Below are positions 1 through 64,000 of a stretch of 64,000 bases of DNA, one piece after another (the first letter of the stretch is position 1; every line of letters begins with the position of its first letter). This DNA comes from a halophilic archaeon SHRA6 (GTDB taxonomy: Archaea > Halobacteriota > Halobacteria > Halobacteriales > Haloferacaceae): NCBI GenBank assembly GCA_005239175.1, contig SOPS01000004.1, positions 682,001 through 746,000 of the forward strand. Direction: 5' to 3'. The notes beneath the pieces are model-generated. The model was not told the origin of the DNA. It was given only the letters and a program-made list of their open reading frames with translations, and did no database searches. A program made the translations under genes and the position numbers.

Positions 1-1
1 C

Positions 2-541
2 TTCGATCGGACCCGAAACCGCGAGCTGACGTTCTTCGGGGATGGGATCGTCGTCCATCAGCCCTTCACCGAGCCGTACAGTCCAGAGCTGGTCAATCAC
101 CTCGCGACTGCCGCAGAAGACGCAACCGACGCTGATGTCGTCAACGGCGGGACGTACGTCTGTATCGAAGGGCCGCAGTACTCGACGCGGGCCGAAAGTG
201 AGTTCTTCCGATCGCAGGGCTGGGATCTCGTCGGGATGACCGCAATCCCCGAGGCGAAACTCGCCCGCGAGGCCGAGATGGCATACGCGACGATCGCCGG
301 CGTCACCGACTACGACGTGTGGAAAGCGGACAACGAGGTCACGCTCGAGGAGGTGCTCGAAAACGCCGAAAAGAACCAGACAGCGATCAAAGCGACCGTC
401 GAAGCGGCGATCGAATCACTCCCGGCAGACCACGAGTGTCCGGCCCATACCTCCCTCGAAGGGACGATCAACACCCCAACGGAGGCGATTCCAGACGAGA
501 CCCGCGATCGGGTCGAACTGCTCGTTGGGGAGTACCTTTAG
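2..541 (+). CDS. mtnP: S-methyl-5'-thioadenosine phosphorylase, 3' part
   Basis: The reading frame is already open at base 2 and runs to a stop at 541, so this is the C-terminal ~179 residues of a longer protein cut by the window edge. It phosphorolyses methylthioadenosine to adenine and methylthioribose-1-phosphate, which is purine and methionine salvage in the cytoplasm. The segment EGPQYSTRAESE is the family phosphate/ribose-site motif. GMTAIPEAKLAREAEM is the MTAP form of the nucleoside-pocket segment, with Thr after Met where purine nucleoside phosphorylases usually have Ser. The C-terminus ends in a helical tail that is normal for the trimeric family. A related archaeal PNP-type enzyme cannot be fully excluded without the N-terminus, but the MT signature favours MTAP. 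Confidence 0.9.
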   Translation, partial: FDRTRNRELTFFGDGIVVHQPFTEPYSPELVNHLATAAEDATDADVVNGGTYVCIEGPQYSTRAESEFFRSQGWDLVGMTAIPEAKLAREAEMAYATIAGVTDYDVWKADNEVTLEEVLENAEKNQTAIKATVEAAIESLPADHECPAHTSLEGTINTPTEAIPDETRDRVELLVGEYL

Positions 542-676
542 GCGCTACTGGCGACCGACGGCAGGATGAGTGATTAGGTCGGCAGGTAGCCCTTGGTGAT
601 CGACGAGGTCGATTGTGAAAGTGGCACCGATCGAGATAACGACAATTCATATAGGTACGCGACATCCAGAAGTGGT

Positions 677-1585
677 ATGGCCGACCAATCGGACCGCGAT
701 CGCTTTGCCCGCGCGACGTGGGCGAACGTGGTCGGCAACGTGATCAAGATCGTCGTCGAGGGGGCGGCGGGACTCGCGTTCAACAGCGTCGCGCTCATCG
801 CCGACGCGGCCCACTCGGTCGCCGACCTCGTCGCGAGCATCGTGGTGCTCGTCTGGGGGGACAGTAGCTTCGACGAGCCGGATACCCACCACCCCCACGG
901 GCACACCCGAATCGAGCCGCTGACCGCGCTGTTCGTCGGGGCGGTGATCGTGTTGCTCGGCGGAAACCTCCTGTACGAATCCGCGCGCGGGCTGTTCTTT
1001 GGCGCTGACGTCACGTTTAGCTGGATACTGCTCGCCGCACTCGGGTTTGCGATCGTCGACATGTACCTCGTCTACCGATACACCGCGAGTATCAACGAGT
1101 CGATAAACTCGACGGCCCTTGCGGCGCTGGCGGCGGACTGTCTCAACGACATTTACACGTCGATCGCCGCGATCGTGGGTGTGATCGGCGTCTTCTTCGG
1201 CTTTCCGCTGCTCGATCCCCTCGCTGGGGGACTCGTGAGCCTGCTCGTCGTGTATCAGGGCGTCGAAATCGCCCGCGAGAACGTCAACTACCTCGTCGGC
1301 GCCGCGCCCACAGAAGCCGAGCGCGAGGCGATCGCTGCCCGGCTCCACGAGCACCCGGCTGTCGAGGGGATCCACGATCTAACGGTGTTTTACGAAGGGA
1401 CGGTCCTCGAAGTGGAAGTCCACGTCGAAGTCGACGGAACGCTCACGCTACAGGAAGCGCACGCGATCGAGACCGAACTCGTCGAGACGCTGCGGTCGGA
1501 AGAACACGTTGGCGACGTTCACGTCCACCTCGATCCCTCGGGGATCGGTGAGTGGAAAGACGCTGCAGATCTAGAATTGAGCTGA
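677..1585 (+). CDS. Cation diffusion facilitator (CDF) family metal efflux transporter
   Basis: 302 residues; a proton-coupled exporter of divalent metal ions in the cell membrane. The ATG at 677 gives MADQSD..., and the frame upstream of it looks non-coding. Features seen: a TM2 motif HSVAD (H46, D50), the cytoplasmic loop HHPHGHTRIE typical of CDF proteins, a TM5 motif DCLND, six hydrophobic segments in the first ~200 residues, and a soluble C-terminal ferredoxin-like domain from about residue 210 with His-rich strands (HVGDVHVHLDP). The mixed HxxxD/DxxxD site does not settle whether the metal is Zn, Fe or Mn. It stands alone between mtnP and the convergent scpA gene, 27 bases from the scpA stop. 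Confidence 0.9.
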   Translation: MADQSDRDRFARATWANVVGNVIKIVVEGAAGLAFNSVALIADAAHSVADLVASIVVLVWGDSSFDEPDTHHPHGHTRIEPLTALFVGAVIVLLGGNLLYESARGLFFGADVTFSWILLAALGFAIVDMYLVYRYTASINESINSTALAALAADCLNDIYTSIAAIVGVIGVFFGFPLLDPLAGGLVSLLVVYQGVEIARENVNYLVGAAPTEAEREAIAARLHEHPAVEGIHDLTVFYEGTVLEVEVHVEVDGTLTLQEAHAIETELVETLRSEEHVGDVHVHLDPSGIGEWKDAADLELS

Positions 1586-1612
1586 TCGAAGCCGTGTGAG
1601 TAGCCGACCCGA

Positions 1613-2470
1613 TCACTGGTCTTCAGAGTGATCGTCCGAGGCCGCCGCACCGGGCGGTTCGATCCACAGATCGCCGAAGAAGTCGTCCTGACGAAGGGTG
1701 AGCTGTCCGCGATGCGCCAAGAACAAAAGCGACAGATACGTCATAAACGTCCGCCCACCAACTGATTCGATTTCGGCGAACAACAGCGCGTCCCGACCAC
1801 GATCGAACCGATCATCGATTTCGCCGATGACGTCTGCGATCACTGACTCGATGTCTTCGGTGTGGGTCGTCCCCGTGACATCGTCTTCGGTCGGTTCGCC
1901 TTCGTGACGAATGTCGTCGGCTGCGCGGTAATCCAGCGTCTGTCGACCGCGATCGAATCCCCGCGGCGAGTCGGTAGTGTCGTACTCACGGCGGCGTTTC
2001 CACCAGTTTTCGCGTTCGGCCTCTCGCAGTTCTGCAACGAGCTCATCGAGGGTCTCCGGAGAACCGCGGGTGCTTTTTCTGTCGAGGCGACGCTCCATCT
2101 CCGATTCGAGCGCGTCGATCGGGTCGAATCCGTCGCCGGCTGGGGCATCCATCCGCATCTCGGCCTCCCACGGCTCCGGTTCGGGCTCTGGGTCGGGCTC
2201 GGCGAGGAGTTCGTCGCCTTTCATCCGAAGGAGCACGCTCGCATAGAACAGCGCTCGCCCCGTCGTCCGCAGATCGGTCTCCTCGAGCTTCGAGAGAAAC
2301 GCGTCTGTCACCTCGACGATGTCGATGTCCCACGGCTCGATCTCGCCCTCCTCGGCGAGTTGGACGAGCAGTTCGACCGGCTCAACCTCGTCCTCGTCGG
2401 TTTCTTTGGGGAGTGTGGGAGCGGTGTCGGTCGGCGGCACAATGCCTGTCGCATCAGGTGAGTTCGTCAT
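1613..2470 (-). CDS. scpA: Segregation/condensation protein A (kleisin ScpA)
   Basis: 285 residues, the kleisin that bridges the heads of SMC in the chromosome-organising complex. The N-terminal region VEPVELLVQLAEEGEIEPWDIDIVEVTDAFL is the ScpA domain that contacts the SMC neck. The middle (~100-200) is an acidic linker, and the C-terminal ~70 residues form the winged-helix segment that binds the SMC head (SLLFLAHRGQLTLRQDDFFGD). It lies 48 bases downstream of smc on the same strand, so the two are probably co-transcribed. An ScpB gene is not next to them. The start ATG at 2470 gives MTNSPDATG, a short haloarchaeal acidic leader. Confidence 0.93.
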   Translation of the reverse strand: MTNSPDATGIVPPTDTAPTLPKETDEDEVEPVELLVQLAEEGEIEPWDIDIVEVTDAFLSKLEETDLRTTGRALFYASVLLRMKGDELLAEPDPEPEPEPWEAEMRMDAPAGDGFDPIDALESEMERRLDRKSTRGSPETLDELVAELREAERENWWKRRREYDTTDSPRGFDRGRQTLDYRAADDIRHEGEPTEDDVTGTTHTEDIESVIADVIGEIDDRFDRGRDALLFAEIESVGGRTFMTYLSLLFLAHRGQLTLRQDDFFGDLWIEPPGAAASDDHSEDQ

Positions 2471-2518
2471 CGAATCTCACCTCGTGTCTCGATCGGTTTC
2501 GCGGTTTTCGGTTGCGGC

Positions 2519-5500
2519 TCAATCATCCGCCTGCACCTCCGCGTCTGCGGAATCGGCCTCCTCACCGAACTGGATCCCGGTCACCGCACTGATATTGTCC
2601 GACTGCATCGTGACGCCGATCGCCCGCTCGGATCGTTCCAGCAGCGCTGCGCGGTGCGAAACGACCACGAACTGCGCATCGCCCGCGAGGTCGTCGATCA
2701 TCTCGCCGACCCGCTCGGCGTTGACCGCGTCGAGGAACGCGTCGATCTCATCAAGCGCGTAAAACGGCGCCGGGTTGTGCCGCTGGATGGCGAAAATGAA
2801 CGCCAGCGCGGTCAAGGACTTCTCGCCGCCGGACATCGCGTTCAGCCGCTGGACGGGCTTGTCCGCGGGCTGGGCCTTCATTGTCAAGCCGTCTTCGAAT
2901 GGGTCGTCGGGATTTTCGAGCACCAACTCACCAGTCCCCGCCGAGAGCCGAGAGAAGATGTCCTGGAAGTGGTCGTTGATCGACTCGAAGGCACTCATAA
3001 ACGTCGCCTTCTTCTGAGACTCGTAGCGATCGATCCGCTCTTCGATCCCATCGCGCTCTGTCACGAGGGTGTCGCGTCCCTCAGTGAGCCTGTCGAGTTC
3101 GGATTCAACCTCGTCGTACTCGTCGATCGCGAGCATGTTCACCGGCTCTAAGGCCTCCATCTCAGCTTCGAGTTTGGCGATCGATCGCTCGACCTCGTCG
3201 TGGTCTGGGATGTCCTCGGGATCGTAGTCGCCAACCTGCGACTGGAGTTCATCGATCTCCCACTCAAGCCGTTCGGCTGTTTCGCGCAGCGACTCAAGCT
3301 CTGATTCGACCGATTTTGCCGCCTCGCGCGCAGCATCGCGCTCGTCGCGAGCGTCCTCAACGTCCGCCTGCAGTGCTTTTCTGTCTTCTTTGAGATCGAC
3401 CAGCTCGGATTCGAGTTCTTCGATCGCCTCGTGTTTCTCAGCGAGGGTGTCCTCGCGGTCCTCAATCTCCGATTCGAGGTCGGCGATCGTCTCCTGGGCG
3501 TCTGCCTTCCGATTCTGTGCGGCCTCGATCGTCTCTTCGAGGCTCTCGATCGCGTCCTCGGCGTACTCGGCTTCGAGCTGTTTCTCGTTGAGTTGCCCGT
3601 CGAGATCATCCATCCGGTCTTCGAGTTCGTCGATCTCCGCGCGGATCTCGTCGGCCTCGGCGGTCAGTTCTGGGATCCGCGAGTCTGACAGCTCGTCTTC
3701 GATCTCAGTGATCTCAGCTTCAACGGACTCACGCGCATCGGAGAGCTCGTCGATTTGCTCGTCTAACTCGGCCATCTCGGCGTTGACTGACTCTCGCTCG
3801 TCTTCGAGTTCGTCGAGGCGGGATTCTAACGCCTCGATCTCCCCCTCGGCGTCCGCAATGTCCGATTCGACGGATTCGATATCGGCTTCGATCGACCGAA
3901 CCTTCTCAGTCGCATCGGATTTTCGATCGCGAGCGGCGTCGATATCCGATTCGGTTTCGCGGATCGTGTCGGTGAGCGACTGGCGTTTGTCCTCTAGGGA
4001 GGCAATCTCCTCGGCAAGCCGTTCGAGCCGGCCGTTGCCGGACTTCGAGAAGGCGTACCGCGATCCACCACCGGAGCCGCCGGTCATCGCGCCCGATCGC
4101 TCGACGAGGTCCCCGTCTAGCGTCACCATGCGGTACTCGCCCATCAGGTCCCGAGCGGTCTGCATGTCCTCGACGACGACCGTCGAGCCGAGCACGTACG
4201 AGAAGATCGACTCGTAGCGTGAATCGTACTCGATGAGGTTTCGAGCGAAATCAACGACACCTGAGTGAGAAGGCAGCCGTGGAAGGCTGCGATTGTCCAT
4301 CTTCGAAATGGGCAGAAACGTCGCTCGGCCCGCGTTTCGGCGCTTGAGATAGTCAATACAATCGGAGCCAACCCCATCGTCGTCAACAACGACATTCGCA
4401 AGCCGGCCGCCCGCCGCGGTTTCACAGGCGGTTGCGTACTCGCCGGGGACGCTCCCGAGCTCGCCGACAGGTCCGTGGACGCCGGCGAGGCCGGCGTTTT
4501 TGATCGTCGAGACGGCCCGGGGCCACGAGCTCGATCCATCGTCGCCCGCTCGCGTCTCTAACTCGGCATACTCGGCCTGTTTCTCCTGGATCTCGGCGGC
4601 GACCTCGTCGAGTTCATCTTTCGTCTCCGCGCGCTCGGTTTTGAGCGTCTCGATCGTCGCTTCGATCGTCTCGACGTTCCGTTCGGCCTTGTCGAGTTCG
4701 CTGTGTAGCTCTGAGCGCTTGCGTTTCAGTTCGGGGATCCGATCGTGAGCGTCGGCTATGGCCTCGTTTGTCTCCTCGATCTCGTTCGAGCGCCGTCGGG
4801 CGTCGTCAAGGAGCCGATCTTTCTCACGTTGGAGGTCGTTTCGCTCCTGTTTGATCGACTCGAGGCGCTCGTTTCGATCGGCCAGGTCGGCTTTCAACTC
4901 GTCGTACTCGGTGTCAATCCCGTCGATCTCCGCCTGGACGTCCGCAAGCGCAGATTCTTTCTCTTCGATATCGCGCTTTGTCGAGGCCTTTTTGACCTTG
5001 ATCGAGCGGATGTCGCCCTCAAGCTCGTCGAGGACCTCCTGCTTGCGATCGATCTCGACAAAGGCGCTTCGCCGCTCGGACTCGGCGTCTTCCATGCGAG
5101 CCTCGGCGTTTTCGATTCGGCCTTCGAGGCGATCGATCTCGCCTTTGATCGACTCGATCTCGCGTTTGATCGCCAGCTGCTCGTCTTCGCCCTTCCGCTC
5201 GATCTCGCGGTTGAGTTCAGTGAGCTCGTCTTTCAGTCGGGTGAGTCGCCCCTGTTTAGTATCGAGTTCCGCCTGCCGATCGACGAGCGTGTCCTCGACC
5301 TCGTCGATCTCTGCTTCGGTCTCGGCCAGCTCCTCGCGTTTGTCTTCGAGCTCGGCGGCCTTGCGGTAGCCTTCGTACGCTTGTTTTTCCTCCCGAAGCG
5401 ACTGGTACTCGAGCGCCGTGTCGCGTTCGTCTTCGAGGCGCTCTAATCGATCGCGCTTATCCTCGATCTTCAGTTCGGCCTCGGTGATCCGCTCTTGGAC

Positions 5501-6109
5501 TGCCTCAAGCTCTTCGAAGGCAGCCTCCTTTTTTTCGTCGAACTCCGCGACGCCGGCGATCTCATCGATGATGCCGCGGCGCTGGTACGCCGACATGTTG
5601 ATGATTTCGGTCACGTCACCCTGCATGACAACGTTGTACCCTTCCGGGGCGACACCAGCTTGCGCGAGAAGATCTTGGATATCAGAGAGATTGACCGATC
5701 GCTCGTTGAGATAGTAGTACGAGTAGTAGTTTTCGTCAGTCTGTTTGACCCGCCGTTTGATCGTAATTTCGTCAACATCGCCGATCCGATCGGTGCCTGC
5801 CGCTGAGACGACCTGGTCTCGAGAAATCGATCGATCGTCGTTCGCGAGCACGACCGTCACGCTCGCTTCCTTTGTGCCGCCTGTGTCTGCTCCGTCGTCG
5901 TGGCCGGGGTTGTAGATCAGGTCAGTGAGTTTCTCCGCGCGGATGCCGCGGGTGCGAGCCAGTCCGAGCGCGAACAACACGCCGTCGATGATGTTCGATT
6001 TGCCGGAGCCGTTCGGGCCAGTGATAACCGTAAAGTCCTCATAAAAGGGGATCTCGGTGGGCCGTCCAAAGCTTTTGAATCCGTCCAAGACGAGCCGTTT
6101 GATGTGCAT
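2519..6109 (-). CDS. smc: Chromosome segregation protein SMC
   Basis: 1196 residues, full length for prokaryotic SMC. It forms a dimeric ATPase ring that organises and segregates the chromosome. Walker A is GPNGSGKS at residues 31-38. A long coiled coil follows, then the hinge at roughly 510-650 (Gly-rich, with GAMTGGSGGG near its end) and a second coiled coil. The C-terminal head has the ABC signature LNAMSGGEKSL and Walker B FYALDEIDAFLD. It starts at the ATG at 6109 (MHIKRLVLDGFKSF, the canonical N-terminus) and is followed by scpA. The long Glu/Asp/Arg coiled coil produces many long but spurious Ser/Arg-rich antisense frames. Confidence 0.97.
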   Translation of the reverse strand: MHIKRLVLDGFKSFGRPTEIPFYEDFTVITGPNGSGKSNIIDGVLFALGLARTRGIRAEKLTDLIYNPGHDDGADTGGTKEASVTVVLANDDRSISRDQVVSAAGTDRIGDVDEITIKRRVKQTDENYYSYYYLNERSVNLSDIQDLLAQAGVAPEGYNVVMQGDVTEIINMSAYQRRGIIDEIAGVAEFDEKKEAAFEELEAVQERITEAELKIEDKRDRLERLEDERDTALEYQSLREEKQAYEGYRKAAELEDKREELAETEAEIDEVEDTLVDRQAELDTKQGRLTRLKDELTELNREIERKGEDEQLAIKREIESIKGEIDRLEGRIENAEARMEDAESERRSAFVEIDRKQEVLDELEGDIRSIKVKKASTKRDIEEKESALADVQAEIDGIDTEYDELKADLADRNERLESIKQERNDLQREKDRLLDDARRRSNEIEETNEAIADAHDRIPELKRKRSELHSELDKAERNVETIEATIETLKTERAETKDELDEVAAEIQEKQAEYAELETRAGDDGSSSWPRAVSTIKNAGLAGVHGPVGELGSVPGEYATACETAAGGRLANVVVDDDGVGSDCIDYLKRRNAGRATFLPISKMDNRSLPRLPSHSGVVDFARNLIEYDSRYESIFSYVLGSTVVVEDMQTARDLMGEYRMVTLDGDLVERSGAMTGGSGGGSRYAFSKSGNGRLERLAEEIASLEDKRQSLTDTIRETESDIDAARDRKSDATEKVRSIEADIESVESDIADAEGEIEALESRLDELEDERESVNAEMAELDEQIDELSDARESVEAEITEIEDELSDSRIPELTAEADEIRAEIDELEDRMDDLDGQLNEKQLEAEYAEDAIESLEETIEAAQNRKADAQETIADLESEIEDREDTLAEKHEAIEELESELVDLKEDRKALQADVEDARDERDAAREAAKSVESELESLRETAERLEWEIDELQSQVGDYDPEDIPDHDEVERSIAKLEAEMEALEPVNMLAIDEYDEVESELDRLTEGRDTLVTERDGIEERIDRYESQKKATFMSAFESINDHFQDIFSRLSAGTGELVLENPDDPFEDGLTMKAQPADKPVQRLNAMSGGEKSLTALAFIFAIQRHNPAPFYALDEIDAFLDAVNAERVGEMIDDLAGDAQFVVVSHRAALLERSERAIGVTMQSDNISAVTGIQFGEEADSADAEVQADD

Positions 6110-6177
6110 GTAGTCGGGGGAGCAGGGTGATCAATCAACGATTCACCGTCGGAATCAGCCGGTTCCGACTGTGGGTG

Positions 6178-6579
6178 TTAGGCGACGATTATATCGCTTT
6201 CTTCGGTCGAATCCGCGTTGTCTGTATCCTGTGACTCTGACGGTTTATCAGCGTCGGTCGCTTCGTCTGCTCCCTCGGTTGCACTAGCGTCTGTCTCTGC
6301 GTCCGTGTCGGTCGCCGTTTCGGCCCGCTCGTGTTTTACGACCTCGACGTGATCGTCGCTTTTCGTTGTCCACTCGTTCACCGACGATTCCTCTTCGGAG
6401 TCCTCCGCAGCCGCTGTGAGCGCTTCGACCTCCGCCTCTGCGTCTGCGGCGGCCGCTTGGGCGTCTGAAAGCTCGGCCTCGAGGACTCTGACGCGTTCTT
6501 TGGTCTCGACGAGTTCCTCTGTGAGGCCGTTGACAGCCGCCTGCAGTTCAGCGACTCGTGATCGGAGTTCCTCTGTCAT
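6178..6579 (-). CDS. Acidic coiled-coil protein, haloarchaeal conserved type
   Basis: 133 residues with no enzyme motif. Residues 1-70 form a heptad-type coiled coil (RSRVAELQAAVNGLTEELVETKERVRVLEAEL). The rest is a very acidic, Thr/Ala-rich, probably disordered tail (ATDTDAETDASATEGADEAT). It sits 68 bases upstream of smc on the same strand and is divergent from gatB. I recall a similar protein at the same place in other haloarchaea (DUF7518-type), but that is from memory. A structural or chromatin-related role next to smc is an inference from position only. Some pipelines call such proteins bZIP-like, for which there is no support here. Confidence 0.75.
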   Translation of the reverse strand: MTEELRSRVAELQAAVNGLTEELVETKERVRVLEAELSDAQAAAADAEAEVEALTAAAEDSEEESSVNEWTTKSDDHVEVVKHERAETATDTDAETDASATEGADEATDADKPSESQDTDNADSTEESDIIVA

Positions 6580-6691
6580 GTATACATAGCGCCGTGCCTG
6601 CGGTATAAATCTGCGTCAGACATCTGTGTGACATACTGACACAAACAGTCGGAACGAGGCGATCGATGGCAAATCCGTCCGTCCCGTTAGC

Positions 6692-6698
6692 CTTTAGC
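6692..6698 (+). promoter_or_regulatory. TATA element of gatB
   Basis: The element CTTTAGC is centred 27 bases before the gatB ATG at 6722. This fits a leaderless haloarchaeal transcript. The 142-base gap to the divergent coiled-coil gene holds no other gene. Confidence 0.5.
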
Positions 6699-6721
6699 CG
6701 ACGGCAAGCAAAATCGGCGTA

Positions 6722-8212
6722 ATGACAGCGCAGGCCGTCGAACAACGCGAACTCGCGGTCGTGATCGGGCTGGAAGTCCACGTCCAGCTCGAAACGGCAA
6801 CGAAAATCTTCTGCGGCTGTTCGACACGTGCCGCCGAGGATGAGGAACCGAACAGCCGGACATGCCCGGTCTGTCTCGGGCTGCCCGGAGCGTTACCGGT
6901 GCTCAACGAAGGTGCCGTCGAGGCAGCCGTCAAGATCGGCAAAGCCCTCTCGGCAGATATCCCCGAACAGACCACATTCCACCGGAAGAACTACTACTAC
7001 CCCGATCTGCCGAAGAACTTCCAGCTCACCCAGTACGACGCGCCGATCTGTGCGAACGGCTCGATCGAGATCAGCGTCGAGGGGACTCGCCGGGAGATTG
7101 GGATCACCCGCGCACACCTCGAGGAGGATCCGGGCAGTCTTCAGCACAAGGGTGGGTCGATCGATACCGCCGACTACACGCTCATCAACTACAACCGAGC
7201 GGGCACCCCGCTCGTCGAAATCGTTACCGAACCCGACTTTCGATCGCCTGCGGAAACCCGAGCCTTCCTCGCTAAGCTCGAGGAGGTGCTCGAATACCTC
7301 GGCGTCTTCGACCCCACCCGCGACGGCAGTCTCCGAGTGGACGCGAACATCTCGCTCGTCGACGCTGACGCGATCGACGCGGATGGTGGAATTTCGGCGG
7401 ATGCGCTCGAATCGGCCAACCGTACCGAGGTCAAAAACATCTCCAGTCACAAGGGCGCCGAGAAGGCGCTGGCCTACGAGGTCACCCGCCAGCGCAACGC
7501 GATTCAGCGCGGCCGCGCTGTCGAACAGGAGACGCGCCACTGGGACGAATCTCGTGGCATCACCGTCTCGATGCGATCGAAAGAGGAAGAAAAGGACTAC
7601 CGCTACTTCAGAGAGGCAGACATTCCGCCGCTTGCGGTCTCTGACTGGAAAGAGCGGATTCCGATCCCCGAACTCCCGGACGCCCGCCGCGATCGCTTCC
7701 AGACCGAGTACGGTCTCGACGCCGAATCAGCCTCGAAGCTCACCTCCACGAAGGAAGTCGCAGACTTCTTCGAAGACGTCGCCGAATCGTTCGACCCCGA
7801 TCTGGCAGCAACGTGGGTCGCCGATAACCTCCTCGGTGAGCTGAACTACCGAGACATGGCGATCACTGACGTGGCCGATCGCCTCGACGAGTTTACTCGC
7901 CTGATCGAGCTCGTCGACGCCGAGGAAGTCACGACAAAGAACGCCGAAGAGATCGTCCTGCGATCGATGCTTGACGACGGCGACGATCCAGACACGATCA
8001 TCGACAGAGAAGGGCTTGGGAAGGCAGACGACGACGAGATCGTCGGCTTCGTCGAGGCGGCGATCGACGAGAACCCAGACGCCGTCGAGGACTACCACGA
8101 CGGCGAAGACGGGGCACTGAACTTCCTCGTCGGACAGGTGATGCAAAAAAGCCGTGGCAGCGCCGATCCAGGAACCGCAAACCAGGTTCTGCGAGAGCAG
8201 TTAGACGGCTGA
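6722..8212 (+). CDS. gatB: Asp-tRNA(Asn)/Glu-tRNA(Gln) amidotransferase subunit B
   Basis: 496 residues, normal length. GatB is the kinase/transamidase subunit of GatCAB, which converts mischarged Glu-tRNA(Gln) and Asp-tRNA(Asn) to the amide forms. Seen: VIGLEVHVQLET at ~18-29, the zinc ligands CGC...CPVC in the first 60 residues, FHRKNYYYPDLPKNFQ and YDAPICANG, then the central block ITRAHLEEDPG...DYTLINYNRAGTPLVEIVTEPD that lines the kinase site. The C-terminal third is the helical and YqeY/tail domain that contacts the tRNA. It is a single transcription unit here; gatA lies at the far end of the window. Confidence 0.97.
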   Translation: MTAQAVEQRELAVVIGLEVHVQLETATKIFCGCSTRAAEDEEPNSRTCPVCLGLPGALPVLNEGAVEAAVKIGKALSADIPEQTTFHRKNYYYPDLPKNFQLTQYDAPICANGSIEISVEGTRREIGITRAHLEEDPGSLQHKGGSIDTADYTLINYNRAGTPLVEIVTEPDFRSPAETRAFLAKLEEVLEYLGVFDPTRDGSLRVDANISLVDADAIDADGGISADALESANRTEVKNISSHKGAEKALAYEVTRQRNAIQRGRAVEQETRHWDESRGITVSMRSKEEEKDYRYFREADIPPLAVSDWKERIPIPELPDARRDRFQTEYGLDAESASKLTSTKEVADFFEDVAESFDPDLAATWVADNLLGELNYRDMAITDVADRLDEFTRLIELVDAEEVTTKNAEEIVLRSMLDDGDDPDTIIDREGLGKADDDEIVGFVEAAIDENPDAVEDYHDGEDGALNFLVGQVMQKSRGSADPGTANQVLREQLDG

Positions 8213-8295
8213 GTGTCCCCAGACGTCTCAAGTATTGGGTGTTGTCCAGCAACTCAGAACGTCGCATAAAAGTACCTCTCGGCCCTACTACCGGT

Positions 8296-8664
8296 ATGGC
8301 AGATTCGTCGACCGGCTCAGACAGCGCCAATCGCCGCGGCCGTCGGGACATCGTCGTGCCAATGCGGCTGTACAAAACGATCGTCGTCTTTTCGACGATG
8401 ATCGCGGCAATCTGTATCGTCGGCGGCTTCTTTTTGCTCGACGCGGCGACGCTGCAGGTCAGTGTGTTCAGACGGATACTCGAACTCGGATTCGGCGCGA
8501 TCGGACTCGGTATCGGCGACGACGTGTTGAGCGCGGTGTTGGCCGTGGCTGGGCTGGGAACGATCGCCTTTGGGACCGCGGTGTACGTACTTGGGACGCG
8601 GTTCCGTGCAGAGGGGATGGGAAAGTCTCAAGAGGACTCCGACGAAGATTCAACCAATGGCTGA
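8296..8664 (+). CDS. Small two-helix membrane protein (DUF7315-like)
   Basis: 122 residues from the ATG at 8296. The first ~25 residues are polar (DSSTGSDSANRRGRRD). A hydrophobic segment follows at about 30-52 (TIVVFSTMIAAICIVGGFFLLDA) and a second at about 80-105 (VLSAVLAVAGLGTIAFGTAVYVLG), with an acidic cytosolic tail. It overlaps the next gene by 8 bases, so the two are surely co-translated and may form a membrane complex. I recall this pair as DUF7315/DUF7314 in haloarchaea. The function is unknown. Confidence 0.75.
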   Translation: MADSSTGSDSANRRGRRDIVVPMRLYKTIVVFSTMIAAICIVGGFFLLDAATLQVSVFRRILELGFGAIGLGIGDDVLSAVLAVAGLGTIAFGTAVYVLGTRFRAEGMGKSQEDSDEDSTNG

Positions 8665-8929
8665 CGAGTTCATCAAAGGCTTTGGGATTTTCTCGACCGC
8701 AGCATTGGCGTGGATCACGCTAGCCGCGTGGTACCAGACACCGTCGTTTTACGACACCCAGCTTATCGCCGCGCCCGTTGAGCCCGAAACGACGTTCGAC
8801 GCGATTGGAATTTTCCTGACCGACGTGTTCCTGTGGACTGCGCTGTTGGGCGCACTCGCGTTCTGGGTGCTCATCCCGATCGGGCGAGAGCTCGTCGAAG
8901 CGCTGGAAAACCGCCGCAGCACAAACTGA
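8657..8929 (+). CDS. Small membrane protein (DUF7314-like)
   Basis: 90 residues from the ATG at 8657, which lies inside the last codons of the preceding gene (8-base overlap). There are two hydrophobic segments: residues ~9-25 (IFSTAALAWITLAAWY) and ~52-72 (VFLWTALLGALAFWVLIPIG). They are joined by an extracytoplasmic loop with a PSFYDTQ segment and followed by a short charged tail. A longer frame reading exists upstream but would run through the neighbour in another frame. The function is unknown; the overlap implies a joint role with the upstream membrane protein. Confidence 0.75.
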   Translation: MADEFIKGFGIFSTAALAWITLAAWYQTPSFYDTQLIAAPVEPETTFDAIGIFLTDVFLWTALLGALAFWVLIPIGRELVEALENRRSTN

Positions 8930-8959
8930 GACTGCCGATATTTCTCTCCCCTCGCGTAC

Positions 8960-9742
8960 TCACTCCGGGTAGAGCTCTCGCTCACGATCGATCGACTCGA
9001 TCGCGCCGATGTCTTCTGGATCCAGTCTGAGCTGGGCGGCTTCGAGGTTTGCGCGAAGGTGTGGCTCACTCGAGGCTTTTGGAATCACGAGGACGTTGTC
9101 TTTCCCAGCGAGCCAGGCGATCGAGACTGCCGCCTCACTCGTCTCGTGTTTCTCGGCGATCGCAGTCAGTTCAGGAATGTCGAACACCGCACCCCCGGCC
9201 AGCGGCGAGTACGCGACGACATAGTAGTCGTGGGTCGCGGCGTGCTCGATCAGTTCCGGCGTGTAAAACAACGGATGGAGCTCGATCTGGTGCGCAAAGA
9301 TATCTCCCGAGAGGATGTCTCTCGCCGTGTTGAGTTCTGCGAGTGTGAAGTTGCTCACCCCGATATGGTCGATCGTTCCGGCCTCCTGAAGCGCTTCGAA
9401 GGCTGGGAGCGTCTGCTCGGGATCATATGTCTCGATCGGCCGGTGGACGTACAGGAGATCGATCGTCTCGACGCCCAACCGTTCTGCGCTCTCGGCGGCC
9501 GTCCGCCGTACCGCTGCTGGCTCGAGACTGTCGGCCCAGACTTTCGTTGCGACGAACAGCGAATCGCGATCGACGCTAGCTCGCTCGATTCCGTTTCCGA
9601 CAACGTTCTCGTTGTCGTATATCTGTGCGGTGTCGAGATGTCGGTAGCCGAGTTCGATCGCGGTTCGGACTGTCTCGATGCCGGCGGAGCCGTCGAGTCC
9701 CATCGTTCCGAGCCCGATCGTGGGTACCTCGGTGGATGTCAT
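8960..9742 (-). CDS. Aldo/keto reductase
   Basis: 260 residues, typical for the short AKR5-like (2,5-diketogluconate reductase) type. It is an NADPH-dependent cytosolic carbonyl reductase of unknown substrate. The catalytic tetrad is complete: D37, Y42, K67 and H100 (LDTAQIYDNE, ATKVW, LYVHRP). The phosphate-binding end (VIPKASSEPHLRAN) is present near residue 225. It is convergent with the small membrane-protein pair (30-base gap). It is followed upstream by a HAD hydrolase on the same strand, 75 bases away. Confidence 0.92.
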   Translation of the reverse strand: MTSTEVPTIGLGTMGLDGSAGIETVRTAIELGYRHLDTAQIYDNENVVGNGIERASVDRDSLFVATKVWADSLEPAAVRRTAAESAERLGVETIDLLYVHRPIETYDPEQTLPAFEALQEAGTIDHIGVSNFTLAELNTARDILSGDIFAHQIELHPLFYTPELIEHAATHDYYVVAYSPLAGGAVFDIPELTAIAEKHETSEAAVSIAWLAGKDNVLVIPKASSEPHLRANLEAAQLRLDPEDIGAIESIDRERELYPE

Positions 9743-9817
9743 AGTCCGATCGACGGCGACCGCGGACGTGGGCCTTTCGGTACGATCGGTACACTGCAGA
9801 GCGTGTCAATTCGGCAC

Positions 9818-10489
9818 TCAAGAGTGCACGGTCCGACGCCGACACAGATCGACGACATCGTGGAGATCATCGACGATGTACGTCGGTTTTGGATCTGGCT
9901 CGTGGTCGAACCGATGCGGCCGGCGGATGAACGCAGAGTCAATGCCGGCGTTTTCAGCCGCGCGGATATCTGAGTCATTGTCGCCGACGAATAGCGCACG
10001 ATCGGCCTCAAGCGCGGACAGCGCCTGCTCGATGTAGTGTGGCGCGGGCTTTTTCCGCGCGAGGCTCTCGATTTCGGGCTCACGCCCGTAGGCAACGGCG
10101 AACGACCGGTAGAACGGATACCGTTCGATCAGATAGTCGACTGTCGCCTGCTGATTCGAACTGACGATTCCCATCGGAATACCCAGTCGATCGAGCGCGT
10201 GAACGTCTTCGTACGGCGTCTTTCTGCCGGCGTCGATTTCGGCGTGTTGGATACGTGCCGCGGTTTGATCGCGGGTTCGCCACAGCGTGTCGGGATCGAG
10301 CCCATATGTTGCCGAGAGCGAGTGAACCATCTCGGGGGTTACACCGATCGTGATCGATTCGACGTGTTCGGGGTCGGGATCGTCAACACCGAGTGACGCA
10401 AACGTCGTCCACGCGGCCTCCTGGAGGGCGTCGTAGGCGGTCCGAGAGACGAGGACGCCGTCGTTATCGAAGAGTACCGCGTCGTACAT
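9818..10489 (-). CDS. HAD-superfamily hydrolase, phosphoglycolate phosphatase-like
   Basis: 223 residues from the ATG at 10489. Motif I is LFDNDGVLV (nucleophile D8, acid/base D10), with an alpha-helical cap domain at about 20-90. Motif II is IVSSNQQ (Ser), motif III the Lys of RKKPAP, and motif IV FVGDNDSD, so all four HAD motifs are present. Motif I DNDGVL and the cap type place it with beta-phosphoglucomutase/phosphoglycolate phosphatase-like enzymes; the substrate cannot be told. The gene is divergent from the flavin oxidoreductase; their starts are 130 bases apart. Confidence 0.85.
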   Translation of the reverse strand: MYDAVLFDNDGVLVSRTAYDALQEAAWTTFASLGVDDPDPEHVESITIGVTPEMVHSLSATYGLDPDTLWRTRDQTAARIQHAEIDAGRKTPYEDVHALDRLGIPMGIVSSNQQATVDYLIERYPFYRSFAVAYGREPEIESLARKKPAPHYIEQALSALEADRALFVGDNDSDIRAAENAGIDSAFIRRPHRFDHEPDPKPTYIVDDLHDVVDLCRRRTVHS

Positions 10490-10618
10490 GACATGGAGGT
10501 CAGTCCGTGGCCTCAAAAGCGTTTATTAGTAATGGGCAGTGGATCGGGTCTCTGCTCGGGGCGACAGGCTGCTGCTCGCGAGGGGGTTTTCCCGGTTCCC
10601 ACCGTACTGTTGCTCAAG

Positions 10619-11686
10619 ATGAGCGACACGGATGCGATCGGATCGATCGGCATCGTCGGGGCAGGACTCGCAGGCGCTGGCGTTGCCCGATCACTCGCAG
10701 CAACGGACGCTGACGTAACGATTCTGGAAAAGAGCCGCGGCGTTGGGGGACGCGCGGCCACCCGACGAAAACACGGCTGTCGGTACGATCACGGTGCGAA
10801 CTATGTTAACCCCAGCGAAGCGGACGCCCGTCAAACGGCGGCGCTACTGTCAGAACTTGGGACCGACGGGCTCGTCAATATCGATGAGCCGATCTGGACG
10901 TTCGATCGCACGGGGACCGTCTCGGAGGGCGATCGACCAGACGCCGACAAGTGGAACTGGACGGAAGGAATGACACAGTTCGCAAAGCGGGCGCTCGCCG
11001 AAACTGCGGCAACCGTCGAACACGGCGTCAGGGCTGCGTCGATCGAACACCGCGAGGGGGCGTGGACAATCACCGACACTGAAGGGGAACCGCACGGCCC
11101 GTTCGAGACGGTTGTGCTCACGCCGCCGGCCCCCCAGACTGCAGCGTTGCTCGAAGAAACGACCGTTGACGGGGAACACACAGCCCGACTGGCGTCTGCT
11201 GCAGAAGCGGTGCAAGCAGTTCCGTACCGGACAATTCGAACGATCGTCTTGCACTACCCCTTCGAGCTCGATCGTCCGTACTACGGGCTCGTCAACGTCG
11301 ACCAGGAACACCCAGTCGGCTGGGTCTCTCGCGAGGAGTGCAAGGAGGGACACGTTCCCGACGGCGAGTGCCTCCTTATTGCACAGATGTCACCTGCGTG
11401 GTCGACGGAGCGCTACGATGAGCCGATCGACATCGCCGCCCCAGACGCCGCCGAGCACGTCGCCGAGTTGATCGGCGACGATCGACTCACGGATCCCGAC
11501 TGGGTTGACGACCAGGGCTGGCGATACGCGCTGCCCGACGCTGCGGTTGATGCTGACCCGATCGAGTCACTCGAAGCGATCGATCTATACGTCGCTGGGG
11601 ATTGGGTCGTTGGCGAAGGACGCGCCCACGCAGCGTTCTGGAACGGCGTCGACCTCGGAGAGCAGCTGTCGTCGGCGATCCAGTAG
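10619..11686 (+). CDS. FAD-dependent amine-oxidase-like (renalase-type) oxidoreductase
   Basis: 355 residues from the ATG at 10619. The N-terminal dinucleotide fold IGIVGAGLAGAGVARSL is followed by the E...SRGVGGRAATRR stretch that contacts FAD. The conserved YDHGANYV block is typical of renalase and related bacterial/archaeal NAD(P)/FAD oxidoreductases. The C-terminus holds the second FAD motif, LYVAGDWVVGEGRAHAAFWNG. The likely role is oxidation of a small amine or dihydronicotinamide isomer; the substrate is unknown. The open frame continues upstream to 10493 but that part looks non-coding. Confidence 0.85.
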   Translation: MSDTDAIGSIGIVGAGLAGAGVARSLAATDADVTILEKSRGVGGRAATRRKHGCRYDHGANYVNPSEADARQTAALLSELGTDGLVNIDEPIWTFDRTGTVSEGDRPDADKWNWTEGMTQFAKRALAETAATVEHGVRAASIEHREGAWTITDTEGEPHGPFETVVLTPPAPQTAALLEETTVDGEHTARLASAAEAVQAVPYRTIRTIVLHYPFELDRPYYGLVNVDQEHPVGWVSREECKEGHVPDGECLLIAQMSPAWSTERYDEPIDIAAPDAAEHVAELIGDDRLTDPDWVDDQGWRYALPDAAVDADPIESLEAIDLYVAGDWVVGEGRAHAAFWNGVDLGEQLSSAIQ

Positions 11687-11763
11687 GAATCGGTGAGACG
11701 TTGCAAGTGGGCAGTCCTCGCCGAATTTTGCCAATATCTGAAGCATATTCAACATGCCACGGG

Positions 11764-11770
11764 CTTATAT
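11764..11770 (+). promoter_or_regulatory. TATA-like element before the PHP-domain gene
   Basis: CTTATAT is centred 20 bases before the ATG at 11787 and 26 before an in-frame GTG at 11793. Strict leaderless spacing would favour the GTG, so the exact start of the PHP gene is open by two codons. Confidence 0.45.
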
Positions 11771-11786
11771 CCCTGGCGGGAGTAGA

Positions 11787-12602
11787 ATGGGTGTGCAGAA
11801 AACTACCGTTCGGATCGATCCGCACGTTCACTCAGACGGCTCGTATGATGGCCACGAGCCGATCGAGTTGATCCTCGAACACGCGGCGGACATTGGTCTC
11901 GATGCGGTGGTGATCACCGACCATGACGTGCTCGCAGAGTCACGACGGGCGGCCGAACTGGCCAAATCGTACGGCCTCATCGGCATCCCCGGCGTCGAGG
12001 TGTCGACACGTCGTGGCCATCTGTTGGCGATCGGCGTCTCCGAGATGCCGCCACACCGGGCTCCGTTCGGAGAGACCGTCGAGTGGATCCGCGACCGTGG
12101 CGGCGTTGCAGTCGTTCCCCACCCGTCACAGCGAACCAGACACGGGGTTCGACGGAAGTACATCGACGACTGTGACGGGATCGAGACGTTCAACGCGTGG
12201 CTCTTCACCGGCTACAAGAACCGCCGTGCCCGCCGGTTTGCAAAAAAACACGGCTACCCGGAAATCGCCGCCAGCGACGCGCACAAACTCGAATATGTCG
12301 GCCGCGCGTTCACCGAAATCGAGATTCGGGGCGTCTCGCGAGAGGCGCTCACTGCCGAGGATATCGTTGCGGCGATCCGCGACGGCTCTACCACCGTCCG
12401 GGGACGTCGAGCACCGGTTTCGATGGCAACGAAACACTACGGGATCGCTGCGGCGAGAAAGAGCGGCTACTACACGAAGATTGGCGCGCTGAAGGCAGGG
12501 TCGGCAGCGAAAGTTGCGGCATTCAAAAGCGCATATCTCGCCCGATCAGGTGCCTCACTCAGTGCTCGCGGAGTCTCCGAACTGGTGTCGTTGCTACGCT
12601 GA
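11787..12602 (+). CDS. PHP-domain phosphoesterase
   Basis: 271 residues. The PHP metal-site motifs are clear: DPHVHSDGSYD at 11-21, VITDHD near 43, GVEVST near 73, VVPHPSQ near 110 and ASDAHK near 165. These ligands bind a trinuclear metal centre that hydrolyses phosphoesters, as in histidinol-phosphatase and the RNase AM/YciV type. After residue ~200 there is a basic, Ala-rich tail (RKSGYYTKIGALKAGSAAKVAAFKSAYLARSG), unusual in this acidic proteome and possibly nucleic-acid or membrane-facing. The start may be 11787 or the GTG at 11793. The substrate is unknown. Confidence 0.85.
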   Translation: MGVQKTTVRIDPHVHSDGSYDGHEPIELILEHAADIGLDAVVITDHDVLAESRRAAELAKSYGLIGIPGVEVSTRRGHLLAIGVSEMPPHRAPFGETVEWIRDRGGVAVVPHPSQRTRHGVRRKYIDDCDGIETFNAWLFTGYKNRRARRFAKKHGYPEIAASDAHKLEYVGRAFTEIEIRGVSREALTAEDIVAAIRDGSTTVRGRRAPVSMATKHYGIAAARKSGYYTKIGALKAGSAAKVAAFKSAYLARSGASLSARGVSELVSLLR

Positions 12603-12719
12603 CTCGGATGTAGCTGTCAGTGTGTTCCGATCTGTTTTCCGCAATGTAACCGGCTGTGATCAATTTGGAACGCGGATACTGTGATTCAAGATTCTATGCG
12701 ATCGGACTCGGATATGATC

Positions 12720-12815
12720 ATGGATCATATTGCCAACACCCCCATGGATCATATTGCCAACACCCCCATGGATCATATTGCCAACACCCCCATGGATCAT
12801 ACTGCCAACACCCGT
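12720..12815. repeat. 24-base tandem repeat, four copies
   Basis: Units begin at 12720, 12744, 12768 and 12792. The first three are identical and start ATGGATCATATTGCC followed by AACACCCCC; the fourth has one T-to-C change and a different end. There are no spacers, so it is not CRISPR. Because 24 is divisible by three, one frame stays open across all copies and would encode repeats of MDHIANTP. Confidence 0.95.
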
Positions 12816-12937
12816 CATATTAATGATTTTTTTATGATATAACCGCAGGAATATCGATCGTCGGAATCAACGTGCATTTTCAAACGGCCGTGTCACACCG
12901 CCACAGTGGCCGTGCGGGCGGTATCGCCACCACAAGA

Positions 12938-12946
12938 GTTATATTT
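12938..12946 (+). promoter_or_regulatory. TATA box for the 85-residue gene at 12968
   Basis: GTTATATTT is centred 26 bases before the ATG at 12968, which is textbook spacing for a leaderless haloarchaeal mRNA. Confidence 0.6.
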
Positions 12947-12967
12947 CTAATGCGTAATTGACCCTGC

Positions 12968-13225
12968 ATGTCCCTGTACACCGCTGGGGATCGGGTCAGA
13001 ATCGAGATCCCCGATCCGAGCGATCCCGATTTCACCAGGCTCCACGGTGCCTCGGGTACGCTCTACCATATCTGCGAAGAGCCCGACGACGAGATCGACG
13101 ACAGCCTCCACCGGGTGATGCTCGACACCGGCGCAGTTGTCGACGTGTTTGAAGAGGACCTCCGCCCGTGGTCACCCGTCGACGAGACCACCTGGTACGT
13201 CGATCGATTCCTCCTGCAAAACTAA
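12968..13225 (+). CDS. Small SH3/KOW-like haloarchaeal protein
   Basis: 85 residues with no recognised enzyme motif. The start GDRVRIEIPDPSDPDFTRLHGASGTL, followed by a strand pair (HRVMLDTGAVVDVFEEDLRPW), looks like an SH3-like beta barrel of the kind found in ribosomal L21e/KOW and nitrile-hydratase-beta proteins. The ATG at 12968 has a TATA box 26 bases upstream, so the start is well supported. It is convergent with the amidohydrolase gene. Homologues are annotated only as haloarchaeal hypotheticals as far as I recall; no function is proposed. Confidence 0.75.
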   Translation: MSLYTAGDRVRIEIPDPSDPDFTRLHGASGTLYHICEEPDDEIDDSLHRVMLDTGAVVDVFEEDLRPWSPVDETTWYVDRFLLQN

Positions 13226-13336
13226 GCGCTGCGCCACCGACACATCCCTCCCGTCGGAAGTTACTCTTCAGGCCGGCAATCCTCGCGTTCTGGCTCGCGA
13301 TCGTTCAGTGCCCCATGGCCGATCGGCTGCGCGGAG

Positions 13337-14488
13337 CTATACGACTCGATCGCCGGCTTTGTACACCTGCGCCGGGTCTTGCCACGCGGTCGCATCCTCG
13401 TTTGGATCCGCCGAGAGTACAACCAGATCCGCAACATAGCCCTCGGCGATCTTCCCGAGGGTCTCTTCTCCGAGCAGCGCTGCAGCGTTGACGGTCGCAG
13501 CCTCAAGTGCATCGCTCGGGGACAGCCCTTGTTCGACCATGTACGCCATCTCGGTCGGGATATCACCAAAGAAATTGAACGGCGTGCCGGCGTCGGTTCC
13601 CATTGCGATCGTGACCCCGGCGTCGATCGCGTGCTCGAACGCCGATCCCATCCGCTCGCCAGCATCTTCTGCCTTCTCGACAGCTGAGGCGGGGATCCCC
13701 GCTTCGATCCCGTTGTTGACGATGCCGTGAAGCGCGCTCACTGTTGGCACCCAAAACGTCCCACGGTCGGCCATCAACTCGGCCGCCTCGCGATCCATGA
13801 ACGTCCCGTGCTCAACGCTCGAGATCCCCGCCTTGACGGCGTTTTTGATCCCTTCAGCGCCGTGGGCGTGCGCTGCGGTCGGAACGCCAATCGGCTCAGC
13901 TGCAGCAGTCAGCGCCTCGATTTCTTCGCGAGTGAGTTCGGGTGCGCCCGTGACCGCACCCTCGGTCAGGACCCCACCGGTAGCCATGCACTTGAGCACG
14001 TCCGCGCCGGCTTTGAGCTGTTCGCGGGCGGCAGTCCGGACAGCTGTCGGTCCGTCTGCCTCCCGACCGAACCAGTGGCCGTGTCCCCCAGTCATCACAA
14101 TATTTCGTCCGCAGGCGTGGACCCGCGGACCGGGCAGAATTCCCGAATTAACCGCATCCCGTGCCGCGAGCGCGACACCGTCGGGCGCTCCGAGATCTCG
14201 GACTGTCGTCACGCCGGCGTCGATCGCGGCACCGAGATTCGCTGCCGCTCGGTAGCTCGCTTCGGCAGCGGTGTCGTCTTTAACGGTCGCCACGTCTGGT
14301 CGGCCATCCATCATCAGGTGAACGTGTGCGTCGATAAGCCCGGGGGCGAGGACTGATCCCGAAATATCCGTCTCAGTGTCGCCGTCGAGATCCAGTCCTA
14401 TCTCAACGATCTGGTCTCCCTCAATTGCGACATCCGCTCGTCTGGTTCCGTCTACGTCCGCGACGTGTCCGCCACGCAGTACGTGCAT
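13337..14488 (-). CDS. Amidohydrolase, imidazolonepropionase/prolidase-like
   Basis: 383 residues from the ATG at 14488 (MHVLRGGHVADVDG). It is a metal-dependent TIM-barrel hydrolase with flanking beta sandwich. Seen: APGLIDAHVHL with the HxH metal site near residue 60, KCMATGGV with the bridging Lys near 175, HAHG near 205, SVEHGT near 228, and the catalytic Asp in MGTDAGTPFNF near 300. The C-terminal segment (IAEGYVADLVVLSADPNEDATAW) is typical of Sgx9260/prolidase-type amidohydrolases. The substrate may be an N-acyl or dipeptide compound, which is not certain. It is divergent from the SDR gene. Confidence 0.88.
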   Translation of the reverse strand: MHVLRGGHVADVDGTRRADVAIEGDQIVEIGLDLDGDTETDISGSVLAPGLIDAHVHLMMDGRPDVATVKDDTAAEASYRAAANLGAAIDAGVTTVRDLGAPDGVALAARDAVNSGILPGPRVHACGRNIVMTGGHGHWFGREADGPTAVRTAAREQLKAGADVLKCMATGGVLTEGAVTGAPELTREEIEALTAAAEPIGVPTAAHAHGAEGIKNAVKAGISSVEHGTFMDREAAELMADRGTFWVPTVSALHGIVNNGIEAGIPASAVEKAEDAGERMGSAFEHAIDAGVTIAMGTDAGTPFNFFGDIPTEMAYMVEQGLSPSDALEAATVNAAALLGEETLGKIAEGYVADLVVLSADPNEDATAWQDPAQVYKAGDRVV

Positions 14489-14618
14489 GCGTAGTTGATA
14501 CCGGCCGATCGGCAAATAGCTGCGGATGCCGGTGGTTTGTATGGATTTTCCCGAGCCGATCGCGCCCATAAAAACGAAAGGAGTAACGCTGAGGTGGCTG
14601 GCGATCGAGCAACGCAGT

Positions 14619-15353
14619 ATGACAGCTCTAGCAGATCAGTCGGTGTTGCTCACGGGTGCAAGTTCGGGTATTGGGGAGGCGACAGCGCACGCGCTAGCAG
14701 CCGACGGCGCAGATCTCTCGCTGCTTGCACGCCGCAAAAAGCGGCTCACGACGCTGGCAGACGAACTCGAGGCGACACACGATATCGACACACTCGTGAT
14801 CCCGACAGATATGCGCGAGGAGGCAGCCGTGACCGAGGCGGTCGATCGAACCGCCGAGACCTTCGGTGGGATCGACGTCGTCGTCTCGAACGCCGGACTC
14901 GGCCGCGGCTCGTCGGTCGAAGACCTGTCGACGGAGGAGTATCAGGCGATGATGGACACGAACGTCGACGGGAGCTTCTTTTTGACTCGTGCGGCGATCC
15001 CGCATCTCAGACGCAGCGATGGCAATCTCATCTTTGTCGGCAGCTTCGCCGGCAAGTATCCCCGGCCGTTCAATCCCGTCTACGCGGCCTCGAAGTGGTG
15101 GGTTCGCGGCTTCGCGATGAGTGTCGCCGGTCAGGTCGGCGAGGACGGGATTGGGGTGTCAGTTATCAATCCCACGGAGGTTCGCACGGAGTTTGGCTCC
15201 GAAGATGGGACTGCGTTCGAGGATCGATTCGAGCCCGGTGAAGTGACTGAACCCGAGGAAGTCGCCGAGGCGATCGCCTTTGCGGCCGCTCAGGACAATT
15301 CAACAGTCAACGAGCTCGATCTGTACCGGCGAGATAAATTCAGCGGCTGGTAG
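14619..15353 (+). CDS. Short-chain dehydrogenase/reductase (SDR)
   Basis: 244 residues from the ATG at 14619. It has the classical SDR fold: cofactor motif TGASSGIG at 12-19, NAG of VVSNAGLG near 90, a catalytic Ser in FVGSFAG, and YAASK with Tyr and Lys near 155. After the glycine motif comes LARRKKRL, whose Arg residues favour NADPH over NADH. The substrate is unknown. The start is set by the ATG in AGTATGACAGC; the frame upstream overlaps the divergent amidohydrolase promoter region. It is convergent with the proteasome gene, 4 bases from its stop. Confidence 0.9.
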   Translation: MTALADQSVLLTGASSGIGEATAHALAADGADLSLLARRKKRLTTLADELEATHDIDTLVIPTDMREEAAVTEAVDRTAETFGGIDVVVSNAGLGRGSSVEDLSTEEYQAMMDTNVDGSFFLTRAAIPHLRRSDGNLIFVGSFAGKYPRPFNPVYAASKWWVRGFAMSVAGQVGEDGIGVSVINPTEVRTEFGSEDGTAFEDRFEPGEVTEPEEVAEAIAFAAAQDNSTVNELDLYRRDKFSGW

Positions 15354-15357
15354 CGGA

Positions 15358-16161
15358 TTACTCTTCGTCCGATTCGTCGTCGTTGCCTTCGTCGTCTGCG
15401 TCGCCTTCGTCGCCTTCGTCGTCTGCATCAGCTTCGTCTTCGTCGCTGATTCCGATCGACTCAAACGCCGCCTCGATTTCATCGACGGTTAGGACGTGGT
15501 AGCCGTCATCGTCTGTGATCGTTGCAACGCTGATCTCCTCGGGTTGGAGCTCGTCGTTTGCGACTCTGAGCGATCGGACCGCCAGTTCGACGCCATCATC
15601 GACGGTCGTTTCTTCGGTCCACTCCTCTTCGAGGAACGACTGGACCTCCGAACTGCTACCGCCGATGACGGTCGCTTTCCACTCGTTCGGAGTTCCGGAT
15701 GGATCCGCACCGAAGAGCCGCGGGGTGCCGTTGTCGATACCGGCGACGAGCAGCGCAGCACCGTACGGTCTGGTCCCGCCGCGCTGGGTGTTTTCTTGAA
15801 TATGATCGGTGACGTATTTGGTCAGCGTTTCGACCCCGACCGGCTCGCCGTAGCGGAGCCGGTTCATCTGCGACATCCGACGGGCGAAGTCGATCAACTG
15901 GCGGGCGTCGGCGACATGCCCGGCGCTTGCAGTGCCAATATGATCGTCAAGCTTGTGGAGCTTCTCGATGCTTTCGGAGACCATGAGCGACGAGGCTGCC
16001 CGGCTCTGTGCGGCGAGAACGACGCCGTCGGCGGCACGGATACCAATTGATGGTGCGCCGCGGGAGACCGCCTCACGGGCGTATTCGACCTGGTAGATCC
16101 GGCCGTCGGGTGAAAACAGCGACGTACCGCGATCGTACGCCTGCTGGTCGTTGCCCCTCAT
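15358..16161 (-). CDS. psmA: Proteasome alpha subunit
   Basis: 267 residues from the ATG at 16161. The N-terminal YDRGTSLFSPDGRIYQVEYA is the alpha-subunit helix H0/gate motif, with no catalytic Thr. Alpha rings cap the 20S core and open for PAN ATPases through HbYX tails. The last ~35 residues form a nearly pure Asp/Glu tract (DEDEADADDEGDEGDADD...), longer than usual. Haloarchaea often have two alpha subunits (alpha1, alpha2); which one this is cannot be told. A PAC2-family chaperone-like gene lies elsewhere in the window (28228-28968). Confidence 0.95.
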   Translation of the reverse strand: MRGNDQQAYDRGTSLFSPDGRIYQVEYAREAVSRGAPSIGIRAADGVVLAAQSRAASSLMVSESIEKLHKLDDHIGTASAGHVADARQLIDFARRMSQMNRLRYGEPVGVETLTKYVTDHIQENTQRGGTRPYGAALLVAGIDNGTPRLFGADPSGTPNEWKATVIGGSSSEVQSFLEEEWTEETTVDDGVELAVRSLRVANDELQPEEISVATITDDDGYHVLTVDEIEAAFESIGISDEDEADADDEGDEGDADDEGNDDESDEE

Positions 16162-16312
16162 CGGGCACCTCCACACACGAGACCGACTGCGTACTGGTTC
16201 ATCGCTACAGGATATGATTCGCTCATTCAAAAACCCTTGTTAAGCGGTCGGATTGTCGATCTCCCGACTGCGCGCGAATTCTCGGTTACGCGCCAGTGGC
16301 CGCCCGCTGTAA

Positions 16313-16327
16313 GACTGGGATTCGAAC
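16313..16327 (-). repeat. Partial tRNA-Ser 3' end, copy 1
   Basis: GACTGGGATTCGAAC matches the T-arm and 3' acceptor part of the tRNA-Ser gene at 16557-16571. The rest of a tRNA is missing, so it is a fragment. Confidence 0.7.
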
Positions 16328-16427
16328 CGACCCAAGACGATCATCCTCACATTCGCTCGGATGCTGCGACTCGTAGGCTTCGAATCCATCCGTGAAACCG
16401 CGCGGCGCGTCAGTGCGCCGCGCTTTA

Positions 16428-16448
16428 CGGTGGGACTGGGATTCGAAC
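16428..16448 (-). repeat. Partial tRNA-Ser 3' end, copy 2
   Basis: 21 bases (CGGTGGGACTGGGATTCGAA plus one) are identical to 16551-16571 of the true tRNA-Ser. Beyond them the sequence cannot form a T-stem, so this is only the terminal segment. Such copies are what integration at a tRNA 3' end leaves behind. Confidence 0.8.
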
Positions 16449-16550
16449 TCACTCGCAGCATAGCTGCTCGCTGCTCGAAACCCGCCACAATTTACCGGCT
16501 CACGAACTGGCGAGCACAAACAGTGCTCGCCGTCGTGTTCGCCTCACAAT

Positions 16551-16633
16551 CGGTGGGACTGGGATTCGAACCCAGGAGGCCAAAGGCCACCTGCTTTCAA
16601 GGCAGGCGCAATAGTCCACTCTGCCATCCCACC
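16551..16633 (-). tRNA. tRNA-Ser (anticodon UGA)
   Basis: 83 bases read on the minus strand. The acceptor arms GGTGGGA and TCCCACC pair over seven bases, followed by discriminator G73 as in archaeal serine tRNAs. The anticodon stem CCTGC/GCAGG holds loop CTTGAAA, giving anticodon TGA. A long variable arm (GGCC...GGCC) marks a type II tRNA, and the T-arm is CTGGG-TTCGAAT-CCCAG. No intron is seen and CCA is not encoded. Two fragments of its 3' end lie downstream. Confidence 0.95.
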
Positions 16634-16695
16634 GCGCAAGAACACATACTCAATCGCGAGGTTAATGCGTATCGATCGACAGCGACGGCACTCCT

Positions 16696-17478
16696 TCAGG
16701 AAGAACTCTCATCCGCCGACGATCGATCGACGACAATCGATCGCTCACCGTCGGTCTCGGCGACAGCCAGCCCGTAGTCGTACACGAACGATGCGGTGTA
16801 GGTTGGAACGATTCGTTCGGCCGTAAATCGCGATCGAAGCTGTGGAATGAGCGTCTCGAGGTCTGCGCCGCGCTCAACAACCGGCTGCATCGCAAGGAAG
16901 TCGGTGTCAAGTTCCGCGTCCGCCGCTCGCTGCGAGAGCGTTTCGATCGCGGGCGCGTCGTAGGCATCGGTGAAGTCGATCGGCTTGGTGAACCCCGCGT
17001 AGTACACCCGGCCGTCCAACGACGGGCCGAGGACGACCTCGTTCGTCCGCAGGCGCATCGCCGCGGTGTCGATAACCGATCGAACCATGAGCGGCGCGGT
17101 CCCTGGAACCGCTGCGACTGATTGTGCACCTTCCTCGCGAAGCAGATGGGTGACGGTGTTCCCGACGCGCGCGGCGAACGTCGAACCCACCTGCGGCTCA
17201 AACCGGACCGACCCAACATCGTCGATCGTGTCCGCGACGATCGCACGAAGCTCGGCTTCTGGCGCGATATCTTTTTGATATGCCGCCGGAATCGACTCCT
17301 CGGGCCGGTAGTTGATGAGAAGCTCCCCGCCCGATCGGTGGATCGCGGAGATCGTGTCCCGGTACATAGCCTCGTACAGCTCGGCTACCTCGGCCTCAGT
17401 GAGTGGGCTAGTCTCGGCAAGCTCCGACAGGACGAGTCCCTCGCGCGGCGGCTCCGCAAGGACTGCGACAACGGTCAT
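16696..17478 (-). CDS. DUF2064 / TIGR04282-like glycosyltransferase-fold protein
   Basis: 260 residues from the ATG at 17478 (MTVVAVLAEPPREGLVLSEL). It resembles the haloarchaeal DUF2064 family, related to GT-A nucleotide-sugar transferases; that placement is from sequence feel (VVLGPSLDGRVYYAGFTKPIDF is the family GPS-DGG-like block). An earlier ATG at 17502 adds eight residues, but a TATA-like TGTTTTAG near 17515 fits the later start better. It is divergent from a small membrane protein. The substrate is unknown. Confidence 0.75.
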   Translation of the reverse strand: MTVVAVLAEPPREGLVLSELAETSPLTEAEVAELYEAMYRDTISAIHRSGGELLINYRPEESIPAAYQKDIAPEAELRAIVADTIDDVGSVRFEPQVGSTFAARVGNTVTHLLREEGAQSVAAVPGTAPLMVRSVIDTAAMRLRTNEVVLGPSLDGRVYYAGFTKPIDFTDAYDAPAIETLSQRAADAELDTDFLAMQPVVERGADLETLIPQLRSRFTAERIVPTYTASFVYDYGLAVAETDGERSIVVDRSSADESSS

Positions 17479-17544
17479 ACGAACAGTCCGACTGGGATCC
17501 ATTTGAACCCAGTGTTTTAGCCAGTTGCCGTTGAATCTCAGTGT

Positions 17545-17739
17545 ATGATCGATCGATCGACACTCGCACTCGCGTGGGTCGCCGTCCTCACCGCCGCGCT
17601 GTTCGTCGTCGCCGCAGTCGGCGGGGCGACTGAACTCGTTGGCAGCGCCGAAGCGATCGCCGTCGCCGCGATCGTGCTCGTGTTTACACTTGGGATCCTG
17701 AGGAAGGCTCGCGGCGTGCGGTCGACGCCATACTGGTGA
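17545..17739 (+). CDS. Small two-helix membrane protein
   Basis: 64 residues that are almost entirely hydrophobic: one segment at ~7-28 (LALAWVAVLTAALFVVAAVGGA) and a second at ~34-52 (AEAIAVAAIVLVFTLGIL), then a basic tail (RKARGVRSTPYW). The pattern fits a real membrane peptide rather than a shadow. It is divergent from the DUF2064 gene (66 bases apart) and convergent with udg. The function is unknown. Confidence 0.55.
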   Translation: MIDRSTLALAWVAVLTAALFVVAAVGGATELVGSAEAIAVAAIVLVFTLGILRKARGVRSTPYW

Positions 17740-17787
17740 GTCCGCCCACGGAAACAACAGAGCGTTACAGGTGGACTGCTGTCTCGG

Positions 17788-18423
17788 CTATCGGCTCTGT
17801 CTGCCCTTCGTTTGGCGGTAGTCGCGGCTAAACACGTTTTCGAGAACGTGTGTGACGAACGCGTCGGTCTCCTCGTCCGTCTGCGCTGTCAGATTGATCA
17901 TCGGGAGTAGCTCGAATCCACGGCCACGGAGGGTCGTCGCATGCAACTCGTCGATCGACAGCGAGCCCGGCCGATAGGTCGTGTAGTCGATCGCAAGCGC
18001 ATCAAGCGCGCGCTGGCCGATCGGAACGATGAGCTGGGGGTTAATCATCCGAATCTCGCTGTTCAAAAACGGCTCACAGGTGTCGATCTCTGTGTCAGTT
18101 GGTTCGCGATCGGGGTGGCGACACCGCGTGAGATACGTCAAAAAGGCGTTTTGAATGTCTGGCTCTGCGGCGTCGGGCTCTGATCTGACGAATCCCAGGT
18201 CCCTGAGAATCTCTTGGAGCCGCCGCCCTGCCGAGTCACCGGTGAACGGTACGCCCGTCTTCTCGGCACCTTCGGAAGGGCTCTCACCCACGAAGAGGAA
18301 CTCCGCGCCCACGTCACCATAGCCGTGGACGATCCGCTCGCGGGCCGCACACAGCTTCGAACAGTTCGTGCAGTTCTCGTCCATACTGAATGGGTTCGAG
18401 AACGTGCGCTGATTTGCGTCCAC
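17788..18423 (-). CDS. Uracil-DNA glycosylase, family 4/5 type
   Basis: 211 residues. It removes uracil from DNA as the first step of base excision repair. The N-terminal cysteines (CTNCSKLC) plus a later Cys of YLTRCRHPD are Fe-S ligands of family 4/5 enzymes. Motif 1 is FVGESPSEGAEKTGVPFTGDSG-like (FVGESPSEG, then VPFTGDSAGRRL), and the C-terminal block has INLTAQTDEE. The start here is GTG at 18423 (MDANQRTF); an ATG at 18384 (MDENCTNC) is the alternative. It is convergent with the small membrane gene. Confidence 0.88.
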   Translation of the reverse strand: MDANQRTFSNPFSMDENCTNCSKLCAARERIVHGYGDVGAEFLFVGESPSEGAEKTGVPFTGDSAGRRLQEILRDLGFVRSEPDAAEPDIQNAFLTYLTRCRHPDREPTDTEIDTCEPFLNSEIRMINPQLIVPIGQRALDALAIDYTTYRPGSLSIDELHATTLRGRGFELLPMINLTAQTDEETDAFVTHVLENVFSRDYRQTKGRQSR

Positions 18424-18557
18424 ACGATCGCTACTGGGGGAAGCGTCAAAACGTCGTCGGCCGATTGTGCAGACAGGTCAGTACCTGAATGGAGGATGCC
18501 AGCCGCTCGCAGGGGTAGATATCACGACACGTGTCTCGATCGGTAGCTGGCCGCAAA

Positions 18558-18566
18558 ACTTATACA
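18558..18566 (+). promoter_or_regulatory. TATA box for the 52-residue zinc protein
   Basis: ACTTATACA is centred 27 bases upstream of the ATG at 18589, consistent with a leaderless transcript. Confidence 0.55.
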
Positions 18567-18588
18567 ATCGTTTATGATTGACTCAACT

Positions 18589-18747
18589 ATGCCGGAATGT
18601 CAGAACTGCGGCGCGTTCGTCACCCAGGCGTACGCCCGTGTGTTCACACCTGATGGCATGGATCGGCCCCGCGTCTGCCCTCACTGCGAGGATCTCGTTC
18701 GTGACGGCGCTGGGGTCAGAGAAGCGCGATCGACGCGTAATAACTAG
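18589..18747 (+). CDS. 52-residue zinc-ribbon protein (DUF7563-like)
   Basis: A short gene of 52 residues. It begins MPECQNCGAFVTQAYARVF and has two CxxC pairs (C4/C7 and C31/C34), so it should bind one zinc. The segment VFTPDGMDRPRVCPHCEDLVRDG is nearly invariant in the haloarchaeal DUF7563 proteins I recall. The TATA box at 18558-18566 supports the start. It ends tail-to-tail with the HTH gene at 18744-18974, sharing four bases. Such proteins are probably small regulators or RNA/DNA-binding accessory proteins; the function is not known. Confidence 0.85.
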   Translation: MPECQNCGAFVTQAYARVFTPDGMDRPRVCPHCEDLVRDGAGVREARSTRNN

Positions 18748-18974
18748 CTCGCATCGTTCGAGAGGACGTACGAATCTGCGTCCTTCGAAACGACACCCCG
18801 CTTCTGCAGGGTTTTCAGAATGCTGTACAGTGAGATCTTTTTCATATCAAGTTGCTCTTGGAGCTCTGTGATCGTCGCCTTCTCAGCCGTCGACAAATAC
18901 AGACAGACGAGTTTTGCCCGCGGTGACTGCAGGCCAGCAGGCATCGTAGGCTTCGATTTGACTTCCGAAATCAT
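18744..18974 (-). CDS. Small winged-helix (TrmB/MarR-like) regulator
   Basis: 76 residues with one HTH domain. AKLVCLYLSTAEKATITELQEQLDMKKISLYSILKTLQKRGVVSKDADSYVL reads as helix-helix-recognition helix-wing. It has no effector domain, so it would act as a minimal DNA-binding regulator. It starts at the ATG at 18974, with a TATA-like TTTATTATC on the minus strand near 19006; an internal ATG at 18944 (MPAGLQS) is possible. Its last four bases overlap the end of the convergent DUF7563-like gene. Confidence 0.75.
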   Translation of the reverse strand: MISEVKSKPTMPAGLQSPRAKLVCLYLSTAEKATITELQEQLDMKKISLYSILKTLQKRGVVSKDADSYVLSNDAS

Positions 18975-19245
18975 CTTCGTGATATACTCCAGTGCTTCGA
19001 CGATAATAAAACTGCTCTACGACGATCAACGAAGTTCTGTTCAGTCGTACCCACCGCTTATTCGCGTGATTTCGGCCAACTTGGTCGTTTATGCATATGC
19101 CGTAGTCGGGACAACTAGCGCTGTTTTGGCGTCATATTTCGACCGCTGACGAATATACTGATATTCCATGACAGTCATGTGTGAGAATAGGTTTGTGGCC
19201 CAAAACACACTGCCACAGTTGCGTGTTGGGCTAACGGTATCGCAA

Positions 19246-20157
19246 TCACCGAAAGAGAACCACGCCAGACGACACGAGAAACGTCGTGACGAATACGAGC
19301 ATCGCCCCAACGGTCGGTTCAGGCGATCGCTGGCTCGTGTACCCCGTGTATCCCCAGACAAACACTGGCAGCGATAGGAGAATACCAGTGGCTACGACGG
19401 TTTCAATCGCTCCAGCCAGCCACAACAGCGTAGCCGAACCGACGAGGCCGATCAGCCCACCGGCATACGCGAACCGGAGCTGCGATCGGGACCATTGGGT
19501 TGCGAGTGTTCGTTTGCCGACAGCCGCATCCGCCTCGCGGTCTGGCCACGTGGTTGCAAGCAGGTTACAGAAGACGGCGAATCCAAAGGGGACGAACGTC
19601 GCTGTGATCGCCAGCGTCACCTGCCCCTCGGTCGCGACCGCAGCACCGTATACCGGCAACAGGACCCCACCGAGCAGCGCATTGTCGATCTCACCCAACT
19701 CGTTCCATGCGAGGGGATAGGGACCGACAGAATACCCCAACCCAAGGACGCCGATCACAACGAGCAGCCCAGCGCTCACAAGGGTTAGCACGCCGGTCGA
19801 GACAGCGATCGTTACTGCCAACACCCCCAACACGCCAGTACCGATTGCGGCCGCTCGTGCATCCTTCGGAGACACACCCAGTTCAGGGATGGCGCCGCTG
19901 CCGCCAGAGAATCGGGTCCGGCGGGTCAGTCGGTCGGTCCCAGCATCTGCGTACTCGTTCGCGTAGTGGACACTCGCAGCGAACGGGAGGAAGATCCCGA
20001 AGCCGACCGCAAGGCGGTCGATCGAGACAGCTCCACCCTGGGCTGCCGCTACAAAAACGCCCATCGCATACACCGCAATCATCAACAGTAACTGGTCGGG
20101 ACGGGCCATCAGTCCAAACGCGTACAGCCGCGCTATCACCGACGGACGATCGGTCAT
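19246..20157 (-). CDS. UbiA-family prenyltransferase
   Basis: 303 residues from the ATG at 20157, with about nine membrane segments. It transfers a polyprenyl chain to an aromatic or other acceptor in the membrane. The two Asp-rich motifs are present: NEYADAGTD (NxxxDxxxD, near residue 75) followed by RFSGGSGAIPE, and DREADAAVGKRTLA (DxxxD, near 205). It is like MenA or the archaeal homologues that act on quinone or ether-lipid precursors. The SGGSG run after motif I fits MenA-like enzymes. Its own start is 37 bases downstream of the sdhA stop, on the same strand, so it may read through from the sdh operon. Confidence 0.88.
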   Translation of the reverse strand: MTDRPSVIARLYAFGLMARPDQLLLMIAVYAMGVFVAAAQGGAVSIDRLAVGFGIFLPFAASVHYANEYADAGTDRLTRRTRFSGGSGAIPELGVSPKDARAAAIGTGVLGVLAVTIAVSTGVLTLVSAGLLVVIGVLGLGYSVGPYPLAWNELGEIDNALLGGVLLPVYGAAVATEGQVTLAITATFVPFGFAVFCNLLATTWPDREADAAVGKRTLATQWSRSQLRFAYAGGLIGLVGSATLLWLAGAIETVVATGILLSLPVFVWGYTGYTSQRSPEPTVGAMLVFVTTFLVSSGVVLFR

Positions 20158-20194
20158 TGATCTATTCGCACACAAAACAAAACAGCCTGCGGGG

Positions 20195-22042
20195 TCAGTA
20201 GCTTCGGGTCTTCGGTTCGTAGGTTTTGTCCTCGCCTTCGAGGATCACCGGCCGGTACCAAAGCTCCGGGGTGCCGTCGTTCCACGAGAGCATCGTGTGT
20301 TTGAGCCACTCGTCGTCTTTTCGCTCAGGTGCTTCTGCACGCCAGTGAGCACCACGGAACTCCTCGCGCGCGAGCGCACCGATCGTGATCGCCTCTGCGA
20401 GATCCAGCAGGTTCCGCGTCTCGATCGTCTGCAAGAGGTCTGTGTTGAACGTCCGTGATGGGTCCGAAACCGCGACGTCCTCGTAGCGATCGCGTGCTTC
20501 TCGAATGTCGCGAAGCGCCTGCTTGAGACCCTCTTCCTCACGGAAGACGTTAACGTGGCGGGTCATCGTCGTTTGGAGATCCGACCGGACCTCCGAGTGG
20601 TGGATCCCGTCGCTACTCAACAGCTCGTCTACCTTTTTTCGCTCCGCTTCAACAGCGCGTTCGACGATCGACGTCTCGTCGACGCTACCGCCCTCCGCGA
20701 CGGTCCCGCCGTCGGCAACGGCATCGGCATCGCCGAACGAGCCAGGTTCGCCGAGGGTCACCGGGCTGTCGATCTCAGCTGTTTCGTACTCGCCGCGCTG
20801 GCCAGTTTCGATCTTCGCCGGCTCCATCTCCGCACCCGCTGCGTGTTTGCCTGCGCGCTTGCCGAAGACAATGAGTTCCGGCAGCGCGTTCCCGCCCAGA
20901 CGGTTCGCGCCGTGGACAGATGCACACGCACACTCACCGGCCGCATACAGGCCGTTGACACATGTTTCGCCGTTTTCGTTTGTCTCGATGCCGCCCATCG
21001 CATAGTGTTGGCCAGGCTTGACGGGCATCGGCTCCTCGAGACCGTCGACGCCCTCGAAGTCCTCCGCGAGGTGAAGAATGTTTTCGAGGCGATCAAGGAT
21101 CCGCTCTTCGCCGAGGTGGCGCATGTCGAGATGAACGTACTCGTCATCGATGCCCCGTCCTTCGTTGACCTCGGTCAACTCGGCACGTGAGACGACATCC
21201 CGAGAGGCGAGTTCGCCGTCGTTGTTCGCGTAGCCGCGTTCGAACATGAAGCGCTCGCCCTCGGCGTTGTACAGGATTCCTCCCTCTCCACGAACACCTT
21301 CGGAGATCAACACGCCAGTTGACGGCAGCGATGTCGGGTGGAACTGGATGAACTCCATGTCCTCGAGCGGAACGCCGGCGCGGTAGGCCATCGCCTGGCC
21401 ATCGCCGGTACATGACACCGCGTTCGTCGTGTGGTCGAACGCCTGCCCTGGGCCCCCAGTCGCGAGGATAACCCCGTTTCGAGCGCGGAACCCAGAGACC
21501 TCGCCCGTCTGGACGTCGTAAGCAACGACGCCGTGGCAGGTTCGATCCTCGGGGCGCTCCTCGTCGGTGACCGCGAGGTTCAGCACGTGCCACTCATCGT
21601 ACACCTGTACGCCGCTTTTGACCAACTGTTCGTACATCGTGTGCAACAGTTGGTGGCCAGTTTCGGCGCCGGCGTAGGTCGTTCGGGGGAACGAGAGCCC
21701 GCCGAACGGTCGCTGGGAGACCCGGCCGTCCTCCTCTCGGGAGAACGCCATCCCCCAGTGTTCGAGCTGGATAACCTCGTTCGGGCTGTTCTTACAGAGG
21801 GCCTCGATCGCCGGCGCGTCGCCGAGATAGTCCGAGCCCTTCATTGTGTCGTAGGCGTGGTCCTCCCAGGAGTCGCCCTCTCGGAGGGCGGCGTTAATGC
21901 CACCTTCAGCCGCACCGGTGTGGCTTCGGACTGGGTGGAGTTTCGAGACGATCGCCACGTCCGCGCCCTCGTTCTTTGCCGCGATCGCCGCCCGGAGACC
22001 CGCGCCGCCGGCGCCGACCACGATCACGTCGTGTTCGTACAT
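20195..22042 (-). CDS. sdhA: Succinate dehydrogenase flavoprotein subunit
   Basis: 615 residues. It oxidises succinate to fumarate with covalent FAD in complex II on the inner membrane face. The FAD motif VVGAGGAGLRAAIAA sits at the N-terminus. The flavinylation His lies in RSHTGAAEGG near residue 44, and the active-site loop RGEGGILYN and HPTSLPSTG are present. The C-terminal capping helices are intact. An Asp/Glu/Gly-rich insert (~430-460, DADAVADGGTVAEGGSVDE) is longer than in bacterial proteins. It is last in the order sdhC-D-B-A. Confidence 0.97.
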   Translation of the reverse strand: MYEHDVIVVGAGGAGLRAAIAAKNEGADVAIVSKLHPVRSHTGAAEGGINAALREGDSWEDHAYDTMKGSDYLGDAPAIEALCKNSPNEVIQLEHWGMAFSREEDGRVSQRPFGGLSFPRTTYAGAETGHQLLHTMYEQLVKSGVQVYDEWHVLNLAVTDEERPEDRTCHGVVAYDVQTGEVSGFRARNGVILATGGPGQAFDHTTNAVSCTGDGQAMAYRAGVPLEDMEFIQFHPTSLPSTGVLISEGVRGEGGILYNAEGERFMFERGYANNDGELASRDVVSRAELTEVNEGRGIDDEYVHLDMRHLGEERILDRLENILHLAEDFEGVDGLEEPMPVKPGQHYAMGGIETNENGETCVNGLYAAGECACASVHGANRLGGNALPELIVFGKRAGKHAAGAEMEPAKIETGQRGEYETAEIDSPVTLGEPGSFGDADAVADGGTVAEGGSVDETSIVERAVEAERKKVDELLSSDGIHHSEVRSDLQTTMTRHVNVFREEEGLKQALRDIREARDRYEDVAVSDPSRTFNTDLLQTIETRNLLDLAEAITIGALAREEFRGAHWRAEAPERKDDEWLKHTMLSWNDGTPELWYRPVILEGEDKTYEPKTRSY

Positions 22043-22091
22043 AATGGTGGTATAATTTTGCTTAGGGTTGTGTGCTCTTGAGCCTTGATCC

Positions 22092-22973
22092 TCACCAGAA
22101 TTTCAGGTTGCTTTTGACCGCTTCGCGTTTGAGCTCCTGAATGTGTTCGGTCAGTGGGATGTCCTTCGGACACACCTCAGTACAGGAGAACTGCGTCTGA
22201 CACCGCCAGACACCGTGTTCCTGTTCGATGATCTCGAGTCGTTCTTGTTTTCTTGCCTCGCCCTCGCGTTCGTCCATCGCAAAGCGGTACGCTTTGTTGA
22301 TCGCCGCCGGGCCGAGATACTGGTTATCGCCCGCGGCGATATTACACGAGGACATACAGGCGCCACACCAGATACAGCGGGTGGACATCTTGATCTTCTC
22401 GCGGTTCGCCCGGCTCTGGCGCTGTTCTTCGAGTTCGCCGTCGGGAAGCTCGTCGGGGTCGAAGTACGGCTCAACGGCGTGCATCTGCTCGTAGAAGTGA
22501 TCCATGTCGACCACGAGGTCTTTGACCACGTCCTGATGCGGAAGCGGTTCGATGCGGACTGGCTCATCGAGATCTGACAGCTGCGTCTTACAGCCGAGCC
22601 GCTGGGAACCGTTGATAAAGAAGGCGTCTGAGCCGCAGATCGCCTGCCGACAGGAGTGTCTGAAGGTGAGCGACGGATCGTAGTGATCCCGCGCGTACAT
22701 CAACGAATCCAACACGGTCATCCCTTTTTCGAATGGGACGTGGAACTCGTCGAACCGTGGCTCCTGTTTTGCTTCGACTTCCGGATCGTATCGGAATACC
22801 TTGATCTGAACAGTATCCTCGTTTGCCTTCGCGCGCTCTTCGGCCTCGCGCTGTTTCTCCTGTTGCCCGGCGCGATCGGCCTTTGCGGTGTCGCGGCGCT
22901 GTTTTCCCGGCGAGGACGCTGCCTCGTCGGTCGTCGATTCAACCTCTTCTCCTTTTGGAACTTGCGTGCTCAT
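22092..22973 (-). CDS. sdhB: Succinate dehydrogenase iron-sulfur subunit
   Basis: 293 residues from the ATG at 22973. It carries electrons from FAD to quinone. The [2Fe-2S] ligands are in SCRQAICGSD...LGC, with Asp at the third ligand position, as in E. coli SdhB. CIWCGACMSSC and CTEVCPKD supply the [4Fe-4S] and [3Fe-4S] clusters. The first ~50 residues are a charged Glu/Lys/Arg tail (KADRAGQQEKQREAEERAK) absent from bacterial SdhB. It lies between sdhD (2-base gap) and sdhA. Confidence 0.97.
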   Translation of the reverse strand: MSTQVPKGEEVESTTDEAASSPGKQRRDTAKADRAGQQEKQREAEERAKANEDTVQIKVFRYDPEVEAKQEPRFDEFHVPFEKGMTVLDSLMYARDHYDPSLTFRHSCRQAICGSDAFFINGSQRLGCKTQLSDLDEPVRIEPLPHQDVVKDLVVDMDHFYEQMHAVEPYFDPDELPDGELEEQRQSRANREKIKMSTRCIWCGACMSSCNIAAGDNQYLGPAAINKAYRFAMDEREGEARKQERLEIIEQEHGVWRCQTQFSCTEVCPKDIPLTEHIQELKREAVKSNLKFW

Positions 22974-22975
22974 GA

Positions 22976-23347
22976 TTACAGAATCGAGATGCCGGCCCAC
23001 GCGTTCGCGGTGCGAACGCCCTGAACGATCAAGATCGCGCTGGCGACCACGAGCGTCCACTTAACGACGGTCTGTTTGGTGCCGGTCAATCCTTGGTTGA
23101 TCAACGCGTTGTAGACGCCGTTGACGCCGTGGAACGTCGCCGTGATCAAGAACAAGATCATGAGCGAGTAGTACGTCCACGACTCCATGCGTGCGCTCGA
23201 CAGCGCAAACGTCACCTCGTCGGCGTGGTAGACGAAATGCAGCAAGAAGAAATGAAACGCTAACACGACCACGAGAAACGCCGCGGTAATCCGCTGCCAG
23301 AGCCACCGACGTCCGCCCGGTTGGAACGAAGAGTAGCGCTCAGCCAT
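22976..23347 (-). CDS. sdhD: Succinate dehydrogenase membrane anchor subunit
   Basis: 123 residues with three hydrophobic helices. WLWQRITAAFLVVVLAFHFFLLHFV carries His residues suitable for haem or quinone binding. The second membrane segment starts near SLMILFLITATFHGVNGVYN, which has the conserved GxxN-type turn. It follows sdhC by 2 bases and precedes sdhB by 2 bases, so translation is coupled. Confidence 0.92.
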   Translation of the reverse strand: MAERYSSFQPGGRRWLWQRITAAFLVVVLAFHFFLLHFVYHADEVTFALSSARMESWTYYSLMILFLITATFHGVNGVYNALINQGLTGTKQTVVKWTLVVASAILIVQGVRTANAWAGISIL

Positions 23348-23349
23348 GG

Positions 23350-23742
23350 TTAGAACGCCCCCGCGAGAAACGTTGGAACTGATGCGACCGTGATCGCACC
23401 AGTCAAGATCAGCGACGCGTAGAAGCTTTTGTCCTGTGATTCCAGCCCAATACCGAGATCGACCATCAGCAGTCGGAGCCCGTTGAGAATGTGAAACACC
23501 GCAACGGCAAGCAATCCAACCTCGAGTATCCGGACTACGAGCAGCCCTTCGAGCGTCTGGATCGTCCCCGTATACGCTGCCTCACCCGCAAGCGCCGTCG
23601 ATAGCACGGCAATGTGGGTAAATAGGTAGCCGACAAGCACCCAGCCGGTGAACTTGTGGAACACCCACGCCCACATTCCTGCGGAGAACTCCCGCCAGCG
23701 GCCGAAGTCCTCAATGAGGCCTCGATTGTACGACTGACTCAT
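23350..23742 (-). CDS. sdhC: Succinate dehydrogenase cytochrome b556 subunit
   Basis: 130 residues and first gene of sdhCDBA. There are three hydrophobic helices; [25 protein letters not shown] contains the conserved H-K-x-TG and later His of the SdhC haem/quinone motif. The following helix ([16 protein letters not shown]) is the family HxxNGxR-like block. A TATA element about 29 bases upstream supports this start. Confidence 0.93.
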
Positions 23743-23768
23743 ATCGTATGTGGTTCTGTACCGGGGTG

Positions 23769-23776
23769 GTATAGAA
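23769..23776 (-). promoter_or_regulatory. TATA element of the sdhCDBA operon
   Basis: On the minus strand TTCTATAC is centred about 29 bases upstream of the sdhC ATG (23742), giving a leaderless or nearly leaderless operon transcript. Confidence 0.5.
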
Positions 23777-23835
23777 GTTACGTAGTCGGCCGTCCACGCG
23801 GCGGCACGTGTCGAATCAGACCAAACCAGCGATCG

Positions 23836-24861
23836 TCACGTCGCGTCGCCGTTTGGCGGCGTCTGGCGGCTCTCGACGACTCGACGGGTCTTCTCGCTGA
23901 GTTCGACAAGATGACACAGCGGGTTCCCCGGGTAGACTACCGGATTTTCCAACAACCCAACCAACAGCCCGGTAAATGGGGCTTCGACGGTCACGTTGTC
24001 GTCTTTGAATGGGTTTGTGATGGTGCATATCCGATCCCCCTCGTGGACCAGCGAGCCCCGACCGTAGTGCATGTCAACGATTCCGCCAACGTCGGCCCGA
24101 ATCCACGTCTTTTCGCGATCGTCCGTAATGATCGTCCGCCACCCGGGCCATCGAACAGTCGATCGCCTTATCATGTCGTACTCTGCGAACACGCTCTCTG
24201 CGCCGGCGAGCGCATCATCAATGAGTCCGCGCTGGAAGCGATGGGCCTCACCCATCTCGATCGTAATTGTCGGAATACCCGCACGCGTGGCCTCTCCGCG
24301 GAGCGTTCCATCTGGCCCATCGCTGTCTAAGACGACGTTCGAGCCGTACGCAAGCGCGAGCCGATGAACCGACTCGTTGGCCATATTTCCACGGACGTGG
24401 AGCATATTTGTCCGTCCGCGTGTTGAGGTGTGAAAGTCTAGTCCGAAGTCACAGGGTTCGATAAAATTGGTGAAGATACGATGCGCCATTCGTTTTGCGC
24501 TCGTTGATCCCTCGCGACCGGGAAACGAACGGTTGAGATCGCGATCGTAAATCGGCAGGTATCGCTGTTGGGCCAAAAACCCGGGCACGTTCAACACTGG
24601 CAGACAGACGAGTGTGCCGGCGAGCCCTGAGAGATCCCACTCGTGGGCGATCTCGCGAACCACTTCGATACCGTTCAGTTCGTCACCGTGGGCGGCCGCC
24701 GTGAGAAACGCCGTCGGCCCTGGCTTCTCGCCGTTGATGATTGTGACTGGGATTCGAACGGGATCGCCGAGATACGTCTCGCTGATCCCATAGCGGATAT
24801 TCTGGGTTTCGCCCGGAGAGACCTTGCCGCCGTTGTAGGTGAAGGCCTCGGAGTCGCTCAT
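23836..24861 (-). CDS. Succinylglutamate desuccinylase/aspartoacylase (M14-like) protein
   Basis: 341 residues. It is a zinc carboxypeptidase-fold hydrolase that cleaves N-acyl amino acids. Metal-site motifs are AAHGDELNGIEV (H..E) near residue 58, the substrate Arg/Asn block DRDLNRSFPGREGS near 107, and DFHTSTRGR (third His) near 142. The C-terminal beta domain ends in a KDDNVTVEAPFTGLLVGLLENPVVYPGNPL block like a lipoyl/barrel-sandwich fold. The exact acyl substrate is uncertain. It is divergent from the thioredoxin gene and ends 94 bases from the sdhC start. Confidence 0.9.
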   Translation of the reverse strand: MSDSEAFTYNGGKVSPGETQNIRYGISETYLGDPVRIPVTIINGEKPGPTAFLTAAAHGDELNGIEVVREIAHEWDLSGLAGTLVCLPVLNVPGFLAQQRYLPIYDRDLNRSFPGREGSTSAKRMAHRIFTNFIEPCDFGLDFHTSTRGRTNMLHVRGNMANESVHRLALAYGSNVVLDSDGPDGTLRGEATRAGIPTITIEMGEAHRFQRGLIDDALAGAESVFAEYDMIRRSTVRWPGWRTIITDDREKTWIRADVGGIVDMHYGRGSLVHEGDRICTITNPFKDDNVTVEAPFTGLLVGLLENPVVYPGNPLCHLVELSEKTRRVVESRQTPPNGDAT

Positions 24862-25021
24862 ACTCCGATCAGTCGCTATTCACAGGTATAAACCCCGGCA
24901 CATCGATCGGTCCGTCTGTATTTGTGACCGTTCCCGGTAGTATGACTTTTGTACTTGAGATGTTGTGACGGTCACGATTCTGGTAACGCGCTGTGCATCA
25001 GGCGGACACAGCCGTCAAAGG

Positions 25022-25030
25022 ATTATATAG
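25022..25030 (+). promoter_or_regulatory. TATA box of the thioredoxin gene
   Basis: ATTATATAG is centred 25 bases before the ATG at 25051; leaderless spacing. Confidence 0.6.
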
Positions 25031-25050
25031 TCGTGTGTGTAAGTGACTGT

Positions 25051-25380
25051 ATGAGCACAGCAACTGTCTCGGAGCCAATCCACGTCGAAGACGAATCCCA
25101 ATTTGAAGAGCTGATCGACGAGCACGAGATCGTCCTCGTCGACTACCATGCGGAGTGGTGTGGCCCGTGTAAGATGCTCGAACCGACGATCAAGGAGATT
25201 GCTGCCGACTCCGACGCAACCGTCCTCAAGGTCGATATCGACGAACTCCGTGGGCTTGCCGAAACTCAGGGTATCCGGAGTGTGCCGACGCTCGAATTCT
25301 ACGCAAACGGCGAGCTGAAAGACAGCGTCATCGGTGTTCAGGACAAGGACGATCTGCTCTCGGCGATCGACTCACTGTAA
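25051..25380 (+). CDS. Thioredoxin
   Basis: 109 residues from the ATG at 25051. The active site WCGPCK has C37 and C40, with VDIDE and the cis-Pro loop SVPTLEFYANGEL further on. It is a cytosolic disulfide reductase. An open frame upstream to 24949 is not used, since the TATA box (25022-25030) fits this start. It is a single gene between the aspartoacylase-like gene and the Rad3-type helicase region. Confidence 0.95.
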   Translation: MSTATVSEPIHVEDESQFEELIDEHEIVLVDYHAEWCGPCKMLEPTIKEIAADSDATVLKVDIDELRGLAETQGIRSVPTLEFYANGELKDSVIGVQDKDDLLSAIDSL

Positions 25381-25447
25381 TCTATCACTGACGCTGTTCG
25401 GCCGCGGACGCTGTTACATACGAGCGGAGAGTGTATGTAAGATCGAT

Positions 25448-25588
25448 TCACACGAGCCGTGCAAAGACGACTTTGTGTCCGGTCTCGTCCCGGTGCCTAT
25501 CGGCAGCGGTACTGGCACTGTCTTCGCTTCGCTCCAGAGATTCAAACGTGCACTGTCGACAGACGACGTGATATTCGGTGGGCGTCAT
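25448..25588 (-). CDS. 46-residue C2H2-type zinc protein
   Basis: A short gene on the minus strand: MTPTEYHVVCRQCTFESLER, then an acidic helix, then HRDETGHKVVFARLV. C10 and C13, with the two His residues of HRDETGH, would form a Cys2His2 zinc site. Small haloarchaeal proteins of this form (YRVVCRxC...DRHxxxTGH) are familiar from other genomes. The ATG at 25588 is preceded about 23 bases upstream by an AAATAA TATA-like element. No partner is evident: downstream is the 3' end of thioredoxin, upstream the Rad3-like helicase stop. Not seen as a longer frame because of its size. Confidence 0.7.
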   Translation of the reverse strand: MTPTEYHVVCRQCTFESLERSEDSASTAADRHRDETGHKVVFARLV

Positions 25589-25694
25589 TATCTCGGCATT
25601 CAACAGTTATTTGCATAGTTATGCTCCGCATATCGGACGGTACTCACGATATACTGCGGCAGAACTGAATCGCTACCGGCGCGATCTGAACGTC

Positions 25695-28052
25695 TCAAGG
25701 TCTATCAGCGTCATCCGCAGATTGTCGATTCCAGAATCGATCGAGCCCAAGAGAGAGCATATCGGCACTCACGGGTTGGAAAGCATCTCGTTCGTGCGCT
25801 GGCAGGTACGATCGGACACTGTTCCACGACTGGCGGGCGTACCGCGCGTCAACCAATACCCGAACGCCGCGATCGTCACGTCCTCGAATTACCCGACCGA
25901 TCGCCTGTCTCGCCTTGCGGACCGCTGGAACGATGAGCGCGGTCTCAAAGCCGTTGCCGAATCGCCGATCGTAGGCGGTCTGGACCGCCTTGGTTCGAGG
26001 GCTCGCGGTGTTAACAATTGGGACGCCACAGACAACGGCTGCGGCTAGGCGATCGCCACTGTAGTCGACACCTTCTGTCAGTGTCCCTCGAAGACTCGTG
26101 ACGAGGATCTTCCCATCACCGGCAAAAAACGATCGTTTCAACCTGTCAGTCTCGGCGTCGTCGCTAGATTCGTCCAGAAGCACGGGCTTGTCAACACGCG
26201 CTTCGAGAACATCCGCCATCCATTTGGCTTCCCGGTAACTCGGCATTCCCACGAGCACGTTCCCGGGCGATCGCGCGACAGCCACGGCCGCGTCGGCGTG
26301 TGCCTGTCGTGCGGGTGTGTCTTCCCCAGGATCGCCGCGGTTTGCATACGTGTACTTCGGGGCGTCGACGGCGAAGCTCTCGCGGTTCGATTCGGGGAAG
26401 CCAAGGCCGTACGTCCGTCGTTCGATCGGTCGACCGGCCTCTCTGAGGTGTTCGAGCCCCGAGACCTGTTCGAATACGTCGAGCGGCGCGAGCGTTGCAC
26501 TCATGAGGATGCCGCCGCCGAACGCCGATAGCCGCTCGCCGATCGCATCGCCCGGAACACAGTTGTACAACACCAACCGGGCGTTGTACGCCCGCTGCCA
26601 GGATTCGGGCGGTTCACTTCGATCCCAGGTCCGTTCGAGTTCGATCTCCCGGAAATACGACTCGTGATCTGCACGGTACCACGCGCCGAGGGTCCGTCCG
26701 ACGCTCGGAGCGGATCGATCGACATCGTCATCTTCCAGTTCGTCGAGGATCCGTCCAACGACCGTTCCAACGATCTCTGCGCGCGACCACACTGCATCAG
26801 TATAGCCCTGTGCGTCAGCCCATTCGGTTATTTCGTCTGGCTCTGGGACCGTTGGATCGCGAAGGGGGATTTCCGTGTCTGGGAGGGCTTCGAGATCGGC
26901 TTTCCAGCCGCGGTGTTCTGCATCCAGATAGGCGGTGACCCGGCGATCGAACTCTGATCGGAGGTCACGGACGAAGGATCGATATCGCTTGAGTTCGTCG
27001 ATCGAGACGTCGCTTTCGGCCAGTTCGCCTCGGATTAACTCGACATCCGTCCCGTCGAGCTGGTCACCCTCGAACGACAGCGGCTGGATCACACGAGTTA
27101 GTTCGTTCTCGGCGGTCCGGAGGCTGCGATCGGCAATTGCGTCACTCACGAGGTCTCTGACCCGCGGTTCGAGCATGTGTGCTTCGTCGCAGATGAGGAA
27201 CGTCTCTTCGTCGATGAGCGAGCCAGTGAACGTCGACGCAGTCAGTGGATCGAAGATGTGATAGTAATTTCCGATTACTACCTCGACGTGCGGCAAGATC
27301 GCACCCATGATCGAGTGGGGACACATGCCGTAGCTGGCGGCCAGTCCGACGAGTTCCTCGGTGCCGATGTGTCCGCGATCAGTGAGATCAAACGGGACAG
27401 CCTCAATCGGCTCGCCATCCTCGGGTAGTTCGTCCAGATACGTCGCGTAGAACGGACAGTACTCTGTTGCACCCGTCCCGTCACCGTGCTCTGGCGTCGA
27501 CGGCAGGAACGGTGTCTTTTCGCCCGCGGTTTCGAGGACGGCACTACCACCAGTGCCAGTATCAGCCAGTCCAGTTTGTGCACGCCGGGCAGTCTCCGCC
27601 AGCGCGCCTGTCGTGGTGGGACCGTCTTCGCCGGTCAGATTCCGCGTTCGTTCCCGGAGTCCCTCACAGCGATCGTACACGTTCGAACTGTCGATTCCAC
27701 CTGCACCCTCACGGCTATACGGACAGACATCGGCCTTTCCGACGAGTGTTAGTCCCGATATTGGACTGTGCGGATCGGGGAGCGTCTCGTTGATCTGACG
27801 AAGGTCTGTCTCGAACTGCCGGAGCTGTTGTTTGACGCTCGTGGCCACAACAACCCGCTCGTAGGGCGACGCTGGATCGCGGACCCGATCGATCCCGGCA
27901 GTCAACGCCAACATCGTTTTGCCGGTCCCACACGCTCCCTCGATGACAGTGTATCCACCAGATTCGGCTGTTTCGATCGCGGTCTCGATCCCATCGGCCT
28001 GCTCTGTGTACGGCTCCGGATGGCCGAACAGTTCTTGCCACTGCGTTACCAT
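25695..28052 (-). CDS. Rad3/XPD-DinG-type DNA helicase
   Basis: 785 residues, superfamily 2. Walker A is EGACGTGKT at 38-46 and the DEAH box is in ICDEAHMLEP near 290. Four cysteines between motifs Ia and II (CPYS near 118, RCEGL, YCPFY, MCPHS) match the [4Fe-4S] domain of the XPD/DinG family. The C-terminal RecA domain ends with motif VI, QAIGRVIRGRDDRG. It unwinds DNA 5'-3' in repair or recombination. It differs from classical XPD by length and is one of the Rad3-related helicases haloarchaea carry in several copies. No operon partner; the downstream gene on this strand is the 46-residue zinc protein. Confidence 0.9.
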   Translation of the reverse strand: MVTQWQELFGHPEPYTEQADGIETAIETAESGGYTVIEGACGTGKTMLALTAGIDRVRDPASPYERVVVATSVKQQLRQFETDLRQINETLPDPHSPISGLTLVGKADVCPYSREGAGGIDSSNVYDRCEGLRERTRNLTGEDGPTTTGALAETARRAQTGLADTGTGGSAVLETAGEKTPFLPSTPEHGDGTGATEYCPFYATYLDELPEDGEPIEAVPFDLTDRGHIGTEELVGLAASYGMCPHSIMGAILPHVEVVIGNYYHIFDPLTASTFTGSLIDEETFLICDEAHMLEPRVRDLVSDAIADRSLRTAENELTRVIQPLSFEGDQLDGTDVELIRGELAESDVSIDELKRYRSFVRDLRSEFDRRVTAYLDAEHRGWKADLEALPDTEIPLRDPTVPEPDEITEWADAQGYTDAVWSRAEIVGTVVGRILDELEDDDVDRSAPSVGRTLGAWYRADHESYFREIELERTWDRSEPPESWQRAYNARLVLYNCVPGDAIGERLSAFGGGILMSATLAPLDVFEQVSGLEHLREAGRPIERRTYGLGFPESNRESFAVDAPKYTYANRGDPGEDTPARQAHADAAVAVARSPGNVLVGMPSYREAKWMADVLEARVDKPVLLDESSDDAETDRLKRSFFAGDGKILVTSLRGTLTEGVDYSGDRLAAAVVCGVPIVNTASPRTKAVQTAYDRRFGNGFETALIVPAVRKARQAIGRVIRGRDDRGVRVLVDARYARQSWNSVRSYLPAHERDAFQPVSADMLSLGLDRFWNRQSADDADRP

Positions 28053-28227
28053 CGGCTCTGGTCCTTCCTGTGGCTCGGCGTGCTCCGTTCGGATCTGCTG
28101 TGCGTCCGCACTGGTGTCCCCATTTCGTTCTCGTTGGTACTCGGTTCGTCACCGCGGAAAAACCCTCACATCCAGTTCGGTCTCGGCTGTTTGTCAATAC
28201 AAGTTTGATCGGTATCCAGCGACCAGA

Positions 28228-28968
28228 TTACTGGTACATCCGCAGCGGCTGTACCCGGGTACTCTCTTCGTCGGCCTGTTGCATCTGCTCGGCGAGTTGC
28301 TCGCGGGCCTCACGAATTTCTTCGGCGCGATCGACCAGATGGTCGGTCGAAACCGAAATATCAGCGAGCGGTTCGATGCCCTGTTTGAGTAGCTGGCTTG
28401 CGGCCTCCGGGTCGGGGAACCGTGGATCTGATTCGACGACAAGTCCGATCGCCGGCTGATCATGTTCAAGCGCATGCGCCAACAGTGCACCCGTTGGCCC
28501 CGAAACCAGCCCCCGCTCGCCCGGCGAGGGAATATCAAGCGACTCCAGACGATCGATACCACTGTTAACGCCAACTCCGTGGACACTCGCGGGTTCAGAT
28601 CCCTTTTCACGCGGAATCCCGGAGAGGTACACCGGTAAGATAGATTCCTCAGCGAACCATCCCGAGACGCAGTCTGCGAACGTGATCGCCGCCTGCGGAG
28701 AGACTGGAATATCACTTTGTAGCGCGACTAGATCGCGCTCGGAGTCAACGTACAGTCTAACCGGCGTCACAAGCCGATTGTTGTCCTCGTGATACGTAAC
28801 CGCCTTCGGGATACCCTCACAGTGGACGTTTGCGTAATGGTCCATCTCGAAGGTCGAGATCAGGTGATCAGCCGTGATCTTCCCGACGAGACCAACACCA
28901 GGAAGACCCTCGACGAGCGTTGGTTCAGTGAGCGATACATCATTATTAACCACCTCAATTTCTGCCAT
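28228..28968 (-). CDS. PAC2-family protein, proteasome assembly chaperone-like
   Basis: 246 residues. The PAC2 fold is indicated by LVEGLPGVGLVGKITADHLI near residue 17, AVTYHEDNN and the glycine-rich AHALEHDQPAIGLVVESDPRFPDP. The last three residues are M-Y-Q, which fits the HbYX pattern (hydrophobic-Tyr-any) that archaeal PbaA/PbaB-type factors and PAN use to dock on proteasome alpha rings. A C-terminal coiled coil (AEEIREAREQLAEQMQQ) precedes it. It is divergent from the NSUN gene. A nucleic-acid-related role of some PAC2 members is the alternative. Confidence 0.85.
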   Translation of the reverse strand: MAEIEVVNNDVSLTEPTLVEGLPGVGLVGKITADHLISTFEMDHYANVHCEGIPKAVTYHEDNNRLVTPVRLYVDSERDLVALQSDIPVSPQAAITFADCVSGWFAEESILPVYLSGIPREKGSEPASVHGVGVNSGIDRLESLDIPSPGERGLVSGPTGALLAHALEHDQPAIGLVVESDPRFPDPEAASQLLKQGIEPLADISVSTDHLVDRAEEIREAREQLAEQMQQADEESTRVQPLRMYQ

Positions 28969-29099
28969 GTCCGGACGGTTCGCAGGGCACGAAGGTAAAA
29001 CGAGGTGTCGAGTGGTCCGAACGTGAGAAAGTCACATGCGAGAGTGGATGTTCCCCGTAGACGGAGTCGACCCGAAACGGCCAAGCGATCGGGACAAAA

Positions 29100-30017
29100 A
29101 TGGCACGTATGAATCCGTTAGAGCGGTACGCCCCGCTCGTCGACGACCCCGAGGCCTTTCGTGCAGCGTGCCAACGGCCGCTGCCGTCGGTTGTTCGTGT
29201 CAACACGATCAAGGCGACAGCCGATCGGGTGGCTGCGGCGTTCGATGCCGAGGGCGTTGGATACGAGCCAATCGGGTGGCACGACGGGCTGTTTGCGCTT
29301 GCAGAGCGCGGGCCGGGGACGACGTGGCCGTACTTTCACGGCTGGGTCCACGGTCAAGAGGAGGTGTCGGCGCTCCCAGCGGTGGTGCTCGATCCAGATC
29401 CGGACGATCGCGTGTGGGATGCGTGTGCGGCCCCGGGAAGCAAGACCACCCAACTGTCGGCGCAGATGGGCGACCAGGGACTGGTCGTCGGGAACGACAG
29501 CAATCTCGGTCGGCTCTCGGCCCTGCGACACAACGCTGAACGGCTGGGCGTGACCAATCTTGCGGTGACGAATCAGGACGCGCGGAACTTCTCGCTGAAG
29601 CCGTTCGACTTCGAGGCGTTCGACGCCGCACTCGTCGACGTGCCCTGTTCGTGTGAGGGAACCTGTCGAAAGAACCCAACTGCACTGGAGGAGTGGACGA
29701 TCGACCACGTCCGATCGGTCACCGGCGTCCAGAAGTCGATTCTCTCGCGGGCGATCCAGGCGACAAAGCCCGGCGGCACAGTGGTCTATTCGACGTGTAC
29801 GTTCGCCCCAGAGGAGAACGAAGCCGTGGTCGATCACGCCCTCCAGACCGAGGACTGTCAGGTCGTTTCGTTCGATCTGCCGATTGACACCGCACCCGGT
29901 GTGACCGAGTGGGACGGAGCGACGTTCGATTCGGCCGTGACAGATACGCACCGGATCTACCCCCACCTCAACGATACCGGCGGCTTCTACTGTGCAAAGC
30001 TGGAGGTGACCGCATGA
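29100..30017 (+). CDS. NSUN-family RNA cytosine-5 methyltransferase
   Basis: 305 residues. It transfers methyl from SAM to C5 of cytosine in tRNA or rRNA. The SAM loop is APGSKTTQL at 111-119. The catalytic pair is C183/C185 in VPCSCEG and C233 in STCTF. The N-terminal PUA-less start contains FERY-like ERYAPLVDD. It lacks the C-terminal PUA-like domain that the fused bacterial RsmF has. The next gene, a DUF7122-type protein, may supply that part. Its last codons (KLEVTA-stop) recur in the micro-ORFs that follow. Confidence 0.93.
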   Translation: MARMNPLERYAPLVDDPEAFRAACQRPLPSVVRVNTIKATADRVAAAFDAEGVGYEPIGWHDGLFALAERGPGTTWPYFHGWVHGQEEVSALPAVVLDPDPDDRVWDACAAPGSKTTQLSAQMGDQGLVVGNDSNLGRLSALRHNAERLGVTNLAVTNQDARNFSLKPFDFEAFDAALVDVPCSCEGTCRKNPTALEEWTIDHVRSVTGVQKSILSRAIQATKPGGTVVYSTCTFAPEENEAVVDHALQTEDCQVVSFDLPIDTAPGVTEWDGATFDSAVTDTHRIYPHLNDTGGFYCAKLEVTA

Positions 30018-30052
30018 GAGCCGAGCGTGCGAGACTGGAGGTGACCGCATGA
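30014..30052 (+). CDS. Micro-ORF 1 (12 codons) in ATGA chain
   Basis: ATG at 30014 overlaps the NSUN stop (ATGA). It encodes MRAERARLEVTA and stops at 30050-30052, again within an ATGA. GGAGGTG precedes it by six bases. Peptide function is not known; it may exist only to relay ribosomes. Confidence 0.5.
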   Translation: MRAERARLEVTA

Positions 30053-30087
30053 GAACCGAACTTCCAAGACTGGAGGTGGCCGCATGA
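30049..30087 (+). CDS. Micro-ORF 2 (12 codons) in ATGA chain
   Basis: ATG at 30049 overlaps the previous micro-ORF stop. It encodes MRTELPRLEVAA and stops at 30085-30087. Same ribosome site and spacing as micro-ORF 1. Confidence 0.5.
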   Translation: MRTELPRLEVAA

Positions 30088-30122
30088 GAGCCGATCGAGC
30101 GAGTCAGGAGGTGGCCACATGA
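30084..30122 (+). CDS. Micro-ORF 3 (12 codons) in ATGA chain
   Basis: ATG at 30084 encodes MRADRASQEVAT; its TGA (30120-30122) overlaps the ATG of the DUF7122-type gene at 30119. It is the last relay before that gene. Confidence 0.5.
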   Translation: MRADRASQEVAT

Positions 30123-30685
30123 CCGACGAGCGTCGCGTCCCCGAGGACGATCGCCTCGCCGAAAACGTCGGCCAGCGGTTCGATCGACTGCCAGCAACCC
30201 CTGCGGACCGAACTGTCTCTGGGCGAGCCTCCCGCGAAGAGGTGATAGAGTGGTGGGTCGAGCAGTACGGCGTCGACCCAGCGATATTCGAGGGGTATTC
30301 GTTCTGGGAAAAGGGCGCAGGGAAGGTGTGGATCTACGCCGAAAAAGAGCCTTCTCAGGCGCTTCCGAGTCCAATCGAAATCGAAGCCCTCGGAATGACG
30401 TTCATGCGGACCCGCCAGCGCCACTGGAAACCGACGACAGTAGCGGTGCAGCGGTTCGGACAGCACGCCGAAAAGAACGTGCTCGTCCTCGAGGGCGCAG
30501 CGGCCGCCGCGTTCGCCCGCGGGGAAGACATCCCGTACGAATCGTGGGACGGCGACTGGGGATACCTCGTGGTTGCCCACGAACTCGCTGGCGGTCTCGA
30601 ACCGATCGGCGTCGGCCTCTACTTGTACGACGAGCTCCGATCGACGGTGCCGAAAGGCAGACAGGAGTCCCTGGCCGACCTCTGA
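30119..30685 (+). CDS. DUF7122-type protein, RsmF C-terminal/PUA-like
   Basis: 188 residues. It resembles the C-terminal RNA-binding part of RsmF-like NSUN methyltransferases: VIEWWVEQYGVDPAIFEGYSFWEKGAGKVWIYA, then ALGMTFMRTRQRHWKPTT, and a small barrel with AHELAGGLEPIGVGLYLYDELRSTVPKGRQESL. I recall this as DUF7122 in haloarchaea. It is translated through a chain of three 12-codon micro-ORFs from the upstream methyltransferase. A role as its RNA-binding partner is an inference from fold similarity and coupling. Confidence 0.85.
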   Translation: MTDERRVPEDDRLAENVGQRFDRLPATPADRTVSGRASREEVIEWWVEQYGVDPAIFEGYSFWEKGAGKVWIYAEKEPSQALPSPIEIEALGMTFMRTRQRHWKPTTVAVQRFGQHAEKNVLVLEGAAAAAFARGEDIPYESWDGDWGYLVVAHELAGGLEPIGVGLYLYDELRSTVPKGRQESLADL

Positions 30686-30691
30686 GCGAGG

Positions 30692-32206
30692 TTAGGACTC
30701 CGATCGCCGCTCGATCGTCCCGCCAGACAACCCATCCCACGCAACACGGTAGCCGAGCCGGGACAGGACCGCGCTCACGTCGGTAGCCCCAGTCGCTTCG
30801 ACAATTGATTCGACCTCCTCGTAAGCCATGCCTGTCTCGATTCGCTCGTCGATCGACGTGAGGACACTGGGCTGGATGAGCATCTGGCCAATCTGCTCGT
30901 GCTCGGGGAACGATCGCGACGCGATCGCCTCGGTTGCGACCCCGTACTCCGCAGCCAGTGATTCGAGCGAAATCACATCGACCTCGGGTGTAATTTCGGC
31001 CGGAAGTGAGTCGGCGGCGGCGTCGAGCAAATCGTCCTCGTACGTCGAGAGCACGTCGACGACGTCCTTGACGCGGACAGTTCCGCTGTAGGGAATCGCC
31101 CGGTGATCGAGTCCCGCTATCTCCTCGCTCACGCCAAGGCTCTCGTCCACAGCAACGAGCAGATCAACATCCTCTACCTCTCCGAGTTGTGTGAGCTTTT
31201 TTTCGACGTACTCCGGCGTCCAAAATCCCATGACCTCGAAATACACCCGAAAGCCGGTGTGGATGTACTCGAAGGCGAAATCAGGGATCATCACACTCGT
31301 GCCGGTTTCGAGTGGCTCGGGCTCTCTGTGCAGTTCCCAGTCGAGACCCAGAGCCTGAAATCGTGCGGCGAAATCGGCCTCAACGCCGCTGTCGTAGGTC
31401 GGCTTGGCGATCGGCTCGGTTCCCGGCACCGTCACGTCTGTCGCGGACAGGTGCATCGTTCGCTCGCGGCCGCGGTCATCGATCGTCGCGACGAGCTCCC
31501 ACTCGACTGCAGAGCCGGCGATCGATCTAAGCAGCCGCGCAAAGGCGGTGCCGTAGCGCCGTGTGCGCCTGAAGATCGCGTCTGGCCCGGTGATGACGAC
31601 GACACGACCCGAATCGGTCCGTTCGATCTCGTACATGAGCCGCAGGCGACCCATCGCAGATACCAGCGACTTCGGATCGTCCGTCCGAACACGTACCTCG
31701 GTTGCGTCGAAAAGCGCGGTCTGTGCGAGCGAGAGGTTGTACTGGGTGCACAGCGTTTCCGGCGTCCACCGTGGCTCAAAGCCAGTCAGACGCTGGTTGC
31801 GACCCCGATCGGCGTACAGCGCCTCCTTAACCGTCTCGGGCGGAACCGCGAGCCGATCGGCTGCGGCGTCGATCGCCTGTGTTCGCTCCGCGTCAGACGT
31901 GACGCCGCCGATCGACTCAGCCGTCTCGAAGATGATCCGCCGGACCCGCTCGGGCGGGATCGGCGCGGCAGTTTCGAACGTCGCGTCGCGCTCGCACAGC
32001 GTCGCGAATCCGCGAACGAGTTTGAAGTCGTCGGCATCTTGTTCAAGCGCAGAAAGCGCCTCATCAAGCGCCGATCGCGGCGAGCCAACATGATCGTCGA
32101 ACGTCTGGAGGACTCGATCGGCGAGGTGGTGTCTCGACTCGTTGACAAACTCTGGGCGGTACCCACCGCCCGATCGAGACACCCTGAGAAGCGCCTTCGG
32201 TAACAC
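30692..32206 (-). CDS. Bax1-type nuclease (DUF790), XPB partner
   Basis: 504 residues if the GTG at 32206 is the start (VLPKALLRVSRSGGGYRPEF, the conserved DUF790 N-terminus). The frame stays open upstream to 32260, but that part looks non-coding. Bax1 (binds archaeal XPB) is a structure-specific nuclease of nucleotide excision repair. The C-terminal nuclease half is marked by IPDFAFEYIHTGFRVYFEVMGFWTPEYVEKKL, a PD-(D/E)xK-like E-x-x-G-F-W block. It lies 74 bases downstream of xpb on the same strand, the arrangement seen in Archaea that carry both. Confidence 0.88.
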   Translation of the reverse strand: MLPKALLRVSRSGGGYRPEFVNESRHHLADRVLQTFDDHVGSPRSALDEALSALEQDADDFKLVRGFATLCERDATFETAAPIPPERVRRIIFETAESIGGVTSDAERTQAIDAAADRLAVPPETVKEALYADRGRNQRLTGFEPRWTPETLCTQYNLSLAQTALFDATEVRVRTDDPKSLVSAMGRLRLMYEIERTDSGRVVVITGPDAIFRRTRRYGTAFARLLRSIAGSAVEWELVATIDDRGRERTMHLSATDVTVPGTEPIAKPTYDSGVEADFAARFQALGLDWELHREPEPLETGTSVMIPDFAFEYIHTGFRVYFEVMGFWTPEYVEKKLTQLGEVEDVDLLVAVDESLGVSEEIAGLDHRAIPYSGTVRVKDVVDVLSTYEDDLLDAAADSLPAEITPEVDVISLESLAAEYGVATEAIASRSFPEHEQIGQMLIQPSVLTSIDERIETGMAYEEVESIVEATGATDVSAVLSRLGYRVAWDGLSGGTIERRSES

Positions 32207-32280
32207 GCGAACGGGTACACAGGGACGGAAAATAAGAGTTGAGATGCGCAGTTGCACCATTTGCGAGCTGAATGGTACGC

Positions 32281-33633
32281 TCAGCGTCGCCGTCCAGCAA
32301 CCCGCTCTTCGGCGGTCTCAGCGCTGACCACCTCGTACAGTATCGCCCGTCCACCGTCGGATTTCGGCCGGAGGATCCGTCCAAGCCGCTGAGTAAACTC
32401 CCGTTCGCTACCACTACCAGAGAGAATGACGCCCACATTCGCATCCGGGACGTCGACACCCTCATCGAGCACGTTCGCCGCAATCACGCGGCTGTAGTTT
32501 CCCTCGCGGAAGCGCGAGAGGATTTCCGATCGCTCTGCAGCCGACGTCTCGGCGGTGATCGCTGGCAGGAGGAATCGCGCTGAGAGCCGGTAGACGAGGT
32601 CAGTATGCGCGGTGAAGACGATGATGCGATCGTCTCGATGGCGATCGAGAATCCGCCCAAGTTGGACGGCCTTCTCCTCGGCGTTCATCATGATCTCTCT
32701 CGCTCGCTGTTTAGCGAGCATTGCCTCACGAGCGCGAGGGTCGTTCCCCGATCGCTTGACGAGTTCCATGTAGTCGCTGCCACTCGTAAACTGGATATTC
32801 GCCTCGCGGACGTACGCAACAAACGTTCCCTGGGCGTCCTCGTACGCCGCGCGCTCCTCGGGGCTAAGTTCGACCTCAATCCGGCGGATATCGTATGCAG
32901 CAAGATGCTCGCCAGCGAGCGAATCGACGTCCACATCGTACACTTTCGGACCCACTAGCTCGCGAATCACCTCGTGGGCACCGTCGGGGCGTTCGAACGT
33001 TGCAGTGAGACCGAGGCGATTCGGCGCCGCTGCGAGACGAGCGATGTCTCGGTAGCCCTCCGCGCCGAGATGGTGGACCTCGTCAAACACGAGCAGTCCG
33101 AACTCGCCACCGATCTCGTCTGCGCGGAGGTACGCGCTATCGTACGTCGCAACAGTCAGGTCGCCGAGCCGTTGTTCGCCCCCACCTAGCCGCCCGATCG
33201 ACACAACCTCGCCGAACTCAGACTGCAACTCGCGTTCCCACTGTTCGACGAGCGCGATCGTTGGTACGACCACGAGCGTCGGCGTCCCGAGCGCCGCGAT
33301 CGCTGCGATCGCGATCACCGTTTTGCCGCTGCCGGTCGGCAACTCGAGGACGCCGCGGTTCGACCGAGCCTCCCACGCGTCGAGTGCTTCACGCTGGTAC
33401 TCCCGGAGCGCGTAGGTCGTCGAAAGCGAGAGCGGTCGCTCTGGAGCGACCCGATCGTCGATTCCAACGTCGAGTTCGCCGAGAATCGTCCGGATCGCCG
33501 CGTAGCGGTATGCCGGTGCTCGCAGCGTGTCCGTCCGGGGGTCGAGCTCCGCACCAGGCAGCGACGGTAGTCGGTCGGGGTCGGCTGCCTCGACAACGAC
33601 GGCCCCGTCGGCGAACCGGATGGTAGCGGTCAC
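32281..33633 (-). CDS. XPB/Rad25-type DNA helicase
   Basis: 450 residues, superfamily 2. The N-terminal damage-recognition domain covers the first ~70 residues. Walker A is ELPTGSGKT (97-105), the DEVH box is in LLVFDEVHHLG, motif III is LGLTATFERPDG with the RED-like region close by, and motif VI is QRLGRILRPKSDG. It opens DNA in nucleotide excision repair with Bax1, whose gene follows 74 bases later. The ATG at 33633 is 53 bases from the divergent esterase start, so the two promoters overlap. Confidence 0.93.
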   Translation of the reverse strand: MTATIRFADGAVVVEAADPDRLPSLPGAELDPRTDTLRAPAYRYAAIRTILGELDVGIDDRVAPERPLSLSTTYALREYQREALDAWEARSNRGVLELPTGSGKTVIAIAAIAALGTPTLVVVPTIALVEQWERELQSEFGEVVSIGRLGGGEQRLGDLTVATYDSAYLRADEIGGEFGLLVFDEVHHLGAEGYRDIARLAAAPNRLGLTATFERPDGAHEVIRELVGPKVYDVDVDSLAGEHLAAYDIRRIEVELSPEERAAYEDAQGTFVAYVREANIQFTSGSDYMELVKRSGNDPRAREAMLAKQRAREIMMNAEEKAVQLGRILDRHRDDRIIVFTAHTDLVYRLSARFLLPAITAETSAAERSEILSRFREGNYSRVIAANVLDEGVDVPDANVGVILSGSGSEREFTQRLGRILRPKSDGGRAILYEVVSAETAEERVAGRRR

Positions 33634-33654
33634 ATCGACGCGTGCGGGCGCACT

Positions 33655-33662
33655 GGATATAT
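33655..33662 (+). promoter_or_regulatory. TATA box of the esterase gene
   Basis: GGATATAT is centred 28 bases before the esterase ATG at 33687. It lies just outside the xpb coding start, so both genes share a short divergent control region. Confidence 0.55.
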
Positions 33663-33686
33663 GTGCTCCGGGATCGACGCGAGGAT

Positions 33687-34631
33687 ATGGAGCGATCGCT
33701 CGATCCGGAACTCGCAGAGATCATCTCGACGACTGAAGCGGCAGGGATTCCACCGTGGCATGCCCTGAGCGTCGATGCGGCACGAGGGCTCGAAGGGAGG
33801 GTGTTCGCATCCGAGGTGGAGCCGACGGAGAGCCTCAGATCAGTCCGTGATCTGGCGTTCGATGGTCCTGACGGCGAGGTGCCTGTCCGGATCTATCGAC
33901 CAGAGCGGGAGGATCCAGCCCCAACCATCGTCTACTTTCACGGCGGCGGCTGGACGCTCGGCACGTTGGATTCGATCGACACCGTCTGTCGCCGACTCGC
34001 TTCGGCCGCCGATAGCGTCGTCATCTCCGTCGACTACCGGCTCGCACCCGAGCACCCGTTTCCAGAGCCGCTCAGAGATGCAGTCGCGGCGGTCGAGTGG
34101 GCCGACCGACACGCCACTAGCGTCGGCGGCGATCCAGATCGGCTTGCAGTCGCGGGAACGAGCGCCGGCGGAAACCTCGCGGCAGCAACCTGTCTGCACG
34201 CCCGTGAGTTCGATGGACCCACGATCGACGCGCAGCTACTGTTGTATCCAATCACCGGCAGGGTTCGCTCGACACGCTCCTACGAGCGAAACGCTGACGG
34301 ACCGCTTTTGACCCGCGCGGACATGACGTGGTTCTTCGAACAGTACTGTCGGGATCCGGTCGACAGCTACAATCCGTTCGTCTCACCACTGGACGCGTCG
34401 GACCTCTCAAAGCTGCCGCCAGCGGTTGTGGTGACGGCTGGCTTCGATCCGCTCAGAGACGACGGCAAACAGTATGCCGATCGGCTCGAAGCGGCAGCCG
34501 TCCCGGTTACCCACCTCGACTACCCAACAATGGTGCACGGCTTTCTTAGCCTCGCCCAGAACGTCGAGACCGCCGCGGACGCGTTCGATGAGGTGGTCCA
34601 GGCGTTCGATTCGGCGATCGAAACCGAGTAG
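33687..34631 (+). CDS. Alpha/beta-hydrolase, hormone-sensitive-lipase-type esterase
   Basis: 314 residues from the ATG at 33687. HGGG at 85-88 forms the oxyanion hole and GTSAGG at 157-162 carries the nucleophile Ser159. The triad Asp is in AGFDPLRDD and the His in MVHGFLS. This is the HSL family (bacterial type IV) of carboxylesterases, acting on short-chain esters. It is a single gene divergent from xpb. Confidence 0.93.
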   Translation: MERSLDPELAEIISTTEAAGIPPWHALSVDAARGLEGRVFASEVEPTESLRSVRDLAFDGPDGEVPVRIYRPEREDPAPTIVYFHGGGWTLGTLDSIDTVCRRLASAADSVVISVDYRLAPEHPFPEPLRDAVAAVEWADRHATSVGGDPDRLAVAGTSAGGNLAAATCLHAREFDGPTIDAQLLLYPITGRVRSTRSYERNADGPLLTRADMTWFFEQYCRDPVDSYNPFVSPLDASDLSKLPPAVVVTAGFDPLRDDGKQYADRLEAAAVPVTHLDYPTMVHGFLSLAQNVETAADAFDEVVQAFDSAIETE

Positions 34632-34667
34632 CGAGTAGCCACGGTAAGTCGATCGCTGTTGATCAGA

Positions 34668-35810
34668 TCAGGCGCGGATCTCTTCTTCGACCAGTTCCGC
34701 AGCCTGCTTTATCGCCCGAACAGAGCTGAGATAGCCCGCACCGACGGACGCTTTCATCGCTTTGGCCGGCGCGCCGGTGAGCACCGTCGGACCGACCTGC
34801 GCGACGGCACCGGTGCCGACTGAAACGATCCAGCCGGGTACCGAGAAGCGATACGGCTCCATTCGAGGTTCAAAGCCACCCGCCCCCTCGAGATCGTGTT
34901 CGACGAGCGCGGTAATGTTTTCAGCGACGGTGCCCGCCTCACGGATCGCCGCCGAGGCGCTTGCAGGGACCGGCTCGCCATCTGTGTCGACCGCCTTGGC
35001 CGCGTCGCCGAGGACAAAGGTCGATCGATCGAGCCGGAGGTCGTTCCGGACGATCGGGCGCTCGCCCGACAGCGCGTCTGGGCCGCCGATACCGCCGGTC
35101 CAGACGAACAGGTCGTACGGCAGGTCGCCGTGGTCAGTTTCGATAACACTTGGGCCAGCCCGTTCGACTGCGGTCTCAGTTCGGACATCGATCCCCCGGG
35201 CTACCAGTTCGTCGTGTACCGCGGCCTGGAAGTTCGCCGGGAAGCTCGGTGCGACCGAGTCTTGCATTTCGAGCACGACAATATCGATTCGATCGCCGGC
35301 TCCCTCCTCATCGACCAGCGCGGCAAGCTCGCCAGCAACCTGGATCCCCGAGAGTCCGGCACCGCCAACGACGATCGTCCCCGCAGTCCCGCGCTCGATG
35401 AGGTCAAGCGCCTCGCCGCGGATTCGGTCCGCCTCTTCGAGGCTCTTCAGCCCGATCGAGTGCTCCTCGACGCCTTCGAGTCCGTAGTATGCAGTCTCTG
35501 ACCCGAGACAGATCGCCGCATAATCGTACTCTATCGTTGAACCGTCGGCAAGCGAGACGACTCGGTCCGTGGTGTCGACATCAGATACCGTTCCGAGTCG
35601 GACCGCTGCACGGTCGAAGAGGTCTTCGAGTGGAACCTGGATCGCGTCGGCGATCGATGGCCGTCTGATCGCCCGGTGGACCTCGTGTTGAACGAGATGA
35701 TTCGGCGACTGATCGACGACGGTGAGCTGGACAGACTCCGGCAGCGATCGCTCAAGTCGTCTGGTCAGTGTGACGCCCGCATATCCCGCACCCAGAACTA
35801 CAACGTGCAT
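34668..35810 (-). CDS. NDH-2-like FAD/NAD(P) oxidoreductase
   Basis: 380 residues from the ATG at 35810 (MHVVVLGAGYAGVTL, FAD motif). A second dinucleotide fold, IVVGGAGLSGIQVAGELA, near residue 155 binds NAD(P)H. FVLGDAAKAVD near residue 270 is the second FAD block, and a C-terminal tail follows (KAMKASVGAGYLSSVRAIKQAAELVEEEI). It fits type II NADH dehydrogenase or sulfide:quinone-like flavoproteins; no redox cysteines of SQR are seen. An ATG three codons earlier (35819) is equally possible. It is convergent with the esterase gene. Confidence 0.87.
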   Translation of the reverse strand: MHVVVLGAGYAGVTLTRRLERSLPESVQLTVVDQSPNHLVQHEVHRAIRRPSIADAIQVPLEDLFDRAAVRLGTVSDVDTTDRVVSLADGSTIEYDYAAICLGSETAYYGLEGVEEHSIGLKSLEEADRIRGEALDLIERGTAGTIVVGGAGLSGIQVAGELAALVDEEGAGDRIDIVVLEMQDSVAPSFPANFQAAVHDELVARGIDVRTETAVERAGPSVIETDHGDLPYDLFVWTGGIGGPDALSGERPIVRNDLRLDRSTFVLGDAAKAVDTDGEPVPASASAAIREAGTVAENITALVEHDLEGAGGFEPRMEPYRFSVPGWIVSVGTGAVAQVGPTVLTGAPAKAMKASVGAGYLSSVRAIKQAAELVEEEIRA

Positions 35811-35865
35811 ACCCTTCAATAGGGAATCAATCGCCTTGAGGGCACGGAAACACCTAATTGGGCAG

Positions 35866-36426
35866 CTACGATTTGCTCACACCAGGCAGGTCTTTGAATG
35901 CTGCCTCTGCGCCGATCTCATCGAGCCGTGCATCCATCTCCGATCGGACGGCGTTGAGTTCGTCGACGAGCGATCCGTACTCTTCGCCGCTGTCGTTGCC
36001 CGCCATCTCCAGGGCCGCTTTTTTTGCAGCGAGGCGAAAGTACGTTTGCCCGCGGCTGTCGTAGGTAAGCCGCTCGATAAGACCCTCCACGAGAGCTAAA
36101 AGCTCGGTTCGAGTGACCGGCTTCACCTTGTAATCGTCGAACGGCATATCGACAATGTCGATATCGGGCTCGACGGCGGTGAGCATCGCTACTTTGATTG
36201 AGCAGTCACACTCGCGGATCTTCTCGAGCAGTTCGTCGCCCGAAACTCCCGGCATGCGCCGATCGAGCAGCGCAACGTCGACTGTATCATCGATGAGATC
36301 TAGGGCCGCCGAGCCGCTCGTTGCAGTCCGAACAGTGTACGAGGACGAGAGAAACGCAGTGTAGAGATTTGCCAGATCGGGTTCGTCGTCAACGACGAGA
36401 ACGGTCGGGTCAGACGGCCGGCTCAT
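35866..36426 (-). CDS. Response regulator with HalX domain
   Basis: 186 residues. The receiver domain (1-~120) has the acidic pair D13/D14, phospho-acceptor D55 (ALLDRRMPG), T83 and K102 of KVKP, so it is complete. The C-terminal ~60 residues are a helical HalX-type domain (TYFRLAAKKAALEMAGNDSGEEYGSLVDELNAVRSEMD) found in haloarchaeal regulators of bacterioopsin-like systems. No histidine kinase is next to it, so it is an orphan regulator. It is divergent from the SLC13-type permease, with 184 bases of AT-rich DNA between. Confidence 0.93.
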   Translation of the reverse strand: MSRPSDPTVLVVDDEPDLANLYTAFLSSSYTVRTATSGSAALDLIDDTVDVALLDRRMPGVSGDELLEKIRECDCSIKVAMLTAVEPDIDIVDMPFDDYKVKPVTRTELLALVEGLIERLTYDSRGQTYFRLAAKKAALEMAGNDSGEEYGSLVDELNAVRSEMDARLDEIGAEAAFKDLPGVSKS

Positions 36427-36610
36427 GTGTTGGCGCAGCTACACGATTGGAGTGTCCATATCTGTACCATGTATCTGTTAGTTTTCAATGCATTGAATAA
36501 AAAGACGACGGCACTATTATCAGTTGTAATATTTTGAGAGTCCGCACTTGACTGCTGGTTTTCCAGTGTGAATGCTTTTGTCGATTGGCGGGTACTGAAG
36601 CCACGTAGCT

Positions 36611-38491
36611 GTGTATCGAGTCGAGTTGTTACAGTCGGTCGCAGGGCTGGCACCGATAACACCCGATATCGCGATCGTGTTTGCGATTGCGGCGATCGCA
36701 CTCGTGTTATTCGTACTCGAACCACTGCCACTCGACGTGACGGCGATCGGATTGCTCGTCGTGTTAATGATCCTCGAACCCGTTACGGGCGTCGATACGG
36801 CTGCTGGGCTGTCTGGCTTTTCGAGCATGGCGACGATCACCGTGCTTGCAATGTTTATCCTGAGCGAAGGGATCAGACAGTCGGGACTGATAAACTACAT
36901 CGGACAGTGGATCGTCCGCTCGTTCGGTGACAGCCCGTTCCGACAGCTTGCCGCCGTCTTGGGGCTGTCTGGTGGGACCGCAGGGTTCATCAACAACACG
37001 CCAGTCGTCGCGGTGATGATTCCGATGATCATTGAGGTGGCCGATCGGACCGGTGTCTCACCCTCTCGACTGTTGATGCCAGCATCGTTCGCGGCGATGC
37101 TCGGCGGCATGTTGACTGTTATCGGCACATCGACGAATATCCTCGCCTCAGACCTGACCGCTCGGATTGGTGCAGACCTCGGTATCGAGTCGCTGTCTGC
37201 CTTTTCGATGTTCGAGTTCACTGGACTCGGGATCATCGTCCTTCTCACAGGGGTGGGATACCTGCTTATTGCCTCGCCGTACCTCGTTCCAGAGCGGATC
37301 AAAATCGACGAGACGCTCACCGACGAGTTCGAGATGACGGAGTATCTCACAGAAGTCGTCGTGACCGAATCCTCGCCGTTCGTTGGCCAGACGATCGATC
37401 AGGCGTTCTCGACGCTCGATATGGACGCCGACATTGTCCAACTGGTCCGAAACAGACGCACGTTCAGTGAGCCGCTTGCGCCCAAGGAGATTCACGCTAA
37501 AGATATTCTTGTCCTCCGAACCGATCGCGACAGCCTCATGCGGCTCATCGAAGCCGAAGGCCTCGAACTCGCCCCTGACGCGGAGGTGACTGACGAACAG
37601 CTAGCGGTCGAAGACGAGCGGATCGACGAGACCCCCAACCAACGACTCGTCGAAATCGTGATCTCTCCGGAATCGACGATTATTGGGGTAACCCTCGAGT
37701 CAATCCGGTTTCGACAGCGCTACGACGCGACGGTGCTCGCAATTCGACGCGGTGGAGAAATAATTCACGCCCGGATGGACGAACGGCCGCTTCGCGGGGG
37801 AGACACACTGTTGGTGCAAGCGTCTGAATCGACGGTCGAACGCTTCGTCGCCGATCGGGGCTTCATCGTCGCACAGGATCTCACGCCGCCAGAGTACCGC
37901 TACGATCGCATCCCGGTCGCCCTCAGCGTTGTCGCATTGGTCGTCGCATTGCCAGCGCTCGGGGTGCTACCGATCGTCGTCTCCGCGCTGGCTGGGATCG
38001 TTGCCATGGTCGCGACGGGCTGTGTCAAGCCGAACGAGATGTACGAATCCGTCGACTGGAGCGTGATTTTCTTGCTCGCGGGGTTGATTCCCCTCGGGGT
38101 AGCGCTTGAGCGAAGTGGCGGCGCAGAGTGGCTCGCAACGGCGATCGTCGCAGTCTCGTTCGGGCTCACGCCGATCGTCGTGTTGGGGCTGTTCTATCTC
38201 GTGACCGCGCTTTTGACGAACGTGTTGAGCAACAACGCGAGCGTCGTCGTGATGATCCCGGTGGCCGTTGAAGCGGCGCTCCAACTCGGCGCAAACCCAT
38301 TCGCGTTCGTGATGGCGGTGACGTTCGCCGCGTCGACGCCGTTTTTGACCCCGATCGGCTACCAGACAAACCTCATGGTGTACGGCCCAGGTGGCTACAC
38401 CTTCTCAGACTACGCTCGCCTCGGCGCGCCGCTACAACTGTTGTTGACTGTCGTGACGACGCTTGGAATCGCGTTCTTCTGGGGTGTGTGA
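36611..38491 (+). CDS. SLC13/CitT-DASS family permease with TrkA-C domains
   Basis: 626 residues from a GTG at 36611. About 11 membrane segments in two halves enclose two cytosolic TrkA-C (RCK_C) domains, at ~210-290 (LTEVVVTESSPFVGQTIDQAF) and ~310-390 (LVEIVISPESTIIGVTLESI). Each half has an SNT-like substrate loop (FINNTPVV and VLSNNASVVV). The likely substrates are dicarboxylates, sulfate or other anions with Na+. The spacer upstream (36427-36610) holds a possible start region but no other gene. The divergent regulator may or may not act on it. Confidence 0.9.
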   Translation: MYRVELLQSVAGLAPITPDIAIVFAIAAIALVLFVLEPLPLDVTAIGLLVVLMILEPVTGVDTAAGLSGFSSMATITVLAMFILSEGIRQSGLINYIGQWIVRSFGDSPFRQLAAVLGLSGGTAGFINNTPVVAVMIPMIIEVADRTGVSPSRLLMPASFAAMLGGMLTVIGTSTNILASDLTARIGADLGIESLSAFSMFEFTGLGIIVLLTGVGYLLIASPYLVPERIKIDETLTDEFEMTEYLTEVVVTESSPFVGQTIDQAFSTLDMDADIVQLVRNRRTFSEPLAPKEIHAKDILVLRTDRDSLMRLIEAEGLELAPDAEVTDEQLAVEDERIDETPNQRLVEIVISPESTIIGVTLESIRFRQRYDATVLAIRRGGEIIHARMDERPLRGGDTLLVQASESTVERFVADRGFIVAQDLTPPEYRYDRIPVALSVVALVVALPALGVLPIVVSALAGIVAMVATGCVKPNEMYESVDWSVIFLLAGLIPLGVALERSGGAEWLATAIVAVSFGLTPIVVLGLFYLVTALLTNVLSNNASVVVMIPVAVEAALQLGANPFAFVMAVTFAASTPFLTPIGYQTNLMVYGPGGYTFSDYARLGAPLQLLLTVVTTLGIAFFWGV

Positions 38492-38522
38492 GTACTGAAG
38501 AAAATTAGATAAGAAGGCAGCC

Positions 38523-38768
38523 TTACTCGTGTGCTGCGTCCCACTCTTCGGGCTTTCGGATGTTCCCACAGGTGTTACACTCGATACGGCCCATTGTGTC
38601 CATCGCGTTGTCAAAGCTCTCGCAGTTCGAACAGTAGTATCCCCACCGATCGTCGCCGGATTCAGAGCCATAGACCGCATAAAACAGCCCGTCACCGCCG
38701 CGTTCAGCGTCCGATCGATCGATAAATACTGATTCCCCAGATTCGGTCGTCGCAGCTTCTCGGGTCAT
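38523..38768 (-). CDS. Small zinc-ribbon protein (DUF5816-like)
   Basis: 81 residues. Two CxxC pairs (CSNC and CNTC) near the C-terminus make a zinc ribbon: GYYCSNCESFDNAMDTMGRIECNTCGNIRKPEEWDAAHE. This C-terminal block is what I recall for haloarchaeal DUF5816. The N-terminal half contains a short beta segment (VFIDRSDAERGGDGLFYAVYGSE). The function is unknown. It is convergent with the SLC13-type gene (31 bases). Confidence 0.8.
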   Translation of the reverse strand: MTREAATTESGESVFIDRSDAERGGDGLFYAVYGSESGDDRWGYYCSNCESFDNAMDTMGRIECNTCGNIRKPEEWDAAHE

Positions 38769-38847
38769 GTGTGAGACAAATGGACGGAATAGATTTATAC
38801 GTTCGTGCCGATACGTCCGGTGGTTTTTCAGGCGATGTCAACGCGCT

Positions 38848-39213
38848 TCAGGTGCGGAAACTCTCGCCACAGCCGCATTCGGCTTCCACGTTCGGATTTT
38901 CGACAGTAAAGCCCGCCGCCTGTAGCCCATCTTCGAACTCAAGCGTACTCCCGCCAATGTAGTTCAAACTCGCCGGGTCGACAAAGATCCGGAGCCCGTG
39001 GTGCTCGGTTACGGTGTCGTTTTCTTCTGGTTCATTATCAAAGCGCATCCCGTAGGACAGCCCAGCACAACCACCTTGCTGAACGAATAGCCGCAATCCA
39101 CCGACATCCGTGTCCATTCCCTCTGTGTCCATAAGCGCCAGCGCCTTCTCGGCAGCCGCGGGCGTTACTTCGACGCGGGACCGCGCCGATCCGTCGATCG
39201 ATTCGGTACTCAT
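38848..39213 (-). CDS. IscA/HesB-type iron-sulfur carrier
   Basis: 121 residues. The three Fe-S ligand cysteines are C49 (QQGGCAGLSYGM), C113 and C115 (AECGCGESF). It is an A-type carrier that passes clusters to apo-proteins. The Ala-rich start (EVTPAAAEKALALMDTEG) is the family N-terminus. It stands between hisD and the DUF5816-like gene, all on the minus strand, but gaps of about 70-80 bases suggest separate promoters. Confidence 0.95.
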   Translation of the reverse strand: MSTESIDGSARSRVEVTPAAAEKALALMDTEGMDTDVGGLRLFVQQGGCAGLSYGMRFDNEPEENDTVTEHHGLRIFVDPASLNYIGGSTLEFEDGLQAAGFTVENPNVEAECGCGESFRT

Positions 39214-39282
39214 ACCCCACGATAGCGATCGAACGGTGTTAACTGTGACGCCGTCGACAGCGCAAAATGAAACTGTTTGTCG

Positions 39283-40551
39283 TTACTCGAATCGCTTTCG
39301 GACGCTTTCGGCGTGTGCCTCCAGCCCTTCGGCTTCTGCGAGCAGTGTTATCGTCTCTTTGAGCGTAGCCAGCGATTCTTCTTCAAGACGCTGGACAGTG
39401 GTCGATCGCAGGAATGTGTCAACCGAAAGGCCACCGAAACGCTTTGCGCCGCCGTTCGTCGGCAATACGTGATTCGTTCCAGAGGCGTAATCGCCGGCGG
39501 CGATCGGCGTGAACGGGCCGAGGAACGCGCTCCCCGCGGAGTCGATCCGATCAAGCAATGCCTCGTCGTCTGCCGCCTGGATCGAGAGGTGCTCGGCGGC
39601 GTACTCCTCGGCGAAAAGCACCGCTTCGGACATCGATCGGGCGGTCAAGATCCCGCTCGCGTCGTTGTCGAGCGCCTCACGAATAATCGACTCACGCTCG
39701 CGCTGGGCGGCCTGGCGATCGACCGCCTCGGCGATCGCTTCCGCAAGGGCGTCGTCGGCAGTGACCGCCACCACGGAGGCGTTCGGATCGTGTTCAGCCT
39801 GCGCGAGGAGGTCTGCAGCCACGAGCGCCGGATCGGCCGTCTCGTCGGCGAGCACGAGCGCTTCTGAGGGACCAGCAAGGAAGTCGATCTCGACATCGCC
39901 GCGGACCTCAGCCTTTGCGGCGGTGACCCACTTGTTGCCGGGGCCGACGATTTTCTGCGCGGCCGTAACGGTTTCAGTCCCGTACGCCAGGGCCGCGATC
40001 GCCTGTGCTCCGCCGACCTGATACACCGCATCCGCACCCGCGACGTGGATCGCCGCCAGCGTCACCGGGTTGATTGGTTCGCCGGGAGGGGTGGCCACAG
40101 CGACGTGCTCCACGCCGGCGACTTTCGCGGGAATGACACCCATGAGAACGCTCGAAGGATACGCGGCAGTCCCGCCGGGGACGTAGACACCGGCGCGTTC
40201 GATCGGCCGGTACCGACGCCCGAGCTCACGCCCCTCGAAGTCTTCGCGCCAGTCAGTCGGTTGCTGGCGTTCGTGAAAGCCACGGATGTTGGCCGCAGCG
40301 GTCTCGATTGCGTCACGGATGTCATCGTCAACCGCATCGTACGCTCGCTCGGCCGCATCGGTCACGTCGATATTGCCGACCTCGACGCCGTCGAACTCCT
40401 TAGAAAACTCTCGGACGGCAACGTCACCCTCTCGACGGACGCGATCAACAATGTCGCGGACATCCCCCCGAACCGCGTCGATGCCGGCATCACGCTCAAA
40501 CAGCGCGGCCCGCTCGTCGGGCGAAAGGTCCGCGATGGCTCGTACGTTCAT
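39283..40551 (-). CDS. hisD: Histidinol dehydrogenase
   Basis: 422 residues, full length. It oxidises L-histidinol to histidine in two NAD-dependent steps, the last steps of histidine synthesis. Seen: ERAGVYVPGG near residue 103, PPGEPINPVTLAAIHVAGAD and VGGAQAIAALAYG for the NAD site. It ends in the dimer/zinc region with AAEHLSIQAADDE, SGTNHVLPTNGGAKRFGGLSV, and the His/Glu residues that act as base and metal ligands. No other his gene is adjacent. Confidence 0.97.
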   Translation of the reverse strand: MNVRAIADLSPDERAALFERDAGIDAVRGDVRDIVDRVRREGDVAVREFSKEFDGVEVGNIDVTDAAERAYDAVDDDIRDAIETAAANIRGFHERQQPTDWREDFEGRELGRRYRPIERAGVYVPGGTAAYPSSVLMGVIPAKVAGVEHVAVATPPGEPINPVTLAAIHVAGADAVYQVGGAQAIAALAYGTETVTAAQKIVGPGNKWVTAAKAEVRGDVEIDFLAGPSEALVLADETADPALVAADLLAQAEHDPNASVVAVTADDALAEAIAEAVDRQAAQRERESIIREALDNDASGILTARSMSEAVLFAEEYAAEHLSIQAADDEALLDRIDSAGSAFLGPFTPIAAGDYASGTNHVLPTNGGAKRFGGLSVDTFLRSTTVQRLEEESLATLKETITLLAEAEGLEAHAESVRKRFE

Positions 40552-40608
40552 ACATTTTGTTGGGCGAGCGATCGAAAAACGGTTTTCATCGGGCGGGCGC
40601 TGCGAGCG

Positions 40609-40818
40609 TCACTCGATTGATCGAACGCCGAACAGGTCCAAGAGTCCCCAGACGAATAGATATACAATAATGGCGAACGCCGCGAAGACGACCGGCGCGG
40701 CCAGGATCAGCGATATCCGGTACGGCAGAAGAATCCGCGTCGTCCCTCGAATCAGAAAGCTCGCAAGGAGTAGCCCGAACGCGGCGATCGCGAGCAAGAC
40801 GAAGCGGTTCCGATCCAT
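40609..40818 (-). CDS. Small two-helix membrane protein
   Basis: 69 residues. Two hydrophobic segments (VLLAIAAFGLLLASFLI, ISLILAAPVVFAAFAIIVYLFVWGLL) are separated by a short basic loop (RGTTRILLPYR). It is compact and typical of haloarchaeal membrane peptides. It lies between hisD and the small MscS-like gene, both on the same strand. No function is proposed. Confidence 0.6.
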   Translation of the reverse strand: MDRNRFVLLAIAAFGLLLASFLIRGTTRILLPYRISLILAAPVVFAAFAIIVYLFVWGLLDLFGVRSIE

Positions 40819-40893
40819 ACCGTAGCTCGTGTCGGCGTCAGTGATGAACGTTGCGTCGGCGGGCAGACGTGACTGTGGGCGACCACAGCGCGA

Positions 40894-41442
40894 CTATTCA
40901 CTCCGCTCTGTGGCACGTTTCGTCCACTTTGCTTCCACATCCCGGTTTGCAAGCACCGTTGTATCGCCGTTTTCGAGCATAAATCGGCTCTTGCGCAGGC
41001 CGATCTCGGCAACCGTTCCATCGACGCTACCGGTGGTGACTGAATCGCCGACGTTGAAGTCCGGATCTTTAAGCAGGTAGATGCCGGCGACGGTGTCTTC
41101 GATCATCTCCGAAAGCGCATAGGAGACGCCTAATGCGACAAAGCCGACGGCTGTGCCAAGGCTCGCTGCGATCTGTCCCAGTCCGAGAATGTCCAACAGC
41201 ACAAGCCCGGCCGCGAACCAGAGAAAGATCGTCACGACGACGACCGCAAAGTCGGCAATGAGCCGCTGATCAGCCGGGAACGCCCCGGTAATGAGACCCC
41301 GGACAAGCCGGCGGATAATTCGGATGCCGATGTACGCGATGACCGCAAAAACAATCGCTGCGACGAAGGACGGAATCGCAGCGATAAATCGGTTGACCAC
41401 GGAGTCGATCACTGGCACAAGAAGTACTGACGATCGCCACAT
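40894..41442 (-). CDS. Small MscS-type mechanosensitive channel protein
   Basis: 182 residues from the ATG at 41442 (MWRSSVLLVPVIDS); a frame start at 41496 would add 18 residues that look non-coding. It has three membrane segments followed by the MscS pore helix and beta domain: ASLGTAVGFVALGVSYALSEMIEDTVAGIYLLKDPDFNVGDSV...GTVAEIGLRKSRF. It stops after the beta domain and lacks the C-terminal alpha/beta vestibule of E. coli MscS. It gates under membrane tension or links osmotic state to signalling. A second, larger MscS lies at 47086-48294. Confidence 0.85.
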   Translation of the reverse strand: MWRSSVLLVPVIDSVVNRFIAAIPSFVAAIVFAVIAYIGIRIIRRLVRGLITGAFPADQRLIADFAVVVVTIFLWFAAGLVLLDILGLGQIAASLGTAVGFVALGVSYALSEMIEDTVAGIYLLKDPDFNVGDSVTTGSVDGTVAEIGLRKSRFMLENGDTTVLANRDVEAKWTKRATERSE

Positions 41443-41542
41443 ATTGGCTACACGGATGGGACCGTCCTGAAAGTACCGGACACGTGGAGTTTGCATTCAT
41501 TACTGCCGCCTACGGTAAGGAATCGGTTGTCGAGCCGGAACG

Positions 41543-41550
41543 GATTTATT
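41543..41550 (+). promoter_or_regulatory. TATA box of the DUF5804-type gene
   Basis: GATTTATT is centred 26 bases before the GTG start at 41573; leaderless spacing. Confidence 0.55.
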
Positions 41551-41572
41551 CGCCCGCCGAAAGCTACCGTAC

Positions 41573-42031
41573 GTGACCCGTGTGTGTTTCGTCGGCTCCG
41601 AGGATATCTCGCTCAGGGCAGAACTGCTCTCGCGAGAGACCGCACGAGCGGCGCTTTCGACGTACACGCTCGCGGAGCCGTTCGCAAACTCGATCGCGAT
41701 CGACACCGTCAGTCTGGGCGCGGCCGTCTCACTGTGTAACGATCTAAACTGGTATCTCGTCCGGTTCGTCGACACGGTGTTGATTCGCGAACCGAGTGTC
41801 TCGACAGCAGAGTGGCTCTCGCGGGAGCTCGCAAGCGACGTCAGGAACCGCGAGCTGCCGCCCGAAGAGACTGATCGCTACCTCACCGTGTACGGCGTCG
41901 TCGACGACCGGCTGGTCGAACCGATGTACGTCACCCGCCGAGATGGGACGGTTCCCGAGTACGACCTCCAGGAGGTCGATCGAACGGTCATCGTTCGAGT
42001 GACTGCAGACGAATTTTCGAACGCCGAGTGA
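41573..42031 (+). CDS. DUF5804-type haloarchaeal protein
   Basis: 152 residues from a GTG. It begins TRVCFVGSEDISLRAELLSRETARAALSTYTLAEPFANSI and has a conserved NDLNWYLVRFVDTVLIREPSVS...EWLSREL block that I recall from DUF5804. No catalytic motif is obvious. The TATA box at 41543-41550 supports the start. Its stop codon (TGA, 42029-42031) ends exactly where a 30-base tandem repeat begins. The function is unknown. Confidence 0.8.
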   Translation: MTRVCFVGSEDISLRAELLSRETARAALSTYTLAEPFANSIAIDTVSLGAAVSLCNDLNWYLVRFVDTVLIREPSVSTAEWLSRELASDVRNRELPPEETDRYLTVYGVVDDRLVEPMYVTRRDGTVPEYDLQEVDRTVIVRVTADEFSNAE

Positions 42032-42150
42032 TCACGCGCCGGTCCGATCGTCAGTAATCGATCTCGCACCGGTCCGATCGTCAGTAATCGATCACGCGCC
42101 GGTCCGATCGTCAGTAATCGATCACGCGCCGGTCCGATCGTCAGTAATCT
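42031..42150. repeat. 30-base tandem repeat, four copies
   Basis: Units start at 42031, 42061, 42091 and 42121 and begin ATCACGCGCCGGTCCGATCG, then TCAGTAATCG. The second unit has two changes and the fourth ends CT. It fills the gap between the convergent DUF5804-type and cysteine synthase genes. There are no spacers, so it is not CRISPR. Confidence 0.95.
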
Positions 42151-42180
42151 GTCACGGCGATCGGTCGAGGACCTCCTCGA

Positions 42181-43098
42181 TCAGTCAAACATCCCGGTCG
42201 ACATGTAGCGCTCACCGCTGTCCCAAAACACCGTAATGACGAGCGGATCGTCGATCGGATCCCCATCACCGCGGCCCGAAGCGAGCTGTTCGGCGACGCG
42301 CTTGGCTGCGAGGTTCGACGCGCCGCTGGATTGGCCGGCGAGAATGCCCTCGCTCTCAGCGAGCCGGCGACACTCTGCTTCGGCCGCTTCGAGGCTGACC
42401 GTTTCGACCGAGTCAATGAGCGTCGTATCGGTATTCTCGCTGATGAATCCGGGTCCCATTCCCTGGAAGGAATCGCCAGTCACCGGTCGGCCGGACAGCA
42501 CCGCTGACTCCTCGGGTTCGACCGCGACGATTGTTATCTCGGGAAACGCCTCGCGGAGCCGGCGGCTGGTGCCGGTGATCGTCCCGCCGGTTCCAACGCC
42601 GGCGACAAAGGCATCGATGGTCCGATCGCCGACCTGTTCGAGAATCTCTTCGCCAGTCGTCCGGTAGTGCGCCTCGGGATTGGCGGGGTTTTCGAACTGT
42701 TTGAGCTGGACCATCCCCTCGGCTTCAAGCTCGTCTGCACGATCTTTCGCGTCCGAGATGGTTCCCTCGACGAGTTCGAGCTCCGCCCCGTAGGCTTGCA
42801 TGATCGCCCGGCGCTCTGGGGACTTCGATGCCGGCATGACGATCGTCGCGTCGTAGCCCTTCGCCGCGGCGACCATCGAGATCCCAATGCCGGTGTTGCC
42901 ACTCGTGGGTTCGACGATCGTATCGCCGGGTTCGAGCTCGCCGGCCGCCTCTGCGGCCTCGATCATCGACAGCGCGGGACGGTCTTTCGCCGAGCCGCCG
43001 GGGTTTTTCGACTCGATCTTCGCCGCGACAGTCGTCCCGTCCGGCGAGTCGACCCGTACCAGCGGCGAGCCGATCGTGTCGAGGATGTTCTCGTGCAT
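42181..43098 (-). CDS. cysK: Cysteine synthase (O-acetylserine sulfhydrylase family)
   Basis: 305 residues. It is a PLP enzyme; the Schiff-base Lys is K38 in NPGGSAKDRPALSM, with the Asn-Thr loop TSGNTGIG near 65-72, GGTITG near 174 and PEESAVLSG near 195. It makes cysteine from O-acetyl- or O-phosphoserine and sulfide. A cystathionine beta-synthase-like role is an alternative in Archaea. It is convergent with the DUF5804-type gene across the 30-base repeat. Confidence 0.95.
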   Translation of the reverse strand: MHENILDTIGSPLVRVDSPDGTTVAAKIESKNPGGSAKDRPALSMIEAAEAAGELEPGDTIVEPTSGNTGIGISMVAAAKGYDATIVMPASKSPERRAIMQAYGAELELVEGTISDAKDRADELEAEGMVQLKQFENPANPEAHYRTTGEEILEQVGDRTIDAFVAGVGTGGTITGTSRRLREAFPEITIVAVEPEESAVLSGRPVTGDSFQGMGPGFISENTDTTLIDSVETVSLEAAEAECRRLAESEGILAGQSSGASNLAAKRVAEQLASGRGDGDPIDDPLVITVFWDSGERYMSTGMFD

Positions 43099-43240
43099 GT
43101 GCGATCGGTTGGTCGGTCAACCCTAAAACAGCTACTGGAATCGGCGTGTCGTCCAGGCGATCCGATCGCAGTACTCAATTGCGGTGGGAGCCGTCGCCGT
43201 CAGCGCGTGAGTTATCACTCTCGAAGGCGTGGGCATGGGT

Positions 43241-43621
43241 ATGCAACTGAAAACGATGCAGCCGGCAGACGACTGGGACAATTCGGGAGACGAACAGGCG
43301 ATCGAGGCGCTCAGCGCTGATGGACTCGTCTTTCACGTCTGGGGTGGCGACTGGTGTGGCGACTGCCAGCGCCAACTACCGGCGTTCGCTGCAGCACTGG
43401 ACGCCGCAGGTGTCGCCGACGAGAACGTCAACCACTATCCGGTCGAAAAGAACGACGACGGCGGCAAATCCGGGCCGAAGGTCGACGAATATGGGATCGA
43501 ATTGATTCCAACCGTCGTCGTCGAGCGTGATGGCGAGGAAGTCGCCCGCTTCGTCGAGGAGGAATCTGAGCCGATCGCGATTTACCTCGCAAACCAACTC
43601 ACCACGGAAGCGTCAGCCTGA
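43241..43621 (+). CDS. Thioredoxin-fold protein with WCGDC active site
   Basis: 126 residues from the ATG at 43241, which has a TATA-like GTTATCA 27 bases upstream; earlier in-frame starts (43229, 43235) add only 2-4 residues. The active site is W-C39-G-D-C42. YGIELIPTVVVERDGEEVARF is the cis-Pro loop. The CGDC pair resembles thioredoxin family proteins of the TlpA/BdbA kind but no signal peptide is present, so it should be cytosolic. The next gene starts 10 bases on. Confidence 0.88.
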   Translation: MQLKTMQPADDWDNSGDEQAIEALSADGLVFHVWGGDWCGDCQRQLPAFAAALDAAGVADENVNHYPVEKNDDGGKSGPKVDEYGIELIPTVVVERDGEEVARFVEEESEPIAIYLANQLTTEASA

Positions 43622-43631
43622 TCGACCCCGT

Positions 43632-44243
43632 ATGGGCCGACACACGAGGCGGTCCGTGCTTGCAGCTGGACTGGCTGGGGCGATCGCCGGCTGTGTGGGC
43701 GGATCAGACGACAGCCCACAGGAGTCCGAGGAGGCGAGCGACGGCACAACGAACGAGAACGAGTCCGAACAGTCCGACTCCGAGCAGGATACGACTGACG
43801 CTGAAACAAACGAGAGCGCCGACGAGGACGCCAGCGAGCCGGTCCACGAGGACTACGAGACGACAGTCGTCGAGGTTCGCTCAGCGGACGATGAGGTACT
43901 CGGACGCGTCACCGCGGCGATCGCGGACACGGGCGACCTCCGCTATCTCGGGTTGAGTGATACCGAGTCGTTACCCGAGGATCGCGGGATGTTGTTCGTC
44001 TACGATTCGGTTTCTGATCGAACATTCGTGATGCGGGAGATGGATTTTCCGATCGACATCATCTACGCGGACGACGAAGGGATAATCACGGAGATACACC
44101 ACGCCAGAGCCCCAGGGCCCGACGAGGACGGCAACGAGCTTCGATATCCAGGGACAGGACAGTATGTACTCGAGGTCAATCGTGATTGGACGACCGATCG
44201 CGGGATAGAAGCCGGCGATCGTCTCGAATTCGACCTGCCGTGA
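43632..44243 (+). CDS. DUF192 lipoprotein, Tat-exported
   Basis: 203 residues from the ATG at 43632. The N-terminus RHTRRSVLAAGLAGAIAGC is a twin-arginine signal with a lipobox ending in C21. A long Asp/Glu/Ser linker (about 25-75) follows. The rest is DUF192: VTAAIADTGDLRYLGLSDTESLPEDRGMLFVYDS, then FVMREMDFPIDIIYADDEGIITEI. It is exported in folded form and lipid-anchored outside, usual for haloarchaeal lipoproteins. It probably shares a transcript with the thioredoxin-like gene, which suggests a redox or metal function, not proven. Confidence 0.9.
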   Translation: MGRHTRRSVLAAGLAGAIAGCVGGSDDSPQESEEASDGTTNENESEQSDSEQDTTDAETNESADEDASEPVHEDYETTVVEVRSADDEVLGRVTAAIADTGDLRYLGLSDTESLPEDRGMLFVYDSVSDRTFVMREMDFPIDIIYADDEGIITEIHHARAPGPDEDGNELRYPGTGQYVLEVNRDWTTDRGIEAGDRLEFDLP

Positions 44244-44279
44244 CGTCTGGGGCTTAGCCGATCAGGTGTGAATCAAAGC

Positions 44280-45536
44280 TCAGGGCCAGGTGCCGCCCTG
44301 TTCGTAGGCGTTTGCGACCCGCTCGATCGCGACCACGTACGCCGCAGTCCGGAGGTTCGGCGCGTCAGTTTTTTCGTAGGACGTCGTCAGCGCGTCGAAC
44401 GCATCGACGATCACGCGTTCGAGTTCTTCGTTGACGCGTTCTTCAGTCCACGCGAAGCGCTGTCGGTTCTGGACCCACTCGAAGTACGACACCGTCACAC
44501 CGCCCGCGTTCGCGAGGATGTCGGGTACCACGTGAACCCCGGCGTCGGTCAACACGTCGTCGGCCTCGGGGGTCAACGGCCCGTTGGCGGCTTCGACGAT
44601 CACGTCCGCACGGACATCTTCGGCGAGTTCACCGTCGATCGCGTTCTCTAGCGCTGCTGGGACGAGTAGATCGACATCCAGCGTCAGTAGTTCGTCGTTG
44701 GTGAGTTCTTCAGTCGCCTTCTCGTAGCCAGTAACGCTGCCCGTCTCAGTTTTAAACGATTTGACGGCGCGCGCGTCGAAGCCGTCTGGATCGTAGACGG
44801 CGCCGCTGGAGTCCGAAACCGCGACAATATTAGCGCCTAAATCGTCAATCAGAGCCGCCGCGACCGATCCCGCGTTGCCATACCCCTGTACGGCGACGGT
44901 CGCCTCGGAGATGTCCTCCTCGAGGTACTCGAAAACCTCTCGTGCGGCGAGCATGACCGATCGCCCGGTCGCCTCGACGCGGCCAGCAGAGCCACCCGAG
45001 TCGATCGCTTTGCCGGTGATGACACCCGGCGCGGTCGTGTTTTCGAGCGTCTCGTAGGTGTCTTTGATCCAGTTCATCTCCCGCTGGCCAGTATTGACGT
45101 CCGGTGCGGGGATGTCGCGGTCCTCACCAATGATGGGTCGAAGTTCGGTCGCAAACGCTCGAGTCACGCGCTCTAACTCGGATTCAGAGTACTCGCTCGG
45201 ATCGATGACGATTCCGCCCTTGCCGCCGCCGTACGGAATATCGACGATCGCGCATTTGTACACCATCCACCCTGACAGCGCCTTCACTTCGTCGCGGGTG
45301 ACACCGGGGTGGTACCGGATACCACCCTTATATGGGCCGCGATCGCCGTTGAATTGTGAGCGGTACGCTCTGAACAGCTCGATCGAACCGTCATCCATCT
45401 CAACAGAAAGGTTGGTCTCGAGTATCCGCTCTGGGTGCTTGAGCCGGGTGAGCACGTCGTCACCGAGGTCGAGATACGCAGACGCTTCGTCGATCTGCTT
45501 GCCCAAGCTCTCGAACGGGTTTGCCTCGTCGCTCAT
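44280..45536 (-). CDS. gdhA: Glutamate dehydrogenase
   Basis: 418 residues of the hexameric family. It links glutamate with 2-oxoglutarate and ammonium. Seen: [14 protein letters not shown], the catalytic Lys in [31 protein letters not shown] for the nucleotide and FLW-like end [12 protein letters not shown]. The cofactor (NAD or NADP) cannot be fixed by eye. It is convergent with the DUF192 gene. A minus-strand TATA about 28 bases upstream supports the ATG at 45536. Haloarchaea often hold several copies; this one is near CitE- and MaoC-type genes. Confidence 0.96.
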
Positions 45537-45560
45537 GTGCGCTAGCTTTCTGCGGACCGA

Positions 45561-45567
45561 GATAACT
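45561..45567 (-). promoter_or_regulatory. TATA-like element of gdh
   Basis: On the minus strand AGTTATC is centred 28 bases before the gdh start at 45536. The AT-rich stretch beside it (about 45595-45620, with T-runs on the minus strand) may end the CitE-type transcript. Confidence 0.45.
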
Positions 45568-45628
45568 GTGTCGACCTAATATCATGGGGTAAAATACATA
45601 AAATTTATATTTTTTGGTTCTGGTCGCC

Positions 45629-46465
45629 TCACCGGGTGGCTGCTCGCTCGAGAATTCGTTCGGCCTGCGCAATGAGCGGCGCATCGATCATTTCGCCGTC
45701 AACCTCAAAGACCCCACGATCGTCCGCGGCCACAGCATCTCGCGCGGCCACCACCCGCTTGGCCCACTCGACCCGTTCGGGATCGGGCGTAAACGCGTCG
45801 TTGATGATCGGTACCTGTGCAGGATGGATCGCAAGTTTGCCGTCGTACCCAAGAGTCACCGAGCGTTCGGCGTCCGATCGCAGCCCCTCGGTATCCTCGA
45901 AGTCGGTGTGGAGCGTGTCGATCGCGTCGACACCCGCCGCACTCGCAGCGAGGACAACGTGCTGGCGGGCGTACAACACTTCAGTCCCCTCGTCGGTTCG
46001 GGTCGCTCCGAGGTCCGCAGCGAGGTCCTCCGCGCCGAAGACGATCGCCGACACGTCCTCTGTGGCCGCAATGTCGGCAGCAGCTAACACGCCTGCGGCG
46101 GTTTCAATCAGCGCGTAGATCGACAGCGATCGCCCCCGATCGGCGATCGCGTCTGCGAGTCCGGTGATATCGGTGGCAACGGTCGTTTTCGATCGCATCA
46201 CCCCGTCCGCAGCCGATCCAGCAGCGCAGATTGCATCGAGATCGGCGTCGTCATCGAGTCCCGACAGCCGAACGCATACTTCGGCGTCCGGATCGAAGTC
46301 TGGATCTGTCAACACCGATCGAACAGCCTCGCGGGCTTCGTGCTTTCGAGCCGGCGCGACCGCATCCTCTAGATCAAAAACGAGCACGTCGGCGTCGATC
46401 GTTGCCGCCTTGCCCATGAGGGTGGGTCGATCACCGGGGGAAAACAGAACGCTTCGTCGTGGCAT
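45629..46465 (-). CDS. HpcH/HpaI-CitE family lyase (citrate lyase beta-like)
   Basis: 278 residues from the ATG at 46465 (MPRRSVLFSPGDRPTLMGKA). It is a TIM-barrel lyase. LVFDLEDAVAPARKHEAR near 35, CVRLSG near 70, ALIETAAGVLAAADIA (the Glu metal ligand) near 138 and VFGAEDLAADLG near 157 are the CitE/malyl-CoA lyase blocks. Candidate reactions are cleavage of citramalyl-, malyl- or methylmalyl-CoA, or a thioesterase variant. It is divergent from the MaoC gene; their starts are 106 bases apart. Confidence 0.9.
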   Translation of the reverse strand: MPRRSVLFSPGDRPTLMGKAATIDADVLVFDLEDAVAPARKHEAREAVRSVLTDPDFDPDAEVCVRLSGLDDDADLDAICAAGSAADGVMRSKTTVATDITGLADAIADRGRSLSIYALIETAAGVLAAADIAATEDVSAIVFGAEDLAADLGATRTDEGTEVLYARQHVVLAASAAGVDAIDTLHTDFEDTEGLRSDAERSVTLGYDGKLAIHPAQVPIINDAFTPDPERVEWAKRVVAARDAVAADDRGVFEVDGEMIDAPLIAQAERILERAATR

Positions 46466-46570
46466 GTCCGATTGCTCTCGCGGAACAGGCTTGAACGCTT
46501 GCCTCACGGCCAGCTCGAATCCGACCGTTTGGACCGACACGGATATGCATCAGCCGATCGATCGCCCGCC

Positions 46571-47101
46571 ATGCCCGGCAAATACTACGAGGAGTTCGCG
46601 GTTGGCGAAACGATCGAGCACGCTCGTCGGCGGACTGTCTCCGAAAGCGACAACCAGCGGTTCTGTGACCTGACGATGAACCAACAGCCGTTGCACCTCG
46701 ACGCAGACTTCGCTGCGGACACGCAGTTCGGCGAGCGCCTCGTCAACGGCATCTACACCATGGCGCTCGCGGTCGGGGTGTCGATCCCTGAGACGACCGA
46801 CGGAACGATCGTCGCGAACCTCTCGTACGACGATATTCAGCATCCTGCGCCCGTGTTTCACGGTGACACGATTCGCGCCCAATCGACAGTCACCGACAAA
46901 CGCGAAACGAGCGATGGCGAGCGAGGGATCGTGACGATGCACGTTGAGGCGTTTGTCGTCGATCGAGCGAAACGCAATGGCGGCGATCAGGACGACGAAC
47001 CAACCGACTCCGAGCAGGATACCGACGATAGCGGAGAGACACTCGTCTGTACGTTCGATCGAACGGTACTGTCGTTGAAGCGGCCTCAGTCGGACGAGTG
47101 A
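46571..47101 (+). CDS. MaoC-family hydratase
   Basis: 176 residues from the ATG at 46571. It has a hot-dog fold: YYEEFAVGETIEHARRRTVSESDNQRFCDLTMNQQPLHLDADFA carries the catalytic Asp/His of R-hydratases, with ALAVGVSIPETTDGTIVANLSYDDIQHPAPVFHGDTI after it. A short acidic tail (NGGDQDDEPTDSEQDTDDSGE) is inserted before the last strand. It should add water to an unsaturated acyl-CoA such as mesaconyl-CoA or crotonyl-CoA. The stop overlaps the convergent MscS gene by 16 bases. Confidence 0.88.
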   Translation: MPGKYYEEFAVGETIEHARRRTVSESDNQRFCDLTMNQQPLHLDADFAADTQFGERLVNGIYTMALAVGVSIPETTDGTIVANLSYDDIQHPAPVFHGDTIRAQSTVTDKRETSDGERGIVTMHVEAFVVDRAKRNGGDQDDEPTDSEQDTDDSGETLVCTFDRTVLSLKRPQSDE

Positions 47102-48294
47102 GACCCCTCCGCGGTAACAGTGGTGGGAGGTGATCCATCCGACGCAGGCTCAAGCGGACCTCGATCTGTGACGACTCGCTGTGGGAACGGAATCGAGATT
47201 CCCTCTTCGGCGAAGCGTTCGTGGATCCCCGTGACCGCAGCGGCCTTCGATCGCCACCGCAGCTGCGGCGTCGGCGGTTCGATCCAGAATCGGATATCTA
47301 AGAGTACGGCTGAATCACCAAAACTCGAGGGAATGACGATCGGCTGGGGTTGGTTTTCGATTACGTCGACATCTTCGAGGACGGACCGGGCGATCTCGCT
47401 TGCCTCTGTTGGGTCGTCCTCGTAGTCGATGCCGACTTGCATATTGATGCGAAGCCGCCCCTCACGCGATCGATTCGTGATCGCGACGTTGCCCACGTGG
47501 TCGTTCGGGATGACGACGTATTCGCCATCGAAGTTCCGCATGTGGGTGTTCATGATCGTAATGTCGGTGATGAATCCCTCCTCGTCGCCGATTTCGACCC
47601 AGTGGCCGATCTCGAATGGTCGTGAAAACATGAGCACGAACCCTGCGATGAGCGACCCCAAGGTTTGACGGGCAGCCATCCCAACGACGATGCCGAGGAA
47701 CCCTGCCCCGACCAACAGGCCGCTGAGATTCACGCCCCACACGCCGAGGACGGTGATGCCAGCGAGAACGAGGAGCGACACCTGTGCGATCCGGGTGAGC
47801 AACTGCTGTTGGTGGGCGGTGACGCGATCGCTGTCGTTACTGAACTCGCCAATGACGTCCTCGAGAACCCGGCTGCCGACGTACGCCCCAAAGAGCAACA
47901 CCGCGGATATTATCAGCCGCCAGCCGATAGCGACCGCGTTCCGGGCAAACGGCACAAGCGCCACCACAAAGTCAAGCTGTCCCCAGACGACGAGGATTGC
48001 AGCGGCCGCAGAAATAAAAAGCACCAGCTGAACAATCCCAACGAATAGACTCACGAGTCCTCCGATCGGAACCGCCTCGATGAACGCCTCGCGTGACGTC
48101 TCTAAGCGATCGCCCGCGAGTCGATCGGACCCCACACGGATCGTCGCCCGGACTCGACCGACCACTCGCGGGACAAGCAGTTGTCCAAGCACGACTGCAA
48201 TAAAAAAGATAATCAGTGTCGTACCGACCCGAAGTTCGGTAGAGGTGATGTCGCCAAGCAACGAATCTAACTGCGAGAACCCCCCTGACAACAT
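47086..48294 (-). CDS. MscS-family mechanosensitive channel
   Basis: 402 residues. It has five or so membrane segments in the first ~190 residues, then the MscS pore helix and beta domain (SGLLVGAGFLGIVVGMAARQTLGSLIAGFVLMFSRPFEIGHWVEIGDEEGFITDITIMNTHM) and a complete C-terminal alpha/beta domain (LLDIRFWIEPPTPQLRWRSKAAAVTGIHERFAEEGISIPFPQ). It opens on hypo-osmotic shock to release solutes. It is not in an operon; the end of the MaoC gene overlaps its end by 16 bases. Confidence 0.95.
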   Translation of the reverse strand: MLSGGFSQLDSLLGDITSTELRVGTTLIIFFIAVVLGQLLVPRVVGRVRATIRVGSDRLAGDRLETSREAFIEAVPIGGLVSLFVGIVQLVLFISAAAAILVVWGQLDFVVALVPFARNAVAIGWRLIISAVLLFGAYVGSRVLEDVIGEFSNDSDRVTAHQQQLLTRIAQVSLLVLAGITVLGVWGVNLSGLLVGAGFLGIVVGMAARQTLGSLIAGFVLMFSRPFEIGHWVEIGDEEGFITDITIMNTHMRNFDGEYVVIPNDHVGNVAITNRSREGRLRINMQVGIDYEDDPTEASEIARSVLEDVDVIENQPQPIVIPSSFGDSAVLLDIRFWIEPPTPQLRWRSKAAAVTGIHERFAEEGISIPFPQRVVTDRGPLEPASDGSPPTTVTAEGSHSSD

Positions 48295-48402
48295 TGCGAT
48301 GCTACCAACAGTTGGATTTTCATTCCAGATAAATCGCCTGATTCGATGCGATCAACACCGTCATAACCCCTTATCCGGATCGTAGTTTGTTACTGGGGCT
48401 GC

Positions 48403-50151
48403 TCACAGCACCGTGCCGTGTTTCTTGTCGGGGATCGACTTCTCGATCGATCGGTAGAAGTCGAACCGCTCGACCAGCTCCCGCCGGAGGTCACTTGGCG
48501 GAACGATCTCGTCGATCACAACCTCGCTCGCCATCCGGTGAATGTCGATGTCCTCGCGATACTCTGCGCGGAGTTCGTCTTCCATCTGTGCGCGCTCTTC
48601 GGGATCGTCGATCGACTCCAGCTTCCGTGCGTAAACCGCGTTGATCGCGGCCTCGGGGCCCATGATCGCGATCTCGCCGGATGGCAACCCGATCACGCTC
48701 TCTGGGTCGTACGCCGGACCACCCATTGCGTAGATGCCAGCGCCGTAGGCTTTCCGAACGATAACGGTCTGTTTCGGCACCGTCGCCGAAGAAGTGGCGT
48801 AAATCATCTTTTTGCCCTTCTCGAGGATCGCGTCCTTCTCGACAGCGGATCCGGCCATGAATCCCGGCGTGTCACAGAGGTACAAAAGCGGGATCTCGTA
48901 GGCGTCACACGTCCAGATGAACTCCGCAGCCTTCTCAGCAGCGTCTGGGAAGATCGCCCCCGAGCGAGCTGTCGGCTGGTTTGCCACAACGCCGGTCGGT
49001 CGACCGTCGATCCTGACGAAGGCAGTGACGATCTCGGAGCCGTAGTCGGGTTTGAGCTCGAAAATCGAGTTCGCGTCGGCGATCCGTTCGAGCAGTTCGA
49101 GCACGTCGTACGGACGGTTTGGTTCGGCGGGCACGATCGAATCGATCCCGTCAGGATCGTGTTTCGGTGGCCGTGGCTGGCTTCGGGGCGGCGTCTGACC
49201 AGCCTGGTCCGGCAGGTACGTCAGCAGTGTCGAGACCAACTGTCTGGCGTGCTCCTCGTCGCGAGCCACGAGATCTGCCGAACCAGAGTGTCTGGCGTGA
49301 ACCTCGGGACCACCAAGGTCGGCCATGTCGATCTCCTCGCCGGTCACCATTTTTACCATCCGCGGGGACGCGATCGCCATGGCGCTCATTCCCTCGACCA
49401 TGATTGTGAAGTCTGCAAACACCGGCGTGTACGCTGCGCCGGCGATACAGGGCCCATAGAGGACACAAATCTGTGGCACTCGACCCGAAAGCATCGAGTG
49501 ATTGTAGTAGTACTTGCCGATCCCCTCGCGGTTCGCAAAGAAGCCGGTCTGTTGGTCGATCCGTCCGCCGGAGGAGTCCATGAGGTACAACACCGGCTTG
49601 CCCGTTTTCAGCGCGCGCTGTTGCATCCGGAGGAACTTCTCGACACCCAGCCGTGCCATCGAGCCAGCTTTGACTGTAAAGTCGTTTGCCATGAAGTGAA
49701 CGTCACGACCGTCAAACCGCGCCGCTCCCGTGAGCAGTCCATCACCGGGAAGTCGGTTGCCATCATCGGCTTCATCGACCTCGGGGCTGTTTGGGTGCCA
49801 CTCGTCGAAGGCGGCGAATTTGCCGTCCTCAAACTTGATTCGGGAATCCTCGCCGTCGCCGAACCACAGGTCCAGCCGATCGCGGACGAATAGTTTGCCC
49901 TGCTCGGGGAGGCGCGCTTTGTACTTTTGTGGCCCGCCGTCGAGGATATCGTCGATCTCTTCGCGGAGGGACTGTTCGCGATCGGTCGGGCCGCGATCGT
50001 CAGAGAGCGGATACTGTGGCTCCGCAGCGGCGGCCGGCTCCTCGTCGTCCCCGACGAATACGGACACTTCGACGCCCAGGTGCGTCGCCACGGCGGAAGC
50101 GATCGCTTCGGCCTCCTCCGCTGTCGCCTCGTCACCGACGTGAACGTGCAT
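48403..50151 (-). CDS. pccB: Acyl-CoA (propionyl-CoA) carboxylase carboxyltransferase subunit
   Basis: 582 residues, about 60 longer than bacterial PccB. It transfers carboxyl from biotin to propionyl- or acetyl-CoA. From residue ~60 it follows the family: GKLFVRDRLDLWFG, then SSGGRIDQQTGFFA and CIAGAAYTPVFADF (N-half), and NQPTARSGAIFPDAAEKAAEFI, LCDTPGFMAG, ATVPKQTVIVRKAYGAGIYAMGG (C-half, CoA and biotin sites). The first ~45 residues (HVHVGDEATAEEAEAIASAVATHLGVEVSVFVGDDE) look like an epsilon/PccX-type small domain. It is a single gene here; the biotin carboxylase is not in the window. Confidence 0.92.
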   Translation of the reverse strand: MHVHVGDEATAEEAEAIASAVATHLGVEVSVFVGDDEEPAAAAEPQYPLSDDRGPTDREQSLREEIDDILDGGPQKYKARLPEQGKLFVRDRLDLWFGDGEDSRIKFEDGKFAAFDEWHPNSPEVDEADDGNRLPGDGLLTGAARFDGRDVHFMANDFTVKAGSMARLGVEKFLRMQQRALKTGKPVLYLMDSSGGRIDQQTGFFANREGIGKYYYNHSMLSGRVPQICVLYGPCIAGAAYTPVFADFTIMVEGMSAMAIASPRMVKMVTGEEIDMADLGGPEVHARHSGSADLVARDEEHARQLVSTLLTYLPDQAGQTPPRSQPRPPKHDPDGIDSIVPAEPNRPYDVLELLERIADANSIFELKPDYGSEIVTAFVRIDGRPTGVVANQPTARSGAIFPDAAEKAAEFIWTCDAYEIPLLYLCDTPGFMAGSAVEKDAILEKGKKMIYATSSATVPKQTVIVRKAYGAGIYAMGGPAYDPESVIGLPSGEIAIMGPEAAINAVYARKLESIDDPEERAQMEDELRAEYREDIDIHRMASEVVIDEIVPPSDLRRELVERFDFYRSIEKSIPDKKHGTVL

Positions 50152-50208
50152 ACCCGAAGGTGCAGCGGGCGATTGTAAACAATTTTCTATGTGGAAAGCG
50201 CCGGCCGG

Positions 50209-51054
50209 TTACCGAAGCGCGGCTTCGACGCGATCGATCAACTCGTCGTTGCCGAGGTGGACCGGTGTTCGATCGTGGACGCCGTCGGGTTCGCGATCGA
50301 GCAGCGATTTGGTTCCGTCAGAGGACGCGCCGCCCGCGGCCTCGATGATGTACGCCATGGGGTTTGCCTCGAACTGTAGCCGGAGTTTCCCATCGGGAGC
50401 GCTCGTCAACGCGGGATACGAGAAGATTCCGCCGTAGGTGAGGACCTGATTCACATCGCCGACCATCGAGCCGCCGTACCGGAGCTTGAGTTCGGTTTCA
50501 ATCTCGTCGGCGAACGCGGCAAACCCATCAGTCCACTCGGGGACCCGTCCGCCGAATGAGTAGATCGTCGGCGGCGACGGCAGTTCCATATCCGACTCGG
50601 AGACAGTCCGATCGCCGTCGTCGACGACGTAGCCGGTGACGGTGTCCTCGATCGCGACGATCATCGTGGTGATCGGGCCGTATAGGACGTACCCGGCGGC
50701 GACGAGGTCGCGGCCAGAGGCAGGCAGCGGTTCGTCGTAGACGCCCACAATCGTCCCGAGGGCGTTGTTCGACTTGAGGTTCGACGAGCCGTCGAGTGGA
50801 TCGACAGCCACCGAGAGCTCGCCGTCGCCCACGTCGATCGCCTCGGTTCGCTCTTCGCTCACGTAGATCCCGACGCCGTCGATCGCCTCGATGGCCTCTT
50901 TGAGGAGGTCGTCGGCGTAGACGTCCGCCGCAAGCTGGTCTTCGCCGCTTGGGTTCTCTCCGCCGGCCGCGAGCCGTCGGCCGGGTAACGCCGCCCGAAT
51001 GTCGGGGGCGATCGCAGCGATCGCATCGAAGATCGCCTCAATGTGGTCTGCCAT
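50209..51054 (-). CDS. fbp: Class I fructose-1,6-bisphosphatase
   Basis: 281 residues. It cleaves phosphate from fructose-1,6-bisphosphate in gluconeogenesis. The metal/phosphate motif DPLDGSSN is at 85-92, with SEERTEAID upstream and [22 protein letters not shown] and [19 protein letters not shown] downstream, all class I FBPase signatures. The start (ATG at 51054) overlaps the stop of the aldolase gene by one base (TGATG), so the two are coupled. Confidence 0.95.
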
Positions 51055-51878
51055 CAGTCGTCGGCTGAGGCCGCCGCGTCGGCGGTTTCGACGAGTTCGA
51101 GCGCTTCACTCGCGGACGCCTCTTCGAAGATGACCGCCCCTAGCCCATCGAGAATCGCCGTCGGGTTCTCCCGCTGGAAGACGTTCCGGCCCACCGCAAG
51201 GCCCTGCGCGCCGGCGTCCATCGCGTCTTCGACGAGTTCGAGGAACGCGCGGTCGCCGATCTTCGATCCACCGCTCATCACGACCCCCATTTCACCTGCG
51301 ACGTCGCAGACGTGTTGCATTGCGTCGGTCGAACCGGGGTATTTGACCTTCGTCATATCGGCGCCGAGTTCTAATCCGAGTCGAGAGGCGTATGCGATCG
51401 TGCTGGCACTGGTGTCGTTTTTCAAGCCCTGGCCGCGCGGATACGACCACAGGACGATCGGAAGGTCGTGCTCGCGGGCGTCCTCGTGTGCCTGTCGGAA
51501 CTCCTCTGCCATCTCGACCTCGTGATTCGAACCGCCGTAGACGGTGAATCCGAGCCCTGAGGCACCGATTTCGGCGGCGTACTCGACCGAACAGTTGACC
51601 GCGCTGTTCGGTTCGCCCATCCAGAGGTTCGAGGTTCCGTTGAGTTTGACCATCAGAGTGACGTCATCTTCGTAGGAGGGGTAGTACCCTTCGGCGATAC
51701 CCTTCTGTACCGCGACACATGTGACGGCATCGTGTGAACCCAACTCGAAAATCTGGTGGGGATCCATCGTCGGTGGATTCGGTTCGAAGTCCACGGGGCC
51801 GTGTTCGAGGCCGTGGTCGTACGCGAGAATGAGCGACTTTCCGTTCCGTGTGATCTCAGAATCCTCAAGTGGGAGCAT
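51054..51878 (-). CDS. DhnA-type class I fructose-bisphosphate aldolase
   Basis: 274 residues. It is the archaeal type of class I aldolase (DhnA/FbaB family) that makes or splits fructose-1,6-bisphosphate by a Schiff base. Seen: [13 protein letters not shown] near 20, GFTVYGGSN near 110, [13 protein letters not shown], and the catalytic Lys of [10 protein letters not shown] near 190. It is coupled by one base to fbp, which fits gluconeogenesis. Some members act as 2-amino-3,7-dideoxyheptulosonate synthase in shikimate supply, which is the alternative; the neighbour fbp favours the aldolase. Confidence 0.9.
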
Positions 51879-52023
51879 CAGTTCGGATTCGGGTTACTAG
51901 ATATAAAATAACTTGGGTCACTGCGAATCTCGGTGACTTCGAGAAGTGATGTTTCAGAAGCCTACTGCGGGATTTTCGTGAAACGATGAATGTTTATTTA
52001 GTACTACAACAGTAGTAAACATC

Positions 52024-52644
52024 TCAATTGTTGTCGTATTGGTCCCGAGCCAGTTGGTGCCACTGGCGAACGGTCGACCGATCGAGCGCGAGGACGTCCG
52101 CTACGCGATCGGGGTCTGCGGTCGCAAGGCTCCGGACAGAGGTGATGCCAGCCTCAGCGAGCAGTGTTTCGGCCGCTGTGTCGATGACATCCAACGTCTC
52201 AAGTGGGGTGGGTCGACTCCGAGTGCGCCAGGCGGCCTCCGCTTCGAACGCATCGCCGCTGCCATCCGTCTCGGCGGATTCGGCCGTCTGAAGGTCTGGC
52301 TCAGTGACACCAGGGGGATTGTTGACGCGATCGGCTTGATCGGCCCAGCCACCCGAACTGGCGGCAACCCAGGCGGCTTCGTCCTCACTTAGCCCACGAA
52401 TCTGTGCAGATCGCCGTTCGAGATCGTCTCCGGAACTGAACGACCACGCTAGCGAGTGCTCTCGACGAATTTTCGCGGCAACGCCTGGATGGACACCCGC
52501 ATCAACGAGCATCCGGAACGACACCCGCTTTTCGCGGATCGCGTCAGCCCCAAACGACGCCTCGTCGAGAACGGCTGCGGTTTTGGGGCCGACAAACTTC
52601 AGCGCCCTCGCGTCTGTTGTCCCCCCACTGGCTCGTTCAGTCAT
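52024..52644 (-). CDS. Helix-hairpin-helix protein, DUF7409-like
   Basis: 206 residues. The N-terminal ~85 residues (LKFVGPKTAAVLDEASFGADAIREKRVSFRMLVDAGVHPGVAAKIRREHSLAWSF) repeat a hairpin-type DNA-binding pattern. The C-terminal ~60 (LDVIDTAAETLLAEAGITSVRSLATADPDRVADVLALDRSTVRQWHQLA) form another HhH pair like those in RuvA or DNA-directed RNA polymerase alpha C-terminal domain. The middle is an acidic linker. It is likely a DNA-binding protein; the role is unknown. It is divergent from the 3-hydroxyacyl-CoA dehydrogenase gene. Confidence 0.78.
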   Translation of the reverse strand: MTERASGGTTDARALKFVGPKTAAVLDEASFGADAIREKRVSFRMLVDAGVHPGVAAKIRREHSLAWSFSSGDDLERRSAQIRGLSEDEAAWVAASSGGWADQADRVNNPPGVTEPDLQTAESAETDGSGDAFEAEAAWRTRSRPTPLETLDVIDTAAETLLAEAGITSVRSLATADPDRVADVLALDRSTVRQWHQLARDQYDNN

Positions 52645-52794
52645 GGGTGGTTACCTGCCTCAATGCTCTCACGCAGCGAACTTGAGCGTTTCCGTCAGGC
52701 TATCGAAACTGAGATTGGCCTCCGCAGGCGGTCAAGGAAAGAACCATCATGGACTTTCGCCATGTTTAGGTGCATTCCAGCGCGATTCCGTGCT

Positions 52795-53652
52795 ATGAGG
52801 GCGAGAACCGCAATCGAAACGATCGGCGTCGTTGGCGCGGGGACGATGGGCAGCGGAATCGCACAGGTCGCCGCGACCGCGGGCTACGATGTGGTGATGC
52901 GCGACATCGAGGAGACGTTCGTCGATCGCGGCTTCGAATCGATCGAGGACAGTCTCTCGCGGTTTGTCTCGAAAGATAAAGTCACTGACGATGAAAAACG
53001 CGAGGCGATCGATCGGATTGAGGGGACAACCGATATCGAAGCCCTCGCAGGGTGCGATATCGTGATCGAGGCCGCCGTCGAAAAGATGGACATCAAGCGA
53101 TCGATCTTCGAGGAACTGGATGCAGTCGTCGACGACGACGTTGTGTTGGCGACGAACACGAGCACGCTCTCGGTAACGACGATCGCCGCAGCCACCGATC
53201 GGCCTGAGTTGGTTGTGGGTATTCACTTTATGAATCCGGTTCCGATTATGGACGGCGTCGAGGTGGTCGTTGGCGAACGAACCGCAGACGAAGTCGTGTC
53301 ACTGGCACACGACCTCTCGGCGGCGCTCGGGAAGGAAACCTGGGAATCAGATGACAAGCCGGGATTCGTCACGAACCGGATCCTCATCCCGTGGATCAAC
53401 GAAGGAATCCGCGCGTACGACGAGGGCGTCGCAACCAAGGAAGACATCGATCGAGGCATGAAACTCGGCACGAACGTCCCAATGGGACCGCTCGAGTTGG
53501 CCGACCACATCGGCCTCGACATCTGCTTGGACGCCTCCGAGACCCTCCACCGCGAACTCGGCGATCGCTACATGCCGGCGTACCTGCTCAAACGAAAGGT
53601 CGAGGCCGGCGATCTGGGCAAAAAGACCGGACGCGGCTTCTACGAGTACTAA
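52795..53652 (+). CDS. 3-hydroxyacyl-CoA dehydrogenase
   Basis: 285 residues from the ATG at 52795 (MRARTAIETIGVVGAGTMG), with a TATA-like ATGTTTAG about 28 bases upstream. NAD motif GVVGAGTMGSGIAQVAA, the catalytic region ATNTSTLSVT and the HFMNPVPIM block carrying the His of the His-Glu pair are present. The C-terminal domain (IPWINEGIRAYDEGVATKEDIDRGMKLGTNVPMGPLELAD) completes the short-chain (HBDH) type. It oxidises 3-hydroxybutyryl-CoA or similar in beta-oxidation or fermentation-type routes. Confidence 0.94.
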   Translation: MRARTAIETIGVVGAGTMGSGIAQVAATAGYDVVMRDIEETFVDRGFESIEDSLSRFVSKDKVTDDEKREAIDRIEGTTDIEALAGCDIVIEAAVEKMDIKRSIFEELDAVVDDDVVLATNTSTLSVTTIAAATDRPELVVGIHFMNPVPIMDGVEVVVGERTADEVVSLAHDLSAALGKETWESDDKPGFVTNRILIPWINEGIRAYDEGVATKEDIDRGMKLGTNVPMGPLELADHIGLDICLDASETLHRELGDRYMPAYLLKRKVEAGDLGKKTGRGFYEY

Positions 53653-53683
53653 CGCCGGCGTCAGACCATTGGCTGTCAGCCAG

Positions 53684-54094
53684 CTAGTGTTCGACGAACT
53701 CAATCAGTACCCCACCGGTCGATTTGGGATGTAAAAAGGCAACCTCATGGCCCCACGCGCCGGGGCGAGGCTCCGTATCGATCGGCTCAATATCCGCCTG
53801 CACCGCCGTTTCGATCGCCGCGTCAATGTCGTCGGTTGCGATCGCGACGTGGTGGATTCCCGGACCGTTCGAATCGAGGTACCGGGCGATCGGGCCCTCA
53901 TCGGCGATCGGTTCGAGGAGTTCGAAGTAGCCGTTCGCCAGTTCGAGAAATCCAACGCGCATGCCGTCGAACGTCTCTTCGTGGACCAGCGGCGCATCGA
54001 GCAGTCCACCGAACAGGGCTGCGATCGCCTCGAAGTCGTCAGTTGCGATACCAATGTGGTCGATTTGGGTTCTGCTGGTAGAATCTTGGGTCAT
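53684..54094 (-). CDS. mce: Methylmalonyl-CoA epimerase
   Basis: 136 residues. It interconverts the 2R and 2S forms of methylmalonyl-CoA for the mutase. The vicinal-oxygen-chelate fold shows its metal ligands: DHIGIATDD (H13), [11 protein letters not shown] (His near 81) and GVLIEFVEH (E near 133). The start overlaps the mutase stop by four bases (ATGA on the minus strand), so the gene follows the mutase in a coupled operon. Confidence 0.95.
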
Positions 54095-55764
54095 ACTTGC
54101 TGGTACTCGCCGAACTCGTCTCTGAGGACGTTGCTGATCTCCCCGACTGTCCCGTAGGCTTTGACCGCCTCGATGATCGGGGGCATGAGATTTTCGCCGT
54201 CACGAGCCGCCGATCTGACCGCCGAGAGCGCCGCATCGACCCGCTCGCTGTCGCGGTCCGCCCGGAGCGTTTCGACGCGATCGATCTGCGCCTGCTCTTG
54301 TTCCTCGTCGACCTCCTCGAGATCAACTTGCGGGTCCTCGTTCTCAACGGTGAACTCGTTGACACCGACAATAATCCGCTCGCCGGATTCGATCTCCTGT
54401 TGTCGATCGAAGGCGACGTCCTGGATCTGTCGTTGGACCCAGCCGTCTTCGACCGCAGACAACATGCCGCCGCGATCGTCGATCGCCTCGAGGATGTCGA
54501 ACGCGTCGGATTCGAGGCGATCGGTGAGCGATTCGACGTAGTAGCTTCCTGCGAGGGGATCGATCGTATCGGCCGCGCCTGATTCGTGGGCGAGGATCTG
54601 TTGGGTTCGAAGCGCCGTCCGGACGGACTGTTCGGTCGGCAGCGCCAGCGCTTCGTCCTTGCCGTTCGTATGTAGCGACTGCGTCCCACCAAGGACAGCC
54701 GCGAGCGCCTGGTAGGCGACCCGGACGACGTTGTTTTCGATCTGTTGGGCGGTCAACGTTGAGCCGCCGGTCTGGGTGTGGAACTTCAGCTGCTTGGATT
54801 TGGGACTCTGCGCGTCGAATCGATCGTCCATAATCTGTGCCCACATTCGCCGAGCGGCGCGGAACTTCGCCGCCTCCTCGAAGATGTTGTTGTGCGCGTT
54901 GAAAAAGAACGATAGCTGTGGCGCAAATGCGTCAACGTCCTGGCCGGCCTCGATCGCCGCCTGGACGTACTCAATTCCGTTCGCGAGGGTAAACGCAATC
55001 TCCTGAGCAGCTGTCGAACCGGCTTCGCGGATATGATACCCTGAGATCGAAATCGTGTTGAACTTCGGCACTTCCTCTGCACAGAACGCGAAAATATCGG
55101 TGATGAGCCGCATGGAGGGCTCCGGCGGGTAGATGTAGAGGTTCCGCGCGATGTACTCTTTCATGATGTCGTTTTGGATCGTCCCACGAAGCTCCGCGCG
55201 GTCGACGCCCTGTTTGTCCCCCAGCGCAATGTACATCGCAAGCAGCACCGCCGCGGGCGCGTTGATCGTCATGCTGGTCGAGACCTCGTCGAGCGGAATC
55301 CCTTCGAAAACGGTCTCAAAGTCAGCCAGCGAATCGATCGCAACGCCAGATTTGCCGACCTCGCCGGCAGCCATCCCTGCGTCCGAATCGTAGCCCATCT
55401 GGGTCGGCAGATCGAACGCCATCGAAAGCCCCGAGGAGCCGTTGTCGATCAGGTACCGAAAGCGCTCGTTGGTTTCGCGGGCGGTCCCCATGCCAGCGTA
55501 CTGCCGCATCGTCCACAGTCGACCGCGGTGCATCGTCGGGTAGACGCCGCGAGTGTACGGTTCCTCGCCTGGAAACCCGAGATCGTCGTAAGAGAGGTCT
55601 GCGACGTCCGCGGGCGTGTAGAGCCGTTGCACCTCCGAGCCGCCGGTGTCGGTCGTAAACGAATCCGCGCGCTCGCCGAAGCGATCGAGTGTCCCCGAGA
55701 GAGTGTCCGCTTCCCACTCGGTTTTTGCCTCGCGAATCCGGTCGAGTTCGTCGGGGTCGAACAT
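54091..55764 (-). CDS. Methylmalonyl-CoA mutase, catalytic subunit
   Basis: 557 residues from the ATG at 55764. It rearranges methylmalonyl-CoA to succinyl-CoA with adenosylcobalamin. The catalytic TIM barrel is complete ([69 protein letters not shown]-like [16 protein letters not shown]). It ends before any B12-binding domain (no DxHxxG), so the cobalamin-binding small subunit is encoded elsewhere, as usual in Archaea. It is followed by mce. Confidence 0.95.
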
Positions 55765-55867
55765 TGTTATAGAGGTGCCGCGGGGAGGACTTAAGCGTTG
55801 AACCACCGGCCAGCTTGGAGGACTCGCGGTCAGCCACGTTCAAGTCGATCGACGGACATGACTGCAT

Positions 55868-56539
55868 ATGGACGTCTTAGCAGACGAGATCGTTCGATTT
55901 CTCCGTGCGACGGGACCCGACCACGATCCGATCCAGACGGAGATGGCCGAGTACGCGACAGCGGAGGGCTTCCCCATTATCGGCCCGAACGCGGGCGCAG
56001 TCCTCCGCTTGCTGGCGCGGCTGACCGACGCTGAACGGATCTTCGAGTTCGGCTCTGGATACGGCTACTCGGCGTACTGGTTCCTGCAAGGTATGAACCC
56101 GAACGGCCACATCGTGTTGACGGAGTTCGACGAGGACGAACTGGCGATGGGCCGAGAGTTCCTCGATCGCGCCGACTTGGTGGACAGAGCCTCTTTCGAG
56201 GCGGGCGACGCGATGGAGACAATCGAACGCTACGACGGCCCCTTCGACGTGGTACTCATCGATCACCAGAAACACCGCTACGCCGACGCGTTCGAGCGGG
56301 TTCGCACGGACGTGCGGGTTGGTGGTGTCGTCGTCGCGGACAACATGATGGAAGGCCCAATCGACTTCGATCGGTTGTTAGCACACTTTGAAAATGATGA
56401 GCCATTACCAGCCGCCGAAAGCGATCGCGAGACTGCGGGAATCGGTCAGTACGTCGATACGGTCCGCGCGGACCCTGCCTTCGAGACGTTCCTGCTCCCG
56501 GTCGGGTCAGGAATCTCGATCAGCACGCGAGTCGAGTAG
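55868..56539 (+). CDS. SAM-dependent O-methyltransferase
   Basis: 223 residues, class I methyltransferase of the caffeoyl-CoA/catechol O-methyltransferase type. The SAM loop is IFEFGSGYGYSAYW near residue 58. LTEFDEDE holds the acidic ribose ligand, and DVVLIDHQKHRYADAFERV carries the metal-site Asp near 130. A GVVVADNMM block follows. It uses divalent metal and methylates a catechol-like or CoA-linked substrate, not identified. It is divergent from the mutase gene (104-base gap) and 24 bases from the end of the convergent creatininase gene. Confidence 0.9.
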   Translation: MDVLADEIVRFLRATGPDHDPIQTEMAEYATAEGFPIIGPNAGAVLRLLARLTDAERIFEFGSGYGYSAYWFLQGMNPNGHIVLTEFDEDELAMGREFLDRADLVDRASFEAGDAMETIERYDGPFDVVLIDHQKHRYADAFERVRTDVRVGGVVVADNMMEGPIDFDRLLAHFENDEPLPAAESDRETAGIGQYVDTVRADPAFETFLLPVGSGISISTRVE

Positions 56540-56563
56540 TTCAGACGTGTCGGGACGAAGAGC

Positions 56564-57334
56564 TCACACGTGTGGGTCGGGCATGAGGTCCTCGAAGCGC
56601 TGTGCGTCGAGCCACTCAAGTAACCCTACGAGCTGCTCAGTTGCAGCCTCAAACAGCTCTTCGCCGATCTCGGGAGTGGCGTCGGTCTGATCGCCAAAGA
56701 CGCCGTTTTCAGAGTTGTCGATCGCGTCGTAGAACGTCCGCGCCCCATGGACGCGCCCCGACTCGGCGTCGAACGTTCGCGTCCCGCCGTCGCGGGCCGC
56801 GTCGAGGCGATCGGTTCGAACCAGCTCCTCGGCGATGTGCATGATCATCGCAGTCTCCTTTGGGCCACCGTGGGGGCCGTTGTATTCGAAGACCTCGTTC
56901 ACGAGATCCGGAATCGACTCGTCCCACATCCATTCAATCGCATACGCGGCTTCGTCGTCTCTAAGCCGGCGACCGACCTCTCGGAGGTGGACGATGTTGC
57001 CGCCGTGGGCGTTGACGTAGACGACGCGATCGATCCCGTGATAGGTGAGATTTCGGGTGAGGCTCTCGACGTAGTCGCGAAACGCCGGTGCGTCAACCCA
57101 CATCGTGCCGTTGAACTGGCGGTGGTGAGGGCTGACGCCGACGTTGATCGTTGGGGTACAGAGGTAGCCGGTTCGATCGGCCGCTTCACGGGCCAACGCC
57201 TCTGCGATGAGGTGGTCGGTCGCGAGCGGCAGGTGCGGGCCGTGTTGTTCAGTCGATCCGAGCGGGACGATCGCAAGAGATTCACTGCCGACGTAGTCAT
57301 CGAGATCCGGCCAGGTCTGTGCTGCGAGGTACAT
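56564..57334 (-). CDS. Creatininase-family amidase
   Basis: 256 residues from the ATG at 57334 (MYLAAQTWPDLDDY). Metal-site motifs are VPLGSTEQHGPHLPLATD (E and H, near 30-47), RVVYVNAHGGNI near 110, and GPHGGPKETAMIM near 160. Family members include creatininase, MftE and ArfB (2-amino-5-formylamino-6-ribosylaminopyrimidin-4(3H)-one formamide hydrolase). In Archaea ArfB-like enzymes serve F420/riboflavin synthesis, one option here; the others cannot be ruled out. It is divergent from the NAC gene. Confidence 0.9.
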   Translation of the reverse strand: MYLAAQTWPDLDDYVGSESLAIVPLGSTEQHGPHLPLATDHLIAEALAREAADRTGYLCTPTINVGVSPHHRQFNGTMWVDAPAFRDYVESLTRNLTYHGIDRVVYVNAHGGNIVHLREVGRRLRDDEAAYAIEWMWDESIPDLVNEVFEYNGPHGGPKETAMIMHIAEELVRTDRLDAARDGGTRTFDAESGRVHGARTFYDAIDNSENGVFGDQTDATPEIGEELFEAATEQLVGLLEWLDAQRFEDLMPDPHV

Positions 57335-57459
57335 AGAGCGTAAACGGGAACGCCGAAAATGAAACCATGGGATTCGATCTGGACGTGGTCGAACGACCAT
57401 GTGAGTCGATCGCTCCGTGGTTCGCCATGTTTTTGCCGGCGCACCACCGACATCCGCGC

Positions 57460-57858
57460 ATGTTCGGAGGCGGCGGAATGAACCCACGGAAGATGCAACA
57501 GATGATGAAACAAATGGGGATCGACGTCGACGACATCGACGCCGAACGGGTCGTTATCACGACCGAAGACGGCGAAGAGCTCGTCTTTGAGACCCCCCAG
57601 GTCACCAAAATGAACGCTCAAGGGACCGAAACCTACCAGGTCGTCGGCGAGCCCACGGTTCGCGACGCCGATGCCGCAGCGGTGACCGACGCCTCGGAAG
57701 ATACTGACGACGATTCGGCAGACGAGGCGACAGCAGCGGTCCCCGAGGACGACATCCAGATCGTCGCAACACGAGCCGGCGTCTCCAAAGACGAGGCTCG
57801 CGAGGCGCTCGCGGCGGCCGATGGCGACCTCGCAGCGGCGATCGCCCGCCTCGAGTGA
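57460..57858 (+). CDS. nac: Nascent polypeptide-associated complex (alpha-NAC)
   Basis: 132 residues from the ATG at 57460. The Met/Gly-rich start ([23 protein letters not shown]) is typical of archaeal NAC. It is followed by the NAC domain ([35 protein letters not shown]), an acidic linker and a UBA domain at the end ([31 protein letters not shown]). Homodimers bind nascent chains at the ribosome exit. The stop overlaps the start of the next gene (GTGA). Confidence 0.96.
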
Positions 57859-58583
57859 TTCTCCTCGTTCACGGCGATCGCGAGTACGTGCGCGCCCCCG
57901 GTGAGGAGCTGCAGACCGACCTCGGCGTACTCACGGTTCCAGACGATCCTGAACCGGGAACAGTTCTAGAGACACATCTGGGCGAGGAGTTCGTCGTCCG
58001 ACGGCTCCGCGGACCTGATCTGTTCAACCACCTCGATCGAACCGGCGCGCCGATGATGCCGCGGGACATCGGACTGGTGATCGGCTTCACCGGCGCACAG
58101 GCGGGCGATCGCGTGCTCGATGCGGGGACGGGAACCGGGATTCTCTCCGCGTATCTCGGGCGGCTCGGTGCCGCGGTGACGACCTACGAGATCGACGCCG
58201 AGTTCGCCGAAAACGCCCGGCAGAACATGGAAACCGCCGGCGTCGCCGACGCGGTCTCGGTCAGAACTGGAAACGTTCTCGACGACCTCGATCGCCTCCG
58301 CGAGGAGCCGTCGTTCGATCTTGTGACGCTCGACACCGGCGACGCGCCCGATGTGGTCGAACACGTCCCAGATCTGCTGGTGCCGGGTGGGTTCGTCGCC
58401 GTCTACTCGCCGTTCGTCGAATCGACGCGATCGGTCGTCGAGGCCGCCCGCGACGCGGGGCTTGCAGACGTTCGGACGCTGGAGACGATCCAGCGAGAGA
58501 TGACGTTTGACGATCGTGGATCGCGGCCGTCGACGCGTGGGGTCGGGCACACGGGATACCTCACGATCGCCAGAAACGGGTAA
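57855..58583 (+). CDS. tRNA (adenine-N1)-methyltransferase TrmI-type
   Basis: 242 residues from a GTG at 57855 that overlaps the NAC stop by four bases. The SAM motif is [11 protein letters not shown] at 88-98. [14 protein letters not shown] holds the ribose-binding acid, and [17 protein letters not shown] with [11 protein letters not shown] lines the target site. TrmI methylates A57/A58 of tRNA as a tetramer in Archaea. Coupling to NAC puts it with translation. Confidence 0.93.
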
Positions 58584-58628
58584 CGAGGGTTACGATCGCC
58601 AAGACGGGGAAGCCAAGCTAATCAACAG

Positions 58629-59243
58629 CTAGCCTGCGTCCGCGGTCCCAACCGATCGAAACACCGCCAAGAGAGCCGTTCTGTCCGAATCGGGAGTAAT
58701 GAGCGAGCGGACGGTGTCGGGATCGACGCCCTGGGGCACTGAGGCGGGATACGCGCCGCCGCCGACGTAGTACTGCCCGTCGCGGGTCCACACCACGAGA
58801 ATACCCTCAAGCGGGATTCTGATCGAATCCACGACACAGCGTGCACCGTAGGTAACGAGCGTCCCGTCCCCGTCTGCCGCTCTGTTCTCATCACCGTCAC
58901 CGATCTTGATCGATCGCGAGTCACGTTTGCGTATTGATTCGAAGCCGCGATCGGCGAGCCGCTCCTCGAACCCGTCGGCTGCGCCGTTTCTGACGACCCG
59001 CGAAAGGGCTGCAGACGGACGAGTGTTCGGCCGGATCTGGATCCGGGTCACAAAAAAGAATCGCCAGGCTGTGTTGACGCCCGTGCGTTCGGTAAGGATC
59101 GGTCCCCGATCGGCATCCTCGAACACGAGGGTGTGCGCGCGGACGGTGACGACTTTCGCGTCGAAGGGCGTCTCGACACTTGAATCGACCCGTCGCCAGC
59201 CTTCGAGGCGATCAGCTGGGATCGCCGGCGGTGGGACCTCCAT
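58629..59243 (-). CDS. Haloarchaeal conserved protein of unknown function
   Basis: 204 residues with no motif I can name. Features: MEVPPPAIPADRLEGWRRVDSSVET at the start, then VRAHTLVFEDADRGPILTERTGVNTAWRFFFVTRIQIRP, and a C-terminal GILVVWTRDGQYYVGGGAYPAS strand pair. I recall haloarchaeal proteins with the same WRFFF...GGAYP pattern, so it is probably a family specific to this group. It looks soluble and beta-rich. It is convergent with the TrmI-type gene and 28 bases downstream of tfs. Confidence 0.65.
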   Translation of the reverse strand: MEVPPPAIPADRLEGWRRVDSSVETPFDAKVVTVRAHTLVFEDADRGPILTERTGVNTAWRFFFVTRIQIRPNTRPSAALSRVVRNGAADGFEERLADRGFESIRKRDSRSIKIGDGDENRAADGDGTLVTYGARCVVDSIRIPLEGILVVWTRDGQYYVGGGAYPASVPQGVDPDTVRSLITPDSDRTALLAVFRSVGTADAG

Positions 59244-59271
59244 GACGGGCTATTGATCGCAGCGAGGCTAC

Positions 59272-59604
59272 TTAGTGGTCGTCCTCACGCCACTTGTGAT
59301 CGCACTCGACACAGGTGAAAAAGCGTGTTTCGGACTCATCAGCCGATCTAATCTGTTTCATTTCGTAGCGGGCGCGATCGTGACCACAGGAGGGGCAGAT
59401 GACGGTCGTCGTCGGGCCGATCTCCGAGTTGTCGACCTCGGACATATCGACGACGCCCTCATCGGAGGATTGGCTCTCCGTGGTCGCTTCCTGGAACTGT
59501 CGTTCCTTCTCGCTGTCCCGGGGCTTTTCGAACCCGCAGCTTTGACAGACCCACATCCCGCCGTCGGTCTGCATCATCGAACCGCATTCGTCGCAGAACT
59601 CCAT
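59272..59604 (-). CDS. tfs: Transcription factor S (TFIIS/RPA12-like)
   Basis: 110 residues from the ATG at 59604 (MEFCDECGSMM). Two zinc ribbons: C4/C7 with C20/C23, and CPSC near 78 with CVEC near 101. The second ribbon has the RSADESETRFFTC loop; its Asp-Glu pair enters RNA polymerase and triggers transcript cleavage. It restarts stalled RNA polymerase. It is followed by the unknown gene at 58629-59243. Confidence 0.95.
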   Translation of the reverse strand: MEFCDECGSMMQTDGGMWVCQSCGFEKPRDSEKERQFQEATTESQSSDEGVVDMSEVDNSEIGPTTTVICPSCGHDRARYEMKQIRSADESETRFFTCVECDHKWREDDH

Positions 59605-59648
59605 AGCCGGATCCACGACCGCGATCGTACTTAACGGTCCGGATTTTC

Positions 59649-59906
59649 CTACGCGTCGCCGTCGGACTGGCCGGGCTCGCCGACCGCTTCGATCGGCAAC
59701 ACATTGTTGAGGTCAGAATACAGGCCCTCTGCGCTCTCGAAGCGATCAGCGTCGATTTCTCCGATCATCGTTCCGAGGTCTGCGTCGCCGTCGGCAAACG
59801 TGACGGTGGTGTCGGCGAACGATTCAGCGGCTTCTGTTGCGTCGATCGGGTACGACAGCGATTCAAGTTGTGACTGGAGTCGGCTGAGTTTGATAGTCTG
59901 ACTCAT
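59649..59906 (-). CDS. DUF5789-type haloarchaeal protein
   Basis: 85 residues from the ATG at 59906 (MSQTIKLSRLQSQLESLSYPID). The pattern SRLxxxLxxLxYP, then TFADGDADLGTMIGEIDADRFESAEGLYSDLNNVLPIEAVGEPGQSDG, matches what I recall as DUF5789. It is a small acidic alpha/beta protein without a catalytic motif. It lies 44 bases upstream of tfs on the same strand. The function is unknown. Confidence 0.78.
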   Translation of the reverse strand: MSQTIKLSRLQSQLESLSYPIDATEAAESFADTTVTFADGDADLGTMIGEIDADRFESAEGLYSDLNNVLPIEAVGEPGQSDGDA

Positions 59907-60194
59907 CACTGTAAGATCGGCTCCCGAAGGGATAAGTACACACACCAATACACGCATAATCACAACTTACACGCCGTATAGTCGCTGTTGGCCAGACCAC
60001 GGATATGATATCGTGTGCAACGCATTGCAACAAATAATACGATATGTGGCCCAAGCGAGTTTGTGCCAGCGGTTGTTGAACAGAAGCACGAAATATTGCA
60101 AACGCTACAGTAGCCACCATCACCAGCATCGGTGCCCGGAAACACAACACCCATACCGGCGAGCATCAAACAATTTGGCAATGGTGATGTGGTA

Positions 60195-61511
60195 GTGTCA
60201 GCGCCGACGCTGTTCGGCAGCGATCGCCGGGTCATCGTGTTGGCGCTGGCGCGGATGGTCGGTGCGATCGGGAACTCGTTTTTGATCGTCGTCCTCCCAC
60301 TTTTCATCGTCAGCGATTCGGTCGACATCGGCTCGCTGCTCGACGCGTCGATCGGGATTGGTGGATACGGCTTCAACGTGACAGAGCCGATCCTGATCGG
60401 GTTCGTGCTCTCGCTGTTTGGCCTGTTGAACAGCATCTCCCAGCCGTTCACTGGGCGGCTCTCAGATCGCCGAATGGAGCGAAAGCCGTTCATTCTCGTC
60501 GGGATTGCACTACTGGCCACGGGCAGTCTCGGCTTTGCGATCGCGAGCGATTACCTCTCGATCGTGTTACTTCGGGCGATGCAGGGCCTCGGCGCGGCCT
60601 TCATTATCCCAGCAACTGTCGCGTTGGTAAACGAGTACGCCGCCGACGCCACGGATCGCGGCGGGAATTTCGGGATCTACAACACCTTTCGGCTGATTGG
60701 GTTTGGATTCGGTCCGGTGGTCGCGGGCGTTATTGTTGATGCAGGACCGTATATGGTGCCCGGCGGCGTGACGATTTCCGGATTCGACGCGGCATTTTTG
60801 GCGGCGTTTTTCGGCGCGTTCACAAGCTTCGTGCTCGTCTACACGTTCGTCTCAGACGCTGAGGACGCCGAAGAACCGGCCTCTGATGACATCTCGATCC
60901 GTGTCTGGGGCGACGATCGGCTGTTTGATCCCGTGTTTGTCCTCGGACTTGCGACTGTCACGATGGGGATCTGTATTGCGCTCTTTGCCACGCTACAAAA
61001 CGAGATTAACGCAGCATTGGCACAGGGGCCAATCTACTTTTCCGCACAGTTTGGCGCGGTGGTCATCTCGAACGTCCTGTTTCAGATCCCCGTCGGCCGG
61101 GCCGCCGATCGCTACGGCCGCCGTCCGTTCCTCGTGATCGGCTTTGTGATCCTCATCCCCTCGACGCTGTTGCAAGGCCTCGTGACGTCCTCACTTATCA
61201 TGCTCGCGGTCCGACTGCTGCAGGGGGTTGCCGTCGCGTTGGTCTTCGCCCCGTCGTTGGCACTTGCGGGCGATCTGGCCCGGGCTGGCGAGTCTGGATC
61301 GACGCTGTCGATCCTCACCATGGGATTCGGATTCGGTGTGGCGATCGGCCCGCTTGCCGCAGGCTTTCTCGTTGCGTACGGGCTTGCGGTGCCGTTCGCG
61401 TTTGGAGCCGTGCTCGCGCTCGTTGGATTCCTCGCAGTGTACACCCAGGTTGAGGAGACACTGCCTCCGAGTACTAACGGCGATCAAACCGCCGCGACGC
61501 CACAGGATTGA
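60195..61511 (+). CDS. MFS transporter
   Basis: 438 residues if the GTG at 60195 is the start (SAPTLFGSDRRVIVLALARMVGAIGNS); a TATA-like ACAATTT lies 24-27 bases upstream. GTG at 60189 and 60132 are in-frame alternatives and no earlier ATG exists. There are twelve membrane segments with MFS motif A in loop 2-3 (GRLSDRRMERKPF) and its copy in loop 8-9 (GRAADRYGRRPF). An extracellular insert with SVDIGSLLDASIGIGGYG is present between segments 1 and 2. It resembles drug:proton antiporters; the substrate is unknown. It is divergent from the DUF5789-type gene across 288 bases of AT-rich DNA. Confidence 0.87.
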   Translation: MSAPTLFGSDRRVIVLALARMVGAIGNSFLIVVLPLFIVSDSVDIGSLLDASIGIGGYGFNVTEPILIGFVLSLFGLLNSISQPFTGRLSDRRMERKPFILVGIALLATGSLGFAIASDYLSIVLLRAMQGLGAAFIIPATVALVNEYAADATDRGGNFGIYNTFRLIGFGFGPVVAGVIVDAGPYMVPGGVTISGFDAAFLAAFFGAFTSFVLVYTFVSDAEDAEEPASDDISIRVWGDDRLFDPVFVLGLATVTMGICIALFATLQNEINAALAQGPIYFSAQFGAVVISNVLFQIPVGRAADRYGRRPFLVIGFVILIPSTLLQGLVTSSLIMLAVRLLQGVAVALVFAPSLALAGDLARAGESGSTLSILTMGFGFGVAIGPLAAGFLVAYGLAVPFAFGAVLALVGFLAVYTQVEETLPPSTNGDQTAATPQD

Positions 61512-61538
61512 TCGTGTCGAACACCTCTACGGTGAGTG

Positions 61539-62309
61539 CTACTCGAACGCGGGATCGCGATCCTCGAGAAACGCGGCCATTCCCTCTCGCTGATCGCCCG
61601 TCCCGAACAGCCCGCTCCAGGCGCGTTGTTCGAACGACAGCCCCGCGTCCAGTGTCGTTTCGTTAGCCAGTGAGACCGCCTCCTTGGCCGCACACAGCGC
61701 AACCTGCGGTTTGGATGCAAGCTCGTCGGCCATCTCATGGACATGAGACGAAAGCTCGTCAGCCGGCACTACCTCGCTAACGAGGCCGTACTCGGCGGCG
61801 GTCTCGGCGTCGATTCGGTCGCCAAAGAAGATCATCCGTCGAGCGCGCTCGTCGCCGACCAGTCGCGGGAGCCGCTGGGTGCCGCCCCAGCCGGGAATAA
61901 TTCCCAGATCGATCTCGGTGTGTCCGAGGATGGCGTTTTCGGCGGCAATACGAATGTCACAGGCCAGCGTCAGTTCTAACCCGCCGCCAAAGGCGTAGCC
62001 GTTGATCGCGGCGATCGTCGGCGCGGGAAACGCCGACAGCGCGTCCATCACCCGGTGGCCGAGTTCGGCGTACGCCTGCGCCTCAGGGGTCGAGAGATCC
62101 TGCATGTACGAGATGTCTGCACCGGCGACGAACGATCGATCGCCCGCGCCAGTCAGAATCAACGCTCGGGTGTCGGGTTCAACATCGGCGAGTGCGTCGG
62201 CGATCGACTCGAGCGTCTCGACGTTCAACGCATTGAGCTTCTCGGGCCGAGTAATGGTGAGTGTCGTGACGCCGCGATCGGTCGTCTCGACGGTGATTGT
62301 GTCAGTCAT
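61539..62309 (-). CDS. Enoyl-CoA hydratase
   Basis: 256 residues of the crotonase family. The oxyanion hole is SFVAGADISYMQ near 65 with AINGYAFGGGLELTLACDIR near 105. The catalytic pair sits in TEIDLGIIPGWGGTQRLPRLVG (Glu near 130, and Gly in place of the second Glu), typical of many crotonase members that keep hydratase or related activity. It works in fatty-acid or other acyl-CoA routes. It is convergent with the MFS gene. Confidence 0.94.
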   Translation of the reverse strand: MTDTITVETTDRGVTTLTITRPEKLNALNVETLESIADALADVEPDTRALILTGAGDRSFVAGADISYMQDLSTPEAQAYAELGHRVMDALSAFPAPTIAAINGYAFGGGLELTLACDIRIAAENAILGHTEIDLGIIPGWGGTQRLPRLVGDERARRMIFFGDRIDAETAAEYGLVSEVVPADELSSHVHEMADELASKPQVALCAAKEAVSLANETTLDAGLSFEQRAWSGLFGTGDQREGMAAFLEDRDPAFE

Positions 62310-62421
62310 GGCTGTGTCGCTGGATAGATTCGGCGATCGGACAAAAGGATTGCCGGTGACTGGCTGACTGAGAGTGCTGGTGGCCAGCTTCCGGCCCGCC
62401 GGTACTACTGCAGTCGAACGG

Positions 62422-62706
62422 TTAGTGCTGGTGGCCGGTTGCTTCCGCCAGCGTGACGCCGAACCGCTCTTCGAAGAGTTCTTCGGCGGTCTCGTTCATC
62501 TCGACGAGTTCCTGTGGTGTCTCTCCCTGCGAGTGGTGGGCGAGCGCATGGGCGTGCTGGGCGAGCGCCTGCAGCACGATGTCGCTGATTACCTTCGAGG
62601 GCTCCTCGCCCTGTTCTGCGAGCGTGTCGACGAGGCCTGCGGGAAGTTCAACGGTGTCGCTGTCGCCCTCGGGGCTCTCGATCGTGTAGGTTTCGGTGTC
62701 TGCCAT
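62422..62706 (-). CDS. DUF7545-type small haloarchaeal protein
   Basis: 94 residues: MADTETYTIESPEGDSDTVELPAGLVDTLAEQGEEPSKVISDIVLQALAQHAHALAHHSQGETPQELVEMNETAEELFEERFG, ending in a His-rich GHQH. The HAHALAHHS and GHQH clusters could bind a metal, an inference. It matches what I recall as DUF7545. It lies 112 bases upstream of the enoyl-CoA hydratase on the same strand; the function is unknown. Confidence 0.75.
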   Translation of the reverse strand: MADTETYTIESPEGDSDTVELPAGLVDTLAEQGEEPSKVISDIVLQALAQHAHALAHHSQGETPQELVEMNETAEELFEERFGVTLAEATGHQH

Positions 62707-62818
62707 ACCCGAAAGAGGATAGGGCCACGTAAGGGTTTGTGGGATTCGGCACGCGAGTTGGGCAAATACGACTGCCCCGGCCTGTAGGAATTAAGACGCT
62801 CTCGCTCTAAGGAGCAGT

Positions 62819-63361
62819 GTGGACGAACTCACCGTCAGCACGCTCGTGTACGCGCCGCCAGAGCGAATTTACGAGTTGCTCATCGACTTCCCACGATACG
62901 ATCGCTATACGGAGTACCTCGATCGAGTCCGCCGCATGGAGGGCGACGGTGGCCCGGGAACGCGATACGCGCTGCGGTTTTCGTGGTGGAAAATCACCTA
63001 CACTGCCCATTCGCAGGTAACAGACGTCGAGCCACCCGGCCGAATTGACTGGCGGATTACGAAAGATATCGACGCGAACGGCTGCTGGCGGATTGAACCA
63101 CTCGACAGCGTGCCAGAAGATGCCCCTGCGGGGACTGAGACCGCAACGAGAGTGAGCCTGGAGGTCAATTTTGATCCCCACTCTGCGGACGCAGATTCGC
63201 TTGACCTCCCAATGTTCGTCAATGTCGGCTGGGTACTCGACAAGGCGATTCCGCTCATCAGACAGGAGGCAGAGCGCGTATTCGAGCGAGCAGTCGCCGA
63301 CATCGAAGGCCAGCGGCGATCGATCAATCTCGAGGTGCAAACGGATTCCGATCGCCTCTGA
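62819..63361 (+). CDS. SRPBCC (START-like/polyketide cyclase) protein
   Basis: 180 residues from a GTG at 62819 with a TATA-like AATTAAG 27 bases upstream. The N-terminal strand VSTLVYAPPERIYELLIDFPRYDRYTEYLDRV is the SRPBCC/START lipid-pocket fold, followed by WKITYTAHSQVTDVEPPGRIDWRI and a long C-terminal helix (VLDKAIPLIRQEAERVFERAVADI). It probably binds a hydrophobic ligand; the target is unknown. It is convergent with the gatA fragment. Confidence 0.87.
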   Translation: MDELTVSTLVYAPPERIYELLIDFPRYDRYTEYLDRVRRMEGDGGPGTRYALRFSWWKITYTAHSQVTDVEPPGRIDWRITKDIDANGCWRIEPLDSVPEDAPAGTETATRVSLEVNFDPHSADADSLDLPMFVNVGWVLDKAIPLIRQEAERVFERAVADIEGQRRSINLEVQTDSDRL

Positions 63362-63395
63362 GTCTGGCTATCGTTGGGACTGGCTCAGAACAAGA

Positions 63396-64000
63396 TTAGC
63401 GTTCGATCGCGCTTGCGGCGCGGATGATCGTCTCCTCGCCGAATTTTGGGCCGATTAGCTGAAGTCCGACCGGGCGATCGTCAGCCGTGCCAGCCGGAAC
63501 CGAAATTGCCGGAAGGTTCGCGAGGTTCACCGGTACGGTGTTCGCGTCCATGAGGTACAACTGGAGCGGATCCGAGAGGCTTTCTCCGAGCGCCGGCGGC
63601 AGTACCGGCATCGTCGGTGAGGCCAACACGTCGACAGACTCGAACGCCTCATCGAAGTCCTGTTTGACCCACGCTCGGGCGTCCTGGGCCTTCTTGTAGT
63701 ACTTGTCGTGGTAGCCGGCCGACAGAGCGTACGTGCCGAGCAGAATCCGGCGTTTGACCTCTGGGCCAAAGCCTGCCTCTCGGGCAGCAGCGAACGACTC
63801 GTTCCAGTTGCCGTCTGAGCCACCACTCGTGCCGTAGCGAACTCCGTCAAACCGCGCAAGATTCGAAGACGCCTCCGACATCGCGATGACGTAGTACGCC
63901 TGAACGGCGTGTTCCAGCGAGTCCAGTGAGACCTCCTCGATCGTCGCGCCGGCCGCTTCAAGCGCGTCGATTCGGTCGTCGAAGACATCGACAACGCGAT
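63396..64000 (-). CDS. gatA: Glu-tRNA(Gln)/Asp-tRNA(Asn) amidotransferase subunit A, 3' part
   Basis: The frame stays open up to the window edge (first whole codon at 63998), so about 200 C-terminal residues are seen. It is the glutaminase subunit of GatCAB. Recognised parts: YYVIAMSEASSNLARFDGVRYG, VKRRILLGTYALSAGYHDKYYKKAQ, VDVLASPTMPVLPPALGE and the end block VNLANLPAISVPAGTADDRPVGLQLIGPKFGEETIIRAA. The Ser-cis-Ser-Lys catalytic residues lie beyond the edge. GatB is 55 kb away at the other end of the window. Confidence 0.95.
   Translation of the reverse strand, partial: RVVDVFDDRIDALEAAGATIEEVSLDSLEHAVQAYYVIAMSEASSNLARFDGVRYGTSGGSDGNWNESFAAAREAGFGPEVKRRILLGTYALSAGYHDKYYKKAQDARAWVKQDFDEAFESVDVLASPTMPVLPPALGESLSDPLQLYLMDANTVPVNLANLPAISVPAGTADDRPVGLQLIGPKFGEETIIRAASAIER

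Follow-up and report, generated by a model that had tools for sequence, protein, structure and literature searches.

We have analysed a stretch of 64,000 nucleotides from a haloarchaeal genome (the window), in which two neighbouring genes on the forward strand are joined through a short tandem repeat. The upstream gene (29100..30017) encodes an RsmF/NOP2/NSUN-type m5C RNA methyltransferase of 305 aa, i.e., the catalytic half of such an enzyme, as assigned by PF01189, TIGR00446 and a PDB match. The downstream gene (30119..30685) encodes a DUF7122 protein of 188 aa, assigned by PF23437 and by the fold match of its AlphaFold2 model, and its MTDERR start is conserved at the corresponding locus of a neighbouring genus (L003). 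The gap between the two genes is 102 nt in the window. It is covered by a 35-bp tandem array on the + strand (30000..30133), a duplicated gene junction with 3.8 copies and a score of 163 in TRF, which a repeat search recovers as three 58-nt copies at an exact spacing of 35 nt, matching the reference at 84%.

As read from the sequence, the ATGs of the array are located at 30014, 30049, 30084 and 30119, and all four are part of an ATGA. Three micro-ORFs of 12 codons thereby bridge the methyltransferase and DUF7122 genes, with successive overlaps of four bases. Micro-ORF 1 (30014..30052) encodes MRAERARLEVTA before its stop and shares an ATGA with the methyltransferase stop; micro-ORF 2 (30049..30087) encodes MRTELPRLEVAA, and its unit has no counterpart in the sister species Halalkalirubrum salinum (G001); micro-ORF 3 (30084..30122) encodes MRADRASQEVAT and shares an ATGA with the DUF7122 start. 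The units of micro-ORFs 1 and 3 both have orthologues in H. salinum. Each ATG is preceded by a Shine-Dalgarno (SD) motif GGAGGTG, which lies within the methyltransferase gene (30002..30008), micro-ORF 1 (30037..30043), micro-ORF 2 (30072..30078) and, for DUF7122, micro-ORF 3 (30107..30113), respectively. The first of them is encoded within the C-terminus of the methyltransferase, which ends in KLEVTA. The initial annotation had already described the 35-base unit with its four ATGs, the ATGA overlap of every copy with the preceding stop, and the three peptides; the sequence agrees with all of these, and TRF and the repeat search agree on the unit. It had also placed GGAGGTG six bases upstream of every ATG, and here the motif is indeed present each time, while the measured distance is five bases.

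The array is far above chance expectation: a double SD-ATGA pattern was found in 2 of 171 genomes of the family, and the reversed control gave 0 matches. RNA folding of the array gives no unusual hairpin (z-score 0.42), and no inverted repeats were found in it. In addition, a sequence scan of 30018-30118 found no TTTA, TATA, TTAA, TTAT or A/T run of four, and no TATA-like AT-rich box able to serve DUF7122 separately. A collapse of the assembly is unlikely, because each unit has its own substitutions and the same architecture is present in two assemblies. Two other intergenic minisatellites can be seen in the window, i.e., a 24-bp unit repeated 4 times at 12719-12813 (98% match, with an ATG in every copy), and a 30-bp unit repeated 4.2 times at 42030-42156 (93% match), which follows immediately on the stop codon of an ORF spanning 41573-42031.

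We have further examined what the two proteins are. The methyltransferase matches Pfam PF01189 with an E-value of 3.4e-49 and TIGR00446 above its cut-off, and its best PDB match is E. coli YebU/RsmF (2frx), over residues 27-311 of 479. The DUF7122 protein matches PF23437 at 2.9e-29; a sequence search of it against the PDB gave nothing significant, a Pfam search gave no match to the RsmF PUA families, and we found no paper on DUF7122 in the open-access literature. Its AlphaFold2 model (pLDDT 84.6) was compared with the PDB by Foldseek, and the six best matches are all RsmF structures (3m6u/3m6w/2frx), with E-values of 4e-6 to 4e-5 and TM-scores of 0.49-0.61, given without the target range. After RsmF, the model matches PUA proteins such as MCT-1 and TruB. 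Thus the two proteins resemble RsmF/YebU, the catalytic half by sequence and DUF7122 by fold, and both match RsmF structures best, whereas the parts here are separate genes with a predicted translational link. According to the model, DUF7122 is probably the C-terminal half of RsmF (a linker and a PUA-like part) as a detached protein, where we infer the C-terminal position from its size, secondary structure and PUA matches, and the methyltransferase and DUF7122 would together probably be one RsmF enzyme split in two. The subunits of complexes are enriched among overlapping gene pairs (PMC10666635); if RsmF is split, its halves would be wanted together, which is consistent with this enrichment.

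In order to trace the origin of the array, we compared the junction with those of relatives, where the survey covered the loci in + orientation. In these loci, both genes adjoin directly. Nearly all of the pairs overlap through ATGA or GTGA, and the methyltransferase gene then carries an SD-like motif at its end. In the outgroup G163, a neighbouring genus, the KLEVTA end and the MTDERR start meet on a single ATGA without any insert. The 35-nt unit in turn is made up of CTGGAGGTGACCGC followed by the opening 21 nt of the downstream gene, in diverged form, which makes the array a copy of the junction. The claim of the initial annotation that the repeat duplicates the junction itself is thus borne out, and the variation in unit number among relatives that it had raised is seen at the species level: the comparison between species gives 3 units in the window, 2 in H. 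salinum and 0 in the outgroup. Overall, the comparison shows a single SD-ATGA overlap to be the ancestral state and strongly supports its later duplication. The duplication itself may have been incidental, given the other minisatellites in the window.

The units have not diverged evenly. The first units are orthologous between the sister species, and so are the last units, with differences at 3 of 24 non-core positions each, and the middle unit of the window shows 6-9 differences from the other units. This hints at an ancestor with three units and a subsequent loss in H. salinum, with numbers too small to settle it. Across the five units, 1 of 11 SD/ATGA columns is variable, compared with 12 of 24 in the remainder (p=0.027); the last SD in H. 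salinum reads GGAGGTA.

This architecture is not confined to the RsmF/DUF7122 junction. Between CbiE (cobalt-precorrin methyltransferase) and CbiA (cobyrinate diamide synthase), there is a 26-bp unit with 2 copies in the window's genome (MNENTEADR and MNENTEVDR; L122, G000:C1:299500-302700) and 1 copy in H. salinum (L124, G001:C5:163200-166400), while two among the closest relatives have an ATGA with the start codon and no repeat. At the junction of an RPA-type ssDNA-binding protein gene with its neighbour, a 35-bp unit is present in 0 copies in the window's genome and 1 copy in H. salinum (MSQPEAAVEVRS; L086:3567-3605, G001:C38), and ten relatives show a direct overlap. That is, the sister species differ in unit number at three junctions (RsmF/DUF7122, 3 vs 2; CbiE/CbiA, 2 vs 1; RPA/partner, 0 vs 1). 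From O-acetylhomoserine sulfhydrylase to MetX, both species have one 35-nt link, M[MT]LPETSVEGQP, with no obvious junction duplication (L123:1716-1754 and L125:1713-1751). Multiple links also occur elsewhere: in G031, three identical 20-bp units (MRCEVRR each; L133:1542-1605) are chained by ATGA ahead of a WtpA-like gene, and in G047, duplicated units link two MoeA-type genes (L130, G047:C11:229000-232200), where an extra base has merged two micro-ORFs and the end still falls on the next ATGA. Further links were found between PabB-like and PabA/TrpG-like subunits, between LysX and ArgC, and before UreE. The relay ORFs at different junctions span 7-18 codons, and their units differ in both sequence and length. 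Three congeneric species (G238, G277 and G338) share one relay peptide, MSYTEGSR, without a change, and all differences in the DNA that encodes it fall on third codon positions.

We have then searched haloarchaeal genomes for the pattern GAGG-N5-9-ATGA, followed after 8-38 nt by GAGG-N7-ATGA. The pattern requires a GAGG and an ATGA at either end, and junctions with GTG starts, weak SDs or a different spacing escape it. Among the 80 matches listed in the 171 family genomes, 52 have a spacing of 2 mod 3 (p=8e-9; the p-values for phase are indicative, since the matches are partly dependent, with arrays and orthologues counted repeatedly). The window's genome has six matches, whereas other members of the family average 0.4. 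We classed 76 of the listed matches by the upstream frame that carries the haloarchaeal codon signature (GC3 > GC2, stop-free). Where a real gene ends at the first ATGA and an ORF of reasonable length begins at the second, the family shows a spacing of 2 mod 3 in 29 of 30 cases, 0 mod 3 in 1 and 1 mod 3 in 0 (indicative p=3e-13). The 1 mod 3 matches with a downstream gene are of another kind: in 11 of 12, the upstream gene ends at the second ATGA, and these are ordinary direct overlaps beside a chance ATGA. The GC3-GC2 frame scores also led us to reject, for most matches, an account of the phase bias by internal methionines, in which the upstream gene reads through the first ATG.

The other families of the order behave in the same way, with 2 mod 3 in 62 of 89 matches (indicative p=3e-12) and 58 perfect relays. 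On the other hand, no bias is seen in genomes from this phylum that lie outside the order, with phases of 31/28/21 and thus 21 of 80 matches at 2 mod 3 (indicative Fisher p=1e-9 vs haloarchaea). Such a bias, seen within haloarchaea and absent outside them, indicates that the chain is under selection.

The preference for one phase has a simple geometrical background. If an SD-ATGA junction is duplicated with a unit of 2 mod 3, the next TGA is in frame with the previous ATG, and a coupled micro-ORF arises at once, given no internal stop. A unit of 0 mod 3 would only lengthen the downstream protein, and one of 1 mod 3 would put the ribosome out of frame. The initial annotation had pointed out that 35 is not divisible by three and that each link shifts frame yet stays coupled; the fact holds, and it is automatic for any 2 mod 3 unit of a duplicated SD-ATGA junction. 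Since the frame shift at each link follows from the unit length, the question for selection is which of the lengths persist. The serial coupling that it had read from the array is, in turn, strongly supported by the outgroups, the differences in unit number and the phase statistics.

Signs of translation can be sought in the substitutions. In orthologous relay ORFs, the changes over codon positions 1/2/3 are 12/12/27 (p=0.004), in a small sample that comes mostly from other junctions and in which one genus gives 10 of the 27. This third-position excess is as expected for translated micro-ORFs, with conservation as the ground for assuming translation. In E. coli, a fusion of the final 15 nt of the upstream gene to a reporter is enough. 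To our knowledge, reinitiation after 12-codon ORFs has not been measured in haloarchaea. The tested overlapping pairs of Haloferax volcanii show strictly coupled translation, and their downstream SD did not by itself initiate translation (PMC6728339); a gap of ~20 nt abolishes coupling in Haloferax (PMC10666635). Given this limit, a plain gap of 102 nt would decouple or silence DUF7122. All four junctions of the array combine an ATGA overlap of stop and start with an SD inside the upstream ORF, two features of termination-reinitiation (TeRe) junctions, of which the SD is common though not required. The likeness to Haloferax and the phase bias support the view that the translation of DUF7122 would depend on upstream translation.

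Based on the above analyses, we consider it likely that the micro-ORFs are a termination-reinitiation relay, whose main role would be bridging, i.e., to keep the coupling across a tandem duplication. The starting state was one SD-ATGA overlap, which coupled both parts of an rRNA methyltransferase of RsmF type that is probably split. The micro-ORFs would then have come in when 35 bp of the junction were duplicated in tandem and units were later gained or lost, and with 35 being 2 mod 3, each ATGA would double as a stop and the next start. A ribosome leaving the methyltransferase would then reinitiate at each 35-nt step up to DUF7122, and the phase, SD and ATGA would be maintained by selection. 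We infer that ribosomes use every link at the array and that the micro-ORF products are themselves without function.

Such a relay might do more than bridge. If ribosomes are lost at each link, the unit number would set the ratio of DUF7122 to methyltransferase as an adaptive dial, which would add to the relay rather than oppose it. The unit-number differences between the sister species at three junctions fit this idea, and serial reinitiation would lose ribosomes unless every step is fully efficient. However, a split enzyme is expected to need equal amounts of its halves, and neutral slippage with the phase kept predicts the variation equally well. We therefore regard ratio setting as a doubtful, though conceivable, addition, and a relay that keeps the coupling despite the duplication is the simpler reading.

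The array could also be a neutral minisatellite, in which a chance 2 mod 3 duplication has been tolerated, the micro-ORFs are idle, and DUF7122 is reached by scanning or through its own SD. The same window does hold more tandem arrays, and random unit lengths would give a chain in one third of cases without selection. But the phase bias of 29 of 30 seen at real junctions, which is absent outside haloarchaea, speaks for selection of the chain; the tested Haloferax pairs show neither scanning past ~20 nt nor de novo initiation at the SD; and it is just the SD and ATGA that form the conserved part of the units. Taken together, neutrality appears improbable. Still less probable are regulatory peptides, i.e., micro-ORFs that encode functional or stalling peptides controlling DUF7122: the relay ORF changes are biased to third positions, which ordinary constraint on translated sequence could also produce, while the peptides of different junctions have no sequence in common and those at the RsmF junction are plainly junction-derived and drift between units. 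An independent promoter within the array, for which a Haloferax gap of >50 nt could offer room (PMC10666635), is hardly credible here, where 30018-30118 is without TATA-like boxes, the gap is built of junction copies and the relatives have no gap at all.

The relay can be compared with several known systems. The MIRU (mycobacterial interspersed repetitive unit; Supply et al. 1997, reviewed in PMC12548453) is a short repeat located at the start of a gene, with an ORF that couples to this gene at -4 spacing, and the coupling is thought to buffer the insertion (PMC12548453); its copy number is variable (PMC3635867). The array is similar in that its repeat ORF has the -4 spacing to the downstream gene and its copy number varies, here between species. 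On the other hand, MIRUs are, by the same account, apparently mobile elements that insert at start codons (PMC12548453), whereas the units of the array are copies of their own local junction, and the host domain differs. A DNA search of the own and sister genomes gave only the array plus junction-like matches of ~20 nt, and we have rejected an interspersed-element origin because there is no related array elsewhere in the genome. The best reading by analogy is that the array resembles MIRU in its working, yet is not MIRU, and would be an archaeal, locally born analogue.

The coupled pairs of Haloferax volcanii (PMC6728339, PMC10666635) share with the relay the ATGA overlap, the SD in the upstream ORF and the haloarchaeal host. 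The known cases are, however, two annotated genes joined directly, while the relay ORFs are below routine annotation size and bridge gaps that these two studies would class as uncoupled. In the RTGA-coupled small ORFs of mycobacteria (PMC4633059) and in synthetic bicistronic designs (PMC5995908), a short ORF likewise brings the ribosome to the next gene, in the former by RTGA overlap. That ORF comes first on the transcript, whereas the relays lie between two long genes, are coupled on both sides and are sometimes chained. In the open-access literature, we found neither two-sided relays described in archaea nor a rule on the phase of duplicated junctions there.

More broadly, it is possible, as a tentative extension, that haloarchaea hold an unannotated class of micro-ORF relays, some of them born from tandem duplication of SD-ATGA junctions, which couple genes over apparent gaps and through whose unit number evolution could adjust the output ratio of neighbouring genes. 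The data suggest an evolutionary rule, by which duplications of coupled junctions would persist when their length is 2 mod 3. The junctions with 0, 1, 2 and 3 units that occur naturally in the sister species are ready material on the efficiency of serial reinitiation. At present, haloarchaeal gaps of >20 nt are taken as a sign of translational independence; if the relays are true, some of these gene pairs would be coupled after all, through linking ORFs that annotation has missed.
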